Source: Elusimicrobiota bacterium (GTDB lineage Bacteria; Elusimicrobiota; Elusimicrobia; UBA1565; UBA9628). From it: a stretch of DNA of 64,000 bases. Below, in pieces: positions 1-64,000 of this stretch (positions are counted from its first letter, which is position 1; each line of letters opens with the position of its first letter). The notes under the pieces were generated by a model. The model did not search any database and was not told where the DNA came from. It saw nothing but the letters and a program-made list of their open reading frames with translations. The stretch lies in contig JACQPG010000064.1 of assembly GCA_016207665.1 (NCBI GenBank), positions 24,397 through 88,396 on the forward strand, given 5' to 3'. The position numbers were made by a program, and so were the translations under genes.

Positions 1-706
1 GACACGAGAGGAGAACCGCGGATAAGGGCGCCTCGCGCTTTCCCATCTCGAATATCCACCACACCGTCAGCGAGGTCGCCAGCCACATGAGCATCTGAGC
101 CAGCAGATCGGATCTCATGAGAAGAGCCAGGGAAAACAGCATCTCCGCGTTTTGCGGGAAATACGCGTAGAGGGAATAGCCGGGCACCACGAGCCCGCCC
201 TCCCTAAGATAGAGCTGAGGCAGGGCCAGGTGATAGGTCAGAGAGTCGTACTGATGCGGCGGAACCCAACACATCCAGAGCGTGAGCGAGAGCAGGCCGA
301 GAATCAGCGCCGAGGGCAAGGGTCTTTCGGCGAGAAGATTGCGATTAGCGCCCAAGGATACCACCACGGCTCGCATCTCGAAGAACCCGACGATCCACAG
401 CAGCGCCAACATGCCGAAGACGCTCCATGCGTTGAGCCAACCGGCGGCCGCCAAGGAAAAGGTGCCCAAGCTCAGGAGCCCGAATCCCACCGTGGCGCCA
501 ATAAGCGTCTTTTGTGACTCGCTGATGTCCGACAGGCCCAGCACCCTTAGAAGCACGCGGCCGGAGCCGGTGGCGATGAGGATAAGCAATGCGAGCTGAA
601 TGGTCGCCTTGAGCCCTTGTTGGATGAGCTCGCTGAAATAGCTGCCGGCGGTCAACAACGCGAAGAGAAGCGTCGCGAAGGCGTACCAGGGGGCCCAGCT
701 CGTCAT
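1..706 (-). CDS. Multi-TM membrane protein, GT-C/PMT-like, C-terminus truncated by window start
   Basis: Not in ORF track because it is open at the edge; my reverse-strand translation begins [50 protein letters not shown]... and contains ...[25 protein letters not shown]... with many hydrophobic segments and no stop to base 1. ATG overlaps the TGA of the upstream gene (ATGA). Confidence 0.7.
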
Positions 707-1461
707 GAAGGGATCGGGCGTTTGGGACTGAAAAGAGCCAGCTTGGCGAGGCCCGCGCTGTGCGCGAGGAATTGCGCCAGCAGCCACAATGTCCCGACGC
801 CATAGACCACGCTTCGCCTGAAATTGATCGAGGACGCCTCGGGGAAATAACGGACGGCGCAGGGGATATCTCCCAGCCTGAACCGGCAGGCCGCCGCCTG
901 GATCAGGAACTGCTGGTCGAAAACGAAGTCGTTGGAGTTAAGCTCCCACGATATGGTCTCGAGCACCTGGCGGGAATACGCCCTCAAGCCTGAATGCCAC
1001 TCTCCCAGATTTTGGCCGGTCAAGGTGTTCTCCAGGACGGTCAACAACCGGTTGAAAACGTACTTATAAAGGGGCATGCCTCCCTTAAGAGCCTCCCAGC
1101 GGGTGCGTATGCGATTGCCGCAGACCACGTCGCAGATGCCCGAGCTGATGAGCCCGGTCATGAAGGGGGCCAGCCTGGCGTCATATTGGTAATCCGGATG
1201 TATCATGATCACGATGTCCGCGCCGCGCCGCAAGGCCTCGGCATAGCAGGTCTTCTGATTGCCGCCGTAACCCAGGTTTTTCTCATGCACGATGGTGACA
1301 AGGCCCAGCTTGCGGGCCAGTTCGGCCGTGCCGTCCTGGGAAGCGTCATCGACGAGTATGATCTCGGAAACGGAGCCGGCGGGGATGTCCCGGAGCGTCT
1401 CTTCCAGGGTCTTTTCCGCGTTATACGCCGGAAGCACCGCGATGACTTTAGGCTCTGCCAC
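703..1461 (-). CDS. GT2 family glycosyltransferase (dolichol-phosphate mannosyltransferase-like)
   Basis: [23 protein letters not shown]...[19 protein letters not shown]2 nucleotide-binding/DxD-type N-terminal pattern. Confidence 0.9.
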
Positions 1462-3145
1462 TCTTGGTCACCTGAAATATCCTCAGCACCGGCCCGGACA
1501 CCTTGCCTGGAATGGGCTCGAACACCGCGGCCAGGCGGCCGCTGCCATAAAGCTCCTGGAAAAAGGTCGCCAGCTCGGGGGACACCCGGGGATCGGCGCC
1601 GAAAGTCGACGTGATCACATAGCTAATGCGCAAGGCCCTGACCGGATCGAGGCCGGAGCGCAGATCCACGGTCGGCGAATCGGCCTGGGACAGCTCGACA
1701 TGACGCGGCCCCGAATGGAGCTCGCGGGCTGATCGTCGGATACGATAGAGGCGATAACCGCCTCCCGGATGGGCTAGAGCCATGCCTCGATACAGCCGGG
1801 CCCGCGGCGAACCGGAAGCCGTGGTCTGGCGCCAAAGTTCCTCCACCTGCTCCTTGGCCATTGGGACGGAAGGAGAGGCATGAGGCTCGTCGACGAGCAG
1901 CGCGGAGCCCTGCGGCACATGAGCCAGCACCCAGGCCGCCGAGAGTCCCCGCGTGTCGGGCAGACTCATCCGTCGGTCCATCAGCGCCGATTGCGCCAGC
2001 CCTGGACCGGCGGCCAGCAGGAACAGGACGCCGGTCAACGCCGGGCTGCGCCAGCGCCGCCCTTCCTCGATCCAGGCCAACCCCTCCGAGGCCAGGAGCG
2101 CCAGAGCCGGATAAGCGGCCAGCATATAACGAGGCCAACCCCCGTCGGGATTATTCGACAAGAGCCACCCGTAACCGAGCACGGGAACCGCCAGCAAGAC
2201 CGCCGCCGGGTCGCGGCGAAAGGCCAGGCGGCAAAGCCCGAGCAAGGCCGCCGCCGCGGCGATCGACCCGGCCCCCGCGAATGTCCAAATGTTGATCCAA
2301 ATCGAACGCAACAGCTCCGCCCGGCTCCACTGTGTCATCTCGAAGAGCGCCGCATGATCGCGCGCGCCCTCGAGCACCGCGACGGGGTCCAGGACCGAGA
2401 ACGGGGTGCCGGCGATAAAGCCCCCCGCTGCCGCGGCCAAGCCCAAAAACAGGCGGGAAGGCTGCCTTCGCCCCTTGCCGGTCCAATGGGCCACCGGCAG
2501 CGCCAATAGGGCCGGAGCCGCCGTGTATTGGGCAGAAACGGCCAAACCCAATGACAAGCCGCACAGCACGTGATCCTTGAGCTTCCCTTCCTTTTGCGAT
2601 CTGAAAGCGAAGAGCCAGCCGGCGCAGGCCAGGGCGAACATCAGGCAGTCCGGCTTGGCCGAGTGCGACAGCTCGACCAGCACGGGGGAAAAGGCCAGAA
2701 GAAGGGCCGCCCAAGGCAGACGCTTGGGCGAGCGCTCCCGCTCGGCCTTCCAGAGAACCCACACGCCCAACAGGGAAAAGGCCGCGGCCAGGAGGCGCGC
2801 GATCAGGAAAAATCCCCCGGGCTCCCACGCGAAAAGCCCCACGAAATCCGACACCCCCTTGCGCAGCCCGAAAAAGGACCATGTCAGGAAATAGAGACCG
2901 TAACCGATGAAAAGCAGATAAGGCCACAGCGTGGGATATTTGAAGGCATAGGGCTTAAGGCTGCCCGCGCCGAAAGACACCGCGAGATTGACCAGATGAG
3001 GCTCGTCCGCGTTGAAGGTGTAGGGTAGCCCCCAGGTGATGCCGGCCAGGCGCAACCCGATCGCAGCGGCCGCCGCGACCAAGGTCAAGGCCAAGCCGTG
3101 AGTCCACGCGCTTCCTTTCATGCCGACCACGCGCTGGGTCGCCAT
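1448..3145 (-). CDS. GT-C/GT39 (PMT/ArnT-like) membrane glycosyltransferase
   Basis: Large multi-TM protein with early acidic luminal motif [15 protein letters not shown]; start placed at [14 protein letters not shown] (1-nt TGATG overlap with upstream stop). Confidence 0.75.
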
Positions 3146-4284
3146 CAGGCGCGGCGGCAAAAACCCGCGACGGCCCTGCCGACCTTCTCCAGCTGGATCT
3201 GAGTCATTTCCGGAAATAGGGGCAGCGAAAGAATCTCTCCCACGGCCTTTTCCGCGTGAGGCAGGGAACCCGCCGGCAGGCGGGCCGATCCGCAGGCGGG
3301 CTGCAGATGAGCCGCCACGGGATAATGTATGTCCGCCTCGATACCCTGGCCCCTCAGGTGCTCGAGCAAAGCGTCTCGTCGGGAATGGCGGACGACGAAA
3401 AGGTGATAATTAGAGCGCGAATGCGCCGATTCCTCGATCCAGGACAATCCCGGCAAGCCGCCGAGGAGCCGGCGGTACGATTCGGCCAAGGCCCTCCTCC
3501 GTTCGTTCCACTGCTCGAGATAACGCAGCTTGACGGAGAGGACGGCGGCTTGGATGGAGCTGGGCCGCACATTGAAGCCCAAGCGCTCATGGTAATTCTT
3601 GCGCTCCGATCCGTGGTTGCTTAGGCGGCGAACCCGGGCGGCGAGCTCCGCGTCATCGGTGAGCACCGCGCCGGCGTCCCCATAGGCCCCCAGGTTCTTC
3701 CCGGGGTAGAAGCTGAACGAGGCGGCCCGCGACAGCGAGCCGGCCTTGAGCCCGCGATAGAGCGAGCCCGCGGCTTGAGCCGCGTCCTCGAAAAGAATCA
3801 GCCCTCGCCTCTCGGCGACGGCGCGCAAAGCCTCCATATCGGCCGGCTGTCCGTAAAGATGCACGGGCAGGAGGGCCTTGCTGCGGGGGCTCAACGCCCG
3901 CTCGACCGATGAGGCGTCCATATTGAGAGTGCGCGGATCGACGTCGACGAAAACCGGCTTGGCGCCGCACAGCAATATCCCTTCCACCGTCGCGAAAAAA
4001 GTCAACGGCGTGGTGATGACCTCGTCGCCGGGCCCCACTCCGGAAGCCCAGAGCATCAACCAGAGCGCGGCGGTGCCCGAGTGCAAGGCCACGCAATGGC
4101 GAACTCCTATATAGGAGGCGAATTCCTTCTCGAAACGCTCGACCGCTGGACCGTAGATGAAGTTTTGCGTCTCCAGCACCTCCGCGATGGCCTTTTGCAT
4201 CTCCGGGGCCAAGACCCGGTATTGGGCCTTCAAATCGACGAGTGGGATGCGTTCGGACTGCTGCGCGGCGGAGATCGCTTTCAT
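3145..4284 (-). CDS. DegT/DnrJ/EryC1/StrS family PLP-dependent sugar aminotransferase
   Basis: RIPLVDLKAQYRVLAPEMQKAI...GVGPGDEVITTPLTFFAT...FEDAAQAAGS...FSFYPGKNLGAYGDAGAV (Lys of PLP site). Confidence 0.93.
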   Translation of the reverse strand: MKAISAAQQSERIPLVDLKAQYRVLAPEMQKAIAEVLETQNFIYGPAVERFEKEFASYIGVRHCVALHSGTAALWLMLWASGVGPGDEVITTPLTFFATVEGILLCGAKPVFVDVDPRTLNMDASSVERALSPRSKALLPVHLYGQPADMEALRAVAERRGLILFEDAAQAAGSLYRGLKAGSLSRAASFSFYPGKNLGAYGDAGAVLTDDAELAARVRRLSNHGSERKNYHERLGFNVRPSSIQAAVLSVKLRYLEQWNERRRALAESYRRLLGGLPGLSWIEESAHSRSNYHLFVVRHSRRDALLEHLRGQGIEADIHYPVAAHLQPACGSARLPAGSLPHAEKAVGEILSLPLFPEMTQIQLEKVGRAVAGFCRRA

Positions 4285-4823
4285 GGTTTTCCCTTGGGCT
4301 CGATCAGGTTCGCGGGCCGGCCGCGTCTCTTGAGGCGGGCCGGCACCCCGGCTACGATGGCCTTGGGCGGCACGTCCTTGGTCACGACGGCTCCGGCTCC
4401 GATCAAGGCTCCCTTCCCGATGGTTACCCCGCCCAATATCACCGCGCCCGAGCCTATGGCGGCGCCCCTCTTGACGAGCGTGCGGCTGACCTCCCAGTCC
4501 CCGGGCCGGGTGGGCGCGCCGCCGTCGCGCACGGCGACGGGATAATTGTCATTGATGAACAGCACCCCGTGGCCGATGAAGCACTCGTCCTCGATGGTCA
4601 CCCCTTCGCAGATGAAGGAATGGGAGGATATCTTGACCCGCTCTCCGATGCTCGCGCCGTTCTGGATCTCCACAAAGGGGCCGATGCGGCTGTCCGAACC
4701 TACGGCGCAGCCGTAGAGATTGGCCCAGCCCGCGATCTTGACGTTGCGACCCAAGCGCACATCCGGCGCTATGCGCGAAAACGGCGGTTGATTCGCCAAT
4801 ATTTTTTCGCTCATGCTCCCCAA
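4281..4823 (-). CDS. Hexapeptide-repeat (left-handed beta-helix) acyltransferase, WbpD/WlbB-like
   Basis: Repeating [LIV]Gxxxx hexads: IGPFVEIQNGASIGERVKISSHSFICEGVTIEDECFIGHGVLFINDNYP...IGSGAVILGGVTIGKGALIGAGAVVTKDVPP. Confidence 0.92.
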   Translation of the reverse strand: MGSMSEKILANQPPFSRIAPDVRLGRNVKIAGWANLYGCAVGSDSRIGPFVEIQNGASIGERVKISSHSFICEGVTIEDECFIGHGVLFINDNYPVAVRDGGAPTRPGDWEVSRTLVKRGAAIGSGAVILGGVTIGKGALIGAGAVVTKDVPPKAIVAGVPARLKRRGRPANLIEPKGKP

Positions 4824-4827
4824 AATT

Positions 4828-6009
4828 CTACTTAATTTTTCTAAGACAAAAGGCCACGCCCGCCCCGGCGTAAACGGCGATGAAGGGCTCGAGCGGCGCC
4901 CTATATCTTAGATTGCTCGCGAATACGGCATGCAGCAAGGTCAGATGGACGGCCCACGCGAGCAGGAACGCCGAAAAAAAGCCCGGAACGCCTCCTCCGA
5001 CCAAGCCCAGCAGAGCCAAGGCGAAGCTCAGAAGCGCGAAGCCTCCCATGGCCCAGCGGATCGCGGCGGGATGCGGCGGATAAGGCAACGGACGCCAGAA
5101 CTTGAGAGCCTTGCGGGCCGTAAGCCTCATGAAGCGCGCCGGGTTCTCCTTGATCCAGGCCTTGGCCTTGCGGCCGAAATGAAGATCCGCCTCGAACTGG
5201 CTCATCCCAGCCGTCTCGAGCCCCATCTGGAGGGGCCGGGCCTTCAGCTCCTGGGGGTCGACCGCCATCCCTTCCCAAAGGTTCCAGCCGCTCTGCAAAG
5301 AGACGGGGATGAAACGGTCGAAACGAACCCAGTTGCGGACCGTCCAGGGCGCCACGGCCAAGGCCCACGCCAGCCCGCAGGCCGCCACCAGAGCCGCCCA
5401 GCGAGGCTGCTCCCCGCTTCGCAGCAAGGAGATCACGGCCAAGAAGCCTCCGAATGGGAGCATCACCCCGCGCGTCAGGCTGGCCAGCCCTCCCACTAGA
5501 CCGGCCGCGGCCGCCACGGCCGGCCGGCCCGAGCCCCAGGCTCCAAGCCACAGGCTCATGAAAACGACGGCGAGCAGCGCGAACACGGTCTCGGACATGA
5601 TCCTCGCGCTGAAGAAGATCAGCAGCGGATTGCAGGCGGTCAAGGCGCCGGCCGCCAGACAGGCGACGCGGCCCAATCCGGCGCTGGAGCATAGGCGATA
5701 GATCAGCACCGGCAGCAAAGCGCCTAGGAGCATTTGCGCCCACGCCGCCCAGATCAGGCCGTTTTCCCCCAGGGCCAGGAAAGGGACCAGGAAGAAAGAG
5801 TAGCCCGGGGGGTGGGTGACCAGAGGCTCGGGGAATCGGCCCAAGAAAGACTCGGCCATGCGGATGAACACCCCGTCGTCGTAAAGTCCGTCGTCGCGAT
5901 AGGCGAAGAGACGGCCCATGGCCGCGGCCGCGGCAAAACGCAGGGCCAAGGCTGCGGCGAAAAGCCCCGCCTGATCCAGGCGAGCGAAGACGTTCTTTTC
6001 CCTTATCAA
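4828..6009 (-). CDS. GT-C/GT39-like multi-TM membrane protein
   Basis: Hydrophobic; YRDDGLYDDGVFIRMAESFLGRFPEPLVTHPPGYSFFL. Start chosen at TTG 6009 (TTGA overlap with preceding stop) rather than the longer ORF-track start. Confidence 0.75.
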   Translation of the reverse strand: MIREKNVFARLDQAGLFAAALALRFAAAAAMGRLFAYRDDGLYDDGVFIRMAESFLGRFPEPLVTHPPGYSFFLVPFLALGENGLIWAAWAQMLLGALLPVLIYRLCSSAGLGRVACLAAGALTACNPLLIFFSARIMSETVFALLAVVFMSLWLGAWGSGRPAVAAAAGLVGGLASLTRGVMLPFGGFLAVISLLRSGEQPRWAALVAACGLAWALAVAPWTVRNWVRFDRFIPVSLQSGWNLWEGMAVDPQELKARPLQMGLETAGMSQFEADLHFGRKAKAWIKENPARFMRLTARKALKFWRPLPYPPHPAAIRWAMGGFALLSFALALLGLVGGGVPGFFSAFLLAWAVHLTLLHAVFASNLRYRAPLEPFIAVYAGAGVAFCLRKIK

Positions 6010-6587
6010 ACCGTCTTGCCGGCCGGCTTGACGCCGAGCTCGGCGCAAAAGCGGCGCATGATCATGTGGCAGAGGCAATGATGCAGGTCCTCGGCCTGCT
6101 GCACGTCGGAGGTCGGCACCACGAGCGAGGCCTCGGCCACCTTGATCAACCCTCCTCCCGGCCGGCCTAATATGGCGAAGGTCTTGTTGCCGCGCCTGCA
6201 GGCGAAATCGAAGGCCTTGATCACGTTCTTGGAATTACCGCTGGTGGAAAAACCGATGACCAGGTCGCCGGGACCCAAGAAGTTCTCCAGAGGCCGGGAG
6301 AAGACCGCGTCATAAGAGACGTCGTTGGCATAGGCGGTCAAGGTGGGCTGGTTGTCGTTGAGAGCCATCAACCTGAACTTCTTCTTGAGGTTCATGCTCA
6401 CGCCCTTGTTCATATCGCAGACGAAGTGCGAGGCGGTGGTGGCGGATCCTCCGTTGCCCATGACGAAGATGAGCTTCTCTTGATCATAGGCTTCCTTCAT
6501 CCATCGGAACAAGGTATCGATCTGCTCCTGCGGCATCTCGGCCAAGGCCTTGCCCAAGTTCGCGAAGTAGTCAGCGGCGAAACTCAT
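6006..6587 (-). CDS. gmhA: SIS-domain phosphoheptose isomerase (sedoheptulose 7-phosphate isomerase)
   Basis: MSFAADYFANLGKAL...FVMGNGGSATTASHFVCDMNKGV...LVIGFSTSGNSKNVIKAFDFA; SD-like GGAGG upstream of ATG 6587. Confidence 0.85.
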   Translation of the reverse strand: MSFAADYFANLGKALAEMPQEQIDTLFRWMKEAYDQEKLIFVMGNGGSATTASHFVCDMNKGVSMNLKKKFRLMALNDNQPTLTAYANDVSYDAVFSRPLENFLGPGDLVIGFSTSGNSKNVIKAFDFACRRGNKTFAILGRPGGGLIKVAEASLVVPTSDVQQAEDLHHCLCHMIMRRFCAELGVKPAGKTV

Positions 6588-7291
6588 TGCCTCAATCCTC
6601 CTGCCCAAAGCGCCTGGGCCCGCTCATAAGCCGCGGGAGTGCCTATGTCCACGACCGGTCCCATGAGCATGCGCGCGTAGGCCCGGCCCACCGCCCGGCC
6701 CATCACGTCCTTGCCAAGATCTCCCCGCTCCATTCTGATCCAGCCCATGAATTCGGGTCCCGCCAAATACACGCCGGCCGCCGCCAGGTCGCTCTTGGGG
6801 CGCGCGGGCTTTTCTTCGAAGGAGATCACTCGCCCGTCCGAGTCCAACTCGACGATGCCGCAGGCCTTGGGGTCTTCGCATTGGAACAGGCCCAGGGTCA
6901 GGGGCGGCTTGACGCGCTCGTGGAGCTCGAGCAAAGGCCTTAGATCGGCGCCCACCAAGGTGTCGGCGTAGATGATCCAGAACGCCTCCTCTCCCGCGAC
7001 GAAATCCCTGTTGGCCGCCAGTGTTCCGGCCGAGCCCAGGAGCTCCGGCTCGTGAAACAGGCGGACGCGAGGATTCCCGGAAAGTCCGGCGACGAAGGAG
7101 CGCACCTGCCCGGCCTTGTGGTGGGTGTTGACCAGGGCCTCCCTGACTCCCAGTCCGGCGAGGGCTTCAATCCACCAGGCGAGCACCGGCCTTCCGCCCA
7201 CCGGCAGCAGGCATTTCGGGACATCGTCGGTCAGGGGCCTCAATCGAGTCCCCAGACCGGCGGCTAAGACGAAGGCCTTTCTCGCGATCAC
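6584..7291 (-). CDS. hddC: Sugar-phosphate nucleotidyltransferase (heptose-1-phosphate guanylyltransferase-like)
   Basis: KAFVLAAGLGTRLRPLTDDVPKCLLPVGGRPVLAWWIEAL nucleotidyltransferase signature; located between gmhA and hddA with ATGA overlaps. Confidence 0.8.
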   Translation of the reverse strand: MIARKAFVLAAGLGTRLRPLTDDVPKCLLPVGGRPVLAWWIEALAGLGVREALVNTHHKAGQVRSFVAGLSGNPRVRLFHEPELLGSAGTLAANRDFVAGEEAFWIIYADTLVGADLRPLLELHERVKPPLTLGLFQCEDPKACGIVELDSDGRVISFEEKPARPKSDLAAAGVYLAGPEFMGWIRMERGDLGKDVMGRAVGRAYARMLMGPVVDIGTPAAYERAQALWAGGLRQ

Positions 7292-8280
7292 TTCCAGACC
7301 CGGCGCTTCATATTGAAGATGATCTTGCTTCCATCCGGCTCGAGGGCGATGGGCAGTTCCCTATATCCCGAGAGCGCCGCGCGCACGCGGGCTCTGTGGG
7401 TCTCGGGCACGTAAAGCAGGAAAAAGCCTCCTCCCCCGGCGCCCGTGACCTTGCCGCCCAAAGCGCCCGCTTTCTTGGCCTTGGAATAAAAGGACTCGAT
7501 CTCGGGCGTGGTGATGCCTTCGGCGAGCTTGCGCTTGAGCAGCCAATTGCGATCCAAGTTCTTCCCGATTGAGTCGATCCGCCCGGAGTCCAGCGCCTTG
7601 CGGCAGTCGACGGCCAAGTCCCGGATCTGATCGAGGGCCCGGCGATTCTTCTCGGTGCGCCGCCCTTGCTCGGCCAGCAGTCCGTCCGCGCTGCGGGTCT
7701 TGTCCATGAAGTAAAGCAGGAAGCTGTTCTCGAGGGCCCGGATCGAGCCGGGGGCCGCCTCGACCCGCTCGACGTCGACCTTCCCGGCCTTGCGGAAGGT
7801 CAGAAACCGAATCCCGCCGAAGGCGGCGATGTGCTGATCCTGGCGGCCGATCGGCTTGCCGCAGCGTTCGATCTCGATCTCGCAGGCCTGGCGCGCCAAT
7901 TGATCCTGGCTGACCTGGCGTCCCGCGTAAGCGTGGAAAGCGTTGAGCATTCCCACGGTCAGGGATGACGAGGAACCCAGCCCGGAACCCTCCGAGGGGA
8001 TGTCGGCCAAGGTGGTGACCTCGAAGCCGCGCTTAAGACCCGCCAGCTTCATCGCCTCGCGCGCCAGGTCGTGCTTCACCTCGTCGACCGAGACGACCAC
8101 CTCCTTGCGCCGGGCGTAGTTGACGTGTATCTGATCGTCGAAGCGCTCTTGTATGATGACGTAGATGTATTTGTCTATCGCGCATGAAAGCACCTTGCCG
8201 TCGTTCTTGGCGCAATAATCGGGCAGATCCGTGCCGCCGCCCGCCAAGCTGATGCGTAACGGCGTCTGGGAGATGATCAT
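7288..8280 (-). CDS. hddA: GHMP kinase, D-glycero-D-manno-heptose 7-phosphate kinase-like
   Basis: MIISQTPLRISLAGGGTDLPDYC...EGSGLGSSSSLTVGMLNAFHA...KVTGAGGGGFFLLYVP; start moved to ATG 8280 (ATGA). Confidence 0.87.
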   Translation of the reverse strand: MIISQTPLRISLAGGGTDLPDYCAKNDGKVLSCAIDKYIYVIIQERFDDQIHVNYARRKEVVVSVDEVKHDLAREAMKLAGLKRGFEVTTLADIPSEGSGLGSSSSLTVGMLNAFHAYAGRQVSQDQLARQACEIEIERCGKPIGRQDQHIAAFGGIRFLTFRKAGKVDVERVEAAPGSIRALENSFLLYFMDKTRSADGLLAEQGRRTEKNRRALDQIRDLAVDCRKALDSGRIDSIGKNLDRNWLLKRKLAEGITTPEIESFYSKAKKAGALGGKVTGAGGGGFFLLYVPETHRARVRAALSGYRELPIALEPDGSKIIFNMKRRVWK

Positions 8281-9299
8281 GGCTTGAACGCCATCCTTCG
8301 GCCCCCTGAGGCGGTCGAACGGCAGGCCTGCTCCAGCACCCGCACCACGCCCACGCCGAGCTCGGGCCCGCTCAAGGGCTGGACTCCGCGCCGCGCCGCG
8401 GCCAGGAAATCCGCGCATTCGTTGCGCAACGGCTCCTCGGGAGCCAGGGCCGGGATCTCGATATCGCCCGCCCCGTAATAAAGCGATTGGGCCTTTTTCG
8501 AGTCCGCCCCGACGCGCGTGTCCTTACCCGGCCTGACCAGCCTCAATTTCTCGAAGGCCTCCACGTCATCGTAGAAAGCGGAGCCTCGCTCCGCGTAAAT
8601 CTCGACGCGGCGGATCCGGCGGCTGGAAAGCCAGCCCACGTGGATCCGGGCGACGACTCCGGAGCCGAACTCGATCTCGATGAAAGCGGCCTCGTCAAGC
8701 CGGCCCTGGGTATAGCGCCACCCCGTGGCGCGCACCGCCGAAGGGTTTTTCCCGGCCAGATGAATGGCCATGGCCACGTCATGCGGCGCCATGTCCCAGA
8801 CCACGTCGTGCCGGGGAGACGGTGGTCCTGGGTTGATGCGCGCCATGTCGAGATAGAAGAGCCGGCCGAGCCCGCCCCGACCCAACTCCTCCTTAAGCCT
8901 GCGCACGGCGGGATGGTAAAGGAACACATGGCCCACTCCCAAGGTCCGCCGCTGGCGGCGCGCCAGGGCCGCTAGCTCGGAGGCTTCGGCCGCGGAATGC
9001 GCCAGGGGCTTCTCGACGAAGACATGCTTGCCGGCCGACAACGCGGCCTTGGCCAGGCTGAAATGGGTGACCACCTCGGTGGCGATCGCCACGGCGTCGA
9101 TCTCCGGATCCTCCAATATGTCCTTGAAATCCGCGGTCAATCCCAATCCGGGATATCTTTGCCGAGCCCATTCGAGACGCCCCGGCTTGAGCTCACAGAG
9201 CCATTTGACGCGGCATCCCGGGAGCTCGTTGAACACGCGCAATAGATTCGGGCCCCAATAGCCGCAACCGATCTGTCCCAACGCCATCGTGGCCTTCAT
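8277..9299 (-). CDS. Gfo/Idh/MocA family NAD(P)-dependent oxidoreductase (WbpB/WlbA-like)
   Basis: MALGQIGCGYWGPNLLRVFNELPGC...VAIATEVVTHFSLAKAALSAGKHVFVEKPLAHSAAEA. Confidence 0.9.
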   Translation of the reverse strand: MKATMALGQIGCGYWGPNLLRVFNELPGCRVKWLCELKPGRLEWARQRYPGLGLTADFKDILEDPEIDAVAIATEVVTHFSLAKAALSAGKHVFVEKPLAHSAAEASELAALARRQRRTLGVGHVFLYHPAVRRLKEELGRGGLGRLFYLDMARINPGPPSPRHDVVWDMAPHDVAMAIHLAGKNPSAVRATGWRYTQGRLDEAAFIEIEFGSGVVARIHVGWLSSRRIRRVEIYAERGSAFYDDVEAFEKLRLVRPGKDTRVGADSKKAQSLYYGAGDIEIPALAPEEPLRNECADFLAAARRGVQPLSGPELGVGVVRVLEQACRSTASGGRRMAFKP

Positions 9300-10033
9300 T
9301 GCTTTATCCCCAAGGTCAGATAGAATATAGGTCTTAGATTGCCCAACCAATCCACCACCGGCCGTATCTTCGTGTAGTTCCAGTAATTCTTGATATCCGG
9401 ATAAATCTTCGTGACCGGGACCTCGCAGACCTTGTAGGCCAGGCGTATGGCCTGCAGCTGCAGATAATACTCGAGCTCGCCGCGATTAAGCCAGTCCTGA
9501 TGCAGCTTGATCCGGGGATCGCGCAGAATGGACGCCCGCAATGCGCGGAAGCCGTTGGTCGCGTCCGTGATCGGGAAGCCCGTGATAAAACGCACCAGCC
9601 AGGGATAGGCGCGGGTGAGGATAAGCCTATGCTTGGGCATTTTCCCGTAACGCCCCCCCTCGAGATATCTCGAGCCCTGGATATAGTCGAATCCCTTCTC
9701 GATGATGGGGGCGGCCAATTTGCCGATCTCGGAGGGGTCATCCTTGTCATTGCCCGCCATGACCACGATGATGTCATAACCCTTCTCCAGGGCGTAATCG
9801 AAGCCCGTGCGGATGGCCGCCCCGACTCCCCGCGTATGCTCATGCCGAAGCACCGTAGCTCCCGCCCTCGAGGCCTCCGCGTCGGTGCCGTCATTGGAGG
9901 CGTCTGAGACCACCACGATCTCGGCCACGGCGTTCTTAGGGACCTTGGAAACGACCCGCCCGATCTTGCCCAGCTCGTTATAAGCCGGTATCACGGCCAC
10001 GATACGAGTCCCGGAGGCGCCCGATTGTATCAT
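9296..10033 (-). CDS. GT2 glycosyltransferase, DPM-like
   Basis: RIVAVIPAYNELGKIGRVVSKVPKNAVAEIVVVSDASNDGTDAEA...QGSRYLEGGRYG. Confidence 0.9.
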   Translation of the reverse strand: MIQSGASGTRIVAVIPAYNELGKIGRVVSKVPKNAVAEIVVVSDASNDGTDAEASRAGATVLRHEHTRGVGAAIRTGFDYALEKGYDIIVVMAGNDKDDPSEIGKLAAPIIEKGFDYIQGSRYLEGGRYGKMPKHRLILTRAYPWLVRFITGFPITDATNGFRALRASILRDPRIKLHQDWLNRGELEYYLQLQAIRLAYKVCEVPVTKIYPDIKNYWNYTKIRPVVDWLGNLRPIFYLTLGIKQ

Positions 10034-11793
10034 TATTTCCGTTTATCCTTAGACAATATGACGATCGGGAAGTTCGCGGAGGTGAAATGGTCGCGAATGA
10101 AGGAAGAAAAATTCCGCTCGGTCCTATAACGTCTTTTTATCTCCGGGTCGACGCCCTCGTGCCATGAGGCGTTGTTCACGAAATGGTCGGGGAAGACACC
10201 ATCCGGCTGGCCCTTTATGTCTCCCTGGAGGAACACCAGCTCGTATCGGCTAAACGGGATGGGCGGGAAGCGATCAAGCATCGGCGCCGGGGAGCTCATG
10301 CCGATGGAGCGGCCGGCCGGGATCTCGCGCTCGATCCATTCGGCGGCCGAGAAACTGTTCGACTTCCCGGGGCTATCCATAAGGAAATTCGCGTCATAGG
10401 CTCCGGCCAAGGCGAGCTCCCCCAGCCAAAGGGCGGCCAAGCCGCATCGAGCGGCTCGCGGCATGAGCCTGCCTAATCCCTCCACGAGCCCGGCGGCCGC
10501 TAACATGGACAGCAGAGCCAGCCCGCCCAGGAACATCCGAGCGGACACCGCGTTCGGGCCGCTGGTGCCCACGAGATATGCCGCGCCCAACAGCCAGGGC
10601 GCCAGAAGCCATAGAGCCCATTTGTCCTGCCGGCTTCTCCGGTAAAGAGCCCAAGCCAGGCCTCCCATGGCCGCGGCCCAGAGCCCCGTCGACAGTCCAT
10701 AGCGCAACGGACTCCAAAAGAATTGGGCGAGCGCGACCGGGCTCAGGGTCGGCTCGTACCAGCGAGCCATGCCGCGCATCTCGTCCAGGAAATCCCGCCA
10801 GGCGAAGGGCACATAGGGATTGAACACGAAGAACACCGCGACGCTCGCGGCGTTGAACGCCAGCATCCTCAACAGCGCGCGGCTCGGGGGACGGAAATGA
10901 TGCGCCGCCAGGAACAAAGCCCACATGGGCGCGATCAGCACCCACGTATATTTGACCGAGCCCACGGCCAGCCCGAATAAGACGTTCGCCTTGAGCCAGT
11001 CGCCGTCCCGGCCCTCCTGAGCCGCCCTCAGGCAATAGAAGGCGCAGCCCAAAGACAACAGGGCCGCGGGCAAATGGGGCTTCATCACATGCGAGAAAGC
11101 GTTGACCGCCGGGCAAAGGCTGAACAAGGCCGCCGTCCACCAAGCGACCCGTCCATCATAGAGCCGCCGGGCGATGAGATAGACCAGCACGGAGCAGCCC
11201 AGGGCGCAGAGGGCGCTAAAGAGCCGGCCCACGCGATACATCGCGGCGATCTGCTCCGCGTTCTGATAATAGAACAGTGGATCGGGAACCAGACGCAAAG
11301 CTCCCAAGACATGGGCCAAGGCCAAGGCCCCCGCCATCGGGTAGATATAGGCTCCGCCGTACAGGGATTGCCGCGTATCGAACTCGAGGCGCTTGGGGTT
11401 GATGCGGCTGATCGCATTGAGCACGAACTGCTCGTCTTGCTCCACCGAGCGCAGAAGGAAGGAGCTGAATCCGTGCATCAGCACCGGATTGACCGCCGGC
11501 CCGGCGGCATGGCAAACGGCTTGGAAAGAGTCGCTGGGATCGACCAAGGCTCCCGACCAGCGCCCGCTGCCGAAGGCCGCCTGTAGGTTGTGGCCCAGCC
11601 TCTCGTAATGGGCCCTGCGATTGGCCTCGAGTTCCCGGAAAAAATCGATACTCCTCTGCTCCGGCAGCAGCACGCGCGCGGTCCGCTCGGCGGAAGGAAG
11701 ACCCCAGCCCCAGCCGACCAGGTAGGAACAGAGCGCCGGCGCCAGCACGGCGACCAGGGAAGGCCAGGGGTTCGCTTCGGAGGCGCTAGTCAC
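10033..11793 (-). CDS. GT-C/PMT-like multi-TM membrane protein
   Basis: Long multi-TM ORF; GTG start, 8-nt overlap with upstream stop; 1-nt TAATG overlap with downstream GT2. Confidence 0.75.
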   Translation of the reverse strand: MTSASEANPWPSLVAVLAPALCSYLVGWGWGLPSAERTARVLLPEQRSIDFFRELEANRRAHYERLGHNLQAAFGSGRWSGALVDPSDSFQAVCHAAGPAVNPVLMHGFSSFLLRSVEQDEQFVLNAISRINPKRLEFDTRQSLYGGAYIYPMAGALALAHVLGALRLVPDPLFYYQNAEQIAAMYRVGRLFSALCALGCSVLVYLIARRLYDGRVAWWTAALFSLCPAVNAFSHVMKPHLPAALLSLGCAFYCLRAAQEGRDGDWLKANVLFGLAVGSVKYTWVLIAPMWALFLAAHHFRPPSRALLRMLAFNAASVAVFFVFNPYVPFAWRDFLDEMRGMARWYEPTLSPVALAQFFWSPLRYGLSTGLWAAAMGGLAWALYRRSRQDKWALWLLAPWLLGAAYLVGTSGPNAVSARMFLGGLALLSMLAAAGLVEGLGRLMPRAARCGLAALWLGELALAGAYDANFLMDSPGKSNSFSAAEWIEREIPAGRSIGMSSPAPMLDRFPPIPFSRYELVFLQGDIKGQPDGVFPDHFVNNASWHEGVDPEIKRRYRTERNFSSFIRDHFTSANFPIVILSKDKRK

Positions 11794-12508
11794 GTCGAAA
11801 ATCCCCGCGCAGCTCGATGCGCGAAAGGGGCCGGAAGCGATATTTTAGGAGGGTGAGCACGGCCTTGAATCCATCCCTCCAGCCGATCTTCTTGCCCTGG
11901 GCCTCGGTTCTAGGCTTGTAGGAGACCGGGACCTCCTCGATCCTGTAGCCCAGCCTCAGCAGCTTGGCCGTGATCTCGGGCTCGAAATCGAATCGGTCGG
12001 ACTCGATGCGGAAGCGGCTGAGCACCTCCCTGCGGCAGCATTTGTAGCAAGTCTCCATGTCGCTGACCGAGGCGCCGTAAAGCAGGTTGGTCAGCCAGGT
12101 GAGCCCGCGATTTCCCCAATAGTGTATCGAACCCCAGTTCGGAGCCAGGTTCATGAACCGGGAGCCGTAGGCCACCTCGCAACGGCCCTCGAGAACCGGG
12201 GCGGCGACCCTGGGTATCTCCTCCGGATTGAGCTCGAGATCAGCGTCTTGGACTATCACGACCTCGCCCCTGGCCTGCGCGAAGCCGCGCCGCAGCGCGG
12301 CGCCCTTGCCCTGATTGGGATTCTGATAGATGACGCGCACGCCCGGCAGGCCCTCGACCTGCGTCCTGAGCACCTCGGCCGAGCCGTCCCGCGAGCCGTC
12401 ATCGACGACGATGATCTCCTTGTCGATGGGAACCTTTTGGACGCGGTCGACCACCGCCTTGACGGTGTTCCTCTCGTTATAGACCGGAATGACGATGGAG
12501 AGCTTCAC
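11786..12508 (-). CDS. GT2 glycosyltransferase, DPM1-like
   Basis: MKLSIVIPVYNERNTVKAVVDRVQKVPIDKEIIVVDDGSRDGSAEVL...IVQDADLELNPEEIPRV. Confidence 0.93.
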   Translation of the reverse strand: MKLSIVIPVYNERNTVKAVVDRVQKVPIDKEIIVVDDGSRDGSAEVLRTQVEGLPGVRVIYQNPNQGKGAALRRGFAQARGEVVIVQDADLELNPEEIPRVAAPVLEGRCEVAYGSRFMNLAPNWGSIHYWGNRGLTWLTNLLYGASVSDMETCYKCCRREVLSRFRIESDRFDFEPEITAKLLRLGYRIEEVPVSYKPRTEAQGKKIGWRDGFKAVLTLLKYRFRPLSRIELRGDFRRD

Positions 12509-13479
12509 CGCGGCAGGAAGGAGCGTTGATAATCGATGACGCTGCGGATGATCTCGTTGAGCGTCGTCTTATGCCGATAGCCGATGAGCCCCCGGATCCG
12601 GCCCAGGTCCGGCACCCGATGGGCCATATCCTCGAAACCGCTCTCATAAGCCTCGTCATAGGGCACCAGCACTATCTTGGACTTGGATTTGGTCAAGGTC
12701 TTGATCCTGCGGGCCAGCTCCAAGATCGAGACTTCCTCGTTGGAGCCGATATTGGCCACGAGCCCGTAGGCGTCCTTGCACTCGAGCAAGTCCGCCATGG
12801 CGGTCACGACCTCGGTGACCATGGCGAAGCAGCGGGTCTGCCGCCCCGTCCCGAACACCGTCATCGGCTTGCCCTTGAGGGCCTGGCTGACGAGGTTGGG
12901 TATCACCATGCCGTATTGCCCGGTCTGGCGCGGCCCCACCGTGTTGAAAAGGCGGACGATGGTGGTCGGCACCCCCTTCTGCTTCCAATAAGCCAAGGCC
13001 AGGAATTCGTCGATGGCCTTGGAGCAGGCGTAGGACCAGCGAGCCTTGCTGGTGTTGCCGAAGATGATATCCTGATCCTCGCGAAAGGCCTTGCGGCTGC
13101 TGGCCTTGCCGTAAACCTCCGAGGTGGAGGTCAGTATCACGCGGCGCTTCTTCTTGCTGGCGAGCTTGAGCACGGTCTCGGTGCCATGGACGTTGGTCTC
13201 AATGGTCCTGACCGGGTCTTCCACGATCAAACGCACACCGACGGCCGCGGCCAGATGATAGACGGCCTCGGCCCAGTCCACCAGCTCCGCGAGCACGCCC
13301 GAGTCGAAGATGGAGGCGATGGCATAGCGGAAACGGGGATGGCTCTTGAGATGCTCCACGTTCTTGATAGATCCCGTGGAAAGATCGTCGATGATATGGA
13401 CCAAGTGGCCGCGCTTGAGCAGCTCCTCGGAAAGATGAGACCCGACAAAACCGGCGCCGCCCGTGATCAAGATATTCAT
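12505..13479 (-). CDS. NAD-dependent epimerase/dehydratase (UDP-glucuronate decarboxylase/epimerase-like SDR)
   Basis: MNILITGGAGFVGSHLSEELLKRGH...STSEVYG...ARWSYACSKAIDE (YxxxK). Start moved to ATG 13479 (ATGA). Confidence 0.9.
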   Translation of the reverse strand: MNILITGGAGFVGSHLSEELLKRGHLVHIIDDLSTGSIKNVEHLKSHPRFRYAIASIFDSGVLAELVDWAEAVYHLAAAVGVRLIVEDPVRTIETNVHGTETVLKLASKKKRRVILTSTSEVYGKASSRKAFREDQDIIFGNTSKARWSYACSKAIDEFLALAYWKQKGVPTTIVRLFNTVGPRQTGQYGMVIPNLVSQALKGKPMTVFGTGRQTRCFAMVTEVVTAMADLLECKDAYGLVANIGSNEEVSILELARRIKTLTKSKSKIVLVPYDEAYESGFEDMAHRVPDLGRIRGLIGYRHKTTLNEIIRSVIDYQRSFLPR

Positions 13480-14708
13480 CGTTGTTTTACCCGCGGTATG
13501 AGTCCGGCCGCCCGGTCGAGGCTCGCCATGGCCATCAACACCATAAGGCCCATGACCGGAAGGCGGAATCGGATGACGACAAAGACGAGCGCGTAAGCGA
13601 TCGTCCATAATAGAAGACCCCAGTAGATCGGCGCCAGTTCCCTCAAGCGCGCGCGAAACAGACACAGGCCCAGGGCGGCTAACGGGATGATCCAGCCGTC
13701 GGAGAGGAGGCTGGCCCACAATACGGCGCGATAATCATGGCTGTAGGAGCGTTGATAGGGCCAGGGCCGCCATAGCTTATAGAGGCGGTAAAGCGAGCCC
13801 TTGATATACGCCACCGGATTCTCGGCGATGATGCGCCGGCAACCGCTCAACAGCACCTTCTGCGCCGCCAGATAATCGTGGGCGGCGATCTTAGACAAGG
13901 CGTCGCGATATTCGGGATAGGAAGTGAGAATCCGCCCCTCCTCGGGCAGCCCGAGGTATTGCGGCGGCACGGTCAAGCCTTGGAAGAGATTGATGCCGCC
14001 GTGGATATTGCCTATCACCGGCGAGCCGAAGCTCCGGTAATTCCTGATAGGCCAGGGCAGGTAGAGCAACGCGGCCAGGGCGTAATAGGCCAACGCCGGC
14101 CTCCACAATCGCTGGACCCCATAGACCGCCAAGAGGCTCAAAGGCAGCAGCGCGACCAGGAGCAAGGCCACGGGATTGGTGAGGGCCAACCAAGACCCGG
14201 CGAAAGCCCCCAGAACTATCCATAACGGCCGGGGCGAACGCTGCCAGGCCAACACGCAGGAGACCAAAGCCGTGACGAGGAATGTGGCCAAGGTCTCCCG
14301 ATAAGTCCAGCCGGAGTAGTAGATGGCGTAGGGATAAAGGGCCCAACACCACAGCGACAACATGCCGACCCTGGGAGAGAAAAGGGCCTTCCCCAGGAAA
14401 TACAAGAGCGCCGCGGTGGCGGTGCCCAGCGCCGCGTTGGCCAAGAGAGCCGCCAGGGGACTGACGCCGAAAAGCAGATAGAGCGCCGCGATGAAAAGAG
14501 GATAGCCGGGGCTGGTCTCCAGGGTCGGGATGCCCGGCTCCGCGCCGAACTCCCCTCTTTCCACGAGAGCCGCGGCGATCGTGGTGTAATAACCCACGTC
14601 CAGGATATTGGCCGGATGACGGTAAAAATGGGCGACAAAGGCCAGGCGCGCGGCCAAGGCCGCGGCCAAGCCCGCGGCCAATAGCGCGCGGCTTCCAGGC
14701 TTGATCAT
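13476..14708 (-). CDS. GT-C/GT39-like multi-TM membrane protein
   Basis: Hydrophobic throughout; LDVGYYTTIAAALVERGEFG...TLETSPGYPLFIAALYLLFG. Start ATG 14708 preferred; longer TTG start at 14762 possible. Confidence 0.75.
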   Translation of the reverse strand: MIKPGSRALLAAGLAAALAARLAFVAHFYRHPANILDVGYYTTIAAALVERGEFGAEPGIPTLETSPGYPLFIAALYLLFGVSPLAALLANAALGTATAALLYFLGKALFSPRVGMLSLWCWALYPYAIYYSGWTYRETLATFLVTALVSCVLAWQRSPRPLWIVLGAFAGSWLALTNPVALLLVALLPLSLLAVYGVQRLWRPALAYYALAALLYLPWPIRNYRSFGSPVIGNIHGGINLFQGLTVPPQYLGLPEEGRILTSYPEYRDALSKIAAHDYLAAQKVLLSGCRRIIAENPVAYIKGSLYRLYKLWRPWPYQRSYSHDYRAVLWASLLSDGWIIPLAALGLCLFRARLRELAPIYWGLLLWTIAYALVFVVIRFRLPVMGLMVLMAMASLDRAAGLIPRVKQR

Positions 14709-14766
14709 CCCCTCGTAACTATACTTCTTGGGCCTAAGGGGCGGCAATAAGGCTGTCAACAAAACG

Positions 14767-15357
14767 TCAAGCCTTGATTGGCTTTTTTTCGCGGGATACT
14801 ATCCACCGGGAGGCTTGAGAAAGGTCGCGAAACGCCCGATCAGGGCGGATCCGGAAAGCCCGATCCCGCCCACCCTTGCCCGTCTTGACCAGCAAGGCGG
14901 CGCAACCCGCGTTGCGCGCGGCGCGGATGTCGGTGGTCGTATCCCCCACCAGATAGCAGCGGGCAATATCCAGCTTGAATCGCCTGGCGGCCGCCTTGAG
15001 CATCCCGATGGCGGGCTTGCGGCAGGCGCAGGCGCGCTTACGCCCGAATCCGGGATGATGGGGGCAATAGTAGATCGCGTCGATTCTCGCGCCCCTTTGC
15101 CGCAACCTGCGATTCAACAGCCTATGGACGGCGTCGACGCCCGAGCGGCTGATCAAGCCCCGGGCGATCGCCGATTGATTGCTGACCACGATCACCTTGA
15201 GCCCCGCATGGCGCAGCCGGCGGATGGCCGCGGCCGCCCCGGGGATGATCCTGAGCTGGCTGGCTTGGCGCAGATAATGCACGTCCTCGATGATCACGCC
15301 GTCACGGTCGAGGAAAACGGCGCGGGAGCCTTGCAAGCCTCTCATAAGTCGATCCAT
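14767..15357 (-). CDS. gmhB: HAD-family D-glycero-D-manno-heptose 1,7-bisphosphate phosphatase
   Basis: AVFLDRDGVIIEDVHYLRQASQLRIIPGAAAAIRRLRHAGLKVIVVSNQSAIARG...YYCPHHPGFGRKRACACRKPAIGML; Zn-loop Cys/His pattern typical of GmhB. Confidence 0.9.
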   Translation of the reverse strand: MDRLMRGLQGSRAVFLDRDGVIIEDVHYLRQASQLRIIPGAAAAIRRLRHAGLKVIVVSNQSAIARGLISRSGVDAVHRLLNRRLRQRGARIDAIYYCPHHPGFGRKRACACRKPAIGMLKAAARRFKLDIARCYLVGDTTTDIRAARNAGCAALLVKTGKGGRDRAFRIRPDRAFRDLSQASRWIVSREKKPIKA

Positions 15358-15388
15358 CGCCAAGCGCCGCTCATGTTCTTTGGATGAA

Positions 15389-15394
15389 ATTATA
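15389..15394 (-). promoter_or_regulatory. Perfect -10 hexamer TATAAT on the minus strand upstream of gmhB
   Basis: Plus-strand attata; about 31 bp upstream of gmhB ATG in the 64-bp divergent spacer; -35 weak. Confidence 0.4.
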
Positions 15395-15421
15395 GTTCTT
15401 TGAAAAAGATAAAATTCCGTC

Positions 15422-16420
15422 ATGGCGCCGTTCTTTTCCATCATACTGCCGACCTACAATCGAGCGCATATGATCGCCAGCGCCCTCGAATGCGTGCGTC
15501 GCCAGACCTTCCGGGACTACGAGGTGCTGATCGTCGACGACGGCTCCGTGGACGACACGCCGGAGGTGATCAAGCGTTGGACCTCGGATCCTCGATTCAA
15601 ATACCATCGCCTGGAGAAGAACATCGGCAACATGCATTGCCGCAACCTCGCCCTGGGCATGGCTACGGGAGACTGGATCACCAATATCGACTCCGACGAT
15701 TTTTGGACGCTCGACAGGCTGGAATGCTTCGCCCGCTATTTCCAGGAATATCCCAACGCCGGCTTCGTGTTCTCCAACGGCTATCTCTACCGCTACGGGC
15801 GAGTCATCGGCATGGCCTTCGATCCGAGCCGCCCCATCCCGGAAGGCCGCGTGCCCGGCCATTACGCGGTCGGGGAGGAGTACCTGCCTTATCTCACGAC
15901 CAACCTCGCCATCCCCCGCGAGCTCTATAGGAAGTACGGGCATTATCGCAAGGACATGGTGATCCTGGACAACGAGCTCTACGCGCGCATGCTCGCCGAC
16001 GGCGTCGAGGTCGGCGTGATCCGCAAGCCCTTGGCGGTTCGGCGCATCCATGGCGGCCAGGTGACGCACAAATGGATCGAGGAGTATCCCGAGGCGGTCG
16101 AGGCCCTGAAAGCCGGGGGAGCGCCGGAGGCCGTCATGGAGCTCGAGCGCGAGAAACTCGTCCATGAGTTCGCCAATTATCTCTGGCGCAACCTGCAGCC
16201 GCGACAGGCCCGTGAATTCATGCTCAAGGAATTGGGGCCCAAGGCGGGGCGGTCCTGGCTTTATCGGCTCACCTATCTTCCCGAACCCGCGCTTGCCGCC
16301 GGGCGCCTGATCAGGCGCTGGTATTTGATGGCTCGCCATCATCCTTGGCTGGCCTCGGCGGAGGTGCGGGAGATCTATGGACTCATCAATCCGCTCATCG
16401 AGCAGGAGCGGACAAGATAG
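15422..16420 (+). CDS. GT2 family glycosyltransferase
   Basis: MAPFFSIILPTYNRAHMIASALECVRRQTFRDYEVLIVDDGSVDDTPEVI...NIDSDDFW. Confidence 0.92.
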   Translation: MAPFFSIILPTYNRAHMIASALECVRRQTFRDYEVLIVDDGSVDDTPEVIKRWTSDPRFKYHRLEKNIGNMHCRNLALGMATGDWITNIDSDDFWTLDRLECFARYFQEYPNAGFVFSNGYLYRYGRVIGMAFDPSRPIPEGRVPGHYAVGEEYLPYLTTNLAIPRELYRKYGHYRKDMVILDNELYARMLADGVEVGVIRKPLAVRRIHGGQVTHKWIEEYPEAVEALKAGGAPEAVMELEREKLVHEFANYLWRNLQPRQAREFMLKELGPKAGRSWLYRLTYLPEPALAAGRLIRRWYLMARHHPWLASAEVREIYGLINPLIEQERTR

Positions 16421-18026
16421 GCGGCCTTTCCGGCCTCATCTCCGACCTTTGAAGCTCGGCGTCATCGAGCAGCAGGCTCGGCGAGATCACCGACATAGGC
16501 GCTCCCAATACGAGATTCTGCACGGCCGGATCGTCTCCCGCCGTGAGTATGCTGTCCATCAGGTCCAGCGGGGTGCCTACCAGATCCAGATCCCGGACCA
16601 GGATGGTCCGGCCGGTCTGCGCCTCCACGAGATATACCTGGCCCGGCACCAAACGGATAGAGCCATGACCCTCCGTGCCCTGTTGCTGCGTGAAATGACG
16701 CAATTGCCTCACCCATAACCCATAGGGCTTTCCGCGCCTGCGGCACTCTTGCCTTAACCGCTCCAGCAGCGAGCTCACCGGAGCCGGCTTCTCCGATCGA
16801 AGGAACAGATTGCCGGGCAACCCTTCGGGCCAATAGCCGGCCATGGATCTTCCATGGCCGTTGGATCTCGGGAATCCGAGCACGGGATAGCGCGACAAGA
16901 GCAGCCCCTGAAGCACCCCTCGCTCGATCAAGGTGGCCGGACGCGGAGGCAGCCCCTGATCGTCCCAGTCGTAATGTCCCGCGAGCTCCACTCCTTGGAA
17001 CCGGCTCCGGGTCGGATCGTCGATGAGGCTCAGTTCCTCCGGAAGCACCAGCCGCCCCAACTTTCCGCGAAACACTTGCGAGCCTCCGGGGTTGCGCTGT
17101 TCCTCCCCCGACAGGCGCAGCGCCACGCCCAGCACCACGGCGGCGGCGACCGAGGGGTCGATGAGGGCTGGAGCGCTGAAAGGCGAGGTGGTCTTGGCCA
17201 AACGCAGCAGCTCCAAGTCCCGAGACATGTCGCCGACCAAGCGCTGCAGGTCCTCGCCGGAAGGCATCGCCTCGGGCGTCCTGAAGACTAGCCTCCTGTT
17301 GGCGAAAAGCCTCATGCCGTCAGCGGCCATATCCACCATATCCAAGGATATCTCGAGGGAGGAGCGGGGAAAGTCGACCTTGCGTCCCTCTGTGTCCCGA
17401 AAGCGGGACCACTGGTGGCGCGCGCGGAAGGAAGCCTCCGTCTGCAGCGCGGGCTTGCGCCCGAAAGCGCGCGCCGCATCCTGGCAGAGGCTCTCGAGCC
17501 GGGCGTAATCCCACGGCATGGCGGGCGGCTCGGCGCGCCACACCTTGACCGACTCCCGGCTTAGATCGTCGGTATCGTATTCGGCCTTGCCGCGCGCGAC
17601 CCTCAGGGCCTGTTTTCGGAGGAATTCCGCGACCGCGGACTTGTACGCACCATCGAGCAAGCGCCACAATTCGTGGCGCAGGCCGAGCTCGTCGTCGTCG
17701 AAGGGCAATTGGCGGGCGACGAAGCCGCTCGAGGGCCCGGTCGGATGATTGTCCAAGGAGTAATCGCCCACGCGCAGATCGGGCGTCACGAAACGTTGGC
17801 GGGCCCGAAGAGCTCCCAAGCGGCCCCCCAGCGAGCACTTGAGCTCCCATGTCTCGAGGTCGATGGCGGTCAGGCTGACATAATACGGGGAAGGGTAACC
17901 CTCGGCCTTCAGCTCGTTTTTGGCGCGCGAAAGCTCCGCCTCCATCGCCCGCTCCAGTCCCGATCCCGCCGCGGGCGCGGCGAGGCACAGCCAAGCCCAC
18001 ATCCCGATCAACGCTTGACGGCGCAT
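16395..18026 (-). CDS. Exported TldD/TldE (peptidase U62)-like protein lacking the metal-binding motif (TldE-like)
   Basis: Signal-peptide-like MRRQALIGMWAWLCLAAPAAGSG; collinear with 18916..20565 (SQVFRGKLGRLVLPEELSLIDDPTRSRFQGVELAGHYDWDDQGLPPRPATLIERGVLQGLLLSRYPVLGFPRSNGHGRS) but VVLGVALRLSGEEQ replaces HEALGHKLEG and the C-terminal Cys is absent. Confidence 0.8.
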   Translation of the reverse strand: MRRQALIGMWAWLCLAAPAAGSGLERAMEAELSRAKNELKAEGYPSPYYVSLTAIDLETWELKCSLGGRLGALRARQRFVTPDLRVGDYSLDNHPTGPSSGFVARQLPFDDDELGLRHELWRLLDGAYKSAVAEFLRKQALRVARGKAEYDTDDLSRESVKVWRAEPPAMPWDYARLESLCQDAARAFGRKPALQTEASFRARHQWSRFRDTEGRKVDFPRSSLEISLDMVDMAADGMRLFANRRLVFRTPEAMPSGEDLQRLVGDMSRDLELLRLAKTTSPFSAPALIDPSVAAAVVLGVALRLSGEEQRNPGGSQVFRGKLGRLVLPEELSLIDDPTRSRFQGVELAGHYDWDDQGLPPRPATLIERGVLQGLLLSRYPVLGFPRSNGHGRSMAGYWPEGLPGNLFLRSEKPAPVSSLLERLRQECRRRGKPYGLWVRQLRHFTQQQGTEGHGSIRLVPGQVYLVEAQTGRTILVRDLDLVGTPLDLMDSILTAGDDPAVQNLVLGAPMSVISPSLLLDDAELQRSEMRPERPPILSAPAR

Positions 18027-18919
18027 ATCTCCATGGAGTCCCGGGTGTCAAGATAGAGGAGCTTATCGCCGATATCGAGCCAGCGCACCGCCGCGGACAC
18101 GGAGGCGTGCACGGGCCGGGGATAATGCCGCAGCCGGCTCACCCAATAGGCGTAGGAGAATATCCTCCCGAAAGACTTCACCAGGACCGGCTCCAGACCG
18201 TGGTCTCGGAGCATGCGGCGCATGCTGGACCGGTCGAAGTAGTAGATATGGGCCGGTCTTAATCCCCACCAATAGCCGCGCAAAAGCCGGGCGGAAAGAC
18301 TGCCGATATCCGGCGTGACGAGATAGAGCACGCCTCCGGGACGCAGCCACTCGGCGGCGCGGGCCAAGGCCGCCTTGGGATCGGTCAAGTGCTCGATCAC
18401 GTCGATGAGGGCGATCGCGTCGAAGCTGCCGGCCGGAAAACGAGTGGTCCGCAGGAAATCCTCGGCATAAACATCCAGCCTGAAACGCCGCCTGGCGACC
18501 TCGCAGGCCCACTGGGAGAGATCCAGTCCCGCCACGTCGAAATCCGCCCTCGCCGCGTTGAGGAAATATCCCGTGGCGCAACCGATCTCAAGAAGACGGC
18601 CCGAACCGACGAATCTCTTGATCGTGCGCAGGCTTAGATGCGCGTTGATCGAGCGGCTGGAGCTCTCCGCGAGATAGCTTTCATCGACGCATGCCCCGTA
18701 GCCCTCGGCCAGGCACGCCGCCGAAGGCCTCGGATTGGTGTAGACCAGCCCGCAGTCGAGGCAGCGCACGATCCGGCCATAATCTTGGAACTCGTCGGTG
18801 GTCGCGGCGAACACGGCCGAGTCCTCGGCCCGCGCGGTATAAGGGCGGTCGAAGAGCGCCCGCCCGCCGCGGCTCCCGCAAAGATTGCAGGCCACATCCT
18901 CCAGAAGTGGAAGGCTCAT
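18008..18919 (-). CDS. Class I SAM-dependent methyltransferase with N-terminal zinc-ribbon-like CxxC pairs
   Basis: CNLCG...CLDCGLVYTNPRPS then GRLLEIGCATGYFLNAARADFDVAGLDLS...IALIDVIEHL. Confidence 0.9.
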   Translation of the reverse strand: MSLPLLEDVACNLCGSRGGRALFDRPYTARAEDSAVFAATTDEFQDYGRIVRCLDCGLVYTNPRPSAACLAEGYGACVDESYLAESSSRSINAHLSLRTIKRFVGSGRLLEIGCATGYFLNAARADFDVAGLDLSQWACEVARRRFRLDVYAEDFLRTTRFPAGSFDAIALIDVIEHLTDPKAALARAAEWLRPGGVLYLVTPDIGSLSARLLRGYWWGLRPAHIYYFDRSSMRRMLRDHGLEPVLVKSFGRIFSYAYWVSRLRHYPRPVHASVSAAVRWLDIGDKLLYLDTRDSMEICAVKR

Positions 18920-20565
18920 CGTGTTGACTCCTGCATCGGCGACGGCAGCAGCGGAGGCCGCGCCCGATCCTCGGGCAGGCGCTGCAATTCGACCTCGGAG
19001 ACCAGGACGCTCGGGGCTATCTGAGCCACGGGCACGAAGCCCGATTCAGCCCCACACGAGAAATAATTGGAAAGGGCCGAGTCATCGGCGGCCGCGACGA
19101 TGCGATTGAGAACCACCAGGGGCGTGCCCACCATGCTGGCCCCGCGCACCAAGGTCTTGCGCCCGGTCGAACCGTCCACGCGATAGACGAGCCTCGGCCG
19201 GACCTCCAAGGTCTGGGGCGCCTCGCGGGTGTTGGGATTATCTCCGCCCTGGGCTCCGACCAGCCAAAACCCATAGGCCTTTCCCGCGCGCCGTATCAGA
19301 TCGAGGAGCCTGTTCTCCAGCTCGGGTCTGGAGATTGGGTCCTCCGCCTGAACGACCAGGTTGGCCATGCGTCCGGTAGGCCTTAGCAGGGCGTCGGAGC
19401 GGCCATGCCCGTTGGAGCGGGGGAAGCCCTTGAGAGGCCAACGCGACATCAGAAAATTGATCAATATCCCCTTATCGACCAGGACCACCGGCCTGGCCGC
19501 CACTCCCTCGGAGTCGAACTCGTAATGGCCGTGCAGGGGAACCCCTCGGAATTGCGCCAGGGTGGGATCGTCCCAGAGGCTGAGAAATTCCGGTATGATC
19601 CTCTTGCCGATCAAGTCCCGGAAGACCTGGCTCTGCCGCGGCTCCCTTTGCCTCTGGCCCTCGAGCTTATGGCCCAAGGCCTCATGAAACAGCACCCCCG
19701 TGAATTCGGGATCCAGTATGGCCGGCGCGGCCATGGGAGCCTGGATGGGAGCATGCCTCAAAACCGCGAGCGTGCGGGCCATGTCCCGCGCCTTGGCCTC
19801 CAGCGCCTCCACGGCGGGAAGATCCTCAAGATCGCGAATGGACCAGCTTTCTTGCTGCTCAAGCCTCATCCCATCGTCGCTACGGGTAACGGCCGTCAGG
19901 GCCAGCGAGCCCGGCACATGCTCCTCCGGCGTGGCGATTCGCGTGCCCTCGCTGGTCAAGAGCAAGCGCCTGGACCCTCTCAGCCTCAACGAAGCCCGGC
20001 TATCCTGTATCTCTGGAAACTCCAAGAAAACCTTCGAGACCCTTTGCACCAGGCTTCTCGCCCGATCGTGATCGAAACGCGCGGGCGGTTGCGCCCGCGC
20101 GTGTGCCGTCGCCGGCTCGATCGAGAAGTCGTCCAAGGGCTGCTGGACGAAATCCACCATACGTCGCGCCTTTTTCTCCAAATAGCCGGCGACGGCGCTC
20201 TTATAGGCCGCGTCGGTAAGCGACCAGAGACTTTGACGCAAAGCCCGGTTCTCCAAGGGGGCGGCCGAGTGCCAGCCTTGGAAGGCCAGCTCAGTGTTGT
20301 CGAAGTGCCTGTCTCCGTAACGCAGCTCAACGAACAAGGTCCTGGCCGAATCGTCGTATTCGTTGAGCAGATCGCCGAAATATCCGTTGACCTCCAGGCG
20401 CCTTTCGTCGACCAGCCGATAAGCGAGGAAATAGGGCGGACCGAACGGCTTTTGCCTCAAGCTGGTCATGGAGCGTTTCATCTCGGCCTGCATCTGCGAA
20501 AAGGCGGCCTCGTCCGAGGCCCTGGCCGGAGCGATCAAGAAGAGAAGGACGATGAACGCCCGCAT
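18916..20565 (-). CDS. Exported TldD-like (peptidase U62) metallopeptidase with intact HExxxH
   Basis: Signal-peptide-like MRAFIVLLFLIAPARAS; GVLFHEALGHKLEGQRQREPRQSQVF; C-terminal Cys in NYFSCGAESGFVPV at the position of the TldD Cys ligand. Confidence 0.85.
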   Translation of the reverse strand: MRAFIVLLFLIAPARASDEAAFSQMQAEMKRSMTSLRQKPFGPPYFLAYRLVDERRLEVNGYFGDLLNEYDDSARTLFVELRYGDRHFDNTELAFQGWHSAAPLENRALRQSLWSLTDAAYKSAVAGYLEKKARRMVDFVQQPLDDFSIEPATAHARAQPPARFDHDRARSLVQRVSKVFLEFPEIQDSRASLRLRGSRRLLLTSEGTRIATPEEHVPGSLALTAVTRSDDGMRLEQQESWSIRDLEDLPAVEALEAKARDMARTLAVLRHAPIQAPMAAPAILDPEFTGVLFHEALGHKLEGQRQREPRQSQVFRDLIGKRIIPEFLSLWDDPTLAQFRGVPLHGHYEFDSEGVAARPVVLVDKGILINFLMSRWPLKGFPRSNGHGRSDALLRPTGRMANLVVQAEDPISRPELENRLLDLIRRAGKAYGFWLVGAQGGDNPNTREAPQTLEVRPRLVYRVDGSTGRKTLVRGASMVGTPLVVLNRIVAAADDSALSNYFSCGAESGFVPVAQIAPSVLVSEVELQRLPEDRARPPLLPSPMQESTR

Positions 20566-20569
20566 CGGC

Positions 20570-22186
20570 CTAGCGCAGCTCCCAGATCTCGGCAAGGACA
20601 GTCCCGGAATCGGAGAAGGCGCGCACCAGCACGGCCTTATCGGCCAGAAAACGCTTGAGCTCCGCGTCGGAGCCGATGGCGGGCGAGTTCATGATCACGA
20701 CGGTACCCCTGCTCTTCTCCATCCGCGCCATCAAGCTCGGCATCTCTCCCGCGTCATAGAGGAAAGAATCCACCTTCATCCCGGCCTTCTGACAGGCCAG
20801 CGCGCCGTAACCGTGCAGATAGATCGGGGGCTTGACTCCGGGGCTGGAAAGCGCGGCCAGGACCTCTCGGCCGGTCCTGTCGAGGTCCGGGGAAAGCGCG
20901 GAGTAGGTATATTCCACCGAATAGAACAGCGAATACGCCAAACCCAGGCCGATCAACGAGGCGCGGGCCTTGGCGCCGCGCAGGGCCAGAGCGGCGCACG
21001 CGATGAAGGCGAAGAGAACGGCCGCCGGCTTGACGTAGAACGAGAGCGAGGGCCCGAAGAATATCCGAACGGGCAAGAATCGGAAAAGCCCCTCCCAAGA
21101 TCCGTTCAACCGAGGATGTATCGGCTGCACGGAATAGGAGCCTGCCCACGTGAGCAAGGCCAAGACCGCCATAAAAGCCGCGCTCCAGGCAGCCGCGCGA
21201 GCCGCCTCGCCGCGTTCGATCGAGGCCGCGGTGATGATCGCCAGCAAAGGCAGCACGGCGGTCCAATAGATCACCAGCTTATGGGGATTGAGAAGCAGGC
21301 ATATCCCGGCCATGTAAACCAGGCACAACCAGAGCGGAAGGGCGAGCCTTCTCCGACTCTCCTTGGAAATCAGGCCTGAGACCAGGCCCCAGCAGAACAA
21401 AGGGCCCATGAAAATGAGGGCCTTGGAAAAACTGTTGAGATAAAGCCTAAGGCCGGCCGGCGTGGACAACGATCCCAGCCGCGCGGCCATGCCCTCCAGA
21501 GTGCCGCCGCCCTTGCTCAAGGCGAGCTGGAAGTGTCCGGGAAAGGACACGGCGTAGATAGAGAACATCGCCAAACCCACGGCAAAGATGAACCCCATGG
21601 CCATGGCGGCCCGCTTCGCCCCTCTTTCTTGGGCGCAGTGCGCGGCGATGGCCACAAGCACTAAGCTCGCCGATAAACTGGAAAGCCACAGCAATCCGAA
21701 GCAAAGTCCGGCCAGAACCAAGGACCCCAGGCTCCCGCCTTCCAACCAACTCCAGTAGAACCAACAGAGGCCGCATACCAGCAAGGCGAAAACCGCTCCA
21801 TAGATATCGAGTTGCGCCGCGACGAAGACGCTCCAGGGACTGAGCGCGAGCAAGCCAGCGGCCCAAAGCCCCTTCTCCGTTCCCAGAAGGCGCCGGCCAA
21901 GAATCCACGTGAAACCCAGGGTGCCCAGGCTGAAGAGGAACGGCACCAGCCTGAGCCATTCCCAACCGAACACAGCCATGCCGGCCTTGAGCAGGAGTCC
22001 GAAGAGTATTGGCTGCCCGTTTCCCCGAAAGGTCCCCACGGGGGCGAGAGCCTCCCGCACGAAAAAATCGTCGTCGCCGAAATACGGGTAATCCAGCAAC
22101 GGCGCGCGCAGGGCCAGGAAGGCCGCCAGCGTCGCGAGAAAGCCCAGCAGGGGCCCCCGCCTCAGAATATGTTCTTGAGCAGGCAC
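20570..22186 (-). CDS. GT-C/GT39-like multi-TM membrane protein
   Basis: APLLDYPYFGDDDFFVREALAPVG plus many TM segments. Start uncertain: no good ATG near N-terminus; GTG 22186 or CTG 22165 possible. Confidence 0.7.
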   Translation of the reverse strand: MPAQEHILRRGPLLGFLATLAAFLALRAPLLDYPYFGDDDFFVREALAPVGTFRGNGQPILFGLLLKAGMAVFGWEWLRLVPFLFSLGTLGFTWILGRRLLGTEKGLWAAGLLALSPWSVFVAAQLDIYGAVFALLVCGLCWFYWSWLEGGSLGSLVLAGLCFGLLWLSSLSASLVLVAIAAHCAQERGAKRAAMAMGFIFAVGLAMFSIYAVSFPGHFQLALSKGGGTLEGMAARLGSLSTPAGLRLYLNSFSKALIFMGPLFCWGLVSGLISKESRRRLALPLWLCLVYMAGICLLLNPHKLVIYWTAVLPLLAIITAASIERGEAARAAAWSAAFMAVLALLTWAGSYSVQPIHPRLNGSWEGLFRFLPVRIFFGPSLSFYVKPAAVLFAFIACAALALRGAKARASLIGLGLAYSLFYSVEYTYSALSPDLDRTGREVLAALSSPGVKPPIYLHGYGALACQKAGMKVDSFLYDAGEMPSLMARMEKSRGTVVIMNSPAIGSDAELKRFLADKAVLVRAFSDSGTVLAEIWELR

Positions 22187-22836
22187 AGGAAGAAACGGTG
22201 CCCGATCTTCCAGGGGCTGATCTTGGACACACCGTATTTGCGGGCGTATTCGTGCGTGGGCACGTTCACCACGCGGAAGCCGCGCTTGAGGCATTTCATG
22301 ACCATCTCATGCTCGACCGCCGCGGAACTCTCCACCAAACCCAGGCCGCGCGCCACTTCGGTCTTTATGGCGCGATAGCAGTTCAAGGTGTCGGTTAGAT
22401 TCGCGTCCCAGCGCCAATTGATGACGCTATTGATGAAGATATTCCCGGCGGTCCTGAAGAGCTGCATGAAATTGACGCTGATCTCGTCGCTGCCGCCGCT
22501 GTAGCGACTGCCGATGACCATATCCGCCCGGCCCTCGATGATCGGGGCGACCAGGGCGTCCCACTGAGCCACGTCGTCGGACCCGTCCGCGTCCATGAAC
22601 ACGACGATGTCCCCGGAGACGGCCTCGATAGCCTCCCTCTGCGCCGCTCCCTTGCCGCGGCCGCTGTCGCACAAGAGCTTCGCCCCGTGGGAAAGGGCGA
22701 TCTCGGGAGTCCTGTCCTTGGAATGGCCGTCCATGACTATCAGCTCCGATGCCTTGCCCTTGACGGCCCCCAGCACCTCGCCCAGAGTATTTTCCTCGTC
22801 CTTGGCGAATACCACTATCGAGACTTTAGGAGGCAT
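22162..22836 (-). CDS. GT2 glycosyltransferase, DPM-like
   Basis: MPPKVSIVVFAKDEENTLGEVLGAVKG...VVFMDADGSDDVAQWDALVAP. Confidence 0.92.
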   Translation of the reverse strand: MPPKVSIVVFAKDEENTLGEVLGAVKGKASELIVMDGHSKDRTPEIALSHGAKLLCDSGRGKGAAQREAIEAVSGDIVVFMDADGSDDVAQWDALVAPIIEGRADMVIGSRYSGGSDEISVNFMQLFRTAGNIFINSVINWRWDANLTDTLNCYRAIKTEVARGLGLVESSAAVEHEMVMKCLKRGFRVVNVPTHEYARKYGVSKISPWKIGHRFFLCLLKNIF

Positions 22837-23809
22837 GGATATTTCTCCGATACCAATCGATGGTGCGTTTGAGGCCTTCGCGCAACGGCACTCGGGCCTG
22901 GAAACCCGCCTTGAGCCTGGCCTTGGCGGTGTCGCAATTGCGCCGCGCCTGTCCCGAGGGCTTGGAGGGGTCGAATCTCACCTTGGCGCCGGAGCCGCAC
23001 AGCTCCCGCACCAGCGCCACCAGGTCGCGGATCGAGATCTCCTCGTCCGTTCCCAGGTTCACGGGGTCGCATTCCGCGTACCTCTCCGTGATCTCCACGA
23101 GGCCCCGGGCGAAATCCTCGACGAACAAGAAAGCTCGGGTCTGGGAGCCGTCGCCCCAGACCGTCACAGGGTCCTCGCCCGAGACGAATCTGCGTATCAA
23201 GCTGGGGATGACATGAGCCGAGTCCTCGTCGAAGCGGTCTCGCGGCCCATAGCAATTGTAAGGCCGCACTATCGCCGAACGAAGCCCGAACTCCTTGCGC
23301 ATGGCCATGGCCTCGTACTCCGCCATACGCTTGGCCCAGCCATAACCGTCGTTGGCCTGGTCCGGGCAACCGGAGAACCCCTCCGATTCGGGGGTCGGGA
23401 TGGTGCAGCCCGAGGGATAGACGCAGGCCGAGCTGACCACCAGCACTCGCTCGACCCCGGCCTTCTGCGCGGCCTCCAAGATGAAGCTTGTCATTCGGAC
23501 GTTCTCGCGGAACATCGTTGCCGGATGCGCCTGATTATAGGCGACCCCCCTGACCCGGGCGGCCAGATGCATCACCACATCCTGCCCCGAGCACAATCCA
23601 TCGCATTGCCGCGGATCACCCAAATCCACTTTCTCCACCTTGATCCGATCTGCTACGGCCGCTAGATTGTCCGGGCCGCTGTGCGAGAAATTGTCGGCCG
23701 CCGTCACCCTTGCGTCCTTGCCGGCGGCCAAAAGCTGCTCGATCAAATGGCTGCCCACGAAGCCGGAGCCGCCCGTGACGAGAACCTTCTTGCCGTCCCA
23801 AAATGACAC
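22826..23809 (-). CDS. NAD-dependent epimerase/dehydratase (SDR; GDP-mannose 3,5-epimerase/WcaG-like)
   Basis: VSFWDGKKVLVTGGSGFVGSHLIEQLLAAGK...SSACVYPSG...YGWAKRMAEYEAMA; GTG start 23809. Confidence 0.85.
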   Translation of the reverse strand: MSFWDGKKVLVTGGSGFVGSHLIEQLLAAGKDARVTAADNFSHSGPDNLAAVADRIKVEKVDLGDPRQCDGLCSGQDVVMHLAARVRGVAYNQAHPATMFRENVRMTSFILEAAQKAGVERVLVVSSACVYPSGCTIPTPESEGFSGCPDQANDGYGWAKRMAEYEAMAMRKEFGLRSAIVRPYNCYGPRDRFDEDSAHVIPSLIRRFVSGEDPVTVWGDGSQTRAFLFVEDFARGLVEITERYAECDPVNLGTDEEISIRDLVALVRELCGSGAKVRFDPSKPSGQARRNCDTAKARLKAGFQARVPLREGLKRTIDWYRRNIHAS

Positions 23810-23814
23810 GGAGC

Positions 23815-25044
23815 CTACCTGCGCCGGAAATAATCGTGGATGCATTCCACGATATAGTCCAAGTCTCGGCGGCTCAGATATTGGTGGCAGCCTATGTAGA
23901 ACGCGCTGCGGTTGAGCCAGCGGGCCACGGGATAGTCCTTCTCAAGGTCACCGTACATCCTCTTATAGACGGGCTGGTTGATCAACGGCATGAGATCCCG
24001 CGTCTCGATATCGTGCTCCTCGAGGAAGTTCACCAGCCCGGTCTTATCCTCGCTGCGCAAGGCCAAACCATACATCATGAACATATGATCCCGGTCAGCG
24101 GGGACGCTGGGCAATTGAAGACGATCCTGAAGATCCTTGAGGCCATCGCTCAACCGCCGGGCGTTGGCCTGGCGGGCCTTGATGATGGCGCCGCGACCCT
24201 CGAACTGGCCCAGTCCTATGGCGGCCTCCAGCTCGGTGGCCCTGAAGCTGTGGCCTACCGAGATAAACGAAAACCTCTTGGCGACTATCTCCTTGAGACG
24301 CTCGCCCTTGACGCCCTGGTCGTCGTCGATGCTGATATAGATCGAATCCCGACCGTGATTCATCAGGCTGCGCAAGCGCACCGCGAGATCGGGCGACTGG
24401 GTGACGGCCAGTCCCCCCACGCCGGTGACTATGTAATGGGCAATGTAGGTCGAAAAACAACCGATATCTCCCATGGAGCCCACCATGCGACCCTTATAGC
24501 GTGCGAACATGGTCTCGCATGAGTCCTCTATGATCTTAAGCCCGCGCTCGCGGGCCAGCTCCAAAATAGGGTCCATGTCGCAAGGCAGACCCAAAAGATG
24601 CACCGGGATGATGGCGCGGGTGCGCGGGGTGACGCGTCTTTCCAAGAGCGTTGGATCGAGATTATAGGTGGCCTTGTCCACGTCGACGAAGACAGGCTTC
24701 ATGCCATTGTGCAGCACGATGTTTGATGTGGCGACGAAGGTGACCGCCGGGACCAGCACCTCGTCGCCGTCCCGCCATCCCTCTTGCTCCTTGAGGGCCG
24801 CCAGGGCCACATGAAGGGCGCTGGTTCCCGAATTGCAGAAAAGCCCGAATCGGCACGAGTGGGCCCGGGCGAATTCCTCCTCGAAGCGGCGGGTCAGGGG
24901 CCCATAGGACAAACGGTTGGAGGCGATCACCTGCCGCAGATATTTCTTCTCCCTGGCTCCCAGCACGATGCCGCCGACGCCGATTTGGCTCTTAAGGCCG
25001 GCTGGGCGGGATGGGCGCGGGGTTTTCACGGGCGCGATTGTCAT
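23815..25044 (-). CDS. DegT/DnrJ/EryC1/StrS aminotransferase (perosamine synthetase-like)
   Basis: REKKYLRQVIASNRLSYGPLTRRFEEEFARAHSCRFGLFCNSGTSALHVAL...PVHLLGLPCDMDPILELARERGLKIIEDSCETMF. ORF-track N-terminal extension rejected; ATG 25044. Confidence 0.9.
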   Translation of the reverse strand: MTIAPVKTPRPSRPAGLKSQIGVGGIVLGAREKKYLRQVIASNRLSYGPLTRRFEEEFARAHSCRFGLFCNSGTSALHVALAALKEQEGWRDGDEVLVPAVTFVATSNIVLHNGMKPVFVDVDKATYNLDPTLLERRVTPRTRAIIPVHLLGLPCDMDPILELARERGLKIIEDSCETMFARYKGRMVGSMGDIGCFSTYIAHYIVTGVGGLAVTQSPDLAVRLRSLMNHGRDSIYISIDDDQGVKGERLKEIVAKRFSFISVGHSFRATELEAAIGLGQFEGRGAIIKARQANARRLSDGLKDLQDRLQLPSVPADRDHMFMMYGLALRSEDKTGLVNFLEEHDIETRDLMPLINQPVYKRMYGDLEKDYPVARWLNRSAFYIGCHQYLSRRDLDYIVECIHDYFRRR

Positions 25045-25077
25045 TTTCCGCCAAAATGGTAACATAAAAAAAGTGAA

Positions 25078-26052
25078 ATGACTGAGCGCAGCGGAAGCGG
25101 ATTTTGGACGGCTCAGCGCGTCCTGGTCACCGGGGGCCGGGGGTTTCTCGGCTCGCATGTCGTCGAACGCCTCAAGGCTCTCCGCCCCAAGGTCTTGATA
25201 GTTCCGAGCCGCCGAGACTGCGACCTGACCTCCCTGCCGGCCGTCGAGTCGCTCATCAAAAAGGAAAGGCCCAGCATGGTCATCAACCTGGCCGCTGTTT
25301 GCGGAGGTATAGGAGCCAATCAGGCTGAACCCGGGCGCTTTTTCTACGAGAATATCATCATGGGCGCCCAACTCATGGACGCCTCTCGACGCCTCGGCGT
25401 CGAAAAACTGCTCCAGGTGGGCACGGTCTGCTCCTACCCTAAACATACCCCGGTTCCTTTTGAGGAAGAGTCATTATGGGACGGCTACCCCGAGGAGACC
25501 AACGCCCCTTATGGAATAGCCAAAAAGGCGCTCCTGGTCCAGGCTCAGGCGTATCGGCAGCAATACGGATTCAACGCCATCTATATCATCCCCATCAATC
25601 TCTACGGCCCGGGCGATCACTTCAACCTTAAAACATCGCATGTGATCCCGGCCCTGATTCGTAAATGCGCCACCGCCGCCGAGACCAGCGCTCGCTCCAT
25701 CGAATGCTGGGGAACCGGGAAAGCCACCCGGGAATTCCTCTACGTGGAGGACGCGGCGCGGGGACTCTTGATGGCCGCCGAGCGCTACAATAAACCGGCC
25801 CCGATCAATCTTGGTTTCGGCGGAGAAATCTCGATCAAGGAGTTGGTCGAGCTCATAGCGAAGCTTACTGGCTTCAAGGGAGAGATACTTTGGGATAGCC
25901 GCAAGCCCGACGGCCAGCCTCGTCGGCATCTGGAGGTCTCCAAGGCGCTCAAGGAGTTCGGCTTCAAGGCGGAGACAAGCCTCGAGGAAGGGCTCAAGAA
26001 AACCGTCGCATGGTATCGCAGCCAGGTCAAGGCCGGGGCCTTGACTGAGTGA
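25078..26052 (+). CDS. fcl: GDP-L-fucose synthase
   Basis: RVLVTGGRGFLGSHVVERLKAL...VINLAAVCGGIGANQAEPGRFFYENIIMGAQLMDASRRLGVEKLLQVGTVCSYPKHTPVPFEEESLWDGYPEETNAPYGIAKKALL...NLYGPGDHF. Confidence 0.9.
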   Translation: MTERSGSGFWTAQRVLVTGGRGFLGSHVVERLKALRPKVLIVPSRRDCDLTSLPAVESLIKKERPSMVINLAAVCGGIGANQAEPGRFFYENIIMGAQLMDASRRLGVEKLLQVGTVCSYPKHTPVPFEEESLWDGYPEETNAPYGIAKKALLVQAQAYRQQYGFNAIYIIPINLYGPGDHFNLKTSHVIPALIRKCATAAETSARSIECWGTGKATREFLYVEDAARGLLMAAERYNKPAPINLGFGGEISIKELVELIAKLTGFKGEILWDSRKPDGQPRRHLEVSKALKEFGFKAETSLEEGLKKTVAWYRSQVKAGALTE

Positions 26053-27788
26053 TGCTCTCGAGCCTTCCCGTCACGCTCGCGCTTCAAGCGGCCCTTCTCG
26101 CCGCCCCGGCCGCCCCGGTCGATCTCTCAGCCAAGCTCGCCGAGCTGCCGGTCGCGAGCGCCGCGGGCGCGATGTCTCCCCGGCTTTCCCAAAACGGAGA
26201 CGAGATCATACTGAGCTGGCTTGAGCCCATCGAGGGCGCCCCGGCCGAGCTCAAGGACGACGCCTTCGAGCTCAAATGGGGCCGGCTTTCCGCCTCCTCG
26301 GGCTGGTCGCGGCCTCTTTCAGCGGCCAAGTCCCTTCGCATGTTCGCCAACACCGCGGACATGCCCTCGGTATTTCCAGCGAAAGGAATCTTTTTCGCCC
26401 ACTGGCTTGAGAAGATCAACGAACAGCCCTATGCCTATGACGCGTTGATCGCCCAAAGCCGAGACGGCGGCCGGACCTGGCGCCATCTCGGCAGCCTCAG
26501 GCGGGATTCGGGCCGCAAGGAGAACAACTACGACGGGTTCCTTTCCTTCCTCCCGGAAGGCGGCTCCGCGCGCGCTTTTTGGATCGACGGACGCAATGAC
26601 AGGGGTGAGGAGGACAATTACCAGTTGAGAACCGCGAAGATCGCGACCAGCTTGCGCGAGGAAGCGGTTCTCGACGGATCGACCTGCTCCTGCTGCGATA
26701 TAGGCTCGGCTCTCACGGACAAGGGACCCGTGGTGGTCTACCGCGGCCGCAGGGATGGAGATATCCGGGACATCCATATCGTCGCCCGCAAGGGCTCGGG
26801 CTGGTCTCAACCACGGCCCGTGCATACAGACGGCTGGCAGATCGCGGGCTGCCCGGTCAACGGCCCGCAAGCGGCGGCGTCCGGTCCGCTGCTGGCGGTC
26901 GCCTGGTTTTCGGGCGCCGGGGGAAGGGATTCGGTGAAGCTCGCATTTTCGCGGGACTCCGGCCAGACATTCGCGCCACCCCTCGAGCTCGACGATCTCT
27001 CCCCCGGAGGCCCTATCGGCCGCGTGGACGTCGCGCTAGCCGGGGGCGAGGCCTTCGTCTCCTGGCTGGGGCGCGCGGACGAGTCCGGCCAGGGCGTTCT
27101 CTTTCTGCGGCGCGTCTCGCCTTCCGGCCTGGCCAGCCCCATCGTCAGGATGATGCCCATCGACGCGGGCTGGCGCTCGGGCTTTCCTCAGCTAGTCGCG
27201 CGCAAGGACGAGCTGCTGTTGGCATGGACGGGCCTTCCGGACAAGGAAGACGCTCCGACCCTGGGCGTGCGGACCGCCCGGCTGGCCCTGCGCGACATCC
27301 CTCCAGCCACCGGAATCCCACCCTCGACCACTCCATCGGCCGCCTTGAGTGCCGATGAGATCATGAAAACGTCGTTCAAGGACTTGGCCGGCAAAGAGAC
27401 CCGCTTCTCCGACCTGGGCGGTAAGCTGCTCCTGGTCAGCCTTTGGGCCACCTGGTGCGAGCCCTGCCATAAGGAACAAGCCGAGCTTGCCGAGCTCCAT
27501 CGCCTCTATTCCGCGAAAGGACTTTCCATCATCGGCATCAACCTCGACCTAAGAAGACATCGCGCCAAGGTGGAGAGCTTCGTCAAGGAAAGAAGCCTTC
27601 CCTACGCCGTCTGGCTCGATCCCAAGAGCAAGGCCCTGAGCCTCTTCGCGACCAACGGGGTACCCTCCACCTTCCTCATGAACCCCAAGGGCGAGATACT
27701 ATTCCGCAAGACCGGCTTCCTCAGGCTCATAGGGTCGGAACTGGAAAAGACTATCGCCCGATCGCTCAGCGCGGCTCCTCGCCCATAG
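26049..27788 (+). CDS. Exported fusion: sialidase/BNR-like beta-propeller + C-terminal TlpA/AhpC-TSA thioredoxin-like domain
   Basis: Asp-box-like repeats (SRDGGRTWRHLG, SRDSGQTFAPP), CSCCD and GCPVNGP motifs, then LLLVSLWATWCEPCHKEQAELAELHRLYSAKGLSIIGINLD (WCxxC thioredoxin). Start GTG 26049 or ATG 26052. Confidence 0.87.
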   Translation: MMLSSLPVTLALQAALLAAPAAPVDLSAKLAELPVASAAGAMSPRLSQNGDEIILSWLEPIEGAPAELKDDAFELKWGRLSASSGWSRPLSAAKSLRMFANTADMPSVFPAKGIFFAHWLEKINEQPYAYDALIAQSRDGGRTWRHLGSLRRDSGRKENNYDGFLSFLPEGGSARAFWIDGRNDRGEEDNYQLRTAKIATSLREEAVLDGSTCSCCDIGSALTDKGPVVVYRGRRDGDIRDIHIVARKGSGWSQPRPVHTDGWQIAGCPVNGPQAAASGPLLAVAWFSGAGGRDSVKLAFSRDSGQTFAPPLELDDLSPGGPIGRVDVALAGGEAFVSWLGRADESGQGVLFLRRVSPSGLASPIVRMMPIDAGWRSGFPQLVARKDELLLAWTGLPDKEDAPTLGVRTARLALRDIPPATGIPPSTTPSAALSADEIMKTSFKDLAGKETRFSDLGGKLLLVSLWATWCEPCHKEQAELAELHRLYSAKGLSIIGINLDLRRHRAKVESFVKERSLPYAVWLDPKSKALSLFATNGVPSTFLMNPKGEILFRKTGFLRLIGSELEKTIARSLSAAPRP

Positions 27789-27795
27789 ACGTTGG

Positions 27796-27811
27796 CTCCT
27801 ATCCATAGGAG
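27796..27811. terminator. Possible bidirectional hairpin CTCCTAT-CC-ATAGGAG at a convergent junction
   Basis: Perfect 7-bp arms with 2-nt centre, spans the HNH-gene stop, no clear U-tract on either side. Confidence 0.35.
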
Positions 27812-28854
27812 GAACCCGGCGGATAGCCGAACTCCAGGCGACCCAGAAGTTGGTTGTGCGCGCGGCACATGGCTCGGATATTGTCGGGCGAATCCGAACG
27901 CCCACCTCGAGCAAACGGTTTCTTGTGGTCAAATTCCATACAGGCTCGACTAGAGCATCTTAGTCCGCCCTCTCCCACATAGGTGCATTGTCCGCCGTCC
28001 CTTTTCCACACCTCCTGTTTCACGGCCTCCGGAATGTGCCGGCTTGAGCGGCCCTGGGATCGCTTTGAGGGCCGACCGGCTCGAGGCTTGCGGCGATCGC
28101 GATCGAACTTATCCAAGAGCAGCTCGAGAGCCATCCTTAATATCGGATCCAGCTCTCCCTTCGGCGCTTGATGCCGAAGAACCTCCTGGGCCCGTTTCAG
28201 AAGATCACGGGTCTCCTGGGTGATAGTGATGCTTGCCGTATATAAGGCGACCGCCCGTTTCTTCGATTCATGAGCCGGATTCGCAACGACGCCACCAGGT
28301 GCCGCGGAATCAATCGGTGAGGCAACCCCGGCATCGACTAGCGGGGATATGGAAATGGCGGCCGAGGCGCTGCTCCGGTCCTCTATCGCGGAATTGCTCG
28401 CCGAGAGTATACGAATCGAGTCTCTTTTCGCATACTGCGGGGCGATCGCGGCGATGAGCTGCGCGACCTCCTCTTGTGTCCGTCCTCGCACCGCTCGCGA
28501 TAGCCTGCGCCTATTATCAGGCCGAAGGTGTGGCCCCAGCATGGCGGCTCCCACTAATGATAGTTCACCGGACGCAAGCATCACCAACAGCGAAGGATAT
28601 TTCCGGCCCGCCCGGGCCGCGGCAATGCGCCTGGCCGCTCCAGAGCGGGAATACTTGAGGGACCGCATACAGTACTCGTAAAGATCAGGATAGCCTTTCG
28701 TCAAACTCAAGGATCGCCGATCGAACTCGCCCAGGCGAACCAGGAGATCCACCAAACAATCACGCTCCCTCGCGACCGTCTTATGCAACTGACTCGTGAG
28801 TTCTTCATCGGTCCACTGTCTGCAGTCTCTAAGATCATGAAGGAATTTGTTCAT
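27799..28854 (-). CDS. HNH endonuclease-domain protein with alpha-helical N-terminal domain
   Basis: C-terminal EVWKRDGGQCTYVGEGGLRCSSRACMEFDHKKPFARGGRSDSPDNIRAMCRAHNQLLG (HNH with CxxxxxxxC pairs); N-terminal LGEFDRRSLSLTKGYPDLYEYCMRSLKYSRSGAARRIAAARAGRKYP typical of a widespread HNH family. Confidence 0.87.
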   Translation of the reverse strand: MNKFLHDLRDCRQWTDEELTSQLHKTVARERDCLVDLLVRLGEFDRRSLSLTKGYPDLYEYCMRSLKYSRSGAARRIAAARAGRKYPSLLVMLASGELSLVGAAMLGPHLRPDNRRRLSRAVRGRTQEEVAQLIAAIAPQYAKRDSIRILSASNSAIEDRSSASAAISISPLVDAGVASPIDSAAPGGVVANPAHESKKRAVALYTASITITQETRDLLKRAQEVLRHQAPKGELDPILRMALELLLDKFDRDRRKPRAGRPSKRSQGRSSRHIPEAVKQEVWKRDGGQCTYVGEGGLRCSSRACMEFDHKKPFARGGRSDSPDNIRAMCRAHNQLLGRLEFGYPPGSSYG

Positions 28855-28958
28855 GCCTCTATACGATTGAGACCTAAAAAAGTTCCAGAATACGGTCTCT
28901 CAGTCTTTGACCAATACACATGATCGCACTGGCGTGGTCGACTCGAAATCAAAAAATC

Positions 28959-28984
28959 CTGATAATTAAAAGACAAATTATCAG
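28959..28984. repeat. Inverted repeat CTGATAATT-N8-AATTATCAG (perfect 9-bp arms)
   Basis: Read directly: left arm 28959-28967, right arm 28976-28984, in the 246-bp divergent intergenic region. Confidence 0.85.
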
Positions 28985-28988
28985 CGCC

Positions 28989-29003
28989 GTGTCACAGTGA
29001 CAC
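28989..29003. repeat. Palindrome GTGTCAC-A-GTGACAC
   Basis: Perfect 7-bp arms, 1-nt centre, 4 bp after the preceding inverted repeat; operator-like. Confidence 0.85.
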
Positions 29004-29085
29004 ACGACCAGCGAAAAGTGACGCTATTTATTGACTATTTCCATTTGAGCTCGACCATTCGCTAATAAATTCGCGGATTTAGTAA

Positions 29086-29103
29086 CATGGTGTCGTCACC
29101 ATG
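29086..29103 (+). promoter_or_regulatory. Hairpin CATGGTG-TCGT-CACCATG containing the start codon of the 29101 gene
   Basis: Perfect 7-bp inverted repeat; the right arm ends with the ATG at 29101-29103. Confidence 0.6.
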
Positions 29104-30594
29104 GCAGCTCATCGAGCCACCCGCGAATCCGCCGGCCCGGAAATCTCCTGCTATAACGATTCCTATGTCAACGACATACGGCTGAAGCTCAAGGCGTATT
29201 TCGAGCAGCATGCCCAGGAGAGGGACCGCTGGAAGAGCCGCTCCCGCTATTATCATGAACGCATCAGCCACCTCGTGCGAGGGCTGATCCCCGCTGGACA
29301 AAAGGTCGCCGAGATCGGATGCGGCACCGGCGATCTCCTATCCGCCTTGTCGCCCTCGGGGGGGATGGGCATAGATTTCTCCCATCGCATGATCGAGATC
29401 GCGCGCTCGAAATATCCGGCCCTCCAGTTCACGGTGGACGATTTGGAGCAATTAGGGTCACAGGAGCCCTGCGACTACGTGGTGCTCAGCGATGTTCTGG
29501 GCTCCCTGGCCGATGTCTGGCTCGGGCTGCGCCAGCTTCACAAGCTCTGCCATCCGGGAACGCGTGTCATCATCACCCATTACAATTATCTTTGGGAACC
29601 CCTGCTGCGGATGAGCGAGGCCCTGGGACTCAAGGCCCGGCAGCCGCTACAGCATTGGCTTCCTCTGGCGGATATAGAGAATCTGATGGCCCTCAACGGC
29701 TTCCGCGTGGTGCGCAAGGGCTATTCCATGCTGTTACCCATATGGCTGCCCGGCCTATCTTATCTGGTCAACCGCTTCCTGGCCCCTATTCCGGGACTGC
29801 GCCGGCTCTGCCTGGTGCAATATTTGGTGGCCAGGCCGGAGCTTCCCCGGCCTCAAGCCCCCAAACCGGAGCCCAGCGTCTCCATCGTCGTGCCCTGCCT
29901 CGACGAGGAAGGGCATATCCTGCCCTTAGTCGAACGTCTTCCCCGCTTGGGAGCCTTCACGGAGGTCGTGTTCGTCGATGGCGGCTCCACGGACGGGACC
30001 GTCCAGAAGATCGAGAGAGTGCTCAGCGAGGGCCGCGAGGGTTTCCGCTTCAAGCTGATACACCAAGGCGGCAGGTTCGGAAAAGGCGACGCGGTGCGCA
30101 AGGGCTTCGCGGCCTGCTCAGGCGAGATATTGATGATACTGGACGCCGATCTATCGGTGGCTCCGGAGGACTTGCCGAAGTTCTACCTGGCTTTGATCGA
30201 GAGCCGAGGAGAGCTCATCAACGGCTCGCGGCTCAATTATCCCATGGAAGACGAAGCCATGCGCTATCTCAACAACATGGGCAACAAACTCTTCGGGATG
30301 GCGCTCTCTTGGCTCATCGACCGCCACGTGCGCGACACGCTCTGCGGGACCAAGGCCTTGAGCCGGGAGCATTATGAAAGGATCAAGACGCAGCGGGATT
30401 ATTTCGGGGAATTCGATCCCTTCGGCGATTTCGACCTGCTCTTCGGCGCCGCGCGGCTGGGCCTGGAGATAGTGGACATGCCGGTGCGCTATCGAAGCCG
30501 AGCCTATGGGGCGACGAAGATATCGCGCTTCAAGCACGGCGCCCTCCTGGCGCGCATGTGCCTGGTGGCCATGCGCAAGCTCAAGTTCGCCTGA
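29101..30594 (+). CDS. Bifunctional SAM methyltransferase - GT2 glycosyltransferase fusion
   Basis: N-half VAEIGCGTGDLLSALSPSGGMGIDFSHRMIEIARSKYP (class I MTase); C-half VSIVVPCLDEEGHILPLVERLPRLGAFTEVVFVDGGSTDGT...MILDADLSVAPEDLPKFY (GT2). Confidence 0.9.
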   Translation: MAAHRATRESAGPEISCYNDSYVNDIRLKLKAYFEQHAQERDRWKSRSRYYHERISHLVRGLIPAGQKVAEIGCGTGDLLSALSPSGGMGIDFSHRMIEIARSKYPALQFTVDDLEQLGSQEPCDYVVLSDVLGSLADVWLGLRQLHKLCHPGTRVIITHYNYLWEPLLRMSEALGLKARQPLQHWLPLADIENLMALNGFRVVRKGYSMLLPIWLPGLSYLVNRFLAPIPGLRRLCLVQYLVARPELPRPQAPKPEPSVSIVVPCLDEEGHILPLVERLPRLGAFTEVVFVDGGSTDGTVQKIERVLSEGREGFRFKLIHQGGRFGKGDAVRKGFAACSGEILMILDADLSVAPEDLPKFYLALIESRGELINGSRLNYPMEDEAMRYLNNMGNKLFGMALSWLIDRHVRDTLCGTKALSREHYERIKTQRDYFGEFDPFGDFDLLFGAARLGLEIVDMPVRYRSRAYGATKISRFKHGALLARMCLVAMRKLKFA

Positions 30595-30597
30595 GCC

Positions 30598-33231
30598 TTA
30601 TTTCTTAGAGGTTATCTCGAATTCGGCATGGCTCGGGGAGGCTCCCGCCGATCCGAAGAGCACCGCCGGCTCGATCTTGCGCCCCATGGCCTGGGCCTGT
30701 TGATAAAGGGCGCCCAGGTTCTTCTTGGCCAGCTCATAGCCGGGCTCGATCTCCAGGGCGCGCTTGTAGGCGGCCTCGGCCTGGCCGAACTTCTGCTGCA
30801 TGAAATAGGCGTTGCCTAGATACCAATACCCCTCCGCCGTCTCATGCCGATGCACGGGCAACGACTCGCCCGCCACCTCGGCATACTGCTGATAGGCCAG
30901 GAGCTTGTTGCGGACCAGGTCCATGGCGACCAGCTTGGGATGGGCCTGGCATTTTTCGGCCCTTATGTTCTCCTCGTAGACCTTGGCGGCCATGTCGAAC
31001 TGCTTTTTCCACATGTAGATCTGCCCTATGCGGTAATAATTGGGGGAGAATACCGGATCGATGGCCTGATACATCTTATAGCGCGTCATGGCGCGCTCCA
31101 TGTAGTGGGGAGCCTCGTCTGCCCGGCCGTTGTTGAGCGCCCATTCCGCCCTCTTTAGGTGCAGGTTGCCCACTTGATGATGCATCTGCACGTAGTTCGG
31201 AGCTAGGCGCCTGACCTTGTCATAGGCGTCCAGGGCGCGCTCATAATCGTCACGGACCTGGCCTTCCTTGTCGCCCCACGCCGGGTTGTTGATCTTGCGC
31301 ATGTCGAAACGATCGTTATAGACATTCCCCATGAAATACAGGGCCATCACGAAATTGGGATTGAGCTCATTGACCTTGTAATAGTCCTGCAAGGCCTGCT
31401 CCCAGCGCCGCTCCTTGGAATGGAAAATGGCCATGTTGTGATGCACGTCAGCCTTGAAATAGCCCCAGAACCAATACATGGGGCCTCCGGATGACCTGAA
31501 ATAGGCGGCCGGCGGCAGCGCCGCGGCTAGGATGACCAGGGGCACCAAGGGATTTTGCGAGAGAACGATGAGATAGACGAAGGCCGCGCCGAGCCCCAAC
31601 ACGCACGCCCCCATGACGCCCCAAGACAGCCACCACTGCCATATCTCGCCCGTCACGCGGCTTTGCATCACCTGGGCATAGCTAGGCCCCGGCAGGGCGG
31701 TGAATTCCTTGAGTATCAATCCGCAGATCCATAGCACGGCGATCAGGGCCAAGCCTCGCGCGGGCCAAATCAAGAATTCAGAAATCCCCTTGAGGATGGC
31801 CGAGAAACCGGCCGGTTGCTCCGCGGCGACCGGCGCTTCCCCAGGGAGCGGAGCCTGGGACTGGCGCAGCTCATGCAGCTCATAAAGACCCTTGCCCCGG
31901 GCCAGATTGACGATCATCCCCGAGAGAAGCCCCATATACACGCCGGAGGAGACGAAGCGCAGGCTGACGTCGGTGAAGTTATGCCCCAGCATGCCCATGA
32001 AGGCGATGATGTAGCCGGCGATGTCGAAAGCCCTGGGCGGGGGACGCCCGTCCTTGAGCGACAAGGTGGTGGTCAACTGGCCCAAAGACCTGAAGCCGAT
32101 GACCAGGGTGCTGAAGAGAAGCCAAAGGAATATCCCGAATCCGAGTATGCCGTTGTCGAAGAGCTGCTCGAGATACTCGTTCTCCGAGTGGTCGGTCTCG
32201 GTATTATGCTTGCCCTCGATGTGGAATATGGGCGGGCGGCGGAAGGCGGGATAAATGGGCGGGAAACTCCCCACCCCCGTGCCGATCAGGGGCTGGGTGC
32301 GGATCATCTCCCAAGTGCCCTCCCAGGTGAAAAGGCGGAAATTGATGGAGACTATGTTGCCCGCGCTCACCCGATAGGCGAGAATCACCAGAAGCCACAG
32401 CGCCCCGGCCCCGAAAATGCCGACCAGGGCCTTGCGATAGGGGGCGACCATCTCCTTGAAGTAGATCAGCGAGATCACCACCGTGAAGACCAGCACCATG
32501 GCCATGCCGAGCCAAGCGCCCTTGGTCTGGGTGCCCACCAGATCGATGAGCAGCATCGCCATCAACGGCAGAAGGCTGAACTGGCGGCTCTTGACGTATT
32601 GGGTCAGGATGATGGGAAAGACGATGACCAGGAAATCCCCGAAGAAATTCGGGTTGCCATAGGTGGAAAAAACGCGCTCCCCGAAAGCGCCTCTCCAAAT
32701 GAAGGGATCCAATCCCCGGCCCGGTCCCCGCATGTTCGGGCCCATGAAGAACTTGATGTCGATGAATTGCACGAACCCGTAGAGCACGGCAATCCAGGCC
32801 GTCCGTATCAGCCAACGGGTGAGCTTCTGGGCCGCCGGGTCGTCGAATTCGTAGATGACGATCAGGGCCACGCTCATGAAGAAAAAATGGCGCAGGAAGA
32901 AATCCACGCTGGCCATATTGTAGGGGGCGTGGATGAAGGAAAAGATGCCGACACCCAGATAGGCCAGGAAGGGCGACAAGCAGACTAGGTCCTGCCGGGT
33001 GAACGCGGCGCCTCCGGCCTCAAGAAGCCGGGCCACCCATAGCACCAGCAGCGCCAACCCGCCCATCTGCATCATGGTGATCTTGACCTGGGCTGAGTCG
33101 TAGGTGCGCAGATAAAAGAGCGAGGAGATGAGCAGATACAATATGGGTAGCCAGACGATGATCACCCGGTGGGCGAAGATCTCGGCGGTCAGGGCCGCGA
33201 GGCCCTTGCGCTTAGCGCCTTTGTCGGACAT
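30598..33231 (-). CDS. O-antigen ligase/polymerase (Wzy_C)-like multi-TM protein with C-terminal TPR repeats
   Basis: STYGNPNFFGDFLVIVFPIIL...TKGAWLGM...GTGVGSFPPIYP...HSENEYLEQLFDNGILGF (ligase-type periplasmic pattern) followed by TPR-like helices (ALYFMGNVYND, YWYLGNAYFMQQKFGQAEAAYKRALEIEPGYELAKKNLGALY). Confidence 0.87.
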   Translation of the reverse strand: MSDKGAKRKGLAALTAEIFAHRVIIVWLPILYLLISSLFYLRTYDSAQVKITMMQMGGLALLVLWVARLLEAGGAAFTRQDLVCLSPFLAYLGVGIFSFIHAPYNMASVDFFLRHFFFMSVALIVIYEFDDPAAQKLTRWLIRTAWIAVLYGFVQFIDIKFFMGPNMRGPGRGLDPFIWRGAFGERVFSTYGNPNFFGDFLVIVFPIILTQYVKSRQFSLLPLMAMLLIDLVGTQTKGAWLGMAMVLVFTVVISLIYFKEMVAPYRKALVGIFGAGALWLLVILAYRVSAGNIVSINFRLFTWEGTWEMIRTQPLIGTGVGSFPPIYPAFRRPPIFHIEGKHNTETDHSENEYLEQLFDNGILGFGIFLWLLFSTLVIGFRSLGQLTTTLSLKDGRPPPRAFDIAGYIIAFMGMLGHNFTDVSLRFVSSGVYMGLLSGMIVNLARGKGLYELHELRQSQAPLPGEAPVAAEQPAGFSAILKGISEFLIWPARGLALIAVLWICGLILKEFTALPGPSYAQVMQSRVTGEIWQWWLSWGVMGACVLGLGAAFVYLIVLSQNPLVPLVILAAALPPAAYFRSSGGPMYWFWGYFKADVHHNMAIFHSKERRWEQALQDYYKVNELNPNFVMALYFMGNVYNDRFDMRKINNPAWGDKEGQVRDDYERALDAYDKVRRLAPNYVQMHHQVGNLHLKRAEWALNNGRADEAPHYMERAMTRYKMYQAIDPVFSPNYYRIGQIYMWKKQFDMAAKVYEENIRAEKCQAHPKLVAMDLVRNKLLAYQQYAEVAGESLPVHRHETAEGYWYLGNAYFMQQKFGQAEAAYKRALEIEPGYELAKKNLGALYQQAQAMGRKIEPAVLFGSAGASPSHAEFEITSKK

Positions 33232-33243
33232 AAGCCATCTGTA

Positions 33244-34407
33244 TTACCTTTTTTTGAGTTGGTCAGGAAGATGGGACGCCAAACCCAAGGTGATGCCGAA
33301 GGCGACCAGCACGGCTCCTGAGATGACGGACAATCCGCCGACCAGCACGTATACCCAATGGATCGAGATGCGACCGCTGGAAACATACTCCAAGATGGTA
33401 CGGGAGTTCAGCAAGACTCCCCCAAGGCCAAGGCTCATACCGGCGGCCACGCCGGCGCCTCTCAAGGACTTGGAGTCCAACCAGCCTCGAGAGCGGCCCA
33501 CCGCGATATCCGAGATCCTCTGGGCGATCAAGCCGAAAGCGCCCATGATCAGGGCACAGACCGCCAGGGTCAGGATGGTCAGTAGCCGATAGATCATGTC
33601 CTCTTCTAGATGCCCGTGCTTCCAGTAAAACAAGACGGGACCCAGGCCGTAACCCAAGGCCGCCAAGCCGAAGATCACGGCCAGCGGGCCGAAGATGCGC
33701 AGCGGGTAATAGGCGAATATGATGCCGAGTATCACTCTGAGAAAGCGGATCCCGTCGCCGACCACGTTGAGCTTGGATTCTCCTTGGCGAACGGCGTAAG
33801 GGATGGGCGTCTCGGAGATACTGGCTCCCATACAGGCGGCGCGAGCGGACATGGCCGGAGTGAAATGGAGTCCAGCGGGAAGAGGGGATAGGCGCTCGAG
33901 AAGAGCCCTGCGAAATAGCCTCATCCCGCTGGCGGCGTCATTGACCTGGACCCCGGAGAGAAGGGAGATCACATAAGCGTAAAAGACATTGCCCAGGGTC
34001 CTGAGGCGCGGCATCTGAGAAGCCGCGTGTATGCGATTGCCCACCGCCATATCCGCGCCGCCGTCCAAGGCCCGGCCCAAATCGATGAAAGCCATGGGAT
34101 CGCAGGTCCCGTCGGCATCCAAAAAACCCAGCACCTCTCCTGAGGCCGCCTCGAATCCTGTCATCAGCGCCCGGCCATAGCCCTTGTTAACGGCATGGGA
34201 GACCAGCTTGACCTCGGGAAAGGCCGCGGCCTTGCGGCTCGTCGCGTCGCGGGAGCCATCGTCGACCAGCACGATCTCGACCTGGGACAGCCCCAAAGCC
34301 TGGCGCAGAGGTTGGCGGGCCTCCAAACATTTCTTGAGGATATCCTCGATCGCCTCCTCCTCATTATAGGCGGGAATGACGATAGAAAGAGTCTTGAAGG
34401 AGCCCAT
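33244..34407 (-). CDS. GT2 glycosyltransferase, DPM-like with C-terminal TM helices
   Basis: LSIVIPAYNEEEAIEDILKK...VEIVLVDDGSRDATSRKAA...GFLDADGTCDPMAFIDL then hydrophobic C-terminus. Confidence 0.92.
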   Translation of the reverse strand: MGSFKTLSIVIPAYNEEEAIEDILKKCLEARQPLRQALGLSQVEIVLVDDGSRDATSRKAAAFPEVKLVSHAVNKGYGRALMTGFEAASGEVLGFLDADGTCDPMAFIDLGRALDGGADMAVGNRIHAASQMPRLRTLGNVFYAYVISLLSGVQVNDAASGMRLFRRALLERLSPLPAGLHFTPAMSARAACMGASISETPIPYAVRQGESKLNVVGDGIRFLRVILGIIFAYYPLRIFGPLAVIFGLAALGYGLGPVLFYWKHGHLEEDMIYRLLTILTLAVCALIMGAFGLIAQRISDIAVGRSRGWLDSKSLRGAGVAAGMSLGLGGVLLNSRTILEYVSSGRISIHWVYVLVGGLSVISGAVLVAFGITLGLASHLPDQLKKR

Positions 34408-34464
34408 GTTCGGTTTCAGACGATATCAATTTCATTCGACACAAAAAAGTTAGAATTGTTCGCC

Positions 34465-35085
34465 ATGCTGGAGTATGCCCTGCTCACTTTCGGCTCGCTT
34501 TTCGCCAGCGTCGACCCCATTACCGCCCTGCCGGCCTTCTTGGCCATGACCTCGGGCGACACCCCGCAGCAGAGACGGCGTATGGCCAAGACCGCCTGCC
34601 TGGTGTGCTGGCTGGTCTTGACCGGATTCGCCCTGCTCGGGCTGTCCATCTTCAAGATTTTCGGCATCACCTTGCCCGCATTCCAGATCGCCGGCGGCCT
34701 CGTGCTGTTGCTGACGGCTCTCGACATGCTTCGCGCCCGGCGCTCCCCCCTCAAGGAGACCGCCGAGGAGACCGAGGAGGGCATGAGCAAGGAGGATATC
34801 GCGATCACGCCCCTGGCGATCCCGATGCTCTCCGGCCCGGGCGCCATCACCACCGTCATACTGCTTTCGGGCCACGCCCCCGACTGGCCCCGGCGGTTGA
34901 TCTTCTACGGCTCGATCGCCCTGGTTTCGGCGGTCAGCTACGTCGTGCTCTCGGCCGCGGCCTCCACGGCCAAGACCCTGGGGCATACCCCGCTCAACAT
35001 CATGAGCCGGCTCATGGGATTGCTTCTGGCAGCGCTCGGCGTGCAATTCATCATCACGGCCATCAAGTCCTTCGGTCTGGTCTAG
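34465..35085 (+). CDS. MarC/UPF0056 family integral membrane protein
   Basis: MLEYALLTFGSLFASVDPITALPAFLAMTSGDTPQQRRRMAKTA...AIPMLSGPGAITTVILLSG. Start at ATG 34465, not the ORF-track 34195. Confidence 0.9.
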   Translation: MLEYALLTFGSLFASVDPITALPAFLAMTSGDTPQQRRRMAKTACLVCWLVLTGFALLGLSIFKIFGITLPAFQIAGGLVLLLTALDMLRARRSPLKETAEETEEGMSKEDIAITPLAIPMLSGPGAITTVILLSGHAPDWPRRLIFYGSIALVSAVSYVVLSAAASTAKTLGHTPLNIMSRLMGLLLAALGVQFIITAIKSFGLV

Positions 35086-36083
35086 CCCTTCTTGCGCCCC
35101 ACGGCCAGCAGATTGACTCCCACCCCCGGGATAGTCATCTGGTAATAGAGCTTCATCGAAAAGAAAAAGGGGAAGGTCGCCGCATGGAAAAGGCGATGAT
35201 AGAGCGAAACGAGGCGCAGGCGGAGGCTCTTGGCCGGGAGCAGCCGGGCCGCGGCCAGAGAGGACTCGCGCTCCCCTCCGATCAAGTCGGACATGGGAGT
35301 CCCGGCCGAGCCGCGCCCGAAGAGCAGTTTCTTCAGGCTTCTCAATAGGAATGCCGCGGAGCGATCCGCCCAGACACGGGAGAATTCCCAGGTCGGCAGC
35401 CCGCCCGAGCGCAGATCGACCACCTCGAAGCCCTCCCGCTCCAGAAAGGTTCTCAGGGCCTTGGGGGTCCAGCGGCTTAGATGATGCGGGGGATAATCCC
35501 AAAGATCGCGGCCGAAAACGGTAGGCCTGCGATTATCAGGCACGGAGATCAGGAAATAGCCTCCGCCCTTGAGAAGCCTGCGCACTCGCCCGACCGAAGC
35601 GCCGAGATCATCGAGATGTTCAAGCACGTCGAGCAGGGCCACGGCGTCGAATCGGCCCTCGTGCTTCCGGGCGAAGGACTCGTCCAGCACCCCTTCGTGC
35701 ACCGGCCCCTTGGCCCGCGAGCGCGCCAGTTCCAAGAAGCGGCGATCCACCTCCAGCCCCTCGACCTGGAAACCTCGACTCGCCGCATAGTCCAATAGCA
35801 TCCCGGCCGCGCAACCCACGTCCAAAAGAGTCCCGGAGCGGATGGGCAGGCGCGACAAGAGCAGGCGCGCCCGTTGATCGCCTCCGCTGCCGCCGAACTC
35901 CCCGTAGCCGTCCACGTAGTTGAATCTCTCGTACCAATCCTGGCCCGGGAAACGGAAGGGCTCGGCGAATACCAGGTCGCAACCGGAGCAGCGTAATATC
36001 TCATAACGCTGGCCGCTGATGGCGTCGAGATGGGGCTCGAATCCCTCGCCGGAAGCCCCGCACGAAGGGCAAGCCTTCTTCAT
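35082..36083 (-). CDS. Class I SAM methyltransferase with N-terminal zinc-ribbon-like CxxC pairs
   Basis: KKACPSCGASGEGF...ILRCSGCDLVFAEPFRFPG; GTLLDVGCAAGMLLDYAASRGFQVEGLEVD; start ATG 36083 (ATGA). Confidence 0.9.
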   Translation of the reverse strand: MKKACPSCGASGEGFEPHLDAISGQRYEILRCSGCDLVFAEPFRFPGQDWYERFNYVDGYGEFGGSGGDQRARLLLSRLPIRSGTLLDVGCAAGMLLDYAASRGFQVEGLEVDRRFLELARSRAKGPVHEGVLDESFARKHEGRFDAVALLDVLEHLDDLGASVGRVRRLLKGGGYFLISVPDNRRPTVFGRDLWDYPPHHLSRWTPKALRTFLEREGFEVVDLRSGGLPTWEFSRVWADRSAAFLLRSLKKLLFGRGSAGTPMSDLIGGERESSLAAARLLPAKSLRLRLVSLYHRLFHAATFPFFFSMKLYYQMTIPGVGVNLLAVGRKKG

Positions 36084-37990
36084 CGGGCGGCGAGCTCGGC
36101 GGGGCTCGCGCAACTTTGATGCCACATCTCGAGCATCAGCAAAGCCCAGAGGCGATAGCCGTGCTCTCGCCGGCCGCTTTGATGCTCGGACCAGAGCCGG
36201 CGCAGGGCCGGCTCGTTGAAATAGCCTCTCTTGAGCGCCTCGGGGCCCAGCACCGCTTCCTCCCAAAACCGCTTGAGCGGTCCCCGGAACCACTCTCCCA
36301 AGGGTATGCCGAAGCCCATCTTGCCCCGATTGAAGATCGTCGCGGGCAGCTGATCCTTGAAAGCCTCCTTGAGCAGCCACTTGTGGCCGCGCAAGCCCCG
36401 CAATTTCCATTCCCCCGGCAAGCGGAATACCAGCTCGACGAACTCGTGGTCGAGCAGAGGCGACCGGCCCTCGAGCGAATTGGCCATGGTGGCGATATCC
36501 ATCTTGACCATGAGATTTTCCGGGAGATAGGTCTTGAAATCCACGTAGAGAAGCCGATTGAGCAGGTCGTCCGGAGGTCCCTGGGAAAAGGCCTGGGCCA
36601 GATAGCCCAAGGCCTCGCCCTGTCGAGCGAGCCTGGCCTGGAACTCGGGGCTATAAAGGCCGACCTTGTCCTCCTCGCTGAAATAGCCGATCATCTTGAG
36701 ATAGCGGGCCGGCTCGTCTGCGAAAAGGGCCGAACGGAGAAAACGTTTGACCCGCCAGATCGCGCCGAAAGGAGCGTCGCGCTCGGGCAGCAACTCGGCC
36801 GCGACCTTGAGACCGCGTTGCGCCGGCCCGGGGATTAGATCGAAAAAGCGGGCGGCTTTCATGGCGAAATACCGGATATAGCCGCCGAAATTCTCATCGC
36901 CCCCGTCGCCATTGAGCGCCACCGTGACATGCTTGCGCGTTTCCCGCGCGACATAATAAGAGGGGAGAGCCGAGGAATCCGCGTAGGGCTCCCCATAATG
37001 CCAGGCGAGCTTGGGCAACACCTGGGCCATGTCCGCCTTGACGATGAACTCGGTGTGGTCGCAGCCGTAGCGCTGGGCCAGCTCCCGGGCAAAGGGCAAC
37101 TCCGAAAACTGCTGCTCCTCGAATCCGATGGAGAAAGTCCGCACCGGCCGATCCGAAAACCGGCTCATCAGAGCGACCACGATCGACGAATCGATCCCCC
37201 CGGACAAAAAAGCGCCCAGTGGGACGTCCGAGATCATTCTTAAACGCACCGCTTCCTTGAGTTTGTCCCGGACCAGCGCCTTGGCCTCTTCAGGGTCGCG
37301 GGTGGCCGGGGGCTCGCCCAGCGGAAGATCCCAGTATTTCCTGATCTCGATGCGTCCCTTTTCCATGAGAAGAATATGCCCGGGCGGGAGCTTGCGCGCC
37401 GAACGGTATATCGTATGAGGCGAGGGGATATATTGCAGCGACAGATATTGGTCGATCGCCCCCTCATCCACGTCGCGTGACACTCCCGGCCAAACGAAGA
37501 GCGAGCGCAGCTCAGAGGCGAAGGCGAAAAACCCCGGCTGATCCGTGTAGACCAAGGGCTTCTTGCCGATGCGGTCCCGCGCCAGGAGCAGGCGTTGTTT
37601 GGGCTTGTCCCAGAGCGCGAAGGCGAACATGCCGCGCAAGCGCTTGACGCAATCCGCGCCGAGCTCCTGGTAAAGCGCTAGTATCACCTCGGTGTCCGTC
37701 CTGGTCTTGAAGCGATGCCCTCTCCCCTCCAATTCCGACCGGAGCTCTTGATAATTGTATATCTCGCCGTTGAGCACAACCCAAAGCCGTCCGTCATCGT
37801 AGGAAAGCGGCTGATGCCCGGTTTGCAGGTCGATGATGGCCAGGCGGCGCATGGCCAGACCGGCGGGGCCGTCGATGAAATGCCCGGAGTCGTCAGGACC
37901 CCGATGGGCGAGCAGATTGTTGGCCGCGTCCAGCAGCCCCTGATCCGGGCGACTGCCGTCCTTGGTCACTATCCCGCAGATCCCGCACAT
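36080..37990 (-). CDS. asnB: Asparagine synthase (glutamine-hydrolysing)-like amidotransferase
   Basis: MCGICGIVTKDG (catalytic Cys2), HRGPDDSGHF, FLSGGIDSSIVVALMSRF PP-loop. Confidence 0.93.
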   Translation of the reverse strand: MCGICGIVTKDGSRPDQGLLDAANNLLAHRGPDDSGHFIDGPAGLAMRRLAIIDLQTGHQPLSYDDGRLWVVLNGEIYNYQELRSELEGRGHRFKTRTDTEVILALYQELGADCVKRLRGMFAFALWDKPKQRLLLARDRIGKKPLVYTDQPGFFAFASELRSLFVWPGVSRDVDEGAIDQYLSLQYIPSPHTIYRSARKLPPGHILLMEKGRIEIRKYWDLPLGEPPATRDPEEAKALVRDKLKEAVRLRMISDVPLGAFLSGGIDSSIVVALMSRFSDRPVRTFSIGFEEQQFSELPFARELAQRYGCDHTEFIVKADMAQVLPKLAWHYGEPYADSSALPSYYVARETRKHVTVALNGDGGDENFGGYIRYFAMKAARFFDLIPGPAQRGLKVAAELLPERDAPFGAIWRVKRFLRSALFADEPARYLKMIGYFSEEDKVGLYSPEFQARLARQGEALGYLAQAFSQGPPDDLLNRLLYVDFKTYLPENLMVKMDIATMANSLEGRSPLLDHEFVELVFRLPGEWKLRGLRGHKWLLKEAFKDQLPATIFNRGKMGFGIPLGEWFRGPLKRFWEEAVLGPEALKRGYFNEPALRRLWSEHQSGRREHGYRLWALLMLEMWHQSCASPAELAAR

Positions 37991-37991
37991 A

Positions 37992-39011
37992 TCAGTTCGA
38001 CACCGTCGCGCCGCCGCCGTTCTCGGGAAACAGCCTCAGGCGCAGGCGCTTGAGCCCTCCCCAAGAGGAATAGCCCGAATAAAAGGAAAGATAAAGACTG
38101 GGCGAGATCACGGCCAGCGCCAGAGTGATCATGCGGAAAAGAGCGAATCGCCCGCCCGGCGCGGCCTTCCAGCCCTCCCACCACAGGTCCCAGGCCCGCC
38201 CAGGCTCGGCCCGCAACGCCTCCCTGAGCACCTTCCGCCTCAATATCTCGAGGCTTTGCTTCTGCGCGAAACGCGGGCTGGTCTTGACTCCCCTATCGGC
38301 CAGCCAGGATTCCATGTGGCGCAGGAATATCTCCCTGTTCTTGAAATCCTTGTCGAGCTTGACCGGATCCTCATAGCCTCCCGCGCACCAATTGCAGCCA
38401 TGGAGCCGATGCACGCCCAAGGGCTTGGGCAGGTTGGCGATCTCGGCGTCCAACAGCACCCGGACGGTCAGGAAATCGTCCAGATAATAGAAGAGATCGG
38501 CGGGAATGGGCAGGGCCCTCTCCAGGGCCTTGCGGCGGAAGCAGAGGCCGCTGGTGGCGGTGAACTCGGTACGCGCCTCGAGAAAATCCTCCAAGCGATA
38601 GCGGGGCGGCCAAGCGGGGAAATGCTGGGGCACGGGAGAAAGTCCCTCGTCGGCGTCCTCGAGCCAATGCTCGGCCCCTCCCACCTTGGGATCGTCGAAG
38701 AGCGGCGCCAAGGCGGAGAGCTTGCCGGGCCTGAAAACGTCGTCCGAGTCCAGAAGGCAGACCAGCTCTCCTCGGGCCTCGCTCAGGCCGCGGTTGAAGG
38801 CGGTGGCCTGGCCCTGCCGCTGCTGCAACAGGGCCCTCAGCCGCGAGCCGTAGGACGAGAGCATCTCCCTGGAGCCGTCAGTGGAGCCGTCGTCGACCAC
38901 GATCAGCTCCAAGTCCTTGAAGTCCTGAGACAAGACGCTCTCGATGGCCTGGCGAAGGAAGCGGCCGTAATTGTGATTGTCGATCACGACCGAGAAAAAG
39001 GGCGTGGCCAT
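37992..39011 (-). CDS. GT2 family glycosyltransferase
   Basis: MATPFFSVVIDNHNYGRFLRQAIESVLSQDFKDLELIVVDDGSTDGSREML...CLLDSDDVFRPGKL; alternate TTG start 39023. Confidence 0.92.
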   Translation of the reverse strand: MATPFFSVVIDNHNYGRFLRQAIESVLSQDFKDLELIVVDDGSTDGSREMLSSYGSRLRALLQQRQGQATAFNRGLSEARGELVCLLDSDDVFRPGKLSALAPLFDDPKVGGAEHWLEDADEGLSPVPQHFPAWPPRYRLEDFLEARTEFTATSGLCFRRKALERALPIPADLFYYLDDFLTVRVLLDAEIANLPKPLGVHRLHGCNWCAGGYEDPVKLDKDFKNREIFLRHMESWLADRGVKTSPRFAQKQSLEILRRKVLREALRAEPGRAWDLWWEGWKAAPGGRFALFRMITLALAVISPSLYLSFYSGYSSWGGLKRLRLRLFPENGGGATVSN

Positions 39012-39019
39012 TGACGGAC

Positions 39020-40246
39020 TCAAGATACCATTTTGGGCGCCGGATACTTTTCCAGAACGCGGGCCAGGACGAAATCAAGCTCGAGCTTGGCGATGCAGTC
39101 GTGATGTCCGCAGACCCGATAGTTGAGCCGGTCCTCCATGGCCATGCCGAGCCTGGCGCAAGGGTGGCAGGCGATGCCGGTTCTGATATCGAGATGCCTT
39201 TCCCGATCCCAATAGGCCCCCAGCTCCTCGGGCGTCGAAAGACCCCAGAGCGTCACCGTGGGAACGCCCAGGACCAGGGCGGCCTTGGCCAGGCCGGTGT
39301 CGCAGCTGATGAAAAGATCGCAACTGGCGATCACGGCGAAAGTCTCGAGCAAGCTCGTCTTTCCGACCCAGGAGCTCGCCTGCGGGCAAAGCCGCGCCAC
39401 GCGCTCCACGCTGTCCCGCTCATCCTCGGTCCCCACGAGCGCGATCTCCGCCCCATAGGCCCGAGCTAGCGCGGCGCAAAGCCCACCGAAACGCTCAGCA
39501 TCCCAGATCTTGTGGTATTGATTGTTGGGGGGACCGAGATGGACGCCGATCCTCTTGGCCCCTTCAGGGGCCTTAAGTCCCGCGGGGGTCTTGACCGGCA
39601 GAGCGGGCCGGGAAGCCGCCTCGACCGGCAGACCCAAGGCCTCGATGAGGCGCAGATTGCGCCTGACGGCATGCTCGAAGTCGGGCTCGATCCAGACGAT
39701 CCGGTTGAGCAATAGACGCCGGACCGGCTCGCCTATGACGAGAAGTTGCTTGAGCGTTCTCCAAAGACGAACCGGCCAAAGCGGCCAGCGCGCGATCCGG
39801 CAATGCCCGGCCCTTAATGGGATGACGGAGAGCCCCTCCTGAAAATAGTGGGCCGGCGAGGACAAGGTGAGCACGGCCAGATCGAATTCCCCCGCGGCGA
39901 TGCGCCGATTGATCGCGATCCTTTGGGCCGCGGCGAAGGGGCCTTCCCACTCGTGCAGCCAGATCTCGTCGACCAGGCCCGTGGCGGGCAGCAGCTCCCG
40001 CGTGGTCGGATAGGGGTTGGCCAGAAAGGTGATCTTGGCCTTGGGATAATGCCGGCGCAAGCTCTCGAGGGCCGGCAAGAAGAAGATCAGGTCCCCGATC
40101 GCGGCATAACCCAACACCAATACGCGCCTAATCTCCACGGGGACCGGCGCCGGGCTCAGCATGAGCTTGAGCCGGAGCCAGAGGGCCCGGGCCAGATCGA
40201 AAAAATACCTCACATATGAATCATACAATCTTAAGCCGCTTGACAC
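39020..40246 (-). CDS. GT9 (heptosyltransferase-like) glycosyltransferase
   Basis: RRVLVLGYAAIGDLIFFLPALESLRRHYPKAKITFLANPYPTTREL...RIGVHLGPP...DLFISCDTGLAKAALVLGVPTVTLWG; start uncertain (GTG 40246 or GTG near 40213). Confidence 0.9.
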   Translation of the reverse strand: MSSGLRLYDSYVRYFFDLARALWLRLKLMLSPAPVPVEIRRVLVLGYAAIGDLIFFLPALESLRRHYPKAKITFLANPYPTTRELLPATGLVDEIWLHEWEGPFAAAQRIAINRRIAAGEFDLAVLTLSSPAHYFQEGLSVIPLRAGHCRIARWPLWPVRLWRTLKQLLVIGEPVRRLLLNRIVWIEPDFEHAVRRNLRLIEALGLPVEAASRPALPVKTPAGLKAPEGAKRIGVHLGPPNNQYHKIWDAERFGGLCAALARAYGAEIALVGTEDERDSVERVARLCPQASSWVGKTSLLETFAVIASCDLFISCDTGLAKAALVLGVPTVTLWGLSTPEELGAYWDRERHLDIRTGIACHPCARLGMAMEDRLNYRVCGHHDCIAKLELDFVLARVLEKYPAPKMVS

Positions 40247-40268
40247 TCACAGGGGCGGTATCTATACT
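40240..40268 (+). promoter_or_regulatory. Sigma70-type promoter TTGACA-N17-TATACT
   Basis: -35 TTGACA 40240-40245, 17-nt spacer, -10 TATACT 40263-40268; ATG begins at 40275. Confidence 0.75.
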
Positions 40269-40274
40269 TAGTCG

Positions 40275-42455
40275 ATGCTCCCTGCCTATGGGCAGGCGCT
40301 TGAAAACCCGCGAGGGTACCCGCAGGCGCCCCCCCAACCCCTGATCGAGGACAAGCCGGAGGGCTTCAAGGACGTGCTCTACGCCGTCGAGGATATAGTG
40401 ACGGATTGGGACGGGTTCTCCGCGTTCCTGGCCGCCAAGCGCCCCGACCTTAGTCCCCGGGTTCTGCTCATCAGCCATGACATGTCCGAGATCGAGAACA
40501 TCACCCTCATGGCCCTGGGGGGCGTGGTCAAAGCCCTCAACGGGAGCGTGCGCTATCTGCTGGTCAACGCCCAGAATTGCGACGCCATAGACCGCGCCAT
40601 CGAGGAGTTCCAGCCCGAGTGGATCGGTTTCAACCTCTATACCGGCCTGACCGACCATGTGTTCGAGTGGCTGCGCCTCTTCAAGATCCGCAAGGCGGAG
40701 AAGATATTCAAGAGGAGCTTCGCCGGCTTCGAGGCCGCGGACCGGGCTCTCAAGGAGTTGCTGCGGGAAAACCAAGGGCTGCCGGTGCGCGAGGGCTCGC
40801 GCGTGATCTACGCGCCCATATTGATCGGCGGCCATTACAACAACCACGACTACAAGACCTCCTTCGAGCGAGGCGCGGACTATTCCGTGCGCGGCAAGGG
40901 GATCAACCTGCTCAAGGATATACTCATGGGCCGCTTCCTCCCGGGCATCTATCACGACCCGATCTCCTACCCCAACATACCCGAATTCGACCGGACCGGT
41001 TTTTACCGCGATACCTTCGCTTTCTCGGATAAGCTCAAGAAATACGCCCTGAGCCCGGTCAAGTCCGTTCTGACCGCCCTGGGCTGCGCTTATCGCTGCA
41101 CCTACTGCTATATCAGTTCTCTGGTCGAAAACCAAGCCCAGTCCTATCGCGACAAAGGCATCAAGCCACCTAGCATCATCCAGGACCGGCCCCTGCGTCT
41201 GGTGCTCAACGAGGGCCTGGCCATCAAGAGGCTCGATGAGCAGTACGGCACCCGCACGTCGGCCGTGTTCGATCAAGCCGACATCTCTCTCAACAACCTG
41301 GAATGGTGGGAGGAGTTGCGCCCGCAGTGGACCCAGAAGGTGGGGATACCGTTTTACATTCAGGCCCGTCCGGCTATGCTTTCGGGACAAAAGGGAATAG
41401 ACCGCATCAAGATGATCGCCACCGACAATCTCGTGGCGGGCATATCCATGGCCATCGAATCGGGAGACGAGAACGTCCGCAAGCTGCTCTTAAAGAGGAT
41501 GGAGCCCAACAACATCATCCTGGATGCTCTCAAGAACGTGAAGAGCTTCATGATCCCCATGCGGACCCAGGTCATCACCGGCCTGCCGGTGATCCGTCCG
41601 TTGCGCGACCCCAAAATGGAGATAGGGCTGACGGGCGCGGACGGGCGCCAATACTACTATGACGACCCCGTCCAGGAGTGCCTCAAAGCCTTGGACCTGG
41701 TCGCCTCCTCGGGATTGTTCTCCCGTGAGGACTATTACTGGAATTCGCTCTATTCCCCGTTCCCGGGCACCCCTCTGGGGGATTATTCCTTCCAGGCCGG
41801 CTTCCATGACGGGGCCACGGACAATAAGGAGCGCGCCTACATGTTCACCTCGGAGGTGGGGCTCAACTGCTTCCCGCCTCTGACCAGCAAGAGGCTCGAG
41901 GCCTTCCATCGCACCGCGAACTTCTTCTCCCATCTGCTCAACGGCAAGGACATGATGACGCTCTTCCTCTACGCCAACGAAAGGCATGATCTCGAATCCT
42001 TCGCCGGCTTCATCGACGACAAGAAGGAAATGCTCCTCACCAAGCGCCAATACAGCAAGTTCGGTCTCATTCCCGATCCCACCCCCGACATGCTGAGAGC
42101 TTTTTTCGACCACGCCTTCCCCGGGCCGGACGACGCCTGGTTCAAGCGGGTCAACGAGAAGCTGCTGCCTTATTACGAGATATTGCTCGATGGGCTCGTG
42201 CTGGCCGCCAAGATGGCCGATCGGTTCTTCTTAGAGAAGGAAAAAGGCGCGCGATTCGCCCTGGAGCATCTGACACGCGTGGAAAGGAACCACTATTACG
42301 ACAACAGCTATCATATGTCCTATATCCCGAAGCGCTATTTCGATTTCCTCAAGCCCTATATACACGAGAACCGGCAGGTATTGCTCGCCGCGGAGTCGAA
42401 GCGCAAGGAGCAGCCGGTCGAGGCCTTCGATCAGGAGGTAACTTCCTCTATTTGA
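40275..42455 (+). CDS. B12-binding-type radical SAM protein
   Basis: Rossmann-like N-region (RVLLISHDMSEIENITLMALGGVVKALNGSVRYLLVN...EFQPEWIGFNLYTG...PILIGGHYNNHD), CAYRCTYC (CxxxCxxC, 41085-41108), AGISMAIESGDENVRKLLLKRM. Start may instead be GTG near 40374. Confidence 0.85.
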   Translation: MLPAYGQALENPRGYPQAPPQPLIEDKPEGFKDVLYAVEDIVTDWDGFSAFLAAKRPDLSPRVLLISHDMSEIENITLMALGGVVKALNGSVRYLLVNAQNCDAIDRAIEEFQPEWIGFNLYTGLTDHVFEWLRLFKIRKAEKIFKRSFAGFEAADRALKELLRENQGLPVREGSRVIYAPILIGGHYNNHDYKTSFERGADYSVRGKGINLLKDILMGRFLPGIYHDPISYPNIPEFDRTGFYRDTFAFSDKLKKYALSPVKSVLTALGCAYRCTYCYISSLVENQAQSYRDKGIKPPSIIQDRPLRLVLNEGLAIKRLDEQYGTRTSAVFDQADISLNNLEWWEELRPQWTQKVGIPFYIQARPAMLSGQKGIDRIKMIATDNLVAGISMAIESGDENVRKLLLKRMEPNNIILDALKNVKSFMIPMRTQVITGLPVIRPLRDPKMEIGLTGADGRQYYYDDPVQECLKALDLVASSGLFSREDYYWNSLYSPFPGTPLGDYSFQAGFHDGATDNKERAYMFTSEVGLNCFPPLTSKRLEAFHRTANFFSHLLNGKDMMTLFLYANERHDLESFAGFIDDKKEMLLTKRQYSKFGLIPDPTPDMLRAFFDHAFPGPDDAWFKRVNEKLLPYYEILLDGLVLAAKMADRFFLEKEKGARFALEHLTRVERNHYYDNSYHMSYIPKRYFDFLKPYIHENRQVLLAAESKRKEQPVEAFDQEVTSSI

Positions 42456-43696
42456 GGAAGCGGAAAAAGCATTTTCCCGCCGCGTTTCAGGAAATCCCTC
42501 TCCCTCTCGATGATGCCCTTCCGGAAATGCCATGGCAGCACCAGGAAATAATCGGGGCTCATGGCGCGCGCCTCGGCCTCTGAGATGATGGGGATCTCGC
42601 TGCCGGGAGTCACGCAGCCGAATTTATCCTCGTTGATCTCGGCGATATAGGGGATGTCCTTGCGGGTCAAGCCGCAAAACTGAAGCAGCACGTTCCCTTT
42701 CGTGGAAGCCCCATAACCCAAGAGCCTTCCTCCCTGGCCGCGGATATCCTTGAGCCGCTTGAGCAGATGCTCGCGATGGCGCTGCACCCTGCCCCGGAAC
42801 TCCTCGTAGGGCTTGAGCGTGCTCAATCCCAAGGCCAGCTCGCGCGCCAACGCCTTCTCGATGACGGAGGATTTTTCCTTGAGGCTTGAATCGTCCTTCG
42901 CCGCGGTGACGGAGAAACTTCCGCCGTTGACCTCGTTCCACTCCACGTCCACGATCTTGAGTCCGACTCGTCCGGCCATCCACTGGATCTGGCGCAGGCC
43001 GTAGTATTCCAGATGCTCATGGCAGACCGTGTCATAGGAGTTGGTCTCGAGCATGGCCGGCATATAGCTTTGCTCGAAGACCCATATCCCCTCATCATGC
43101 AGCACGTCGCGTATCTCCCTCATGAAATCCATGGGAGACTCCAGGTCATAGAACATGGCGATGGAGGTGATGACCTTGGCGCGGGTGGTCCCCGCCGCCT
43201 CGCGAATCGCCTTGGCCGAGAAAAACTTGGGGATGACGAGCACGTTGGCCGGATAGTATTTCTTGAATTTCGCCGCCGTGGGATCGATGCCCACCCGGGT
43301 CAGGGTCTCGGGATAGGCCCGGAGGAGCGTGCCGTCGTTGCTGCCGACATCCACCACCAGATCGCCCGCGCCCAGCTTGACTTTCTTGCGTATTGCCGCG
43401 ACCTTGGAGTGGAGATGTTCGACCATCGATCGGTTGAGGCCCGAACGATAGCCGTAATTCTCCCCGTAAAGCTTCTCGAGATCGTAGCTATGCCGAAGCT
43501 GCACCAGCCCGCAGCTCCGCCCTCCCCCGTCCTCCTCGCACTTGACCAGCTCGAGCGGGCCCGGCGCGGCCAGCTGTCTTGGGTCCTTCACGAATATGCC
43601 GGTGGGCGCTTGCCGGCCCAGGTCGAGGATGGACGCGAGCCTGGGATTGCCGCAAATCCGGCATTTGGAGATCGGAATAACGCCGGAAGCGGACAT
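42431..43696 (-). CDS. Sugar C-methyltransferase-like SAM methyltransferase (TylCIII/NDP-hexose C-methyltransferase family architecture)
   Basis: CRICGNPRLASILDLGRQAPTGIF N-terminal zinc-binding pattern; LVVDVGSNDGTLLRAYP; FEQSYMPAMLETNSYDTVCHEHLEYYGLRQI; C-terminal LLGYGASTKGNVLLQFCGL. Confidence 0.9.
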   Translation of the reverse strand: MSASGVIPISKCRICGNPRLASILDLGRQAPTGIFVKDPRQLAAPGPLELVKCEEDGGGRSCGLVQLRHSYDLEKLYGENYGYRSGLNRSMVEHLHSKVAAIRKKVKLGAGDLVVDVGSNDGTLLRAYPETLTRVGIDPTAAKFKKYYPANVLVIPKFFSAKAIREAAGTTRAKVITSIAMFYDLESPMDFMREIRDVLHDEGIWVFEQSYMPAMLETNSYDTVCHEHLEYYGLRQIQWMAGRVGLKIVDVEWNEVNGGSFSVTAAKDDSSLKEKSSVIEKALARELALGLSTLKPYEEFRGRVQRHREHLLKRLKDIRGQGGRLLGYGASTKGNVLLQFCGLTRKDIPYIAEINEDKFGCVTPGSEIPIISEAEARAMSPDYFLVLPWHFRKGIIERERDFLKRGGKMLFPLPQIEEVTS

Positions 43697-43706
43697 GTCG
43701 ACAGTC

Positions 43707-43725
43707 TATCAAAAAAGTTTTGATA
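43707..43725. repeat. Palindrome TATCAAAA-AAG-TTTTGATA in a 45-bp divergent intergenic region
   Basis: Perfect 8-bp arms, read directly. Confidence 0.85.
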
Positions 43726-43741
43726 AAATGGCCAGGCTAAC

Positions 43742-44896
43742 ATGTCGCGCCCCTCAAAGACCGGGAGGCGGCGCCAGTTGCTCTTTTTGCTGGCGCCCCT
43801 AGCCTTGCTGCTCGTACTATTAGCCGCGCTGGAAGTTGCGGCTCGTTGGATCGTTTCACGCAGGCCCAGGCCCATCGTCTATAGCGGCGTCGAGCATCCC
43901 CCTTATTTCAACGCCCCCGGGATCACCGGGGCGCCGCCTATCGTCGGCTTCCCGATCACCTACCGGATCAATCGATCGGGCCTGCGGGGACCCGAGGTCG
44001 CGAAATCCAAGACGGAGCGACGCCGTATCCTCGTCCTGGGCGACTCGGTGGTCTACGGCCTGGCCGTTCATGACCACGAGACCTTCCCCGCCCAACTGGA
44101 GCGCCAGCTCAACGAAGGCCAGGAGCGGGGCTGGGAGGTGCTCAACGGCGGCGTCTCGGGATATGACGCCCAGGATTACGCCGGCTTCTTGAGACTCAAG
44201 GGCCTGGAGCTCGAGCCCGACATCGTGCTATTGGGCCTCTATCGCAACGATCATGTCAACGCCCGCACCCTGGGGGCTAGCCCGGCCGCGCCGGCCTCCC
44301 CCCGCCCACCTCAAAGGCTCAGGAATTTCATGCTCCGCAGCGAATTGATCAAGGGCGGCATGGAGCTGTTGCGGCGGAGCAGGCGCTCCAAGTTCAGGTT
44401 CACGTTGGGACGGACCCTCGACGAGGCCGGAGAGAACCGGGTCAGGTCTTATTTTAAGACCGATGCCGCCACCGCCGATGCCGTGATCCGGTTCGTCAAC
44501 GACTATCGCTATGATCCCTCGGTGGTGGAATCGGTCCTTCCGTGGCTCCTGGACCAGAAGGGCTGGGAGAATGTCGCCAAACCCCTCAAGGAGATAAAGG
44601 GGCTTTGCCGGTCCCGGGGCATCAAACTCCTCGTGCTGATCTTTCCCGTCCAGTTCGAGGTCTTCCCCGGTTATCGCTGGCCCGAGCCGGACAGGACCGT
44701 CGAGCGCATTTTGAACTCCTCCGGCATCTCCTTCGTCAATCTCAAGCCCCTGATGACCCTGACCGGCCGAGGAGACGAGTTTTACCTGGAGCGCGGGGAC
44801 CTGGGCCACCCCTCCGCCGAGGCTTATGAGCTGGCCGCCGCCGCCGCAAGGCGCAAGCTGGCCGACTTGGGTTGGACCCGGGAGCCGAAACGGTGA
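43742..44896 (+). CDS. Membrane-anchored SGNH/GDSL hydrolase-like protein
   Basis: N-terminal TM (LLFLLAPLALLLVLLAALEVAAR); RILVLGDSVVYGLAVHDHETFPAQLE (block I); DRGDLGHPSAEAYELAA-type C-terminal D/H block (LERGDLGHPSAEAY). Confidence 0.85.
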   Translation: MSRPSKTGRRRQLLFLLAPLALLLVLLAALEVAARWIVSRRPRPIVYSGVEHPPYFNAPGITGAPPIVGFPITYRINRSGLRGPEVAKSKTERRRILVLGDSVVYGLAVHDHETFPAQLERQLNEGQERGWEVLNGGVSGYDAQDYAGFLRLKGLELEPDIVLLGLYRNDHVNARTLGASPAAPASPRPPQRLRNFMLRSELIKGGMELLRRSRRSKFRFTLGRTLDEAGENRVRSYFKTDAATADAVIRFVNDYRYDPSVVESVLPWLLDQKGWENVAKPLKEIKGLCRSRGIKLLVLIFPVQFEVFPGYRWPEPDRTVERILNSSGISFVNLKPLMTLTGRGDEFYLERGDLGHPSAEAYELAAAAARRKLADLGWTREPKR

Positions 44897-45738
44897 AGGC
44901 TCTGGAGAACCTGGCCTTGGACGTCTCGAACCAACTGCGGCTTTCCGGCGGGTTGGGTCCGCGACTGCGCTGCGTGTGGGGCTATTACTCGCGCTATGGC
45001 CTGGCTCGCTTTCGGGGCCTCTCCCGCGAGAAAAGCAGGCTCGAGGCCCTTCACCGGCTGGCCGACCTGGGCTGGTCGCGCCGAGAGGTGGCGGTTCGCC
45101 TCCCGGAAGGACTGCTCTTCCATATGGACGCCTATTCGGCGGCCTTCCTGGTCCCGGAGTTGGTGTTCGATAAGGCCTATGAGAAAGACCCCGCCTTCGC
45201 GCCCGCGCCGGGCCAGACCATCATCGATGTGGGCGCCCATCAGGGCTTGTTCGCCTTGAGGGCGGCTGCCGCCGTCGGGCCGGGCGGACGGCTGGTGGCC
45301 ATCGAGCCTTTCCCCGGCAACATGGCGCTCCTAAGACGCAACGCTCGAGAAAATCGCCTGGCGAATGTGACCCTGCTCGAGACCGCGGCGGCCGATTTCT
45401 CGGGCCAGACACGGCTCAACGTCAATCGCCTGGTCACCGGCGGCAATTCCTTGGTGTTCGACCATTCGGATTACGAGGGATCGGTGCCGGTCCAGGCCGA
45501 CACCCTGGACCGCATCCTGGAGGCCCTGGGCTGCCCCGCCCCGGACCTCATCAAGATCGACGTGGAGGGCGCCTGCCTGCAGGTGCTATCCGGGGCGCCG
45601 AAGGCGCTGGCGAGCAAGCCCCGGCTGATCATCGAGGTCGAGGGCGGACCCTCCGAGATGGGGAACGTCGAGGCGCTGCTGGTGTCCAAGGGCTATCGCG
45701 TCCTGAAACGAGGGTCCGTCCTTTTCGCGCAAGAATGA
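44893..45738 (+). CDS. FkbM-family methyltransferase
   Basis: IIDVGAHQGLFALRAAAAVGPGGRLVAIEPFPGNMALLRRNARENRLANVTLLETAAAD...DLIKIDVEGACLQVLSGA; GTG start with GTGA overlap and upstream GGGAG. Confidence 0.92.
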   Translation: MKALENLALDVSNQLRLSGGLGPRLRCVWGYYSRYGLARFRGLSREKSRLEALHRLADLGWSRREVAVRLPEGLLFHMDAYSAAFLVPELVFDKAYEKDPAFAPAPGQTIIDVGAHQGLFALRAAAAVGPGGRLVAIEPFPGNMALLRRNARENRLANVTLLETAAADFSGQTRLNVNRLVTGGNSLVFDHSDYEGSVPVQADTLDRILEALGCPAPDLIKIDVEGACLQVLSGAPKALASKPRLIIEVEGGPSEMGNVEALLVSKGYRVLKRGSVLFAQE

Positions 45739-46913
45739 ATATCGTCTTCGAGGTGGGCCTCAACGTCTCCGGCAAGCGGGGAATCGATTACTACATGGGC
45801 AACGTCATCGAAAGCCTCGCGCAGGTCGACCGGAAAAATCGCTTTACCCTGTTCTCGTTTTTCTACACCGATTTCGAGAATAAGAAGAGCCGGCTGGCGC
45901 AGCCCGATCGCGGCAATTTCCGGCTCTTGGTTCGCCGCATCCCCGAGAGGCTGGTCACGAAGCTCGAATGGGATTGGGGGTTGCCCTTCATCGAGCCTTG
46001 GCTGCTGCCGGAGGCGCCCGACATCTATCACTGCTTCGGCTGCCGCCTTCCGCAGTTGAGACGATCGCGGGGCGTGGTCACGTTCTACGATCTGGCGGAT
46101 GAGGCCTTTTCCTGCCGCGACAGGCCCGATTGGAACGGCGGACCAGCCCGGAACCGGATCATGTACGATGGCGCGCTCCGCGCCGCGCGCATCATTTCGA
46201 CCTCGGACTTCATCAAGAAGGAGCTGGTCCGCTGCTACGGCATGCCCGAGGAGAAGATCGAGGTGATCAGCACGGGCGTCAACCTCGACATATTCTCGCC
46301 CGTGCGGGATCCCGCCCGTCTGGCCGCGATAAAGCATCACTGGGGCTTGCCCGAGCGCTTCTTCATGATGATCGGGCCTTATGAGCCACCCCAGAGGAAT
46401 CACCCCGAGTCGGTGTTGCGGGCATTCTCCGAGCTCAAGAAGGCCGGGCTGCTCCAAGATCGAAAGCTGGTCCTAGTGGGCCTGCGCAATCGCTATCTTG
46501 AGAAGATCCTGTCATTCGGAAAATCCCTGGGCCTCGAGGGCGAGTTGATGAGCACGGGCTATGTCCCCATAGAGGAATTGCCGGGTCTCTACAGCTTGTG
46601 CGAGGCCCTCATACATCCCACCGGATGCGAAGGATTCGGCTTCGGTTTGGAGGCCATGGCCTGCGGAGCTCCGTTCATCACCTCGAATCTCCCTGGGGTC
46701 GTCGAGGCGGTAGGGGAGTCGGCCATCGTGCTCCCTCCGGGCCAGGTCGAGCCGCTGACCGGCGCGCTGCGCGACTTCCTCGGCCGACCGGAGCTGCGCG
46801 AGCGCCTCAAGCGGGAAGGGCCGGCAAGGGCGGCCCTGTTCCCTTATTCGAAGATCGCGGCCCGGATCTCATCCCTTTACGACAAGATCGGTCCCAGAGA
46901 CGGGCGCGCATGA
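45735..46913 (+). CDS. GT4 family glycosyltransferase
   Basis: RGVVTFYDLADEAF...ISTSDFIKKELVRCYGMPEEKIEVISTGVNLDIFSPV...LIHPTGCEGFGFGLEAMACGAPFITSNLPGVVEAVGESAI. Confidence 0.93.
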   Translation: MNIVFEVGLNVSGKRGIDYYMGNVIESLAQVDRKNRFTLFSFFYTDFENKKSRLAQPDRGNFRLLVRRIPERLVTKLEWDWGLPFIEPWLLPEAPDIYHCFGCRLPQLRRSRGVVTFYDLADEAFSCRDRPDWNGGPARNRIMYDGALRAARIISTSDFIKKELVRCYGMPEEKIEVISTGVNLDIFSPVRDPARLAAIKHHWGLPERFFMMIGPYEPPQRNHPESVLRAFSELKKAGLLQDRKLVLVGLRNRYLEKILSFGKSLGLEGELMSTGYVPIEELPGLYSLCEALIHPTGCEGFGFGLEAMACGAPFITSNLPGVVEAVGESAIVLPPGQVEPLTGALRDFLGRPELRERLKREGPARAALFPYSKIAARISSLYDKIGPRDGRA

Positions 46914-48409
46914 GCCGGTCATTCCGGTTCGCGCGCAATGTCGGCTTCAACATGCTGGGTCATCTGTTCACCATCCTGGTTAATTTCGCGGTGGTGCCCA
47001 GGCTCGTCGACTCGCTGGGCCATGAAGGCTACGGCCTCTATGTCCTTCTCTTCACCGTCGGTGCCTATCTCTCTCTCCTGTCCTTCGGAGCCGGGGCCGC
47101 GGTGGTCGTTCATATCTCGTCTTTCAGCTCCTCGGGCGATGGCCGCGCTCTCAAGGATGCCCTGCTGCAATCCGCCGCCTTCCACCTCGGCGGAGCGGCT
47201 CTCGGCGCGGCCCTGCTGGCCATAGCCGCCCCGATCTTGGCATCGCGGGCGTTCAACCTTCCGCCGGAGCTGATGGCCACCGGCGTGTGGATGCTGCGTT
47301 GCGCCGCGGCGGCGGCGATCTGCGTCTGCCTGCTGCATTGGGCCCTGGCCGTGATGACCGGCCTGCAACGCTTCGACTGGCACAACGCCTTGAACGTCTC
47401 GGTGGGAGTCTCCCTTCCCCTCGGGTCTCTGCTGTTGGCCTGGAAGGGCTTCGGTCTTGAGAGCATCGCCTTATGGTATGTAGGCGCCAATGCGCTAGGC
47501 GCCATCCTTGGGCTGGCCGCAGCCTGCATCCTGTTGCGCCCATTTCTGGCGAAAACCGGTCCGCGCCGGCTCGGACCGGGCGAGTTCGCGCGCTTCAGCC
47601 TCGGGCTTTGGACCGGACAAATCGCCTCCTCCGTCACCTATCAAATGGACAAGGTCCTCATCGCCAGGGCGGTCTCTTTGCGGGATCTGACGCTTTACTC
47701 GATCCCCTCCGGGCTGATCCAGCGCCTGCAAATCCTGCCAGCCACCGTCGCCTCGGTGCTGGCGCCCATGATCAGCGAGGTCGGCGGCCAGGACGCCGAG
47801 GAGACGCTGCGCCGCATGTATCTCAAATCCGTGCGCTTCCTGTTGTGGGTCATGCTGCCTCTGGACGCTCTTCTCTTCGCGCTCATGCCCCAGTTCCTGA
47901 CCCTTTGGTTGGGAAGCGACTTCGGCATGGAAAGCGTCTGGCCGGCGCGGCTGCTGGTGCTATCTCAGGTCTTCTCCATCCTGACCGTGATCCCGAGCTC
48001 GGTGGCGGTGGGCCGGGCCAGACCCTGGCATCTTTCGGCCTTGGCTTGGAGCCAGGCCGTTCTCAGCCTGGTCTGCTGGTGGTATCTGCTGCCTCGCTGG
48101 CAGATATTGGGAGCGGCCTTGGGCGCCCTGGCGGCGCAGGCGATTCCCGCCATCTTTTATCTCTCCGCCATACATAAGCTGCTCAAGCTCGAGCCGGCGC
48201 GCTACCTGGAGCAAGGCCTTCTCCGTCCGGGACTGAGCGCGGCCGCGCTGCTACTGCTCGTCTTTCCCGTCCACGCCTGGGCCGGGACATGGCCGCGGCT
48301 GCTGTCGTTGGTCTTGGCTGGAATGCTCGTCTATTGCGCTTCCACCTGGTATTGGCTGCCTCCCGAGGATCGCAGGCTGATCAAGGACTTCCTGCGCTTT
48401 CAGGGTTAG
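46910..48409 (+). CDS. Wzx/MATE-like polysaccharide flippase
   Basis: MSRSFRFARNVGFNMLGHLFTILVNFAVVPRLVDSLGHEGYGLYVLLFTVGAYLSLLSFGAGAAVV...; ~12+ TM; ATGA overlap. ORF-track N-terminal extension rejected. Confidence 0.88.
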   Translation: MSRSFRFARNVGFNMLGHLFTILVNFAVVPRLVDSLGHEGYGLYVLLFTVGAYLSLLSFGAGAAVVVHISSFSSSGDGRALKDALLQSAAFHLGGAALGAALLAIAAPILASRAFNLPPELMATGVWMLRCAAAAAICVCLLHWALAVMTGLQRFDWHNALNVSVGVSLPLGSLLLAWKGFGLESIALWYVGANALGAILGLAAACILLRPFLAKTGPRRLGPGEFARFSLGLWTGQIASSVTYQMDKVLIARAVSLRDLTLYSIPSGLIQRLQILPATVASVLAPMISEVGGQDAEETLRRMYLKSVRFLLWVMLPLDALLFALMPQFLTLWLGSDFGMESVWPARLLVLSQVFSILTVIPSSVAVGRARPWHLSALAWSQAVLSLVCWWYLLPRWQILGAALGALAAQAIPAIFYLSAIHKLLKLEPARYLEQGLLRPGLSAAALLLLVFPVHAWAGTWPRLLSLVLAGMLVYCASTWYWLPPEDRRLIKDFLRFQG

Positions 48410-49179
48410 GACCGGGGCCGGGCGGCGGCGATCACCGAGGTGCCGAATGGAAGGCGGCCCAGCATGGAGAGCGCCTGCCGCTCCGCCGAGCAAGCGCCAT
48501 TCAAAATCCGGTTGAGCCAGGCCGGCAGCTTGGGAAACTCAACAACGGAGTCTTCGAGCGACGCCTCGACCTTCCCGCTCTTGCGCCTGAGACAAGCCGC
48601 GGGGAACACGAACGAATACAGGTAGCTTGCCCAAACCATCTCATAACCCGCCGACTCGAAGACCTCGCTCAATGAATCGATGCGATAGCGGCGATGATGG
48701 CCCAATTTGGTGTCCCAGTCGGAAAAAAGGAATTGGAAGGCCGGGACCGTGACTATGCCCAAGGCTCCGGGCGCGAGATAGGGCTTGAGCTGGGCCAATA
48801 TATCGTCGGGCCGGGTCAAATGCTCGAGCACGTCCAAGGCCGTGAAAAACGAGAATCTCTCGCTGGGGAGTCCGGAAATCCCGGCTTCCAAGTCCTGCCG
48901 CACGAAACGTATCCCATGGGAACGGCAATAGGGCTCGAGCCTGGGATCGCCGTCGATCCCCAGCGCTTGTCCGGAAGACTTGATCAGACCCGCGCGCGAA
49001 AGATCCTCGGCGATGCGCCAAGTGGTGGCTCCGGGGCCGCAGCCTATGTCCAGATAACCCTCGCCTGCGGGACCGCCGTAGCGTCGCGCGAGTTCGACCA
49101 CCATCCGCCTTCGGTGAACATGCCACCAATAGCCGCCGGCCAACTCCTCGAGCCCCTTGATGTGTATCTCCGGGATCAT
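48406..49179 (-). CDS. Class I SAM-dependent methyltransferase
   Basis: MIPEIHIKGLEELAGGYWWHVHRRRMVVELARRYGGPAGEGYLDIGCGPGATTWRIAED...TALDVLEHLTRPDDIL. Confidence 0.9.
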   Translation of the reverse strand: MIPEIHIKGLEELAGGYWWHVHRRRMVVELARRYGGPAGEGYLDIGCGPGATTWRIAEDLSRAGLIKSSGQALGIDGDPRLEPYCRSHGIRFVRQDLEAGISGLPSERFSFFTALDVLEHLTRPDDILAQLKPYLAPGALGIVTVPAFQFLFSDWDTKLGHHRRYRIDSLSEVFESAGYEMVWASYLYSFVFPAACLRRKSGKVEASLEDSVVEFPKLPAWLNRILNGACSAERQALSMLGRLPFGTSVIAAARPRS

Positions 49180-49907
49180 GGCCGATAGGCCCCGGTCCAA
49201 TCGTTGAGCTTGATGCGGAAGATCTCCCAAAGCGAGCAGACGACATCCCGCAATATCCTTACCTTGGAGCCCGCCTCGTCCTTCCACGTCACCGGCGATT
49301 GGAGTATCGGAAAATCCAGCTTCTTGGCCAGAAACAGTATCTCCGCGTCGAAAGCCCAGCGATGGACTCGCTGCAGGGGGAAAATTGCCTCGGCGGCTTG
49401 AGCAGAAAAACATTTGAAGCCGCAGGTGAAGTCCCGGACCTCCCAAACCAGGAGCAGGCGGCAGAGAAGCACGAAGCCCTTGCCGAACCACTCGCGCAGC
49501 CTCATCTGCCGCCTCACGATGCGGCTATCCCGGGCGTTCCGAGAGCCGATCACGATGGGCGCGCCAGCCCTCAAATGGGGAAGGAAGCCGTCCAGTTCTC
49601 CCATCTCAGTGGACGAGTCGATATCACGGAAAAGCCTGAAGCGCCCCCGCGCCGCGAGCATGCCGGCCCTGACCGCGGCTCCCTTGCCTTGATTGCGCGG
49701 CAACCTCTCCAGCCTGATCCGGGGCTCTCGCCGCGACCACTGGAGCGCCATGTGCGCGGTCGCGTCGCGGCTGCCGTCGTCGACCAAGACCAGCTCCCAG
49801 GACTCCGGGAATTGGCCCAAATAGGCCAGTATCTCCTCGAGCCCGGCCGAGAGCCTCCGCTCTTCGTTGTAAACCGGCACCACGACGGAGAGAAAGGGCT
49901 CAGCCAC
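49176..49907 (-). CDS. GT2 glycosyltransferase, DPM-like
   Basis: VAEPFLSVVVPVYNEERRLSAGLEEILAYLGQFPESWELVLVDDGSRDATAHMA...DIDSSTEMGELDGFL; GTG start 49907. Confidence 0.92.
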   Translation of the reverse strand: MAEPFLSVVVPVYNEERRLSAGLEEILAYLGQFPESWELVLVDDGSRDATAHMALQWSRREPRIRLERLPRNQGKGAAVRAGMLAARGRFRLFRDIDSSTEMGELDGFLPHLRAGAPIVIGSRNARDSRIVRRQMRLREWFGKGFVLLCRLLLVWEVRDFTCGFKCFSAQAAEAIFPLQRVHRWAFDAEILFLAKKLDFPILQSPVTWKDEAGSKVRILRDVVCSLWEIFRIKLNDWTGAYRP

Positions 49908-51507
49908 GCGGGCGCCTCTTCGCCTCGGGCCTTCTGAGCAGAAGCGCCCGAACATTGGGCGAGGAAAATCTCTCGATCGGGGCAAAGCCCATCACCGGTT
50001 GCTCCTTGTAAAAAGCGTCCCTCCAGGCCTGATCATAATCATCGCTATGTATCCTGAGCGAGGTCAAAAGCAGCGCATCCGGGGGCAGATGCTTGAATGT
50101 CTTCTCGGCATCCTCCATGGTGGCGGTCAAGGCGATGGCGGTCCTATCCCCCTGCCATACCACGGTGCGATTGGCGTCGGTATAGATGATCTCATCCTCG
50201 CCGACGTGACGCCGCACGAACTCGCCCAACGCCTGCTGATCCCTGTAAAGCGCCTCCCGGCGAGGGCGGCTCTTCCAGTGATCCTTGATCTCGAGGGCCT
50301 CCCGGCTCAAGAACAGGAACGCGAACAGGGCCAGGCCCAGCGCCGGCCGGCTCTTGACCCACGGGACATTCTCGTCGATAAACTTCCAAACGAACAGCGA
50401 CGCGACCAGGCAGAACAAGGGCGCCAATGGATCGAGATAATGCACGGCTCCGTAGCTGATCACCGCGTTGAACGCGAACACGGGCAAGGCCAAGATCCAG
50501 ACCAGACTCTTGAATATCTCCGCGGATGGAGGCTGGGTGAATCGGGTCAGCAGGCTTAATACCACCACGGCCATCAAATAAGGATCGCCGGACGTCTCCA
50601 CGAAGCGATTGATCGCGTAAAGCGGGCCGGTCAGCGCCTTTTGGATGAAATCCAGGGGATAGGCCAAGAACGCCTGGAAACTGGTCAATCCCATGTAGGT
50701 GGTGCTCGATCGGAATCCCGGGAAAGACGGGGACCAGTTAAGCACATAGAATCCCGGAGAATAGAACCATATCCCCGCGGCCGCATGGTTGTAAAAAGAC
50801 AGCCCGATCATGGGCAACGCCAGGCCCGCCAGGAAGAACGCGACTCGGCGCCAGTCCCGCGACAGCCACCACGCGCCCCAAATGAACCCCGGCCAATAGG
50901 ACTGTCCGGCCAGCCGGGTGCAGCAAGCCAGGCCGAGGGCCAGGCCGGCGACCCCATACCAATAGGGCTTCGCCCAGGCCGCCCTTCCCTTCCAAAGAAT
51001 CAGCGCCGCCGCGGTGATGAAAAAGATGAAGGGCGGGTCGGTCAGGGCATGATAATTGCCCTCGATGATCATGAACGCGGACCAAAACAGCGCCACCGCG
51101 GTCAAAGCCTCCCGGCGGCCGCCCACGGCCGACCCTAGAAGAAAAAGCAGCACCCCCGTGCCCAGCGTCATCGAGAAGGCGACGAACAGGGGCACCCAAT
51201 CCGCCAATCCCAGCGCCTTGTAGGCCAGGCCGATCAACAGCGGACCCAGGGGGCCATGATGCAGGAAGAGCACCGGCGGCTTGAATCCCTCAGGGAAAAA
51301 AGCGACCTGCGCCGGCAGCATAAGACGCGTCACCAAGCCCAACCCGCGCCCGAAATTGCGGGCCGGCTCCAGATACCAGATCGGGTCCGCGTCGAAGCCT
51401 ACGAATCGGAACCGGGCGTCGACGGCCCATAAAGCCGCCGCCGTCAGGGCTAGGGCCGCCAGGGCCGTCCAAGCGGCCGGGGACCCCGCGCCGCCGCGGC
51501 GGCTCAC
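49900..51507 (-). CDS. GT-C/GT39 (PMT/ArnT-like) membrane glycosyltransferase
   Basis: Multi-TM; DARFRFVGFDADPIWYLEPARNFGRGLG...LFLHHGPLGPLLIGLAYKALG; GTG start 51507 overlapping upstream TGA. Confidence 0.8.
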   Translation of the reverse strand: MSRRGGAGSPAAWTALAALALTAAALWAVDARFRFVGFDADPIWYLEPARNFGRGLGLVTRLMLPAQVAFFPEGFKPPVLFLHHGPLGPLLIGLAYKALGLADWVPLFVAFSMTLGTGVLLFLLGSAVGGRREALTAVALFWSAFMIIEGNYHALTDPPFIFFITAAALILWKGRAAWAKPYWYGVAGLALGLACCTRLAGQSYWPGFIWGAWWLSRDWRRVAFFLAGLALPMIGLSFYNHAAAGIWFYSPGFYVLNWSPSFPGFRSSTTYMGLTSFQAFLAYPLDFIQKALTGPLYAINRFVETSGDPYLMAVVVLSLLTRFTQPPSAEIFKSLVWILALPVFAFNAVISYGAVHYLDPLAPLFCLVASLFVWKFIDENVPWVKSRPALGLALFAFLFLSREALEIKDHWKSRPRREALYRDQQALGEFVRRHVGEDEIIYTDANRTVVWQGDRTAIALTATMEDAEKTFKHLPPDALLLTSLRIHSDDYDQAWRDAFYKEQPVMGFAPIERFSSPNVRALLLRRPEAKRRPRG

Positions 51508-52478
51508 GGGCAGCCGCCGCGCTTGACCAGCTCCAGGTCGGATTGGGCCATCATGGCGATCAACTCGTGGAACTTCACCCGAGGCTTCCATTTCAATCTT
51601 CGCTTCGCCAGCGAGGGATCCCCGCAAAGCAGATCCACCTCGGCGGGACGCAAGAGGGCCCGGTCAACCTTCACGTATTTTTTCCAATCAAGCCCGAGCG
51701 CCGAGAAGGCCGCCTCGCAGAGCTCGCGCACGCTATGAGTCTCCCCCGTGGCGATCACGAAATTCTCAGGCCGGCTCTGTTGCAGCATCCGCCACATGGC
51801 ATCGACATAATCGCCGGCGAAACCCCAGTCGCGCTTGGACTCCAGGTTCCCCAAGCGCAATTCCTTGGCCCTCCCCGTCTTGATCATGGCGGCGCCATAG
51901 GTCACCTTGCGCGTGACGTACTCGATCCCGCGGCGCGGAGATTCGTGGTTGAAACAGATGCCCGAGACGGCGAACAACTTATAGGACTCCCGATAATTGA
52001 TGGTCAGGTAATGCCCGTAAACCTTGGATACCGCGTAGGGACTGCGGGGATAGAAAGGGGTGGTCTCCCTTTGCGGGGTCTCGAGCACCTTGCCGAACAT
52101 TTCCGAGGAAGAAGCTTGATAAAAGCGCGTGAGGGGCGATTGGCGCCGCAGGGACTCGAGCAGGCGGGCCACGCCGAGGGCGGTGGCATCCCCCGTGAGC
52201 AGCGGCTGATCCCAGGAGGCCGCCACATAGGACTGCGCCGCCAGGTTATAGAGTTCGTCGGGCTTGACCTTGGCGATGGTCTGGTCGATCGAGACCTGAT
52301 CGGACAAATCCCCGCTGATCAGCTCTATGCGATGCAGGATATGCCGTATGCGCGTGAAGGGATCGTGGCTATAGCGACGCACCAGGCCGTAGACCTTATA
52401 GCCCTTGGATAAAAGCAGCTCCGCGAGATAAGAGCCGTCCTGCCCGGTGATGCCCGTGATCAACGCTTTCTTCGCCAT
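51504..52478 (-). CDS. gmd: GDP-mannose 4,6-dehydratase
   Basis: KKALITGITGQDGSYLAELLLSKGYKVYGLVRR...DELYNLAAQSYVAASWDQP...ASSSEMFGKV...YPRSPYAVSKVYGHYLTINYRESY...FNHESPRRGIEYVTRK. Confidence 0.95.
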   Translation of the reverse strand: MAKKALITGITGQDGSYLAELLLSKGYKVYGLVRRYSHDPFTRIRHILHRIELISGDLSDQVSIDQTIAKVKPDELYNLAAQSYVAASWDQPLLTGDATALGVARLLESLRRQSPLTRFYQASSSEMFGKVLETPQRETTPFYPRSPYAVSKVYGHYLTINYRESYKLFAVSGICFNHESPRRGIEYVTRKVTYGAAMIKTGRAKELRLGNLESKRDWGFAGDYVDAMWRMLQQSRPENFVIATGETHSVRELCEAAFSALGLDWKKYVKVDRALLRPAEVDLLCGDPSLAKRRLKWKPRVKFHELIAMMAQSDLELVKRGGCP

Positions 52479-53371
52479 TAAGAGACTCCTCGACGCGCCA
52501 GATCGGCGCGGCAGCGCCGCCCTAATATGGATAGCGCCTCATCCAAACCCATCATGGGCCGGCCCAGCAAGGCCGCCAATTTCTCGGTCTTGAGGCCGGC
52601 CTGCAGAGGCCGGGCCGCCTTTTGACCCAGCTCCGCGGTGGAGACGGGCTGCACCAGGCCCGGGTCGAGCTCCATGGCCTTGGCCAAGAGAACCGCCAAA
52701 TCGGCCCTATGCGCGCGATCGCGCCCGACCACGTTGATGATGCCGCATTGGCTGGAATCAGCCAGCCGCAAGCTGGTCTCGGCCAAGAACTCGTCCAGGG
52801 TGGGATTGCACCACTGATCCATGGGCGCCCGGAAGACCTGGCCCTCCGATAGGCGCTCGAATATCTGCATGGCGAAATTCTTGGAACGGCGATTCCAGCC
52901 GAATACGGCGGTGGTCCTGATCACCAAGGAATTCGGGGAGCGCGACAAAAGCTCTTGCTCGGCCTCCCACTTGAGCCGTCCGTAGACCGAGATCGGGTGA
53001 GGCGGGTCCTCCTCCCCGTAGGGCCCCGCTCGCCCGTCGAAGACGTAGTCGGTGGAGTAAAGGATCTGCTTGGCGTGCCCGGCCCAATCCAACAGATACC
53101 GGGTCCCCTCGAGGATCACCCCCCGAGCCTGGCTCGGGTCGCTCTCGCAAATATCGACCCCTCCCCGGGCATTGACCCCAACGAAGATCAAGTCGGGCTT
53201 ATGCTCCTTGAGGCAGGCCTTGACGCTATCGGAGGAGGCGACATCCATGAGCACTCCGCCCGGGATATGCCTGGAATAATAGCTCCCCAGGCCCTTCCAC
53301 CCCGCGCTCCTAAGGGCCGCCAACAAGGCATGGCCCACCATCCCCGACGCGCCCACGACCAAGGCCTTCAA
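52478..53371 (-). CDS. RmlD/Rmd-like NAD(P)-dependent sugar-nucleotide reductase (SDR)
   Basis: MKALVVGASGMVGHALLAALRSAGW...LYSTDYVFDGRAGPYGEEDPPHPISVYGRLKWEAEQ; TTG start with GAGGAG SD; 1-nt TAATG overlap with gmd. Confidence 0.85.
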   Translation of the reverse strand: MKALVVGASGMVGHALLAALRSAGWKGLGSYYSRHIPGGVLMDVASSDSVKACLKEHKPDLIFVGVNARGGVDICESDPSQARGVILEGTRYLLDWAGHAKQILYSTDYVFDGRAGPYGEEDPPHPISVYGRLKWEAEQELLSRSPNSLVIRTTAVFGWNRRSKNFAMQIFERLSEGQVFRAPMDQWCNPTLDEFLAETSLRLADSSQCGIINVVGRDRAHRADLAVLLAKAMELDPGLVQPVSTAELGQKAARPLQAGLKTEKLAALLGRPMMGLDEALSILGRRCRADLARRGVS

Positions 53372-53470
53372 GGCCGATCTCCTCGATAGAAGTTCTGATC
53401 AAGAACGGGATCAGGCACTAATGAATGACCCACAAATTTAACATTTTAAAGACAAAGGGAGGAATTGGGC

Positions 53471-54619
53471 TCAGCCGCGGGCCAGGCTCTCTCGATAAAA
53501 CGACTTGTAGCGTTCAGCCAGGGCCTTGAGAGAGAATCTCGTCTCGGCCAGCTCGCGCCCGCGGCGACCCAGCTCTCGGCGCAGGTCGGCGCGCTCGAGC
53601 ACGGCCTTGATCTTGAGCTCGAGCTCGACCGGGTTTCCCGGATCGAAGAGCAAGCCGGTGCGACCTTCCTCGAGATATTCCGCGTTGCCCCCCACGCGCG
53701 AGGCGATGACGGGCAAACCGCTGGCCAGGGCCTCGAGAAGGGAGTTGGAGAGCCCTTCGGCGCGGGATGGCAATACGAAGACATCGGCCGCCGCGTAGAG
53801 CCAGTGCACATCCTCGACGGCTCCATGGAAAAATACGCGTCCCTCCAGCCCCAGCCGAGCCGCGGTTTGGCGCAAAACCCCTTCTTCAGGACCCTCGCCC
53901 GCGAAGGCCATAAAGGCGTCTCCAAAACACTCGGCCGTGACCCGGGCCCATGTCTCGAGGAATCGGGGCAGGGATTTCTCGGCGGAGAGGCGGCCCGTAT
54001 AGAGGAAACCCAGGGGCGCCTCGGGCCAGCCCACGCGCGTCCTCAGAGCCGCCCTCTCCAACGGACTTACCGGATGATGCAGATCGGTATCGACTCCGTT
54101 GGGAACGATCTCGACGGTCGGATCGCCCAGCGCCTGGCGGGCCTCGGCCGCGATATCCGAGGTCACGGCGAAAAAGCGCGGCTTTATCCGGGACAGCCAG
54201 CGGAGCTTGAGCCGCCCCGCCCAGGTTCCGCGCGACAATGAGATCTCCCCCACCCCGCGGCCGCCTCCGAGCTTGACGAATACCGGCTTGCCCAGGGCTT
54301 GCCCGATCCAACACGCGGCCAGGGCGGGAGAGCCGGCCAAATGCACATGGATGATGTCATAGCTGTGGCGCCTAAGAATTAGGAAGGCCGCGAGCGAAAA
54401 CAGGAAGGTCCCGGCGTTCAATAGCCCGGGTCCGAAACAGAACAGGCGATGCACCGGCACTCCCCTCACCTGGCCGCCGGAGGGCAGGCCTCGGCGACGG
54501 CGCGTGGCGACCTGCACCTTGACGCCTCTCCTGGCGAGGGCGACGGAAAGCTCCAGGGCCTGCTTCTCCGCGCCGCCCACATGAGGAAAGAAGCTGGCGC
54601 TCACCATGAGCACGGACAC
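53471..54619 (-). CDS. GT4 family glycosyltransferase
   Basis: VSVLMVSASFFPHVGGAEKQALELSVALARRGVKVQVATRR...GFLYTGRLSAEKSLPRFLETWARV...VFVLPSRAEGLSNSLLEALASGLPVIASRVGGNAEYLEEGRTGLLFDPGN. N-terminal extension of the ORF-track call rejected. Confidence 0.92.
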   Translation of the reverse strand: MSVLMVSASFFPHVGGAEKQALELSVALARRGVKVQVATRRRRGLPSGGQVRGVPVHRLFCFGPGLLNAGTFLFSLAAFLILRRHSYDIIHVHLAGSPALAACWIGQALGKPVFVKLGGGRGVGEISLSRGTWAGRLKLRWLSRIKPRFFAVTSDIAAEARQALGDPTVEIVPNGVDTDLHHPVSPLERAALRTRVGWPEAPLGFLYTGRLSAEKSLPRFLETWARVTAECFGDAFMAFAGEGPEEGVLRQTAARLGLEGRVFFHGAVEDVHWLYAAADVFVLPSRAEGLSNSLLEALASGLPVIASRVGGNAEYLEEGRTGLLFDPGNPVELELKIKAVLERADLRRELGRRGRELAETRFSLKALAERYKSFYRESLARG

Positions 54620-54630
54620 GGGAGTTGGGC

Positions 54631-55629
54631 TCAAGATCGCGGCGCCTCTTGGCCTAAGGCGGCCTTCAGCTCCCCGAGAGACAGGCCTATGCGGTAAAGG
54701 AAAGCCAGGCCCAGCAAGGTCACGATGCCATAACCGATCATGTGGCAAAAAAAAGCGTAAGCGAAGGCGGAATGCGGCGCCACCCCCAGCTCGACCATCA
54801 AGGATTTGACCATGGCCTCGAGAGTGCCGAAGGCGCCGGGCGCGGCGGGCAGTGCCGCGCCCACGCCGGCCCAGGACAAGGCCAGCACGGCAGTCGGATA
54901 ATCCATGGCGTGCCCTAATCCCAGGGCTCGCGCTCCGCACCAATAGAGCAGAGCATCGCAGGACCACAGGGCAAGGCTCAGCAAGCAAGCGGCCAGGCAG
55001 GCCTTGGGCTCGCGCAGTACTCGCGCTCCCGCGGCCAAATGCATCAAGAGATCACGCAACTTGGGCCAGCGACTGACGCGGCGCTCCCAAGACCCGCCCG
55101 GTTCCAGTCTCTTCCCGGACAGGGACAGCCCGATCAATGCCGCAAGCAGTATCGCCAGAACGGCGATGGCGCCCCGCCGCACCGCCAGGGGAGCGACGGG
55201 AGCCGCCAGTCCAGCCGCCAAGAACAACAGCAAGAGGGCGGCCATATCGAGGGCTCGCTCCACGGCGACGCTGGAGACCGCGGTCCCCATGGGAATAGAC
55301 AACTCACGGCCGGCTAACACGGCTCGAGCCAGCTCCCCCAGACGCATGAAAAGCACATTGTTGATGGCCAAGCCGATGGACTCGAGCCTGAACAACGCCG
55401 CGAATCCCGACTTGGCCGATTGCGAAAGAAGTATCTGCCAGCGCCAAGCGCGGATAGCTAGGTCGAAGACCACGACGGCGCTCATGGCCAGTATCCATAG
55501 GCCCTTGGCCTGGCGGAGCACCTCCCAGAAGGCGCCCAAATGCACGTTTCTCAACGCCAGGGCGAGGAAGCCGGTGGTAAAGGCCACGCCCACGGCCACG
55601 GATATGATCCTTCGAGTCACGCTTCCCAC
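54631..55629 (-). CDS. LPG-synthase-TM / UPF0104 (AglD-like) multi-TM protein
   Basis: VAFTTGFLALALRNVHLGAFWEVLRQAKGLWILAMSAVVVFDLAIRAWRWQILL...GLAINNVLFMRLGELARAVLAGRE...VAVERALDMAALLLL. Confidence 0.85.
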   Translation of the reverse strand: MGSVTRRIISVAVGVAFTTGFLALALRNVHLGAFWEVLRQAKGLWILAMSAVVVFDLAIRAWRWQILLSQSAKSGFAALFRLESIGLAINNVLFMRLGELARAVLAGRELSIPMGTAVSSVAVERALDMAALLLLFLAAGLAAPVAPLAVRRGAIAVLAILLAALIGLSLSGKRLEPGGSWERRVSRWPKLRDLLMHLAAGARVLREPKACLAACLLSLALWSCDALLYWCGARALGLGHAMDYPTAVLALSWAGVGAALPAAPGAFGTLEAMVKSLMVELGVAPHSAFAYAFFCHMIGYGIVTLLGLAFLYRIGLSLGELKAALGQEAPRS

Positions 55630-55630
55630 C

Positions 55631-57466
55631 CTAGCTAATCAACACTTTTTTGAGCATAAACACTAGCCATGCGGTCCATGACAGGATGGAGAGGGCGGAC
55701 CAAAGGGGCCAGCCCGTGGGCGAAAAGACCAGCCGTATGCGCGTGACGCCGTGCCCCTCAAGAGGAAGAGACTGAAGGAATCCGTCCCAGGTCTCAAGGC
55801 GCAGGGCCTGTCCATCGGCCCAGGCTCGCCATCCCGGATAATGGGGTTGGGCGATGATCAAACGCGCGGCGCGCCCTGGCTTGTCGCCCGAGATGGTCCA
55901 CCTCTCGGGCCTATCCATGCGCAGCGAAGGCCTCTCCTCCAAGACGTTGCCTCGTTCATCCACGAAATAAGCCAAAGGAAGAGCCCGTGGGTTCGGCTCG
56001 AGCTCCCCGGCCGCCCCCAGACGCCAGGACACCCCAAGACGGCTCATGAGCTGGGTGTCCTGCCTTCGGACATAGGCGCGGCTTGGATCGGCGGCCGGAC
56101 GCCCCTCGCTGCGGGCCGCATACGAGGGGAAGCCTTTCAGGTAAAAGGCCTCATAACCGTTCACGTTCAGGGCGCGATAGAGCAGCGTCTTGTTGGGATT
56201 GGTGATCTCGGGATCGGTGATCAAACGGAAGGGCTTGCCCGAGACCAGCCCGGCCAGCGCCTTGTTCGTGCGCAGATCCGGCTCGGCCGGACGAGGAGCG
56301 ACGAAAGCTCTCGCCCTAAATGCCAAGGGCGCGATCAGCGCCACGAGCAGCGCGGCCGCGGGCAAACGCGGCGCCCGCCAATTCTGCCGTCTCCGCCAGA
56401 AGCAGCCGAACCCGATCACCAACGCCCATAGAGCCAGGAGCAGGTAACGGGAGGGGGTGCGAAAGAAACCCAGCGGGGTGCCCGAAATGAGGAGGCGATA
56501 GGCCGGGTTATGGCCGCCCGCGGCGAGGAACAACCCTAGTCCCAGAAGGACACAGGCCCCCGGTTGCCGCCGAAGTCCCCAAAGCGCCATGCAGAGCGCC
56601 AGAGCGCCGATGAACACGCCTGTCGTCTCGAAGAACACCGAGGGAGGTCCCGCGTAATCTCCCCTCAAGGGATTGCCAAGGGCATCAGGCCGCAGCCAGG
56701 TCCAAAGAGTCTCGAGCTCGATCGAATAGGCGGAGGTGAATTGAGCCGGCCATCCGCTGCGCAACGACTGGGCCGCGAACTCCCGCGTAAGCGCCCACTG
56801 TATCGCCGCCAAGCCCAAAGTCATCGATCCCTCGCGCAACAGGCCGAGCAGCGGCGCGCTCCGACGGCTGGCCGCGGCCCAGACCAACATGCCGATGGCG
56901 TTGATCGCAAGGAATTGGGGATGGCCCGAAAAGAGCTGCAGCGCCCACACGGCCCCGAGCAGGCCCGGAAGGCCGGAGCCCCAAGCCAGCCAACACCAGG
57001 GGACCCATGAGAGGCTGGCCAGCAGCGTGGGTATGCCCTCGCTGATGCGATAGACAAGAAAGGGCGACAGCGCGTAGAGACAAGCGGTGGTCCAGGAGCC
57101 CCAGCGGCCGAGCCCGGATCGGCGGCCCAGAAGCATCATTCCGAGCGCAGCCCAAATCAGGTGGAACAAATAATCCCAGGAAAAAGACAACGCCAAGGGA
57201 AAGACAAGTCCCAAGGTCGACACGGGATAAAAGAGGACGCTCTGGGGGTTGGCGGCCAAGGGAAGGCCCGCGAAAATGTACGGGTTCCAGAAAGGCATGC
57301 GGCCCTGTTGCATCGTCGAGAAGGCGAGATGCCTCATCGGATAATGATAATAGGGAAGGTCTCCGAAATTGAGCGGGAGCACGGAGCCGTCCCACCAACT
57401 CGGCCAGAGCAGGGCCATGGCCATGGCGGCGAAGACCAAGACCAAGCGCATATCCCCTCGGCTCAT
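55631..57466 (-). CDS. YfhO-like bacterial membrane protein (GT-C-like)
   Basis: DLPYYHYPMRHLAFSTMQQGRMPFWNPYIFAGLPLAANPQSVLFYPVSTLGLVFP; C-terminal QPHYPGWRAWADGQALRLETWDGFLQSLPLEGHGVTRIRLVFSP typical of YfhO family. Confidence 0.87.
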   Translation of the reverse strand: MSRGDMRLVLVFAAMAMALLWPSWWDGSVLPLNFGDLPYYHYPMRHLAFSTMQQGRMPFWNPYIFAGLPLAANPQSVLFYPVSTLGLVFPLALSFSWDYLFHLIWAALGMMLLGRRSGLGRWGSWTTACLYALSPFLVYRISEGIPTLLASLSWVPWCWLAWGSGLPGLLGAVWALQLFSGHPQFLAINAIGMLVWAAASRRSAPLLGLLREGSMTLGLAAIQWALTREFAAQSLRSGWPAQFTSAYSIELETLWTWLRPDALGNPLRGDYAGPPSVFFETTGVFIGALALCMALWGLRRQPGACVLLGLGLFLAAGGHNPAYRLLISGTPLGFFRTPSRYLLLALWALVIGFGCFWRRRQNWRAPRLPAAALLVALIAPLAFRARAFVAPRPAEPDLRTNKALAGLVSGKPFRLITDPEITNPNKTLLYRALNVNGYEAFYLKGFPSYAARSEGRPAADPSRAYVRRQDTQLMSRLGVSWRLGAAGELEPNPRALPLAYFVDERGNVLEERPSLRMDRPERWTISGDKPGRAARLIIAQPHYPGWRAWADGQALRLETWDGFLQSLPLEGHGVTRIRLVFSPTGWPLWSALSILSWTAWLVFMLKKVLIS

Positions 57467-58170
57467 CGATTCCACCAAGTCATGCGCAACACCCAGAAAT
57501 AGCTGGAGATCAGCCGGGGAAGGCTGAGCTTGGAATAACCGGCTCTTCTTTCCAGGAACTCTATGGGCACCTCCTCGATGCGCATCCCGGCCCTGACGGC
57601 CCGAACCAAGCTCTCATGGATGATGGAAGGTCCTCGCGAGCGAAGGCTGCTCGGATCTATCGCCTCCAGGGCCCGGCGATTGAAACAACGGAATCCCGAG
57701 TTGACGTCGGTTACGGGCAATCCGAGAAGGCGCCGCGCATAAGCGTTGGCCGCCAAGGTGAGCCAGCGGCGGCCGCGGCTCCTGTCCGTGTCGCTGCCGC
57801 CCGGCACCATGCGCGAGCCGACCGCCATATCGCAACGGCTCAAGGCCTCGAGCAAGGCCGGGACATGCCTGGGTTGATGCGAAAAATCGGCGTCCATCTC
57901 CAGGACGCGCTCCGCGCCGCATTCCAACGCGTAAAGGAAGGCATCCCTTCCAGCCAGGCCGCGGCCGGCAGGCCCTTGCCGGCTCAATAGGCGGACCCTG
58001 CCGCGCCGAGCCGCCAGCTCCCTGACGATCTCCACCGTGCCGTCGCGGCTTTGATCGTCGATGACCGCGATCTCGAGCTCCGGCACCGGGAGAGCCAAGA
58101 GCTCGGAGAGCAGGGCGGCGATGGTCTGCCGCTCGTTTAGGGTGGGAATGAGTATCAGTGTCTTAGGCAT
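57463..58170 (-). CDS. GT2 glycosyltransferase, polyprenol-phosphate mannosyltransferase-like
   Basis: MPKTLILIPTLNERQTIAALLSELLALPVPELEIAVIDDQSRDGTVEIV...LEMDADFSHQPRHVPALLEAL...GSRMVPGGSD. Confidence 0.92.
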   Translation of the reverse strand: MPKTLILIPTLNERQTIAALLSELLALPVPELEIAVIDDQSRDGTVEIVRELAARRGRVRLLSRQGPAGRGLAGRDAFLYALECGAERVLEMDADFSHQPRHVPALLEALSRCDMAVGSRMVPGGSDTDRSRGRRWLTLAANAYARRLLGLPVTDVNSGFRCFNRRALEAIDPSSLRSRGPSIIHESLVRAVRAGMRIEEVPIEFLERRAGYSKLSLPRLISSYFWVLRMTWWNR

Positions 58171-59195
58171 CGGGCCACGCACCGGAGTATCGATTCCTCT
58201 GGCATCGAGCCAAGACAGGAGAGTCTTCTGCGGCATCGGGGCCGGTAAAAACAGGCGCATTCCCCGGTCTTGAGCACCCTGGCCGAGCCGCCCTCCAGTT
58301 CCGCGGCCGAGGTCGGCCCGACCAAGGCCACGGCCGGCCGGCCCAGCGCCACGGCCACGTGCAAGGCCAGGCTATCCGTGCTCACCACCGCCGCCGCCGT
58401 CTCGACCACCGCCGCGAAATCCCTGAGCCCTAAGGTATCCGCGGGAACGATGCGCGCCTCCGGGCAGAGCTTCCTGGCCGCCGCCGCGATGTCCCGGTTC
58501 CTGGGGCGCTCCTCCGGCCCCCCCAGCAGGAGAAGCGGCCTGAGGAATCGGCGGTGAAGCGCCGCCAGAAGCATCGCGGCCTTATGCTCCGGGATCTGCT
58601 TCGCGGGCCACCTTCGGCCCGCGCCCGGGTTGAAGGCGATCGGACGCCTGGCTCCCGGAATATGAAGGCGATACCAGGCTCGGGCGCGGGCCCGCTCCAT
58701 GCGGCTCAGATAAAGGCGAGGTCCGCGCCCGTCCTCGCCCGCCGGTTGCGGCAGATGAAGTATGCTCGACCAGATCCGGGCATAGCTGAGACGATTGCGA
58801 CGCTTGAGCTCATTGGCTCGCTCAAGACCCCCATCCGGATCCCTGTTGAGCAGGCTCATGTCGTAATAGAGACCGCTTGACGGGGTGTAGCCTAAACGTC
58901 TTCCCTGACTGATCACTCCTACCAAGCTGCCCCGGCAGAGCGCGGCCGCGAGGCGGGCGGTCTTTTGCCGCTCCTCGAGGCTTAAGACCAGGTCGAATCG
59001 GCGAGGGAGGGCGGCGAGCTCCTCTGGCTCAATGAGCCGCTCGATGCCGGGATGCCGCTCCAGCAAAGGCCGCGCCGCCGAGCTGGTGGCCCACCATATG
59101 CGGCAGTCCGGGTAGCGCCGACGCAAGGGGACGATCAAGGAGGTGGTTCTCAGCACATCCCCTAAAGCCGCGAGTTTGACGATCAGGACGTCCAT
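58155..59195 (-). CDS. GT9 heptosyltransferase-like glycosyltransferase
   Basis: MDVLIVKLAALGDVLRTTSLIVPLRRRYPDCRIWWATSSAARPLLERHPGIERLI...PIAFNPGAGRRWPAKQIP...AAVVSTDSLALHVAVALGRPAVALVGPTSAAELE. Confidence 0.92.
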   Translation of the reverse strand: MDVLIVKLAALGDVLRTTSLIVPLRRRYPDCRIWWATSSAARPLLERHPGIERLIEPEELAALPRRFDLVLSLEERQKTARLAAALCRGSLVGVISQGRRLGYTPSSGLYYDMSLLNRDPDGGLERANELKRRNRLSYARIWSSILHLPQPAGEDGRGPRLYLSRMERARARAWYRLHIPGARRPIAFNPGAGRRWPAKQIPEHKAAMLLAALHRRFLRPLLLLGGPEERPRNRDIAAAARKLCPEARIVPADTLGLRDFAAVVETAAAVVSTDSLALHVAVALGRPAVALVGPTSAAELEGGSARVLKTGECACFYRPRCRRRLSCLGSMPEESILRCVARCLRH

Positions 59196-59207
59196 GGCCG
59201 CCCGCGC

Positions 59208-61166
59208 TTATGCCCGGCCACGCGGACGGCGGCGATTATACCAATAAGCCGATAAGCCCAGTAGCGCGACGAGCGTGAGCCAGACCCCCGATCTCAGGCT
59301 CCATGGGCGGTAACGGAAATCCAGCCTCCATGGACCGGCTGGCACGGGTATCTTTTGAAAAAGGGTCAAGGCCGGCTCGGGACGCGTCTCCCGGCTTCCC
59401 TCGGAGGTATGCAGCCATACCCGCCAACCCGGATAGAGCGGCTCGGAGATGAAAGCCCAGCCGGGCCTTGCGCCGTGACCTGAAGCCGAAAACCCGTCTT
59501 CCCGGTGGCGGCGAAGCTCGATGGGCTTGCGCGCCGAGGGCAACCAGGCATCTTCGCTGATCTCGCTAGGCAAAGCCGCTCCATCCTCCAGGCTGAGGGC
59601 ATAGCCGCTCGAGACGGCGTCATTGAGCCAATAAAGCTCCCACAAAGAGCGTCCCTCATGCGTCCATGCCGCGGGAACGGGCCGGGTCTCCGGCAACATG
59701 AGAAGCCGGATGCCGGCCCAGGGGAAGAACCGGCTGGCTTGTTCCAGTGGCCGCGAATAGATGAAATCGATAAGGTGAAAATTCAAGGAGGGGACCAAAG
59801 GCTCTCCGAAATTCGCGGCCGCTCGCAATCTCAAGGGAGCGTTAGCCAACCCGTAAAGCCGGTGATTCCAGTCCGCCATGGCGCTTCCCGGATCATGACC
59901 CAGACCGATCGGATCGCTCAAGGCCCTGGCGGAGAGAAGATACCTCTGCTCTCCCAGCTCCGTTTGAAGGCGCGCCGCCAAGGGTCCCTTGGAATGAACG
60001 ATCTCCGGAGCGCTGACAGGAAAGCGGTTCCACGCATAGATCGAAAGTTCGATCGCGGCGGCCGCGACCCATACCCGAGCCCAAGCCCCTTTCGGCAGGC
60101 CCAGGGCCGCCAGCAATGCCAGCGCCGGCAGCGCCATGTGGCTGAGATTGCCCGGATAACGCAAAAAATCCAAGCCCGGGATAAAGGCCCAAGCCGCCCG
60201 GGAGATCGAAGTCGATCCGCCCAAAAGAAGCAGGGCGACCCCCGTCAGGAAAAAACCTATTGCCATTCGCGCCCGCGAAGGCAGCCTCAAAAAGCCCAAA
60301 GCGGCCGCCGCGGAGAAAGCCAGGCCCACGTGGCAGGATGTCCACCATCGGCTGGCCGGATCGAATCCGGAGCCCAACCAGGGAGCGAGCCATTGCCAAA
60401 GATCTCGAGGGGAGAAACCGAAACGCAAGGATTCCTCAAGGCGAATCCCCGCCGCCCTTCTCGAAAGCCAGGCCAGCTCGAGAGCGGGGAACAAGAGGCA
60501 GGCCGACAAGGCCAGGCTCAACAAGCCCGCCTGGCTCCAGCGAAAAGACCAAGCCTTGATCATGGAGCCCCGCCCCTCGATGGCCAAGGCCACGGCCCAG
60601 GCGGCGATGATCGAGCCGAGAAGCATGGGCGGAAAGCCGGCGAAAAAGGCGCAGCTTAGAAGCAGGGCCAAGAGCGGGGGGCGGTTGAAGAACAGCAACA
60701 GACCCGGAGCCAAGGCGAGCACCGACAGATGGTTGAGGAAGATACGGCTGGCCAGGAATATACCGCCAAGCTCGACGCCCAACGCGCCCAAGGCGGCGGA
60801 CAAGACCGGCAATCTGAGCGAGCGCAACCACAGAAAGGTCAGCAACCCTCCAAGCCAGGCATGGAAGGCTTGGTATACCCCCGTGGCCGACCCGAAGGAG
60901 AAAAGGCGATAAAGCAGGTTGCCTGGATAGAATAAACCTTCCTGCATGACGGCCAAGAGCGGCATGCCGAAATAAACATAAGGATTCCAAGTAGGAAGCC
61001 GGCCGGCCGTCAACGTTTGAGTCTCCAGCGCCCGCCATGGGTGATGGAGATAGGCCAAGTCCGACCAGAAGACGAGCTTGCCTCTGGCCCATTCCGGAAG
61101 CAGGACGGCCAAGGAAAGGACGAGCAGCGCCGCGGCCATCGACAAGTCCCGGTCGAGCCGACTCAT
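59208..61166 (-). CDS. YfhO-like bacterial membrane protein
   Basis: SDLAYLHHPWRALETQTLTAGRLPTWNPYVYFGMPLLAVMQEGLFYPGNLLYRLFSF; C-terminal SEPLYPGWRVWLHTSEGSRETRPEPALTLFQKIPVPAGPWRLDFRYRP; start ATG 61166 (ATGA). Confidence 0.87.
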   Translation of the reverse strand: MSRLDRDLSMAAALLVLSLAVLLPEWARGKLVFWSDLAYLHHPWRALETQTLTAGRLPTWNPYVYFGMPLLAVMQEGLFYPGNLLYRLFSFGSATGVYQAFHAWLGGLLTFLWLRSLRLPVLSAALGALGVELGGIFLASRIFLNHLSVLALAPGLLLFFNRPPLLALLLSCAFFAGFPPMLLGSIIAAWAVALAIEGRGSMIKAWSFRWSQAGLLSLALSACLLFPALELAWLSRRAAGIRLEESLRFGFSPRDLWQWLAPWLGSGFDPASRWWTSCHVGLAFSAAAALGFLRLPSRARMAIGFFLTGVALLLLGGSTSISRAAWAFIPGLDFLRYPGNLSHMALPALALLAALGLPKGAWARVWVAAAAIELSIYAWNRFPVSAPEIVHSKGPLAARLQTELGEQRYLLSARALSDPIGLGHDPGSAMADWNHRLYGLANAPLRLRAAANFGEPLVPSLNFHLIDFIYSRPLEQASRFFPWAGIRLLMLPETRPVPAAWTHEGRSLWELYWLNDAVSSGYALSLEDGAALPSEISEDAWLPSARKPIELRRHREDGFSASGHGARPGWAFISEPLYPGWRVWLHTSEGSRETRPEPALTLFQKIPVPAGPWRLDFRYRPWSLRSGVWLTLVALLGLSAYWYNRRRPRGRA

Positions 61167-62611
61167 CTCGCGTTGACGGCCGGGGCTCGCAATATGGGGC
61201 AATACCTCTCTCCTTCGGTCCGCGCTTGAGCCGCCCTTTCCGGCTGGCCCAAGGCGTTGAATATCCTTTCGATGCCGGACCAGGTGGAGGCGCGGTATGG
61301 ATTGAGCCGCGCCGAGCGCTGAAGATGTTGGAGGGCCTCCCGGAGGGAAGCCGTATTCTTGGAAGCCAGGTGGAGCTGCGCCGCGAATGTCTCGGCCTCG
61401 GCGTCCTTGGCCTTGGCGAGTGAATCATGGAGAAGAGCCAAGGCCTTCGCCCTATCGGGGTCGGCCACGGCCCGGGCCTTAAGGCGGTCCGCTTGCCAGC
61501 GGGTCCAGACCGGATAGCTCAAGGTCCCGGCTATCAAGAGCACGGCAAGACCTCCCGCCAACCTCATCCTGAGCCGCACATTGACCCCTTCCGGGCTCTG
61601 CGGGATGGACGAGGCCGCGAAATAACAGAAAAGCCACAGATTCGCCGGCACGGAGAGAGGATAATCCCACAGCGATTGCACCAGCACCGCCACGGCGCCG
61701 AATCTCTTGTGAGCTCCGCCCCGGCGCAGGAAGTGGAACAACCCCGCCGCCCAAAGGCCGAGGAAGGGAAGGCCGCACTCGGCCGCGGTCTCCAGGAAAT
61801 GCTGGTGCGCGAACATCGTCGATAACGGCCGACCCGATTGCTCATAAGCCGGAAGGACATAGGCGAACGCTCCCGGACCGAAGCCCGTCAGCGGCCTATC
61901 CCAGATCATCCGCGCCGCGGCGCTCCACCACTGCCATCGATGCATGACCTCGGGGGATTGAAGCTTGGCGTAGACGGCGACCAGGGCCAGGAAACCGACG
62001 GCCAGCCCGAGCCAGTAGAACAGGGTCGAACGATCCCTGCGCGTGAGAACCAGGGCCCCGGCCAGCCCCAACCAGGCGCCGGCGCTTCGAGCCCAAATCA
62101 GGACCAGCACGAGGGCCGAAGCCAACAGCCAGTCCTTCCTCTGTACCGATAGAGGCAGCAGCAATAGTATCGTGCCGGCGAACACGTTGCGGTTCAGGAA
62201 GGTGCTCGACGGCTCAGAAGCCTCTCGCCAATATTGATGGAAGGCCAAAAGCACCAGGATCCAGCCCGCGGCCTGCACCGCGATGTCGATGCGGCTCCTG
62301 GCGTCCTTGGAAGCCATGGCCGTGGCCGGAAATATCCAGAGCCCGAGGAGAAGCGTCCTCCAGGCCGGGCCTGAATAGGTAGGAACGGGGCTCAGCCACG
62401 CGGAGACGGCGGAGAGGAGGGCCAGAGCCCCGGCCCAGGCCAACCAGCGGCCTTGCGGAAGGGGAAGAAAGCCCAAGGTCAGACGTCCGAGCGCCCAAGC
62501 GGCGCAGCCCCACGTCACGCAGAGCCAGAGAAGGGATTGAGCCCAGAGATCCCAACCCGCCCGAAGCAGCGGTCCAACCGCGACGAGCAGGCCGATCAGG
62601 AGCGGCAGCAC
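61163..62611 (-). CDS. O-antigen ligase/polymerase (Wzy_C / PglL-like) with C-terminal helical-repeat tail
   Basis: FLNRNVFAGTILLLLPLSVQ...WARSAGAWLGLAGALVL...GFGPGAFAYVLPAYEQSGRPLSTMFAHQHFLETAAECGLPFLGLWA; C-term TPR-like LREALQHLQRSARLNPYRASTWSGIERIFNALGQPERAAQ. Confidence 0.87.
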   Translation of the reverse strand: MLPLLIGLLVAVGPLLRAGWDLWAQSLLWLCVTWGCAAWALGRLTLGFLPLPQGRWLAWAGALALLSAVSAWLSPVPTYSGPAWRTLLLGLWIFPATAMASKDARSRIDIAVQAAGWILVLLAFHQYWREASEPSSTFLNRNVFAGTILLLLPLSVQRKDWLLASALVLVLIWARSAGAWLGLAGALVLTRRDRSTLFYWLGLAVGFLALVAVYAKLQSPEVMHRWQWWSAAARMIWDRPLTGFGPGAFAYVLPAYEQSGRPLSTMFAHQHFLETAAECGLPFLGLWAAGLFHFLRRGGAHKRFGAVAVLVQSLWDYPLSVPANLWLFCYFAASSIPQSPEGVNVRLRMRLAGGLAVLLIAGTLSYPVWTRWQADRLKARAVADPDRAKALALLHDSLAKAKDAEAETFAAQLHLASKNTASLREALQHLQRSARLNPYRASTWSGIERIFNALGQPERAAQARTEGERYCPILRAPAVNAR

Positions 62612-62621
62612 ACCGGCGGCT

Positions 62622-64000
62622 TTAGTCCCTCAATATCTTGGGCGTGACGAAGATGAGCAACTCCGCGCGAGTGCGCACCACCGACTTCTTGCGGAATAGA
62701 TAGCCGATGATCGGGATGTCCCCCAAGAGCGGGACCTTGGCGATCTGGGTGCTGGCGCTGTCGTTGATCAGGCCTCCGATCACGATAGTTTCGCCGTCTT
62801 TCACCAAGACCGTGGTCTTGGCCTCGCGCGAGTCCACGGTCGGAGCCCCGGTAATGCTGGCGGTAGCGCTGGCGGAGGGTTGGCTCACCTTGGGCGAGAG
62901 ATCCAGCGTGATCCTTCCGTCGGCGTTGATCGTAGGGGTGACCTGGAGCTGTATGCCCGTGGTCACGTAATTGACGGTCTGGGTCTGCACTCCGGTCGAG
63001 GCCACGTTGGAGGTGACATAGGGGAATTGCGTGGTGACGTTGATATTGGCGGGCTGATTGTTGAGCGTGGCTACCTTCGGATCCGAGAGCACCTTGACCT
63101 TGCCCTCGGCCGCCGCGGCCGTCAGAGTCGCGTTCAAGATGTAGTTGTTGGTGATGCGGCCCAAGGTCAAGGCGCCGAACACGGTGCTGGCGGGCAGCTG
63201 CACGCCGGTGCCGCGCCCGCCTGCTCCCAGGGAAGGGATATCGAGTTGGAGCACGTTTTGTCGGAGATCGCTCAGGCTCACGAAATCCTGACCAGCGGCA
63301 GGCTCAAGCCCTTTGATGGTGGTGCCAATAGTATTGTATCCCCTCTTGCTGTCGAAAGCCCGGCCCGTGTCGAACTGGAAATGATCCCATTGTATGCCGT
63401 AATGGAGCGAATTGTTGAGGCCGACCTCCACCAGCTTGACCTCGATGAGAACCTGCTCCGGCCGCACATCCAATTGAGATATCAAGCGCTCGGTGGCGGC
63501 CAGGCCCTCGAGCGATTCCGTGATGACCAGGGAATTGGTCTTTGAGTCGGCCACGGTCGTGCCCACCCGGCCCTCAGCCAAGCGAACGGCGTTGATGGCC
63601 GCCAGAAGGTCGGCGGCCTTGGCGTAGTTGAGCGGTATGACCTTGGTCGCGGTCGCCGCGGCGGTCTGAGCCTTTGAAAGGGCGCTGGGCGTCAGAATCC
63701 TTAGTATGTTCTCGCCCACCTGGGTCGTTGACAGTCCCATCAGGGTGAGTATGGTGCGGAAAGCCTCATTGAACGGGACATCCGAGAGCTGCAAGGTCAG
63801 GTTCCCGCTCACATCCGCCCCATAAATTATGTTCACCTTGGCCTTGGTCGCCAGGAATTTGACCACGTCGCGAATATCGGTGTTCTCGAAATCCACCGAG
63901 ATGATGTCCCTGGGCAGGCGGCTCATGATGTCGCCTCGCGAAGAGGACGTGACGGGTCTCGAGGCCCTGACCGGCCGGAGGGCGGGCGCGGGGGCGGGGG
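62622..64000 (-). CDS. Secretin (type IV pilus PilQ / type II secretion GspD-like), N-terminus beyond window edge
   Basis: IISVDFENTDIRDVVKFLATKAKVNIIYGADVSGNLTLQLSDVPFNEAFRTILTLMGLS (secretin short domain), ...VLIEVKLVEVG..., C-terminal TVLVKDGETIVIGGLINDSASTQIAKVPLLGDIPIIGYLFRKKSVVRTRAELLIFVTPKIL. Reading frame stays open to 64000 through a P/A-rich linker (PAPAPALRPVRASRPVTSSSRGDI). Confidence 0.95.
   Translation of the reverse strand, partial: PAPAPALRPVRASRPVTSSSRGDIMSRLPRDIISVDFENTDIRDVVKFLATKAKVNIIYGADVSGNLTLQLSDVPFNEAFRTILTLMGLSTTQVGENILRILTPSALSKAQTAAATATKVIPLNYAKAADLLAAINAVRLAEGRVGTTVADSKTNSLVITESLEGLAATERLISQLDVRPEQVLIEVKLVEVGLNNSLHYGIQWDHFQFDTGRAFDSKRGYNTIGTTIKGLEPAAGQDFVSLSDLRQNVLQLDIPSLGAGGRGTGVQLPASTVFGALTLGRITNNYILNATLTAAAAEGKVKVLSDPKVATLNNQPANINVTTQFPYVTSNVASTGVQTQTVNYVTTGIQLQVTPTINADGRITLDLSPKVSQPSASATASITGAPTVDSREAKTTVLVKDGETIVIGGLINDSASTQIAKVPLLGDIPIIGYLFRKKSVVRTRAELLIFVTPKILRD

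Follow-up and report, generated by a model that had tools for sequence, protein, structure and literature searches.

A probable exported TldD/TldE-type protein pair with a metal site in one subunit, from an Elusimicrobiota genome and relatives in other phyla

Most of what is known about TldD and TldE concerns a cytosolic protease, studied chiefly in RiPP maturation. In E. coli, TldD and TldE (PmbA) form a heterodimeric metalloprotease (MEROPS M103; PDB 5NJ5 series) that works by a known mechanism and in which TldD Cys454 is a metal ligand (PMC5810440). Other paired proteins of the family, such as Amm12/Amm13 (ammosamide; PMC12424672) and LmbIH/LmbQ (lincosamide; PMC4351081), have specialized roles. 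These pairs, which we liken to ours by description and not by sequence, sit in natural-product clusters, and the accessible portions of those papers describe no export. Here we report two genes, P0003 and P0001, in the window (the whole 64,000-nucleotide stretch of DNA analyzed, from an uncultured Elusimicrobia bacterium), which probably encode the catalytic and non-catalytic subunits of an exported TldD/TldE-type metallopeptidase that would function in the cell envelope.

Both ORFs were found where a first-pass annotation had placed them and lie on the minus strand, which it had left unstated. The P0003 ORF spans 18916–20595 (559 amino acids) if translation begins at a TTG, but the likelier start is Met11 at 20565, giving a gene at 18916–20565. 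P0001, at 16395–18026, encodes 543 amino acids. Both match Pfam PF19289 (PmbA_TldD_3rd), with 72 bits for P0001 and 88 bits for P0003 against a cut-off of 22. Since the two proteins are 37% identical across 543 columns (E 6e-93), their similarity is not due to chance and extends beyond the C-terminal halves, over which they had already been described as collinear paralogs, into the N-terminal halves. The structure models (pLDDT 91.5 for P0003 and 92.3 for P0001) have the TldD/TldE fold, and the best PDB match of P0003 is E. coli TldD. As in E. coli TldD/TldE, the fold covers nearly the full length and HExxxH and Cys occur in one subunit only. Unlike the E. coli proteins, to which they are about 20% identical, the exported proteins have signal-peptide-like N-termini, are encoded by neighboring genes in a single operon (twice as a fusion) and form their own clade. 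In profile searches, the N-terminal domain PF01523 was not matched in P0003, although the fold match covers that half; P0003 also scored below the NCBIfam TldD equivalog cut-offs (66.6 versus 635 bits for NF040952 and 51.8 versus 513 for NF008006), and the PmbA equivalog model gave no match to P0001.

The putative metal site is confined to P0003. Its HEALGH motif (H304, E305 and H309; 19669–19686, minus strand) lies exactly where the annotation had put it and aligns with TldD H262–H267, and Cys514 (19054–19056, minus strand), within SCGAESG, is the counterpart of TldD Cys454 and the putative third metal ligand. Judged by sequence, these four residues give P0003 the metal site of a TldD catalytic (M103) subunit. 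The loss of both elements from P0001 was likewise borne out: the motif is replaced by VVLGVALRLSGEEQ (about 17097–17138, minus strand), in a helix one residue shorter than the HExxxH helix, and the C-terminal metal Cys is absent. The deletion is present in 6/6 window-type degenerate proteins aligned, and relatives of P0001 retain the same degenerate motif. By alignment and predicted model, P0001 is therefore like TldE/PmbA in having the TldD/TldE fold without metal ligands. Among exported copies more widely, the His, Glu and His of HExxxH are present in all 145 intact copies and the Cys in 144 of them, and HExxxH occurs in none of 129 degenerate copies. Intact exported subunits also keep the brace Arg and the Gly adjoining the metal Cys, as in E. 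coli TldD. A separate observation, which counts against reading the pair as a TldD/TldE-type metallopeptidase, is that the clamp tether of E. coli TldD (Lys456/Asp272) is not conserved, being replaced in exported intact copies.

The source genome also encodes an ordinary cytosolic TldD and TldE (contigs C13 and C25). These belong to the same superfamily as the exported pair and likewise comprise one intact and one degenerate protein, but they are encoded on separate contigs, match PF01523, lack a signal-like N-terminus and fall in a separate clade from the exported pair (support 100/100). As the canonical TldE is on contig C25, P0001 is not the TldE of this genome. Thus, the parallel with E. 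coli drawn in the first-pass annotation holds for the fold and the one-sided metal site, but the degenerate copy is not an exported TldE; it belongs with P0003 to the exported pair, which has its own clade.

The N-termini of the pair, MRRQALIGMWAWLCLAAPAAGS and MRAFIVLLFLIAPARAS, open with basic residues, continue into a hydrophobic core and finish with an A-x-A-like sequence. Their signal-peptide-like character, proposed earlier for both copies, is supported here by that core and by its retention among relatives; the core is present in 140/144 intact and 123/129 degenerate exported copies. We infer that P0001 and P0003 are exported, probably by the general (Sec) route, which would deliver them to the periplasm or the cell surface.

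Among the genomes sampled from the class Elusimicrobia, about 60 have an intact gene with a degenerate gene directly after it, and the same two-gene unit is present in MAGs assigned to Acidobacteriota, Planctomycetota, Bacteroidota/Ignavibacteria, Gemmatimonadota and others. Carriers include soil bacteria of the cultured genera Edaphobacter and Granulicella (L126, L132 and L144). Homologous loci carry one copy of each kind and not two intact copies, as the annotation's pairing of intact and degenerate proteins had implied, and the order is intact then degenerate in each of the 126 pairs that could be measured, with median gaps of −1 and 2 nt. Ten loci (L070, L130, L135, L139, L156, L158, L161, L174, L176 and L177) only appear to lack a partner; they lie at or near contig ends, and in the cases checked, the partner is cut off or on another contig. 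In two lineages, the intact and degenerate copies have fused independently into one gene, and one small-genome family keeps the exported pair and lacks cytosolic TldDE. An exported two-subunit envelope protease would therefore be widespread across phyla and is apparently undescribed. Our search of the open-access literature turned up no account of secreted TldD/TldE pairs, although prior notice is possible, since a review of the family from 2022 (Vobruba et al.) lay outside this coverage. If correct, the exported branch would give a two-subunit shell protease an envelope role in many phyla, including small genomes from which the cytosolic enzyme has disappeared.

The surroundings of the window pair are rich in glycan genes, with Pfam matches mostly to glycan and sugar-nucleotide enzymes. 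A methyltransferase gene (Methyltransf_23; 18008–18919, minus strand) lies between P0003 and P0001, and its homologs, about 60% identical, recur between the pair in four other genomes (G072, G096, G272 and G274). A GmhB-like HAD phosphatase (14767–15444, minus strand), assigned by profile matches, and a probable family-2 glycosyltransferase (15422–16420, plus strand), assigned by translation and homologs, also recur at related loci. A ligase-like Wzy_C-TPR protein is encoded at 30598–33231 (minus strand), with its Wzy_C match at 32125–32562 (G000:C34:56521–56958). It is 55–61% identical to counterparts adjoining related pairs; in 13 related genomes, the orthologous gene sits immediately upstream of the intact copy, and in the window, some 10 kb separate the two. 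This linkage provides a concrete lead for substrates. The glycan locus noted in the first-pass annotation is thus real and, recurring as it does at related loci, not accidental, but it is particular to the window's sub-lineage; in our neighbor survey, most exported pairs lie outside glycan loci, so it is not universal and a glycan-linked substrate would at best be sub-lineage-specific.

How might such a pair function? By analogy with E. coli TldD/TldE, we infer that P0003 and P0001 may assemble a hollow two-subunit shell in which P0003 would hold a single metal through two His and one Cys and P0001, lacking a metal site, would contribute the other half; the ends of unfolded or linear peptides would thread into the shell and be clipped. 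In the window's sub-lineage, the unit may act in the envelope beside the Wzy_C-TPR glycan-transfer locus, possibly on its peptides or glycopeptides. The operon arrangement and the two natural fusions lend indirect support to a physical complex of intact and degenerate subunits. It is also possible that P0003 acts alone as a homodimer, with P0001 a decaying or regulatory paralog and not a subunit. Solitary intact exported copies occur in G160–G164, with no second exported copy in those genomes, which counts against an obligate heterodimer since a partner is therefore not always needed, and an active archaeal TldD homodimer has been reported (mentioned in PMC5810440). However, the degenerate copy and its motif are conserved across the order, as are degenerate copies across many phyla, and the copy is always directly downstream of the intact one and twice fused to it. 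As this is not the pattern of decay, P0001 is not a decaying pseudogene, and we consider a lone P0003 quite unlikely. The pair could instead be an N-deacetylase-like amide hydrolase that acts on amino-sugar or glycan amides and trims the glycan that the surrounding locus makes. The family is said to include N-deacetylases (judging from the title of a 2022 paper by Vobruba et al. cited in PMC10885120), LmbIH and LmbQ of the lincosamide pathways are members (PMC4351081), and the glycan neighborhood is conserved in this sub-lineage; since most exported pairs lack that neighborhood, this activity seems unlikely. Characterized relatives process RiPP or scaffold peptides (PMC5810440, PMC10885120 and PMC12424672), and the pair might mature an exported RiPP-like peptide encoded by a precursor gene close to the pair or at another place in the genome. 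However, a survey of conserved neighbor clusters, as distinct from a systematic search for small ORFs, showed nothing resembling a RiPP-modifying enzyme or precursor, and the glycan character of the Pfam matches near the window pair also argues against this role, which we regard as very improbable.

If the exported two-subunit peptidase is the correct reading, where did its degenerate subunit come from? P0001 and P0003 share one exported branch and do not fall on unrelated ones, a point on which the annotation had proposed a phylogenetic check, and the window pair is a distinct sub-lineage of exported pairs. P0001 groups with intact exported copies rather than with other pseudoenzymes and shares more identity with its intact partner (37%) than with other degenerate copies (23–29%). 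Its probable ancestor is an intact exported copy, not TldE, and its grouping suggests a second, separate origin of the window-type pseudoenzyme. Alternatively, all exported pseudoenzymes could have one origin, with P0001 merely a divergent member, a difference of history and not of function. AU tests, run on sets smaller than 98 rows, gave no rejection of one clade uniting the degenerate copies (p 0.387, 0.163, 0.308 and 0.339). However, none of 200 bootstrap trees in two tree analyses united the degenerate copies, the motif-helix deletion is specific to window-type degenerates, and both kinds of pair coexist in G262–G264; a single origin is possible but doubtful. A broader and tentative scenario is that pairing arose repeatedly, in cytosolic TldD/TldE, in the broad exported pair and, from a solitary exported TldD-like ancestor, in the window lineage, where it may have yielded an envelope protease dedicated to a Wzy_C-TPR locus for glycan transfer (possibly protein O-glycosylation). 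The fusions, together with a metal site that one subunit seems to have lost more than once, offer a direct route to learning why the enzyme needs a dead half.

Finally, we note that the probable glycosyltransferase gene overlaps a minus-strand ORF (15371–16342) that had no family match in profile searches; on sequence grounds, the plus-strand ORF at 15422–16420 is more likely to be the real gene.

The exported pair in the window, one copy intact and one degenerate, is genuine, and the finding generalises beyond what the first-pass annotation saw. P0001, the degenerate partner, is an ORF of 543 amino acids at 16395-18026(-), and P0003, the intact copy, is an ORF of 559 amino acids from TTG at 18916-20595(-), in which translation probably starts at Met11 (20565), since that residue opens the signal-like segment. 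The two genes are separated by a methyltransferase gene (18008-18919). The two proteins are 37% identical across 543 aligned columns (E 6e-93), and both match PF19289, the C-terminal PmbA/TldD domain, far over the cut-off. HEALGH (19669-19686) and the Cys of CGAESG (19054-19056) are found in P0003, and inspection of the sequence revealed neither in P0001. Two long ORFs in the window overlap on opposite strands (15371-16342(-) and 15422-16420(+)); no family match was found for the minus-strand ORF, and the plus-strand ORF looks like the real gene, a glycosyltransferase.

Family and fold are established for both proteins. In sequence searches, P0003 matched E. coli TldD (5nj5_A, E 4e-15), with a weak match to PmbA as well, and P0001 matched TldD with E about 1e-5. 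AlphaFold2 models built from alignments of relatives had high confidence (pLDDT 91.5 for P0003 and 92.3 for P0001; pTM 0.90 each), and every significant Foldseek match for either protein was a TldD or TldE/PmbA chain aligned over near-full length (P0003 with 5nj5_C, E 3.1e-33; P0001 with 5njf_A, E 4.3e-28). Although PF01523, the canonical N-terminal domain, was not found by sequence in the exported pair, the fold match still spans that half.

The metal-site asymmetry is likewise established. E. coli TldD binds its metal through His262, His267 and Cys454 and uses Glu263 as base; none of the three ligands is kept in TldE (PMC5810440). When exported copies were aligned jointly and counted as sequences, since a few share one genome (e.g., L077/L110 and L109/L252), all 145 intact copies had His-Glu-His and 144/145 had the Cys. 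As copies were sorted by HExxxH itself, its presence in 0/129 degenerate copies is not independent; what was observed independently is the makeup of the pairs, each with one intact and one degenerate copy, and the behaviour of the remote Cys, which tracks the motif. The brace Arg362 of TldD corresponds to R409, which is invariant among intact exported copies. In place of Asp272 they carry another residue, usually His or Gln, and 142/145 have Ala for Lys456. R315 and E517, almost invariant in intact copies, might stand in for the Asp272/Lys456 tether with the charges reversed. The degenerate copies of P0001's own type (window-type) have a one-residue deletion within the motif helix. An extra HExxxH residue distorts this helix in TldD and not in TldE (PMC5810440); the deletion would take out that residue.

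How widespread is the pairing? Among 151 genomes sampled across Elusimicrobiota, 64 contain an exported intact copy (loci examined, window counted), and 62 of these also contain a degenerate copy, on a separate contig in G132; the two that lack one, G054 and G104, are from one family. When genome contigs were scanned with patterns derived from intact copies and no selection for a partner, intact copies came up in records bearing the labels Acidobacteriota, Planctomycetota, Bacteroidota/Ignavibacteria, Gemmatimonadota, Zixibacteria, Obscuribacterales, Proteobacteria and Myxococcales, a list that is approximate because MAG contigs can be misassigned. Though unselected, the degenerate partner adjoins the intact copy at most scanned loci. 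The two genes form an operon: the intact gene is first, on the same strand, in 126/126 measurable pairs, with median gaps of -1 and 2 nt. In samples from other phyla the exported pair is a minority trait (9/60 genomes around G169 and 5/61 around G171, seeds counted). One contig (L175, 5950-13044(+)) carries a tandem of two exported pairs, in which intact and degenerate genes alternate and an intact one comes first.

The signal-peptide-like N-termini reported for the window proteins are conserved. By a hydropathy criterion (mean Kyte-Doolittle ≥ 2.0 over 10 residues) rather than a dedicated signal-peptide predictor, 140/144 intact and 123/129 degenerate copies have a hydrophobic 10-residue core at the expected place, mostly preceded by a Met-Lys/Arg start and followed by Ala-x-Ala-like residues. 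Canonical TldD and TldE are separately encoded in the window's genome (contigs C13 and C25). In the small-genome family f3 (1.4–1.7 Mb), 8/8 sampled genomes have no PF01523 proteins yet keep the exported pair, so the exported unit is independent of the cytosolic one. Small f3 genomes without cytosolic TldD/TldE include G003, G007, G010, G016 and G022.

In two natural fusions, an intact half is followed by a degenerate half: L183 (695-4261(+), a 1189-codon open frame) and L224 (2275-5610(-), 1111 amino acids). Both intact halves contain HExxGH and CGAESG. Since the L183 halves are nearest to the unfused pair L187 and the L224 halves to the L120/L122/L133 group, the fusions look independent. As indirect evidence, they point to a heterodimer. 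The best-supported reading is that the exported pair is an envelope-located TldD/E-type shell protease, in which one subunit would be catalytic and the other structural; export, subunit assembly, metal binding, activity and substrate are all inferred.

Could the exported pseudoenzyme be an exported TldE? In a tree including canonical proteins, the intact and degenerate exported copies fall together rather than in unrelated branches and are split from canonical TldD and TldE with support of 100/100, which rules this out. Among exported copies, degenerates of the window type share a clade with intact copies, both window-type and solitary, apart from other degenerates (96/97 for this joint clade in one of two analyses), and all degenerates were united in 0/200 bootstrap trees (both analyses). 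In AU tests, one clade holding all degenerates was not rejected (p = 0.387, 0.163, 0.308 and 0.339). The window-type pseudoenzyme is likely a second origin, as further supported by pairwise identities, the helix deletion, the presence of both kinds of pair in G262, G263 and G264, and the intact copies of G160-G164, genomes with no second exported copy.

The first-pass annotation placed the pair inside a glycan locus, which stands for the window's sub-lineage and not for the pair in general. No neighbour is conserved with the pair across 145 loci, so the two genes behave as a self-contained unit, and L112, the basal member of the sub-lineage, lacks the Wzy_C-TPR/glycan setting. The setting is conserved within the sub-lineage: 13 genomes have a Wzy_C-TPR gene immediately upstream of the intact gene (G246, G268, G265, G255, G158, G266, G270, G271, G263, whose contig is also L109, G272, G072, G096 and G114). 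In G276 and G236 the two are not adjacent, and at eight other loci the sequence stops too near to judge. In the window, the orthologue (30598-33231(-), 55-61% identical) lies some 10 kb upstream. Recurrent neighbours on the pair's other side are a GmhB-like phosphatase and a glycosyltransferase, and the methyltransferase is found again in four genomes. Elsewhere in the window, a second Wzy_C match lies near the far end, at about 61751-62122(-) (G000:C34:86147-86518), one protein (29101-30594(+)) fuses methyltransferase and family-2 glycosyltransferase domains, and another (26049-27788(+)) has a C-terminal AhpC/TSA-type thioredoxin domain with weak BNR-repeat matches ahead of it.
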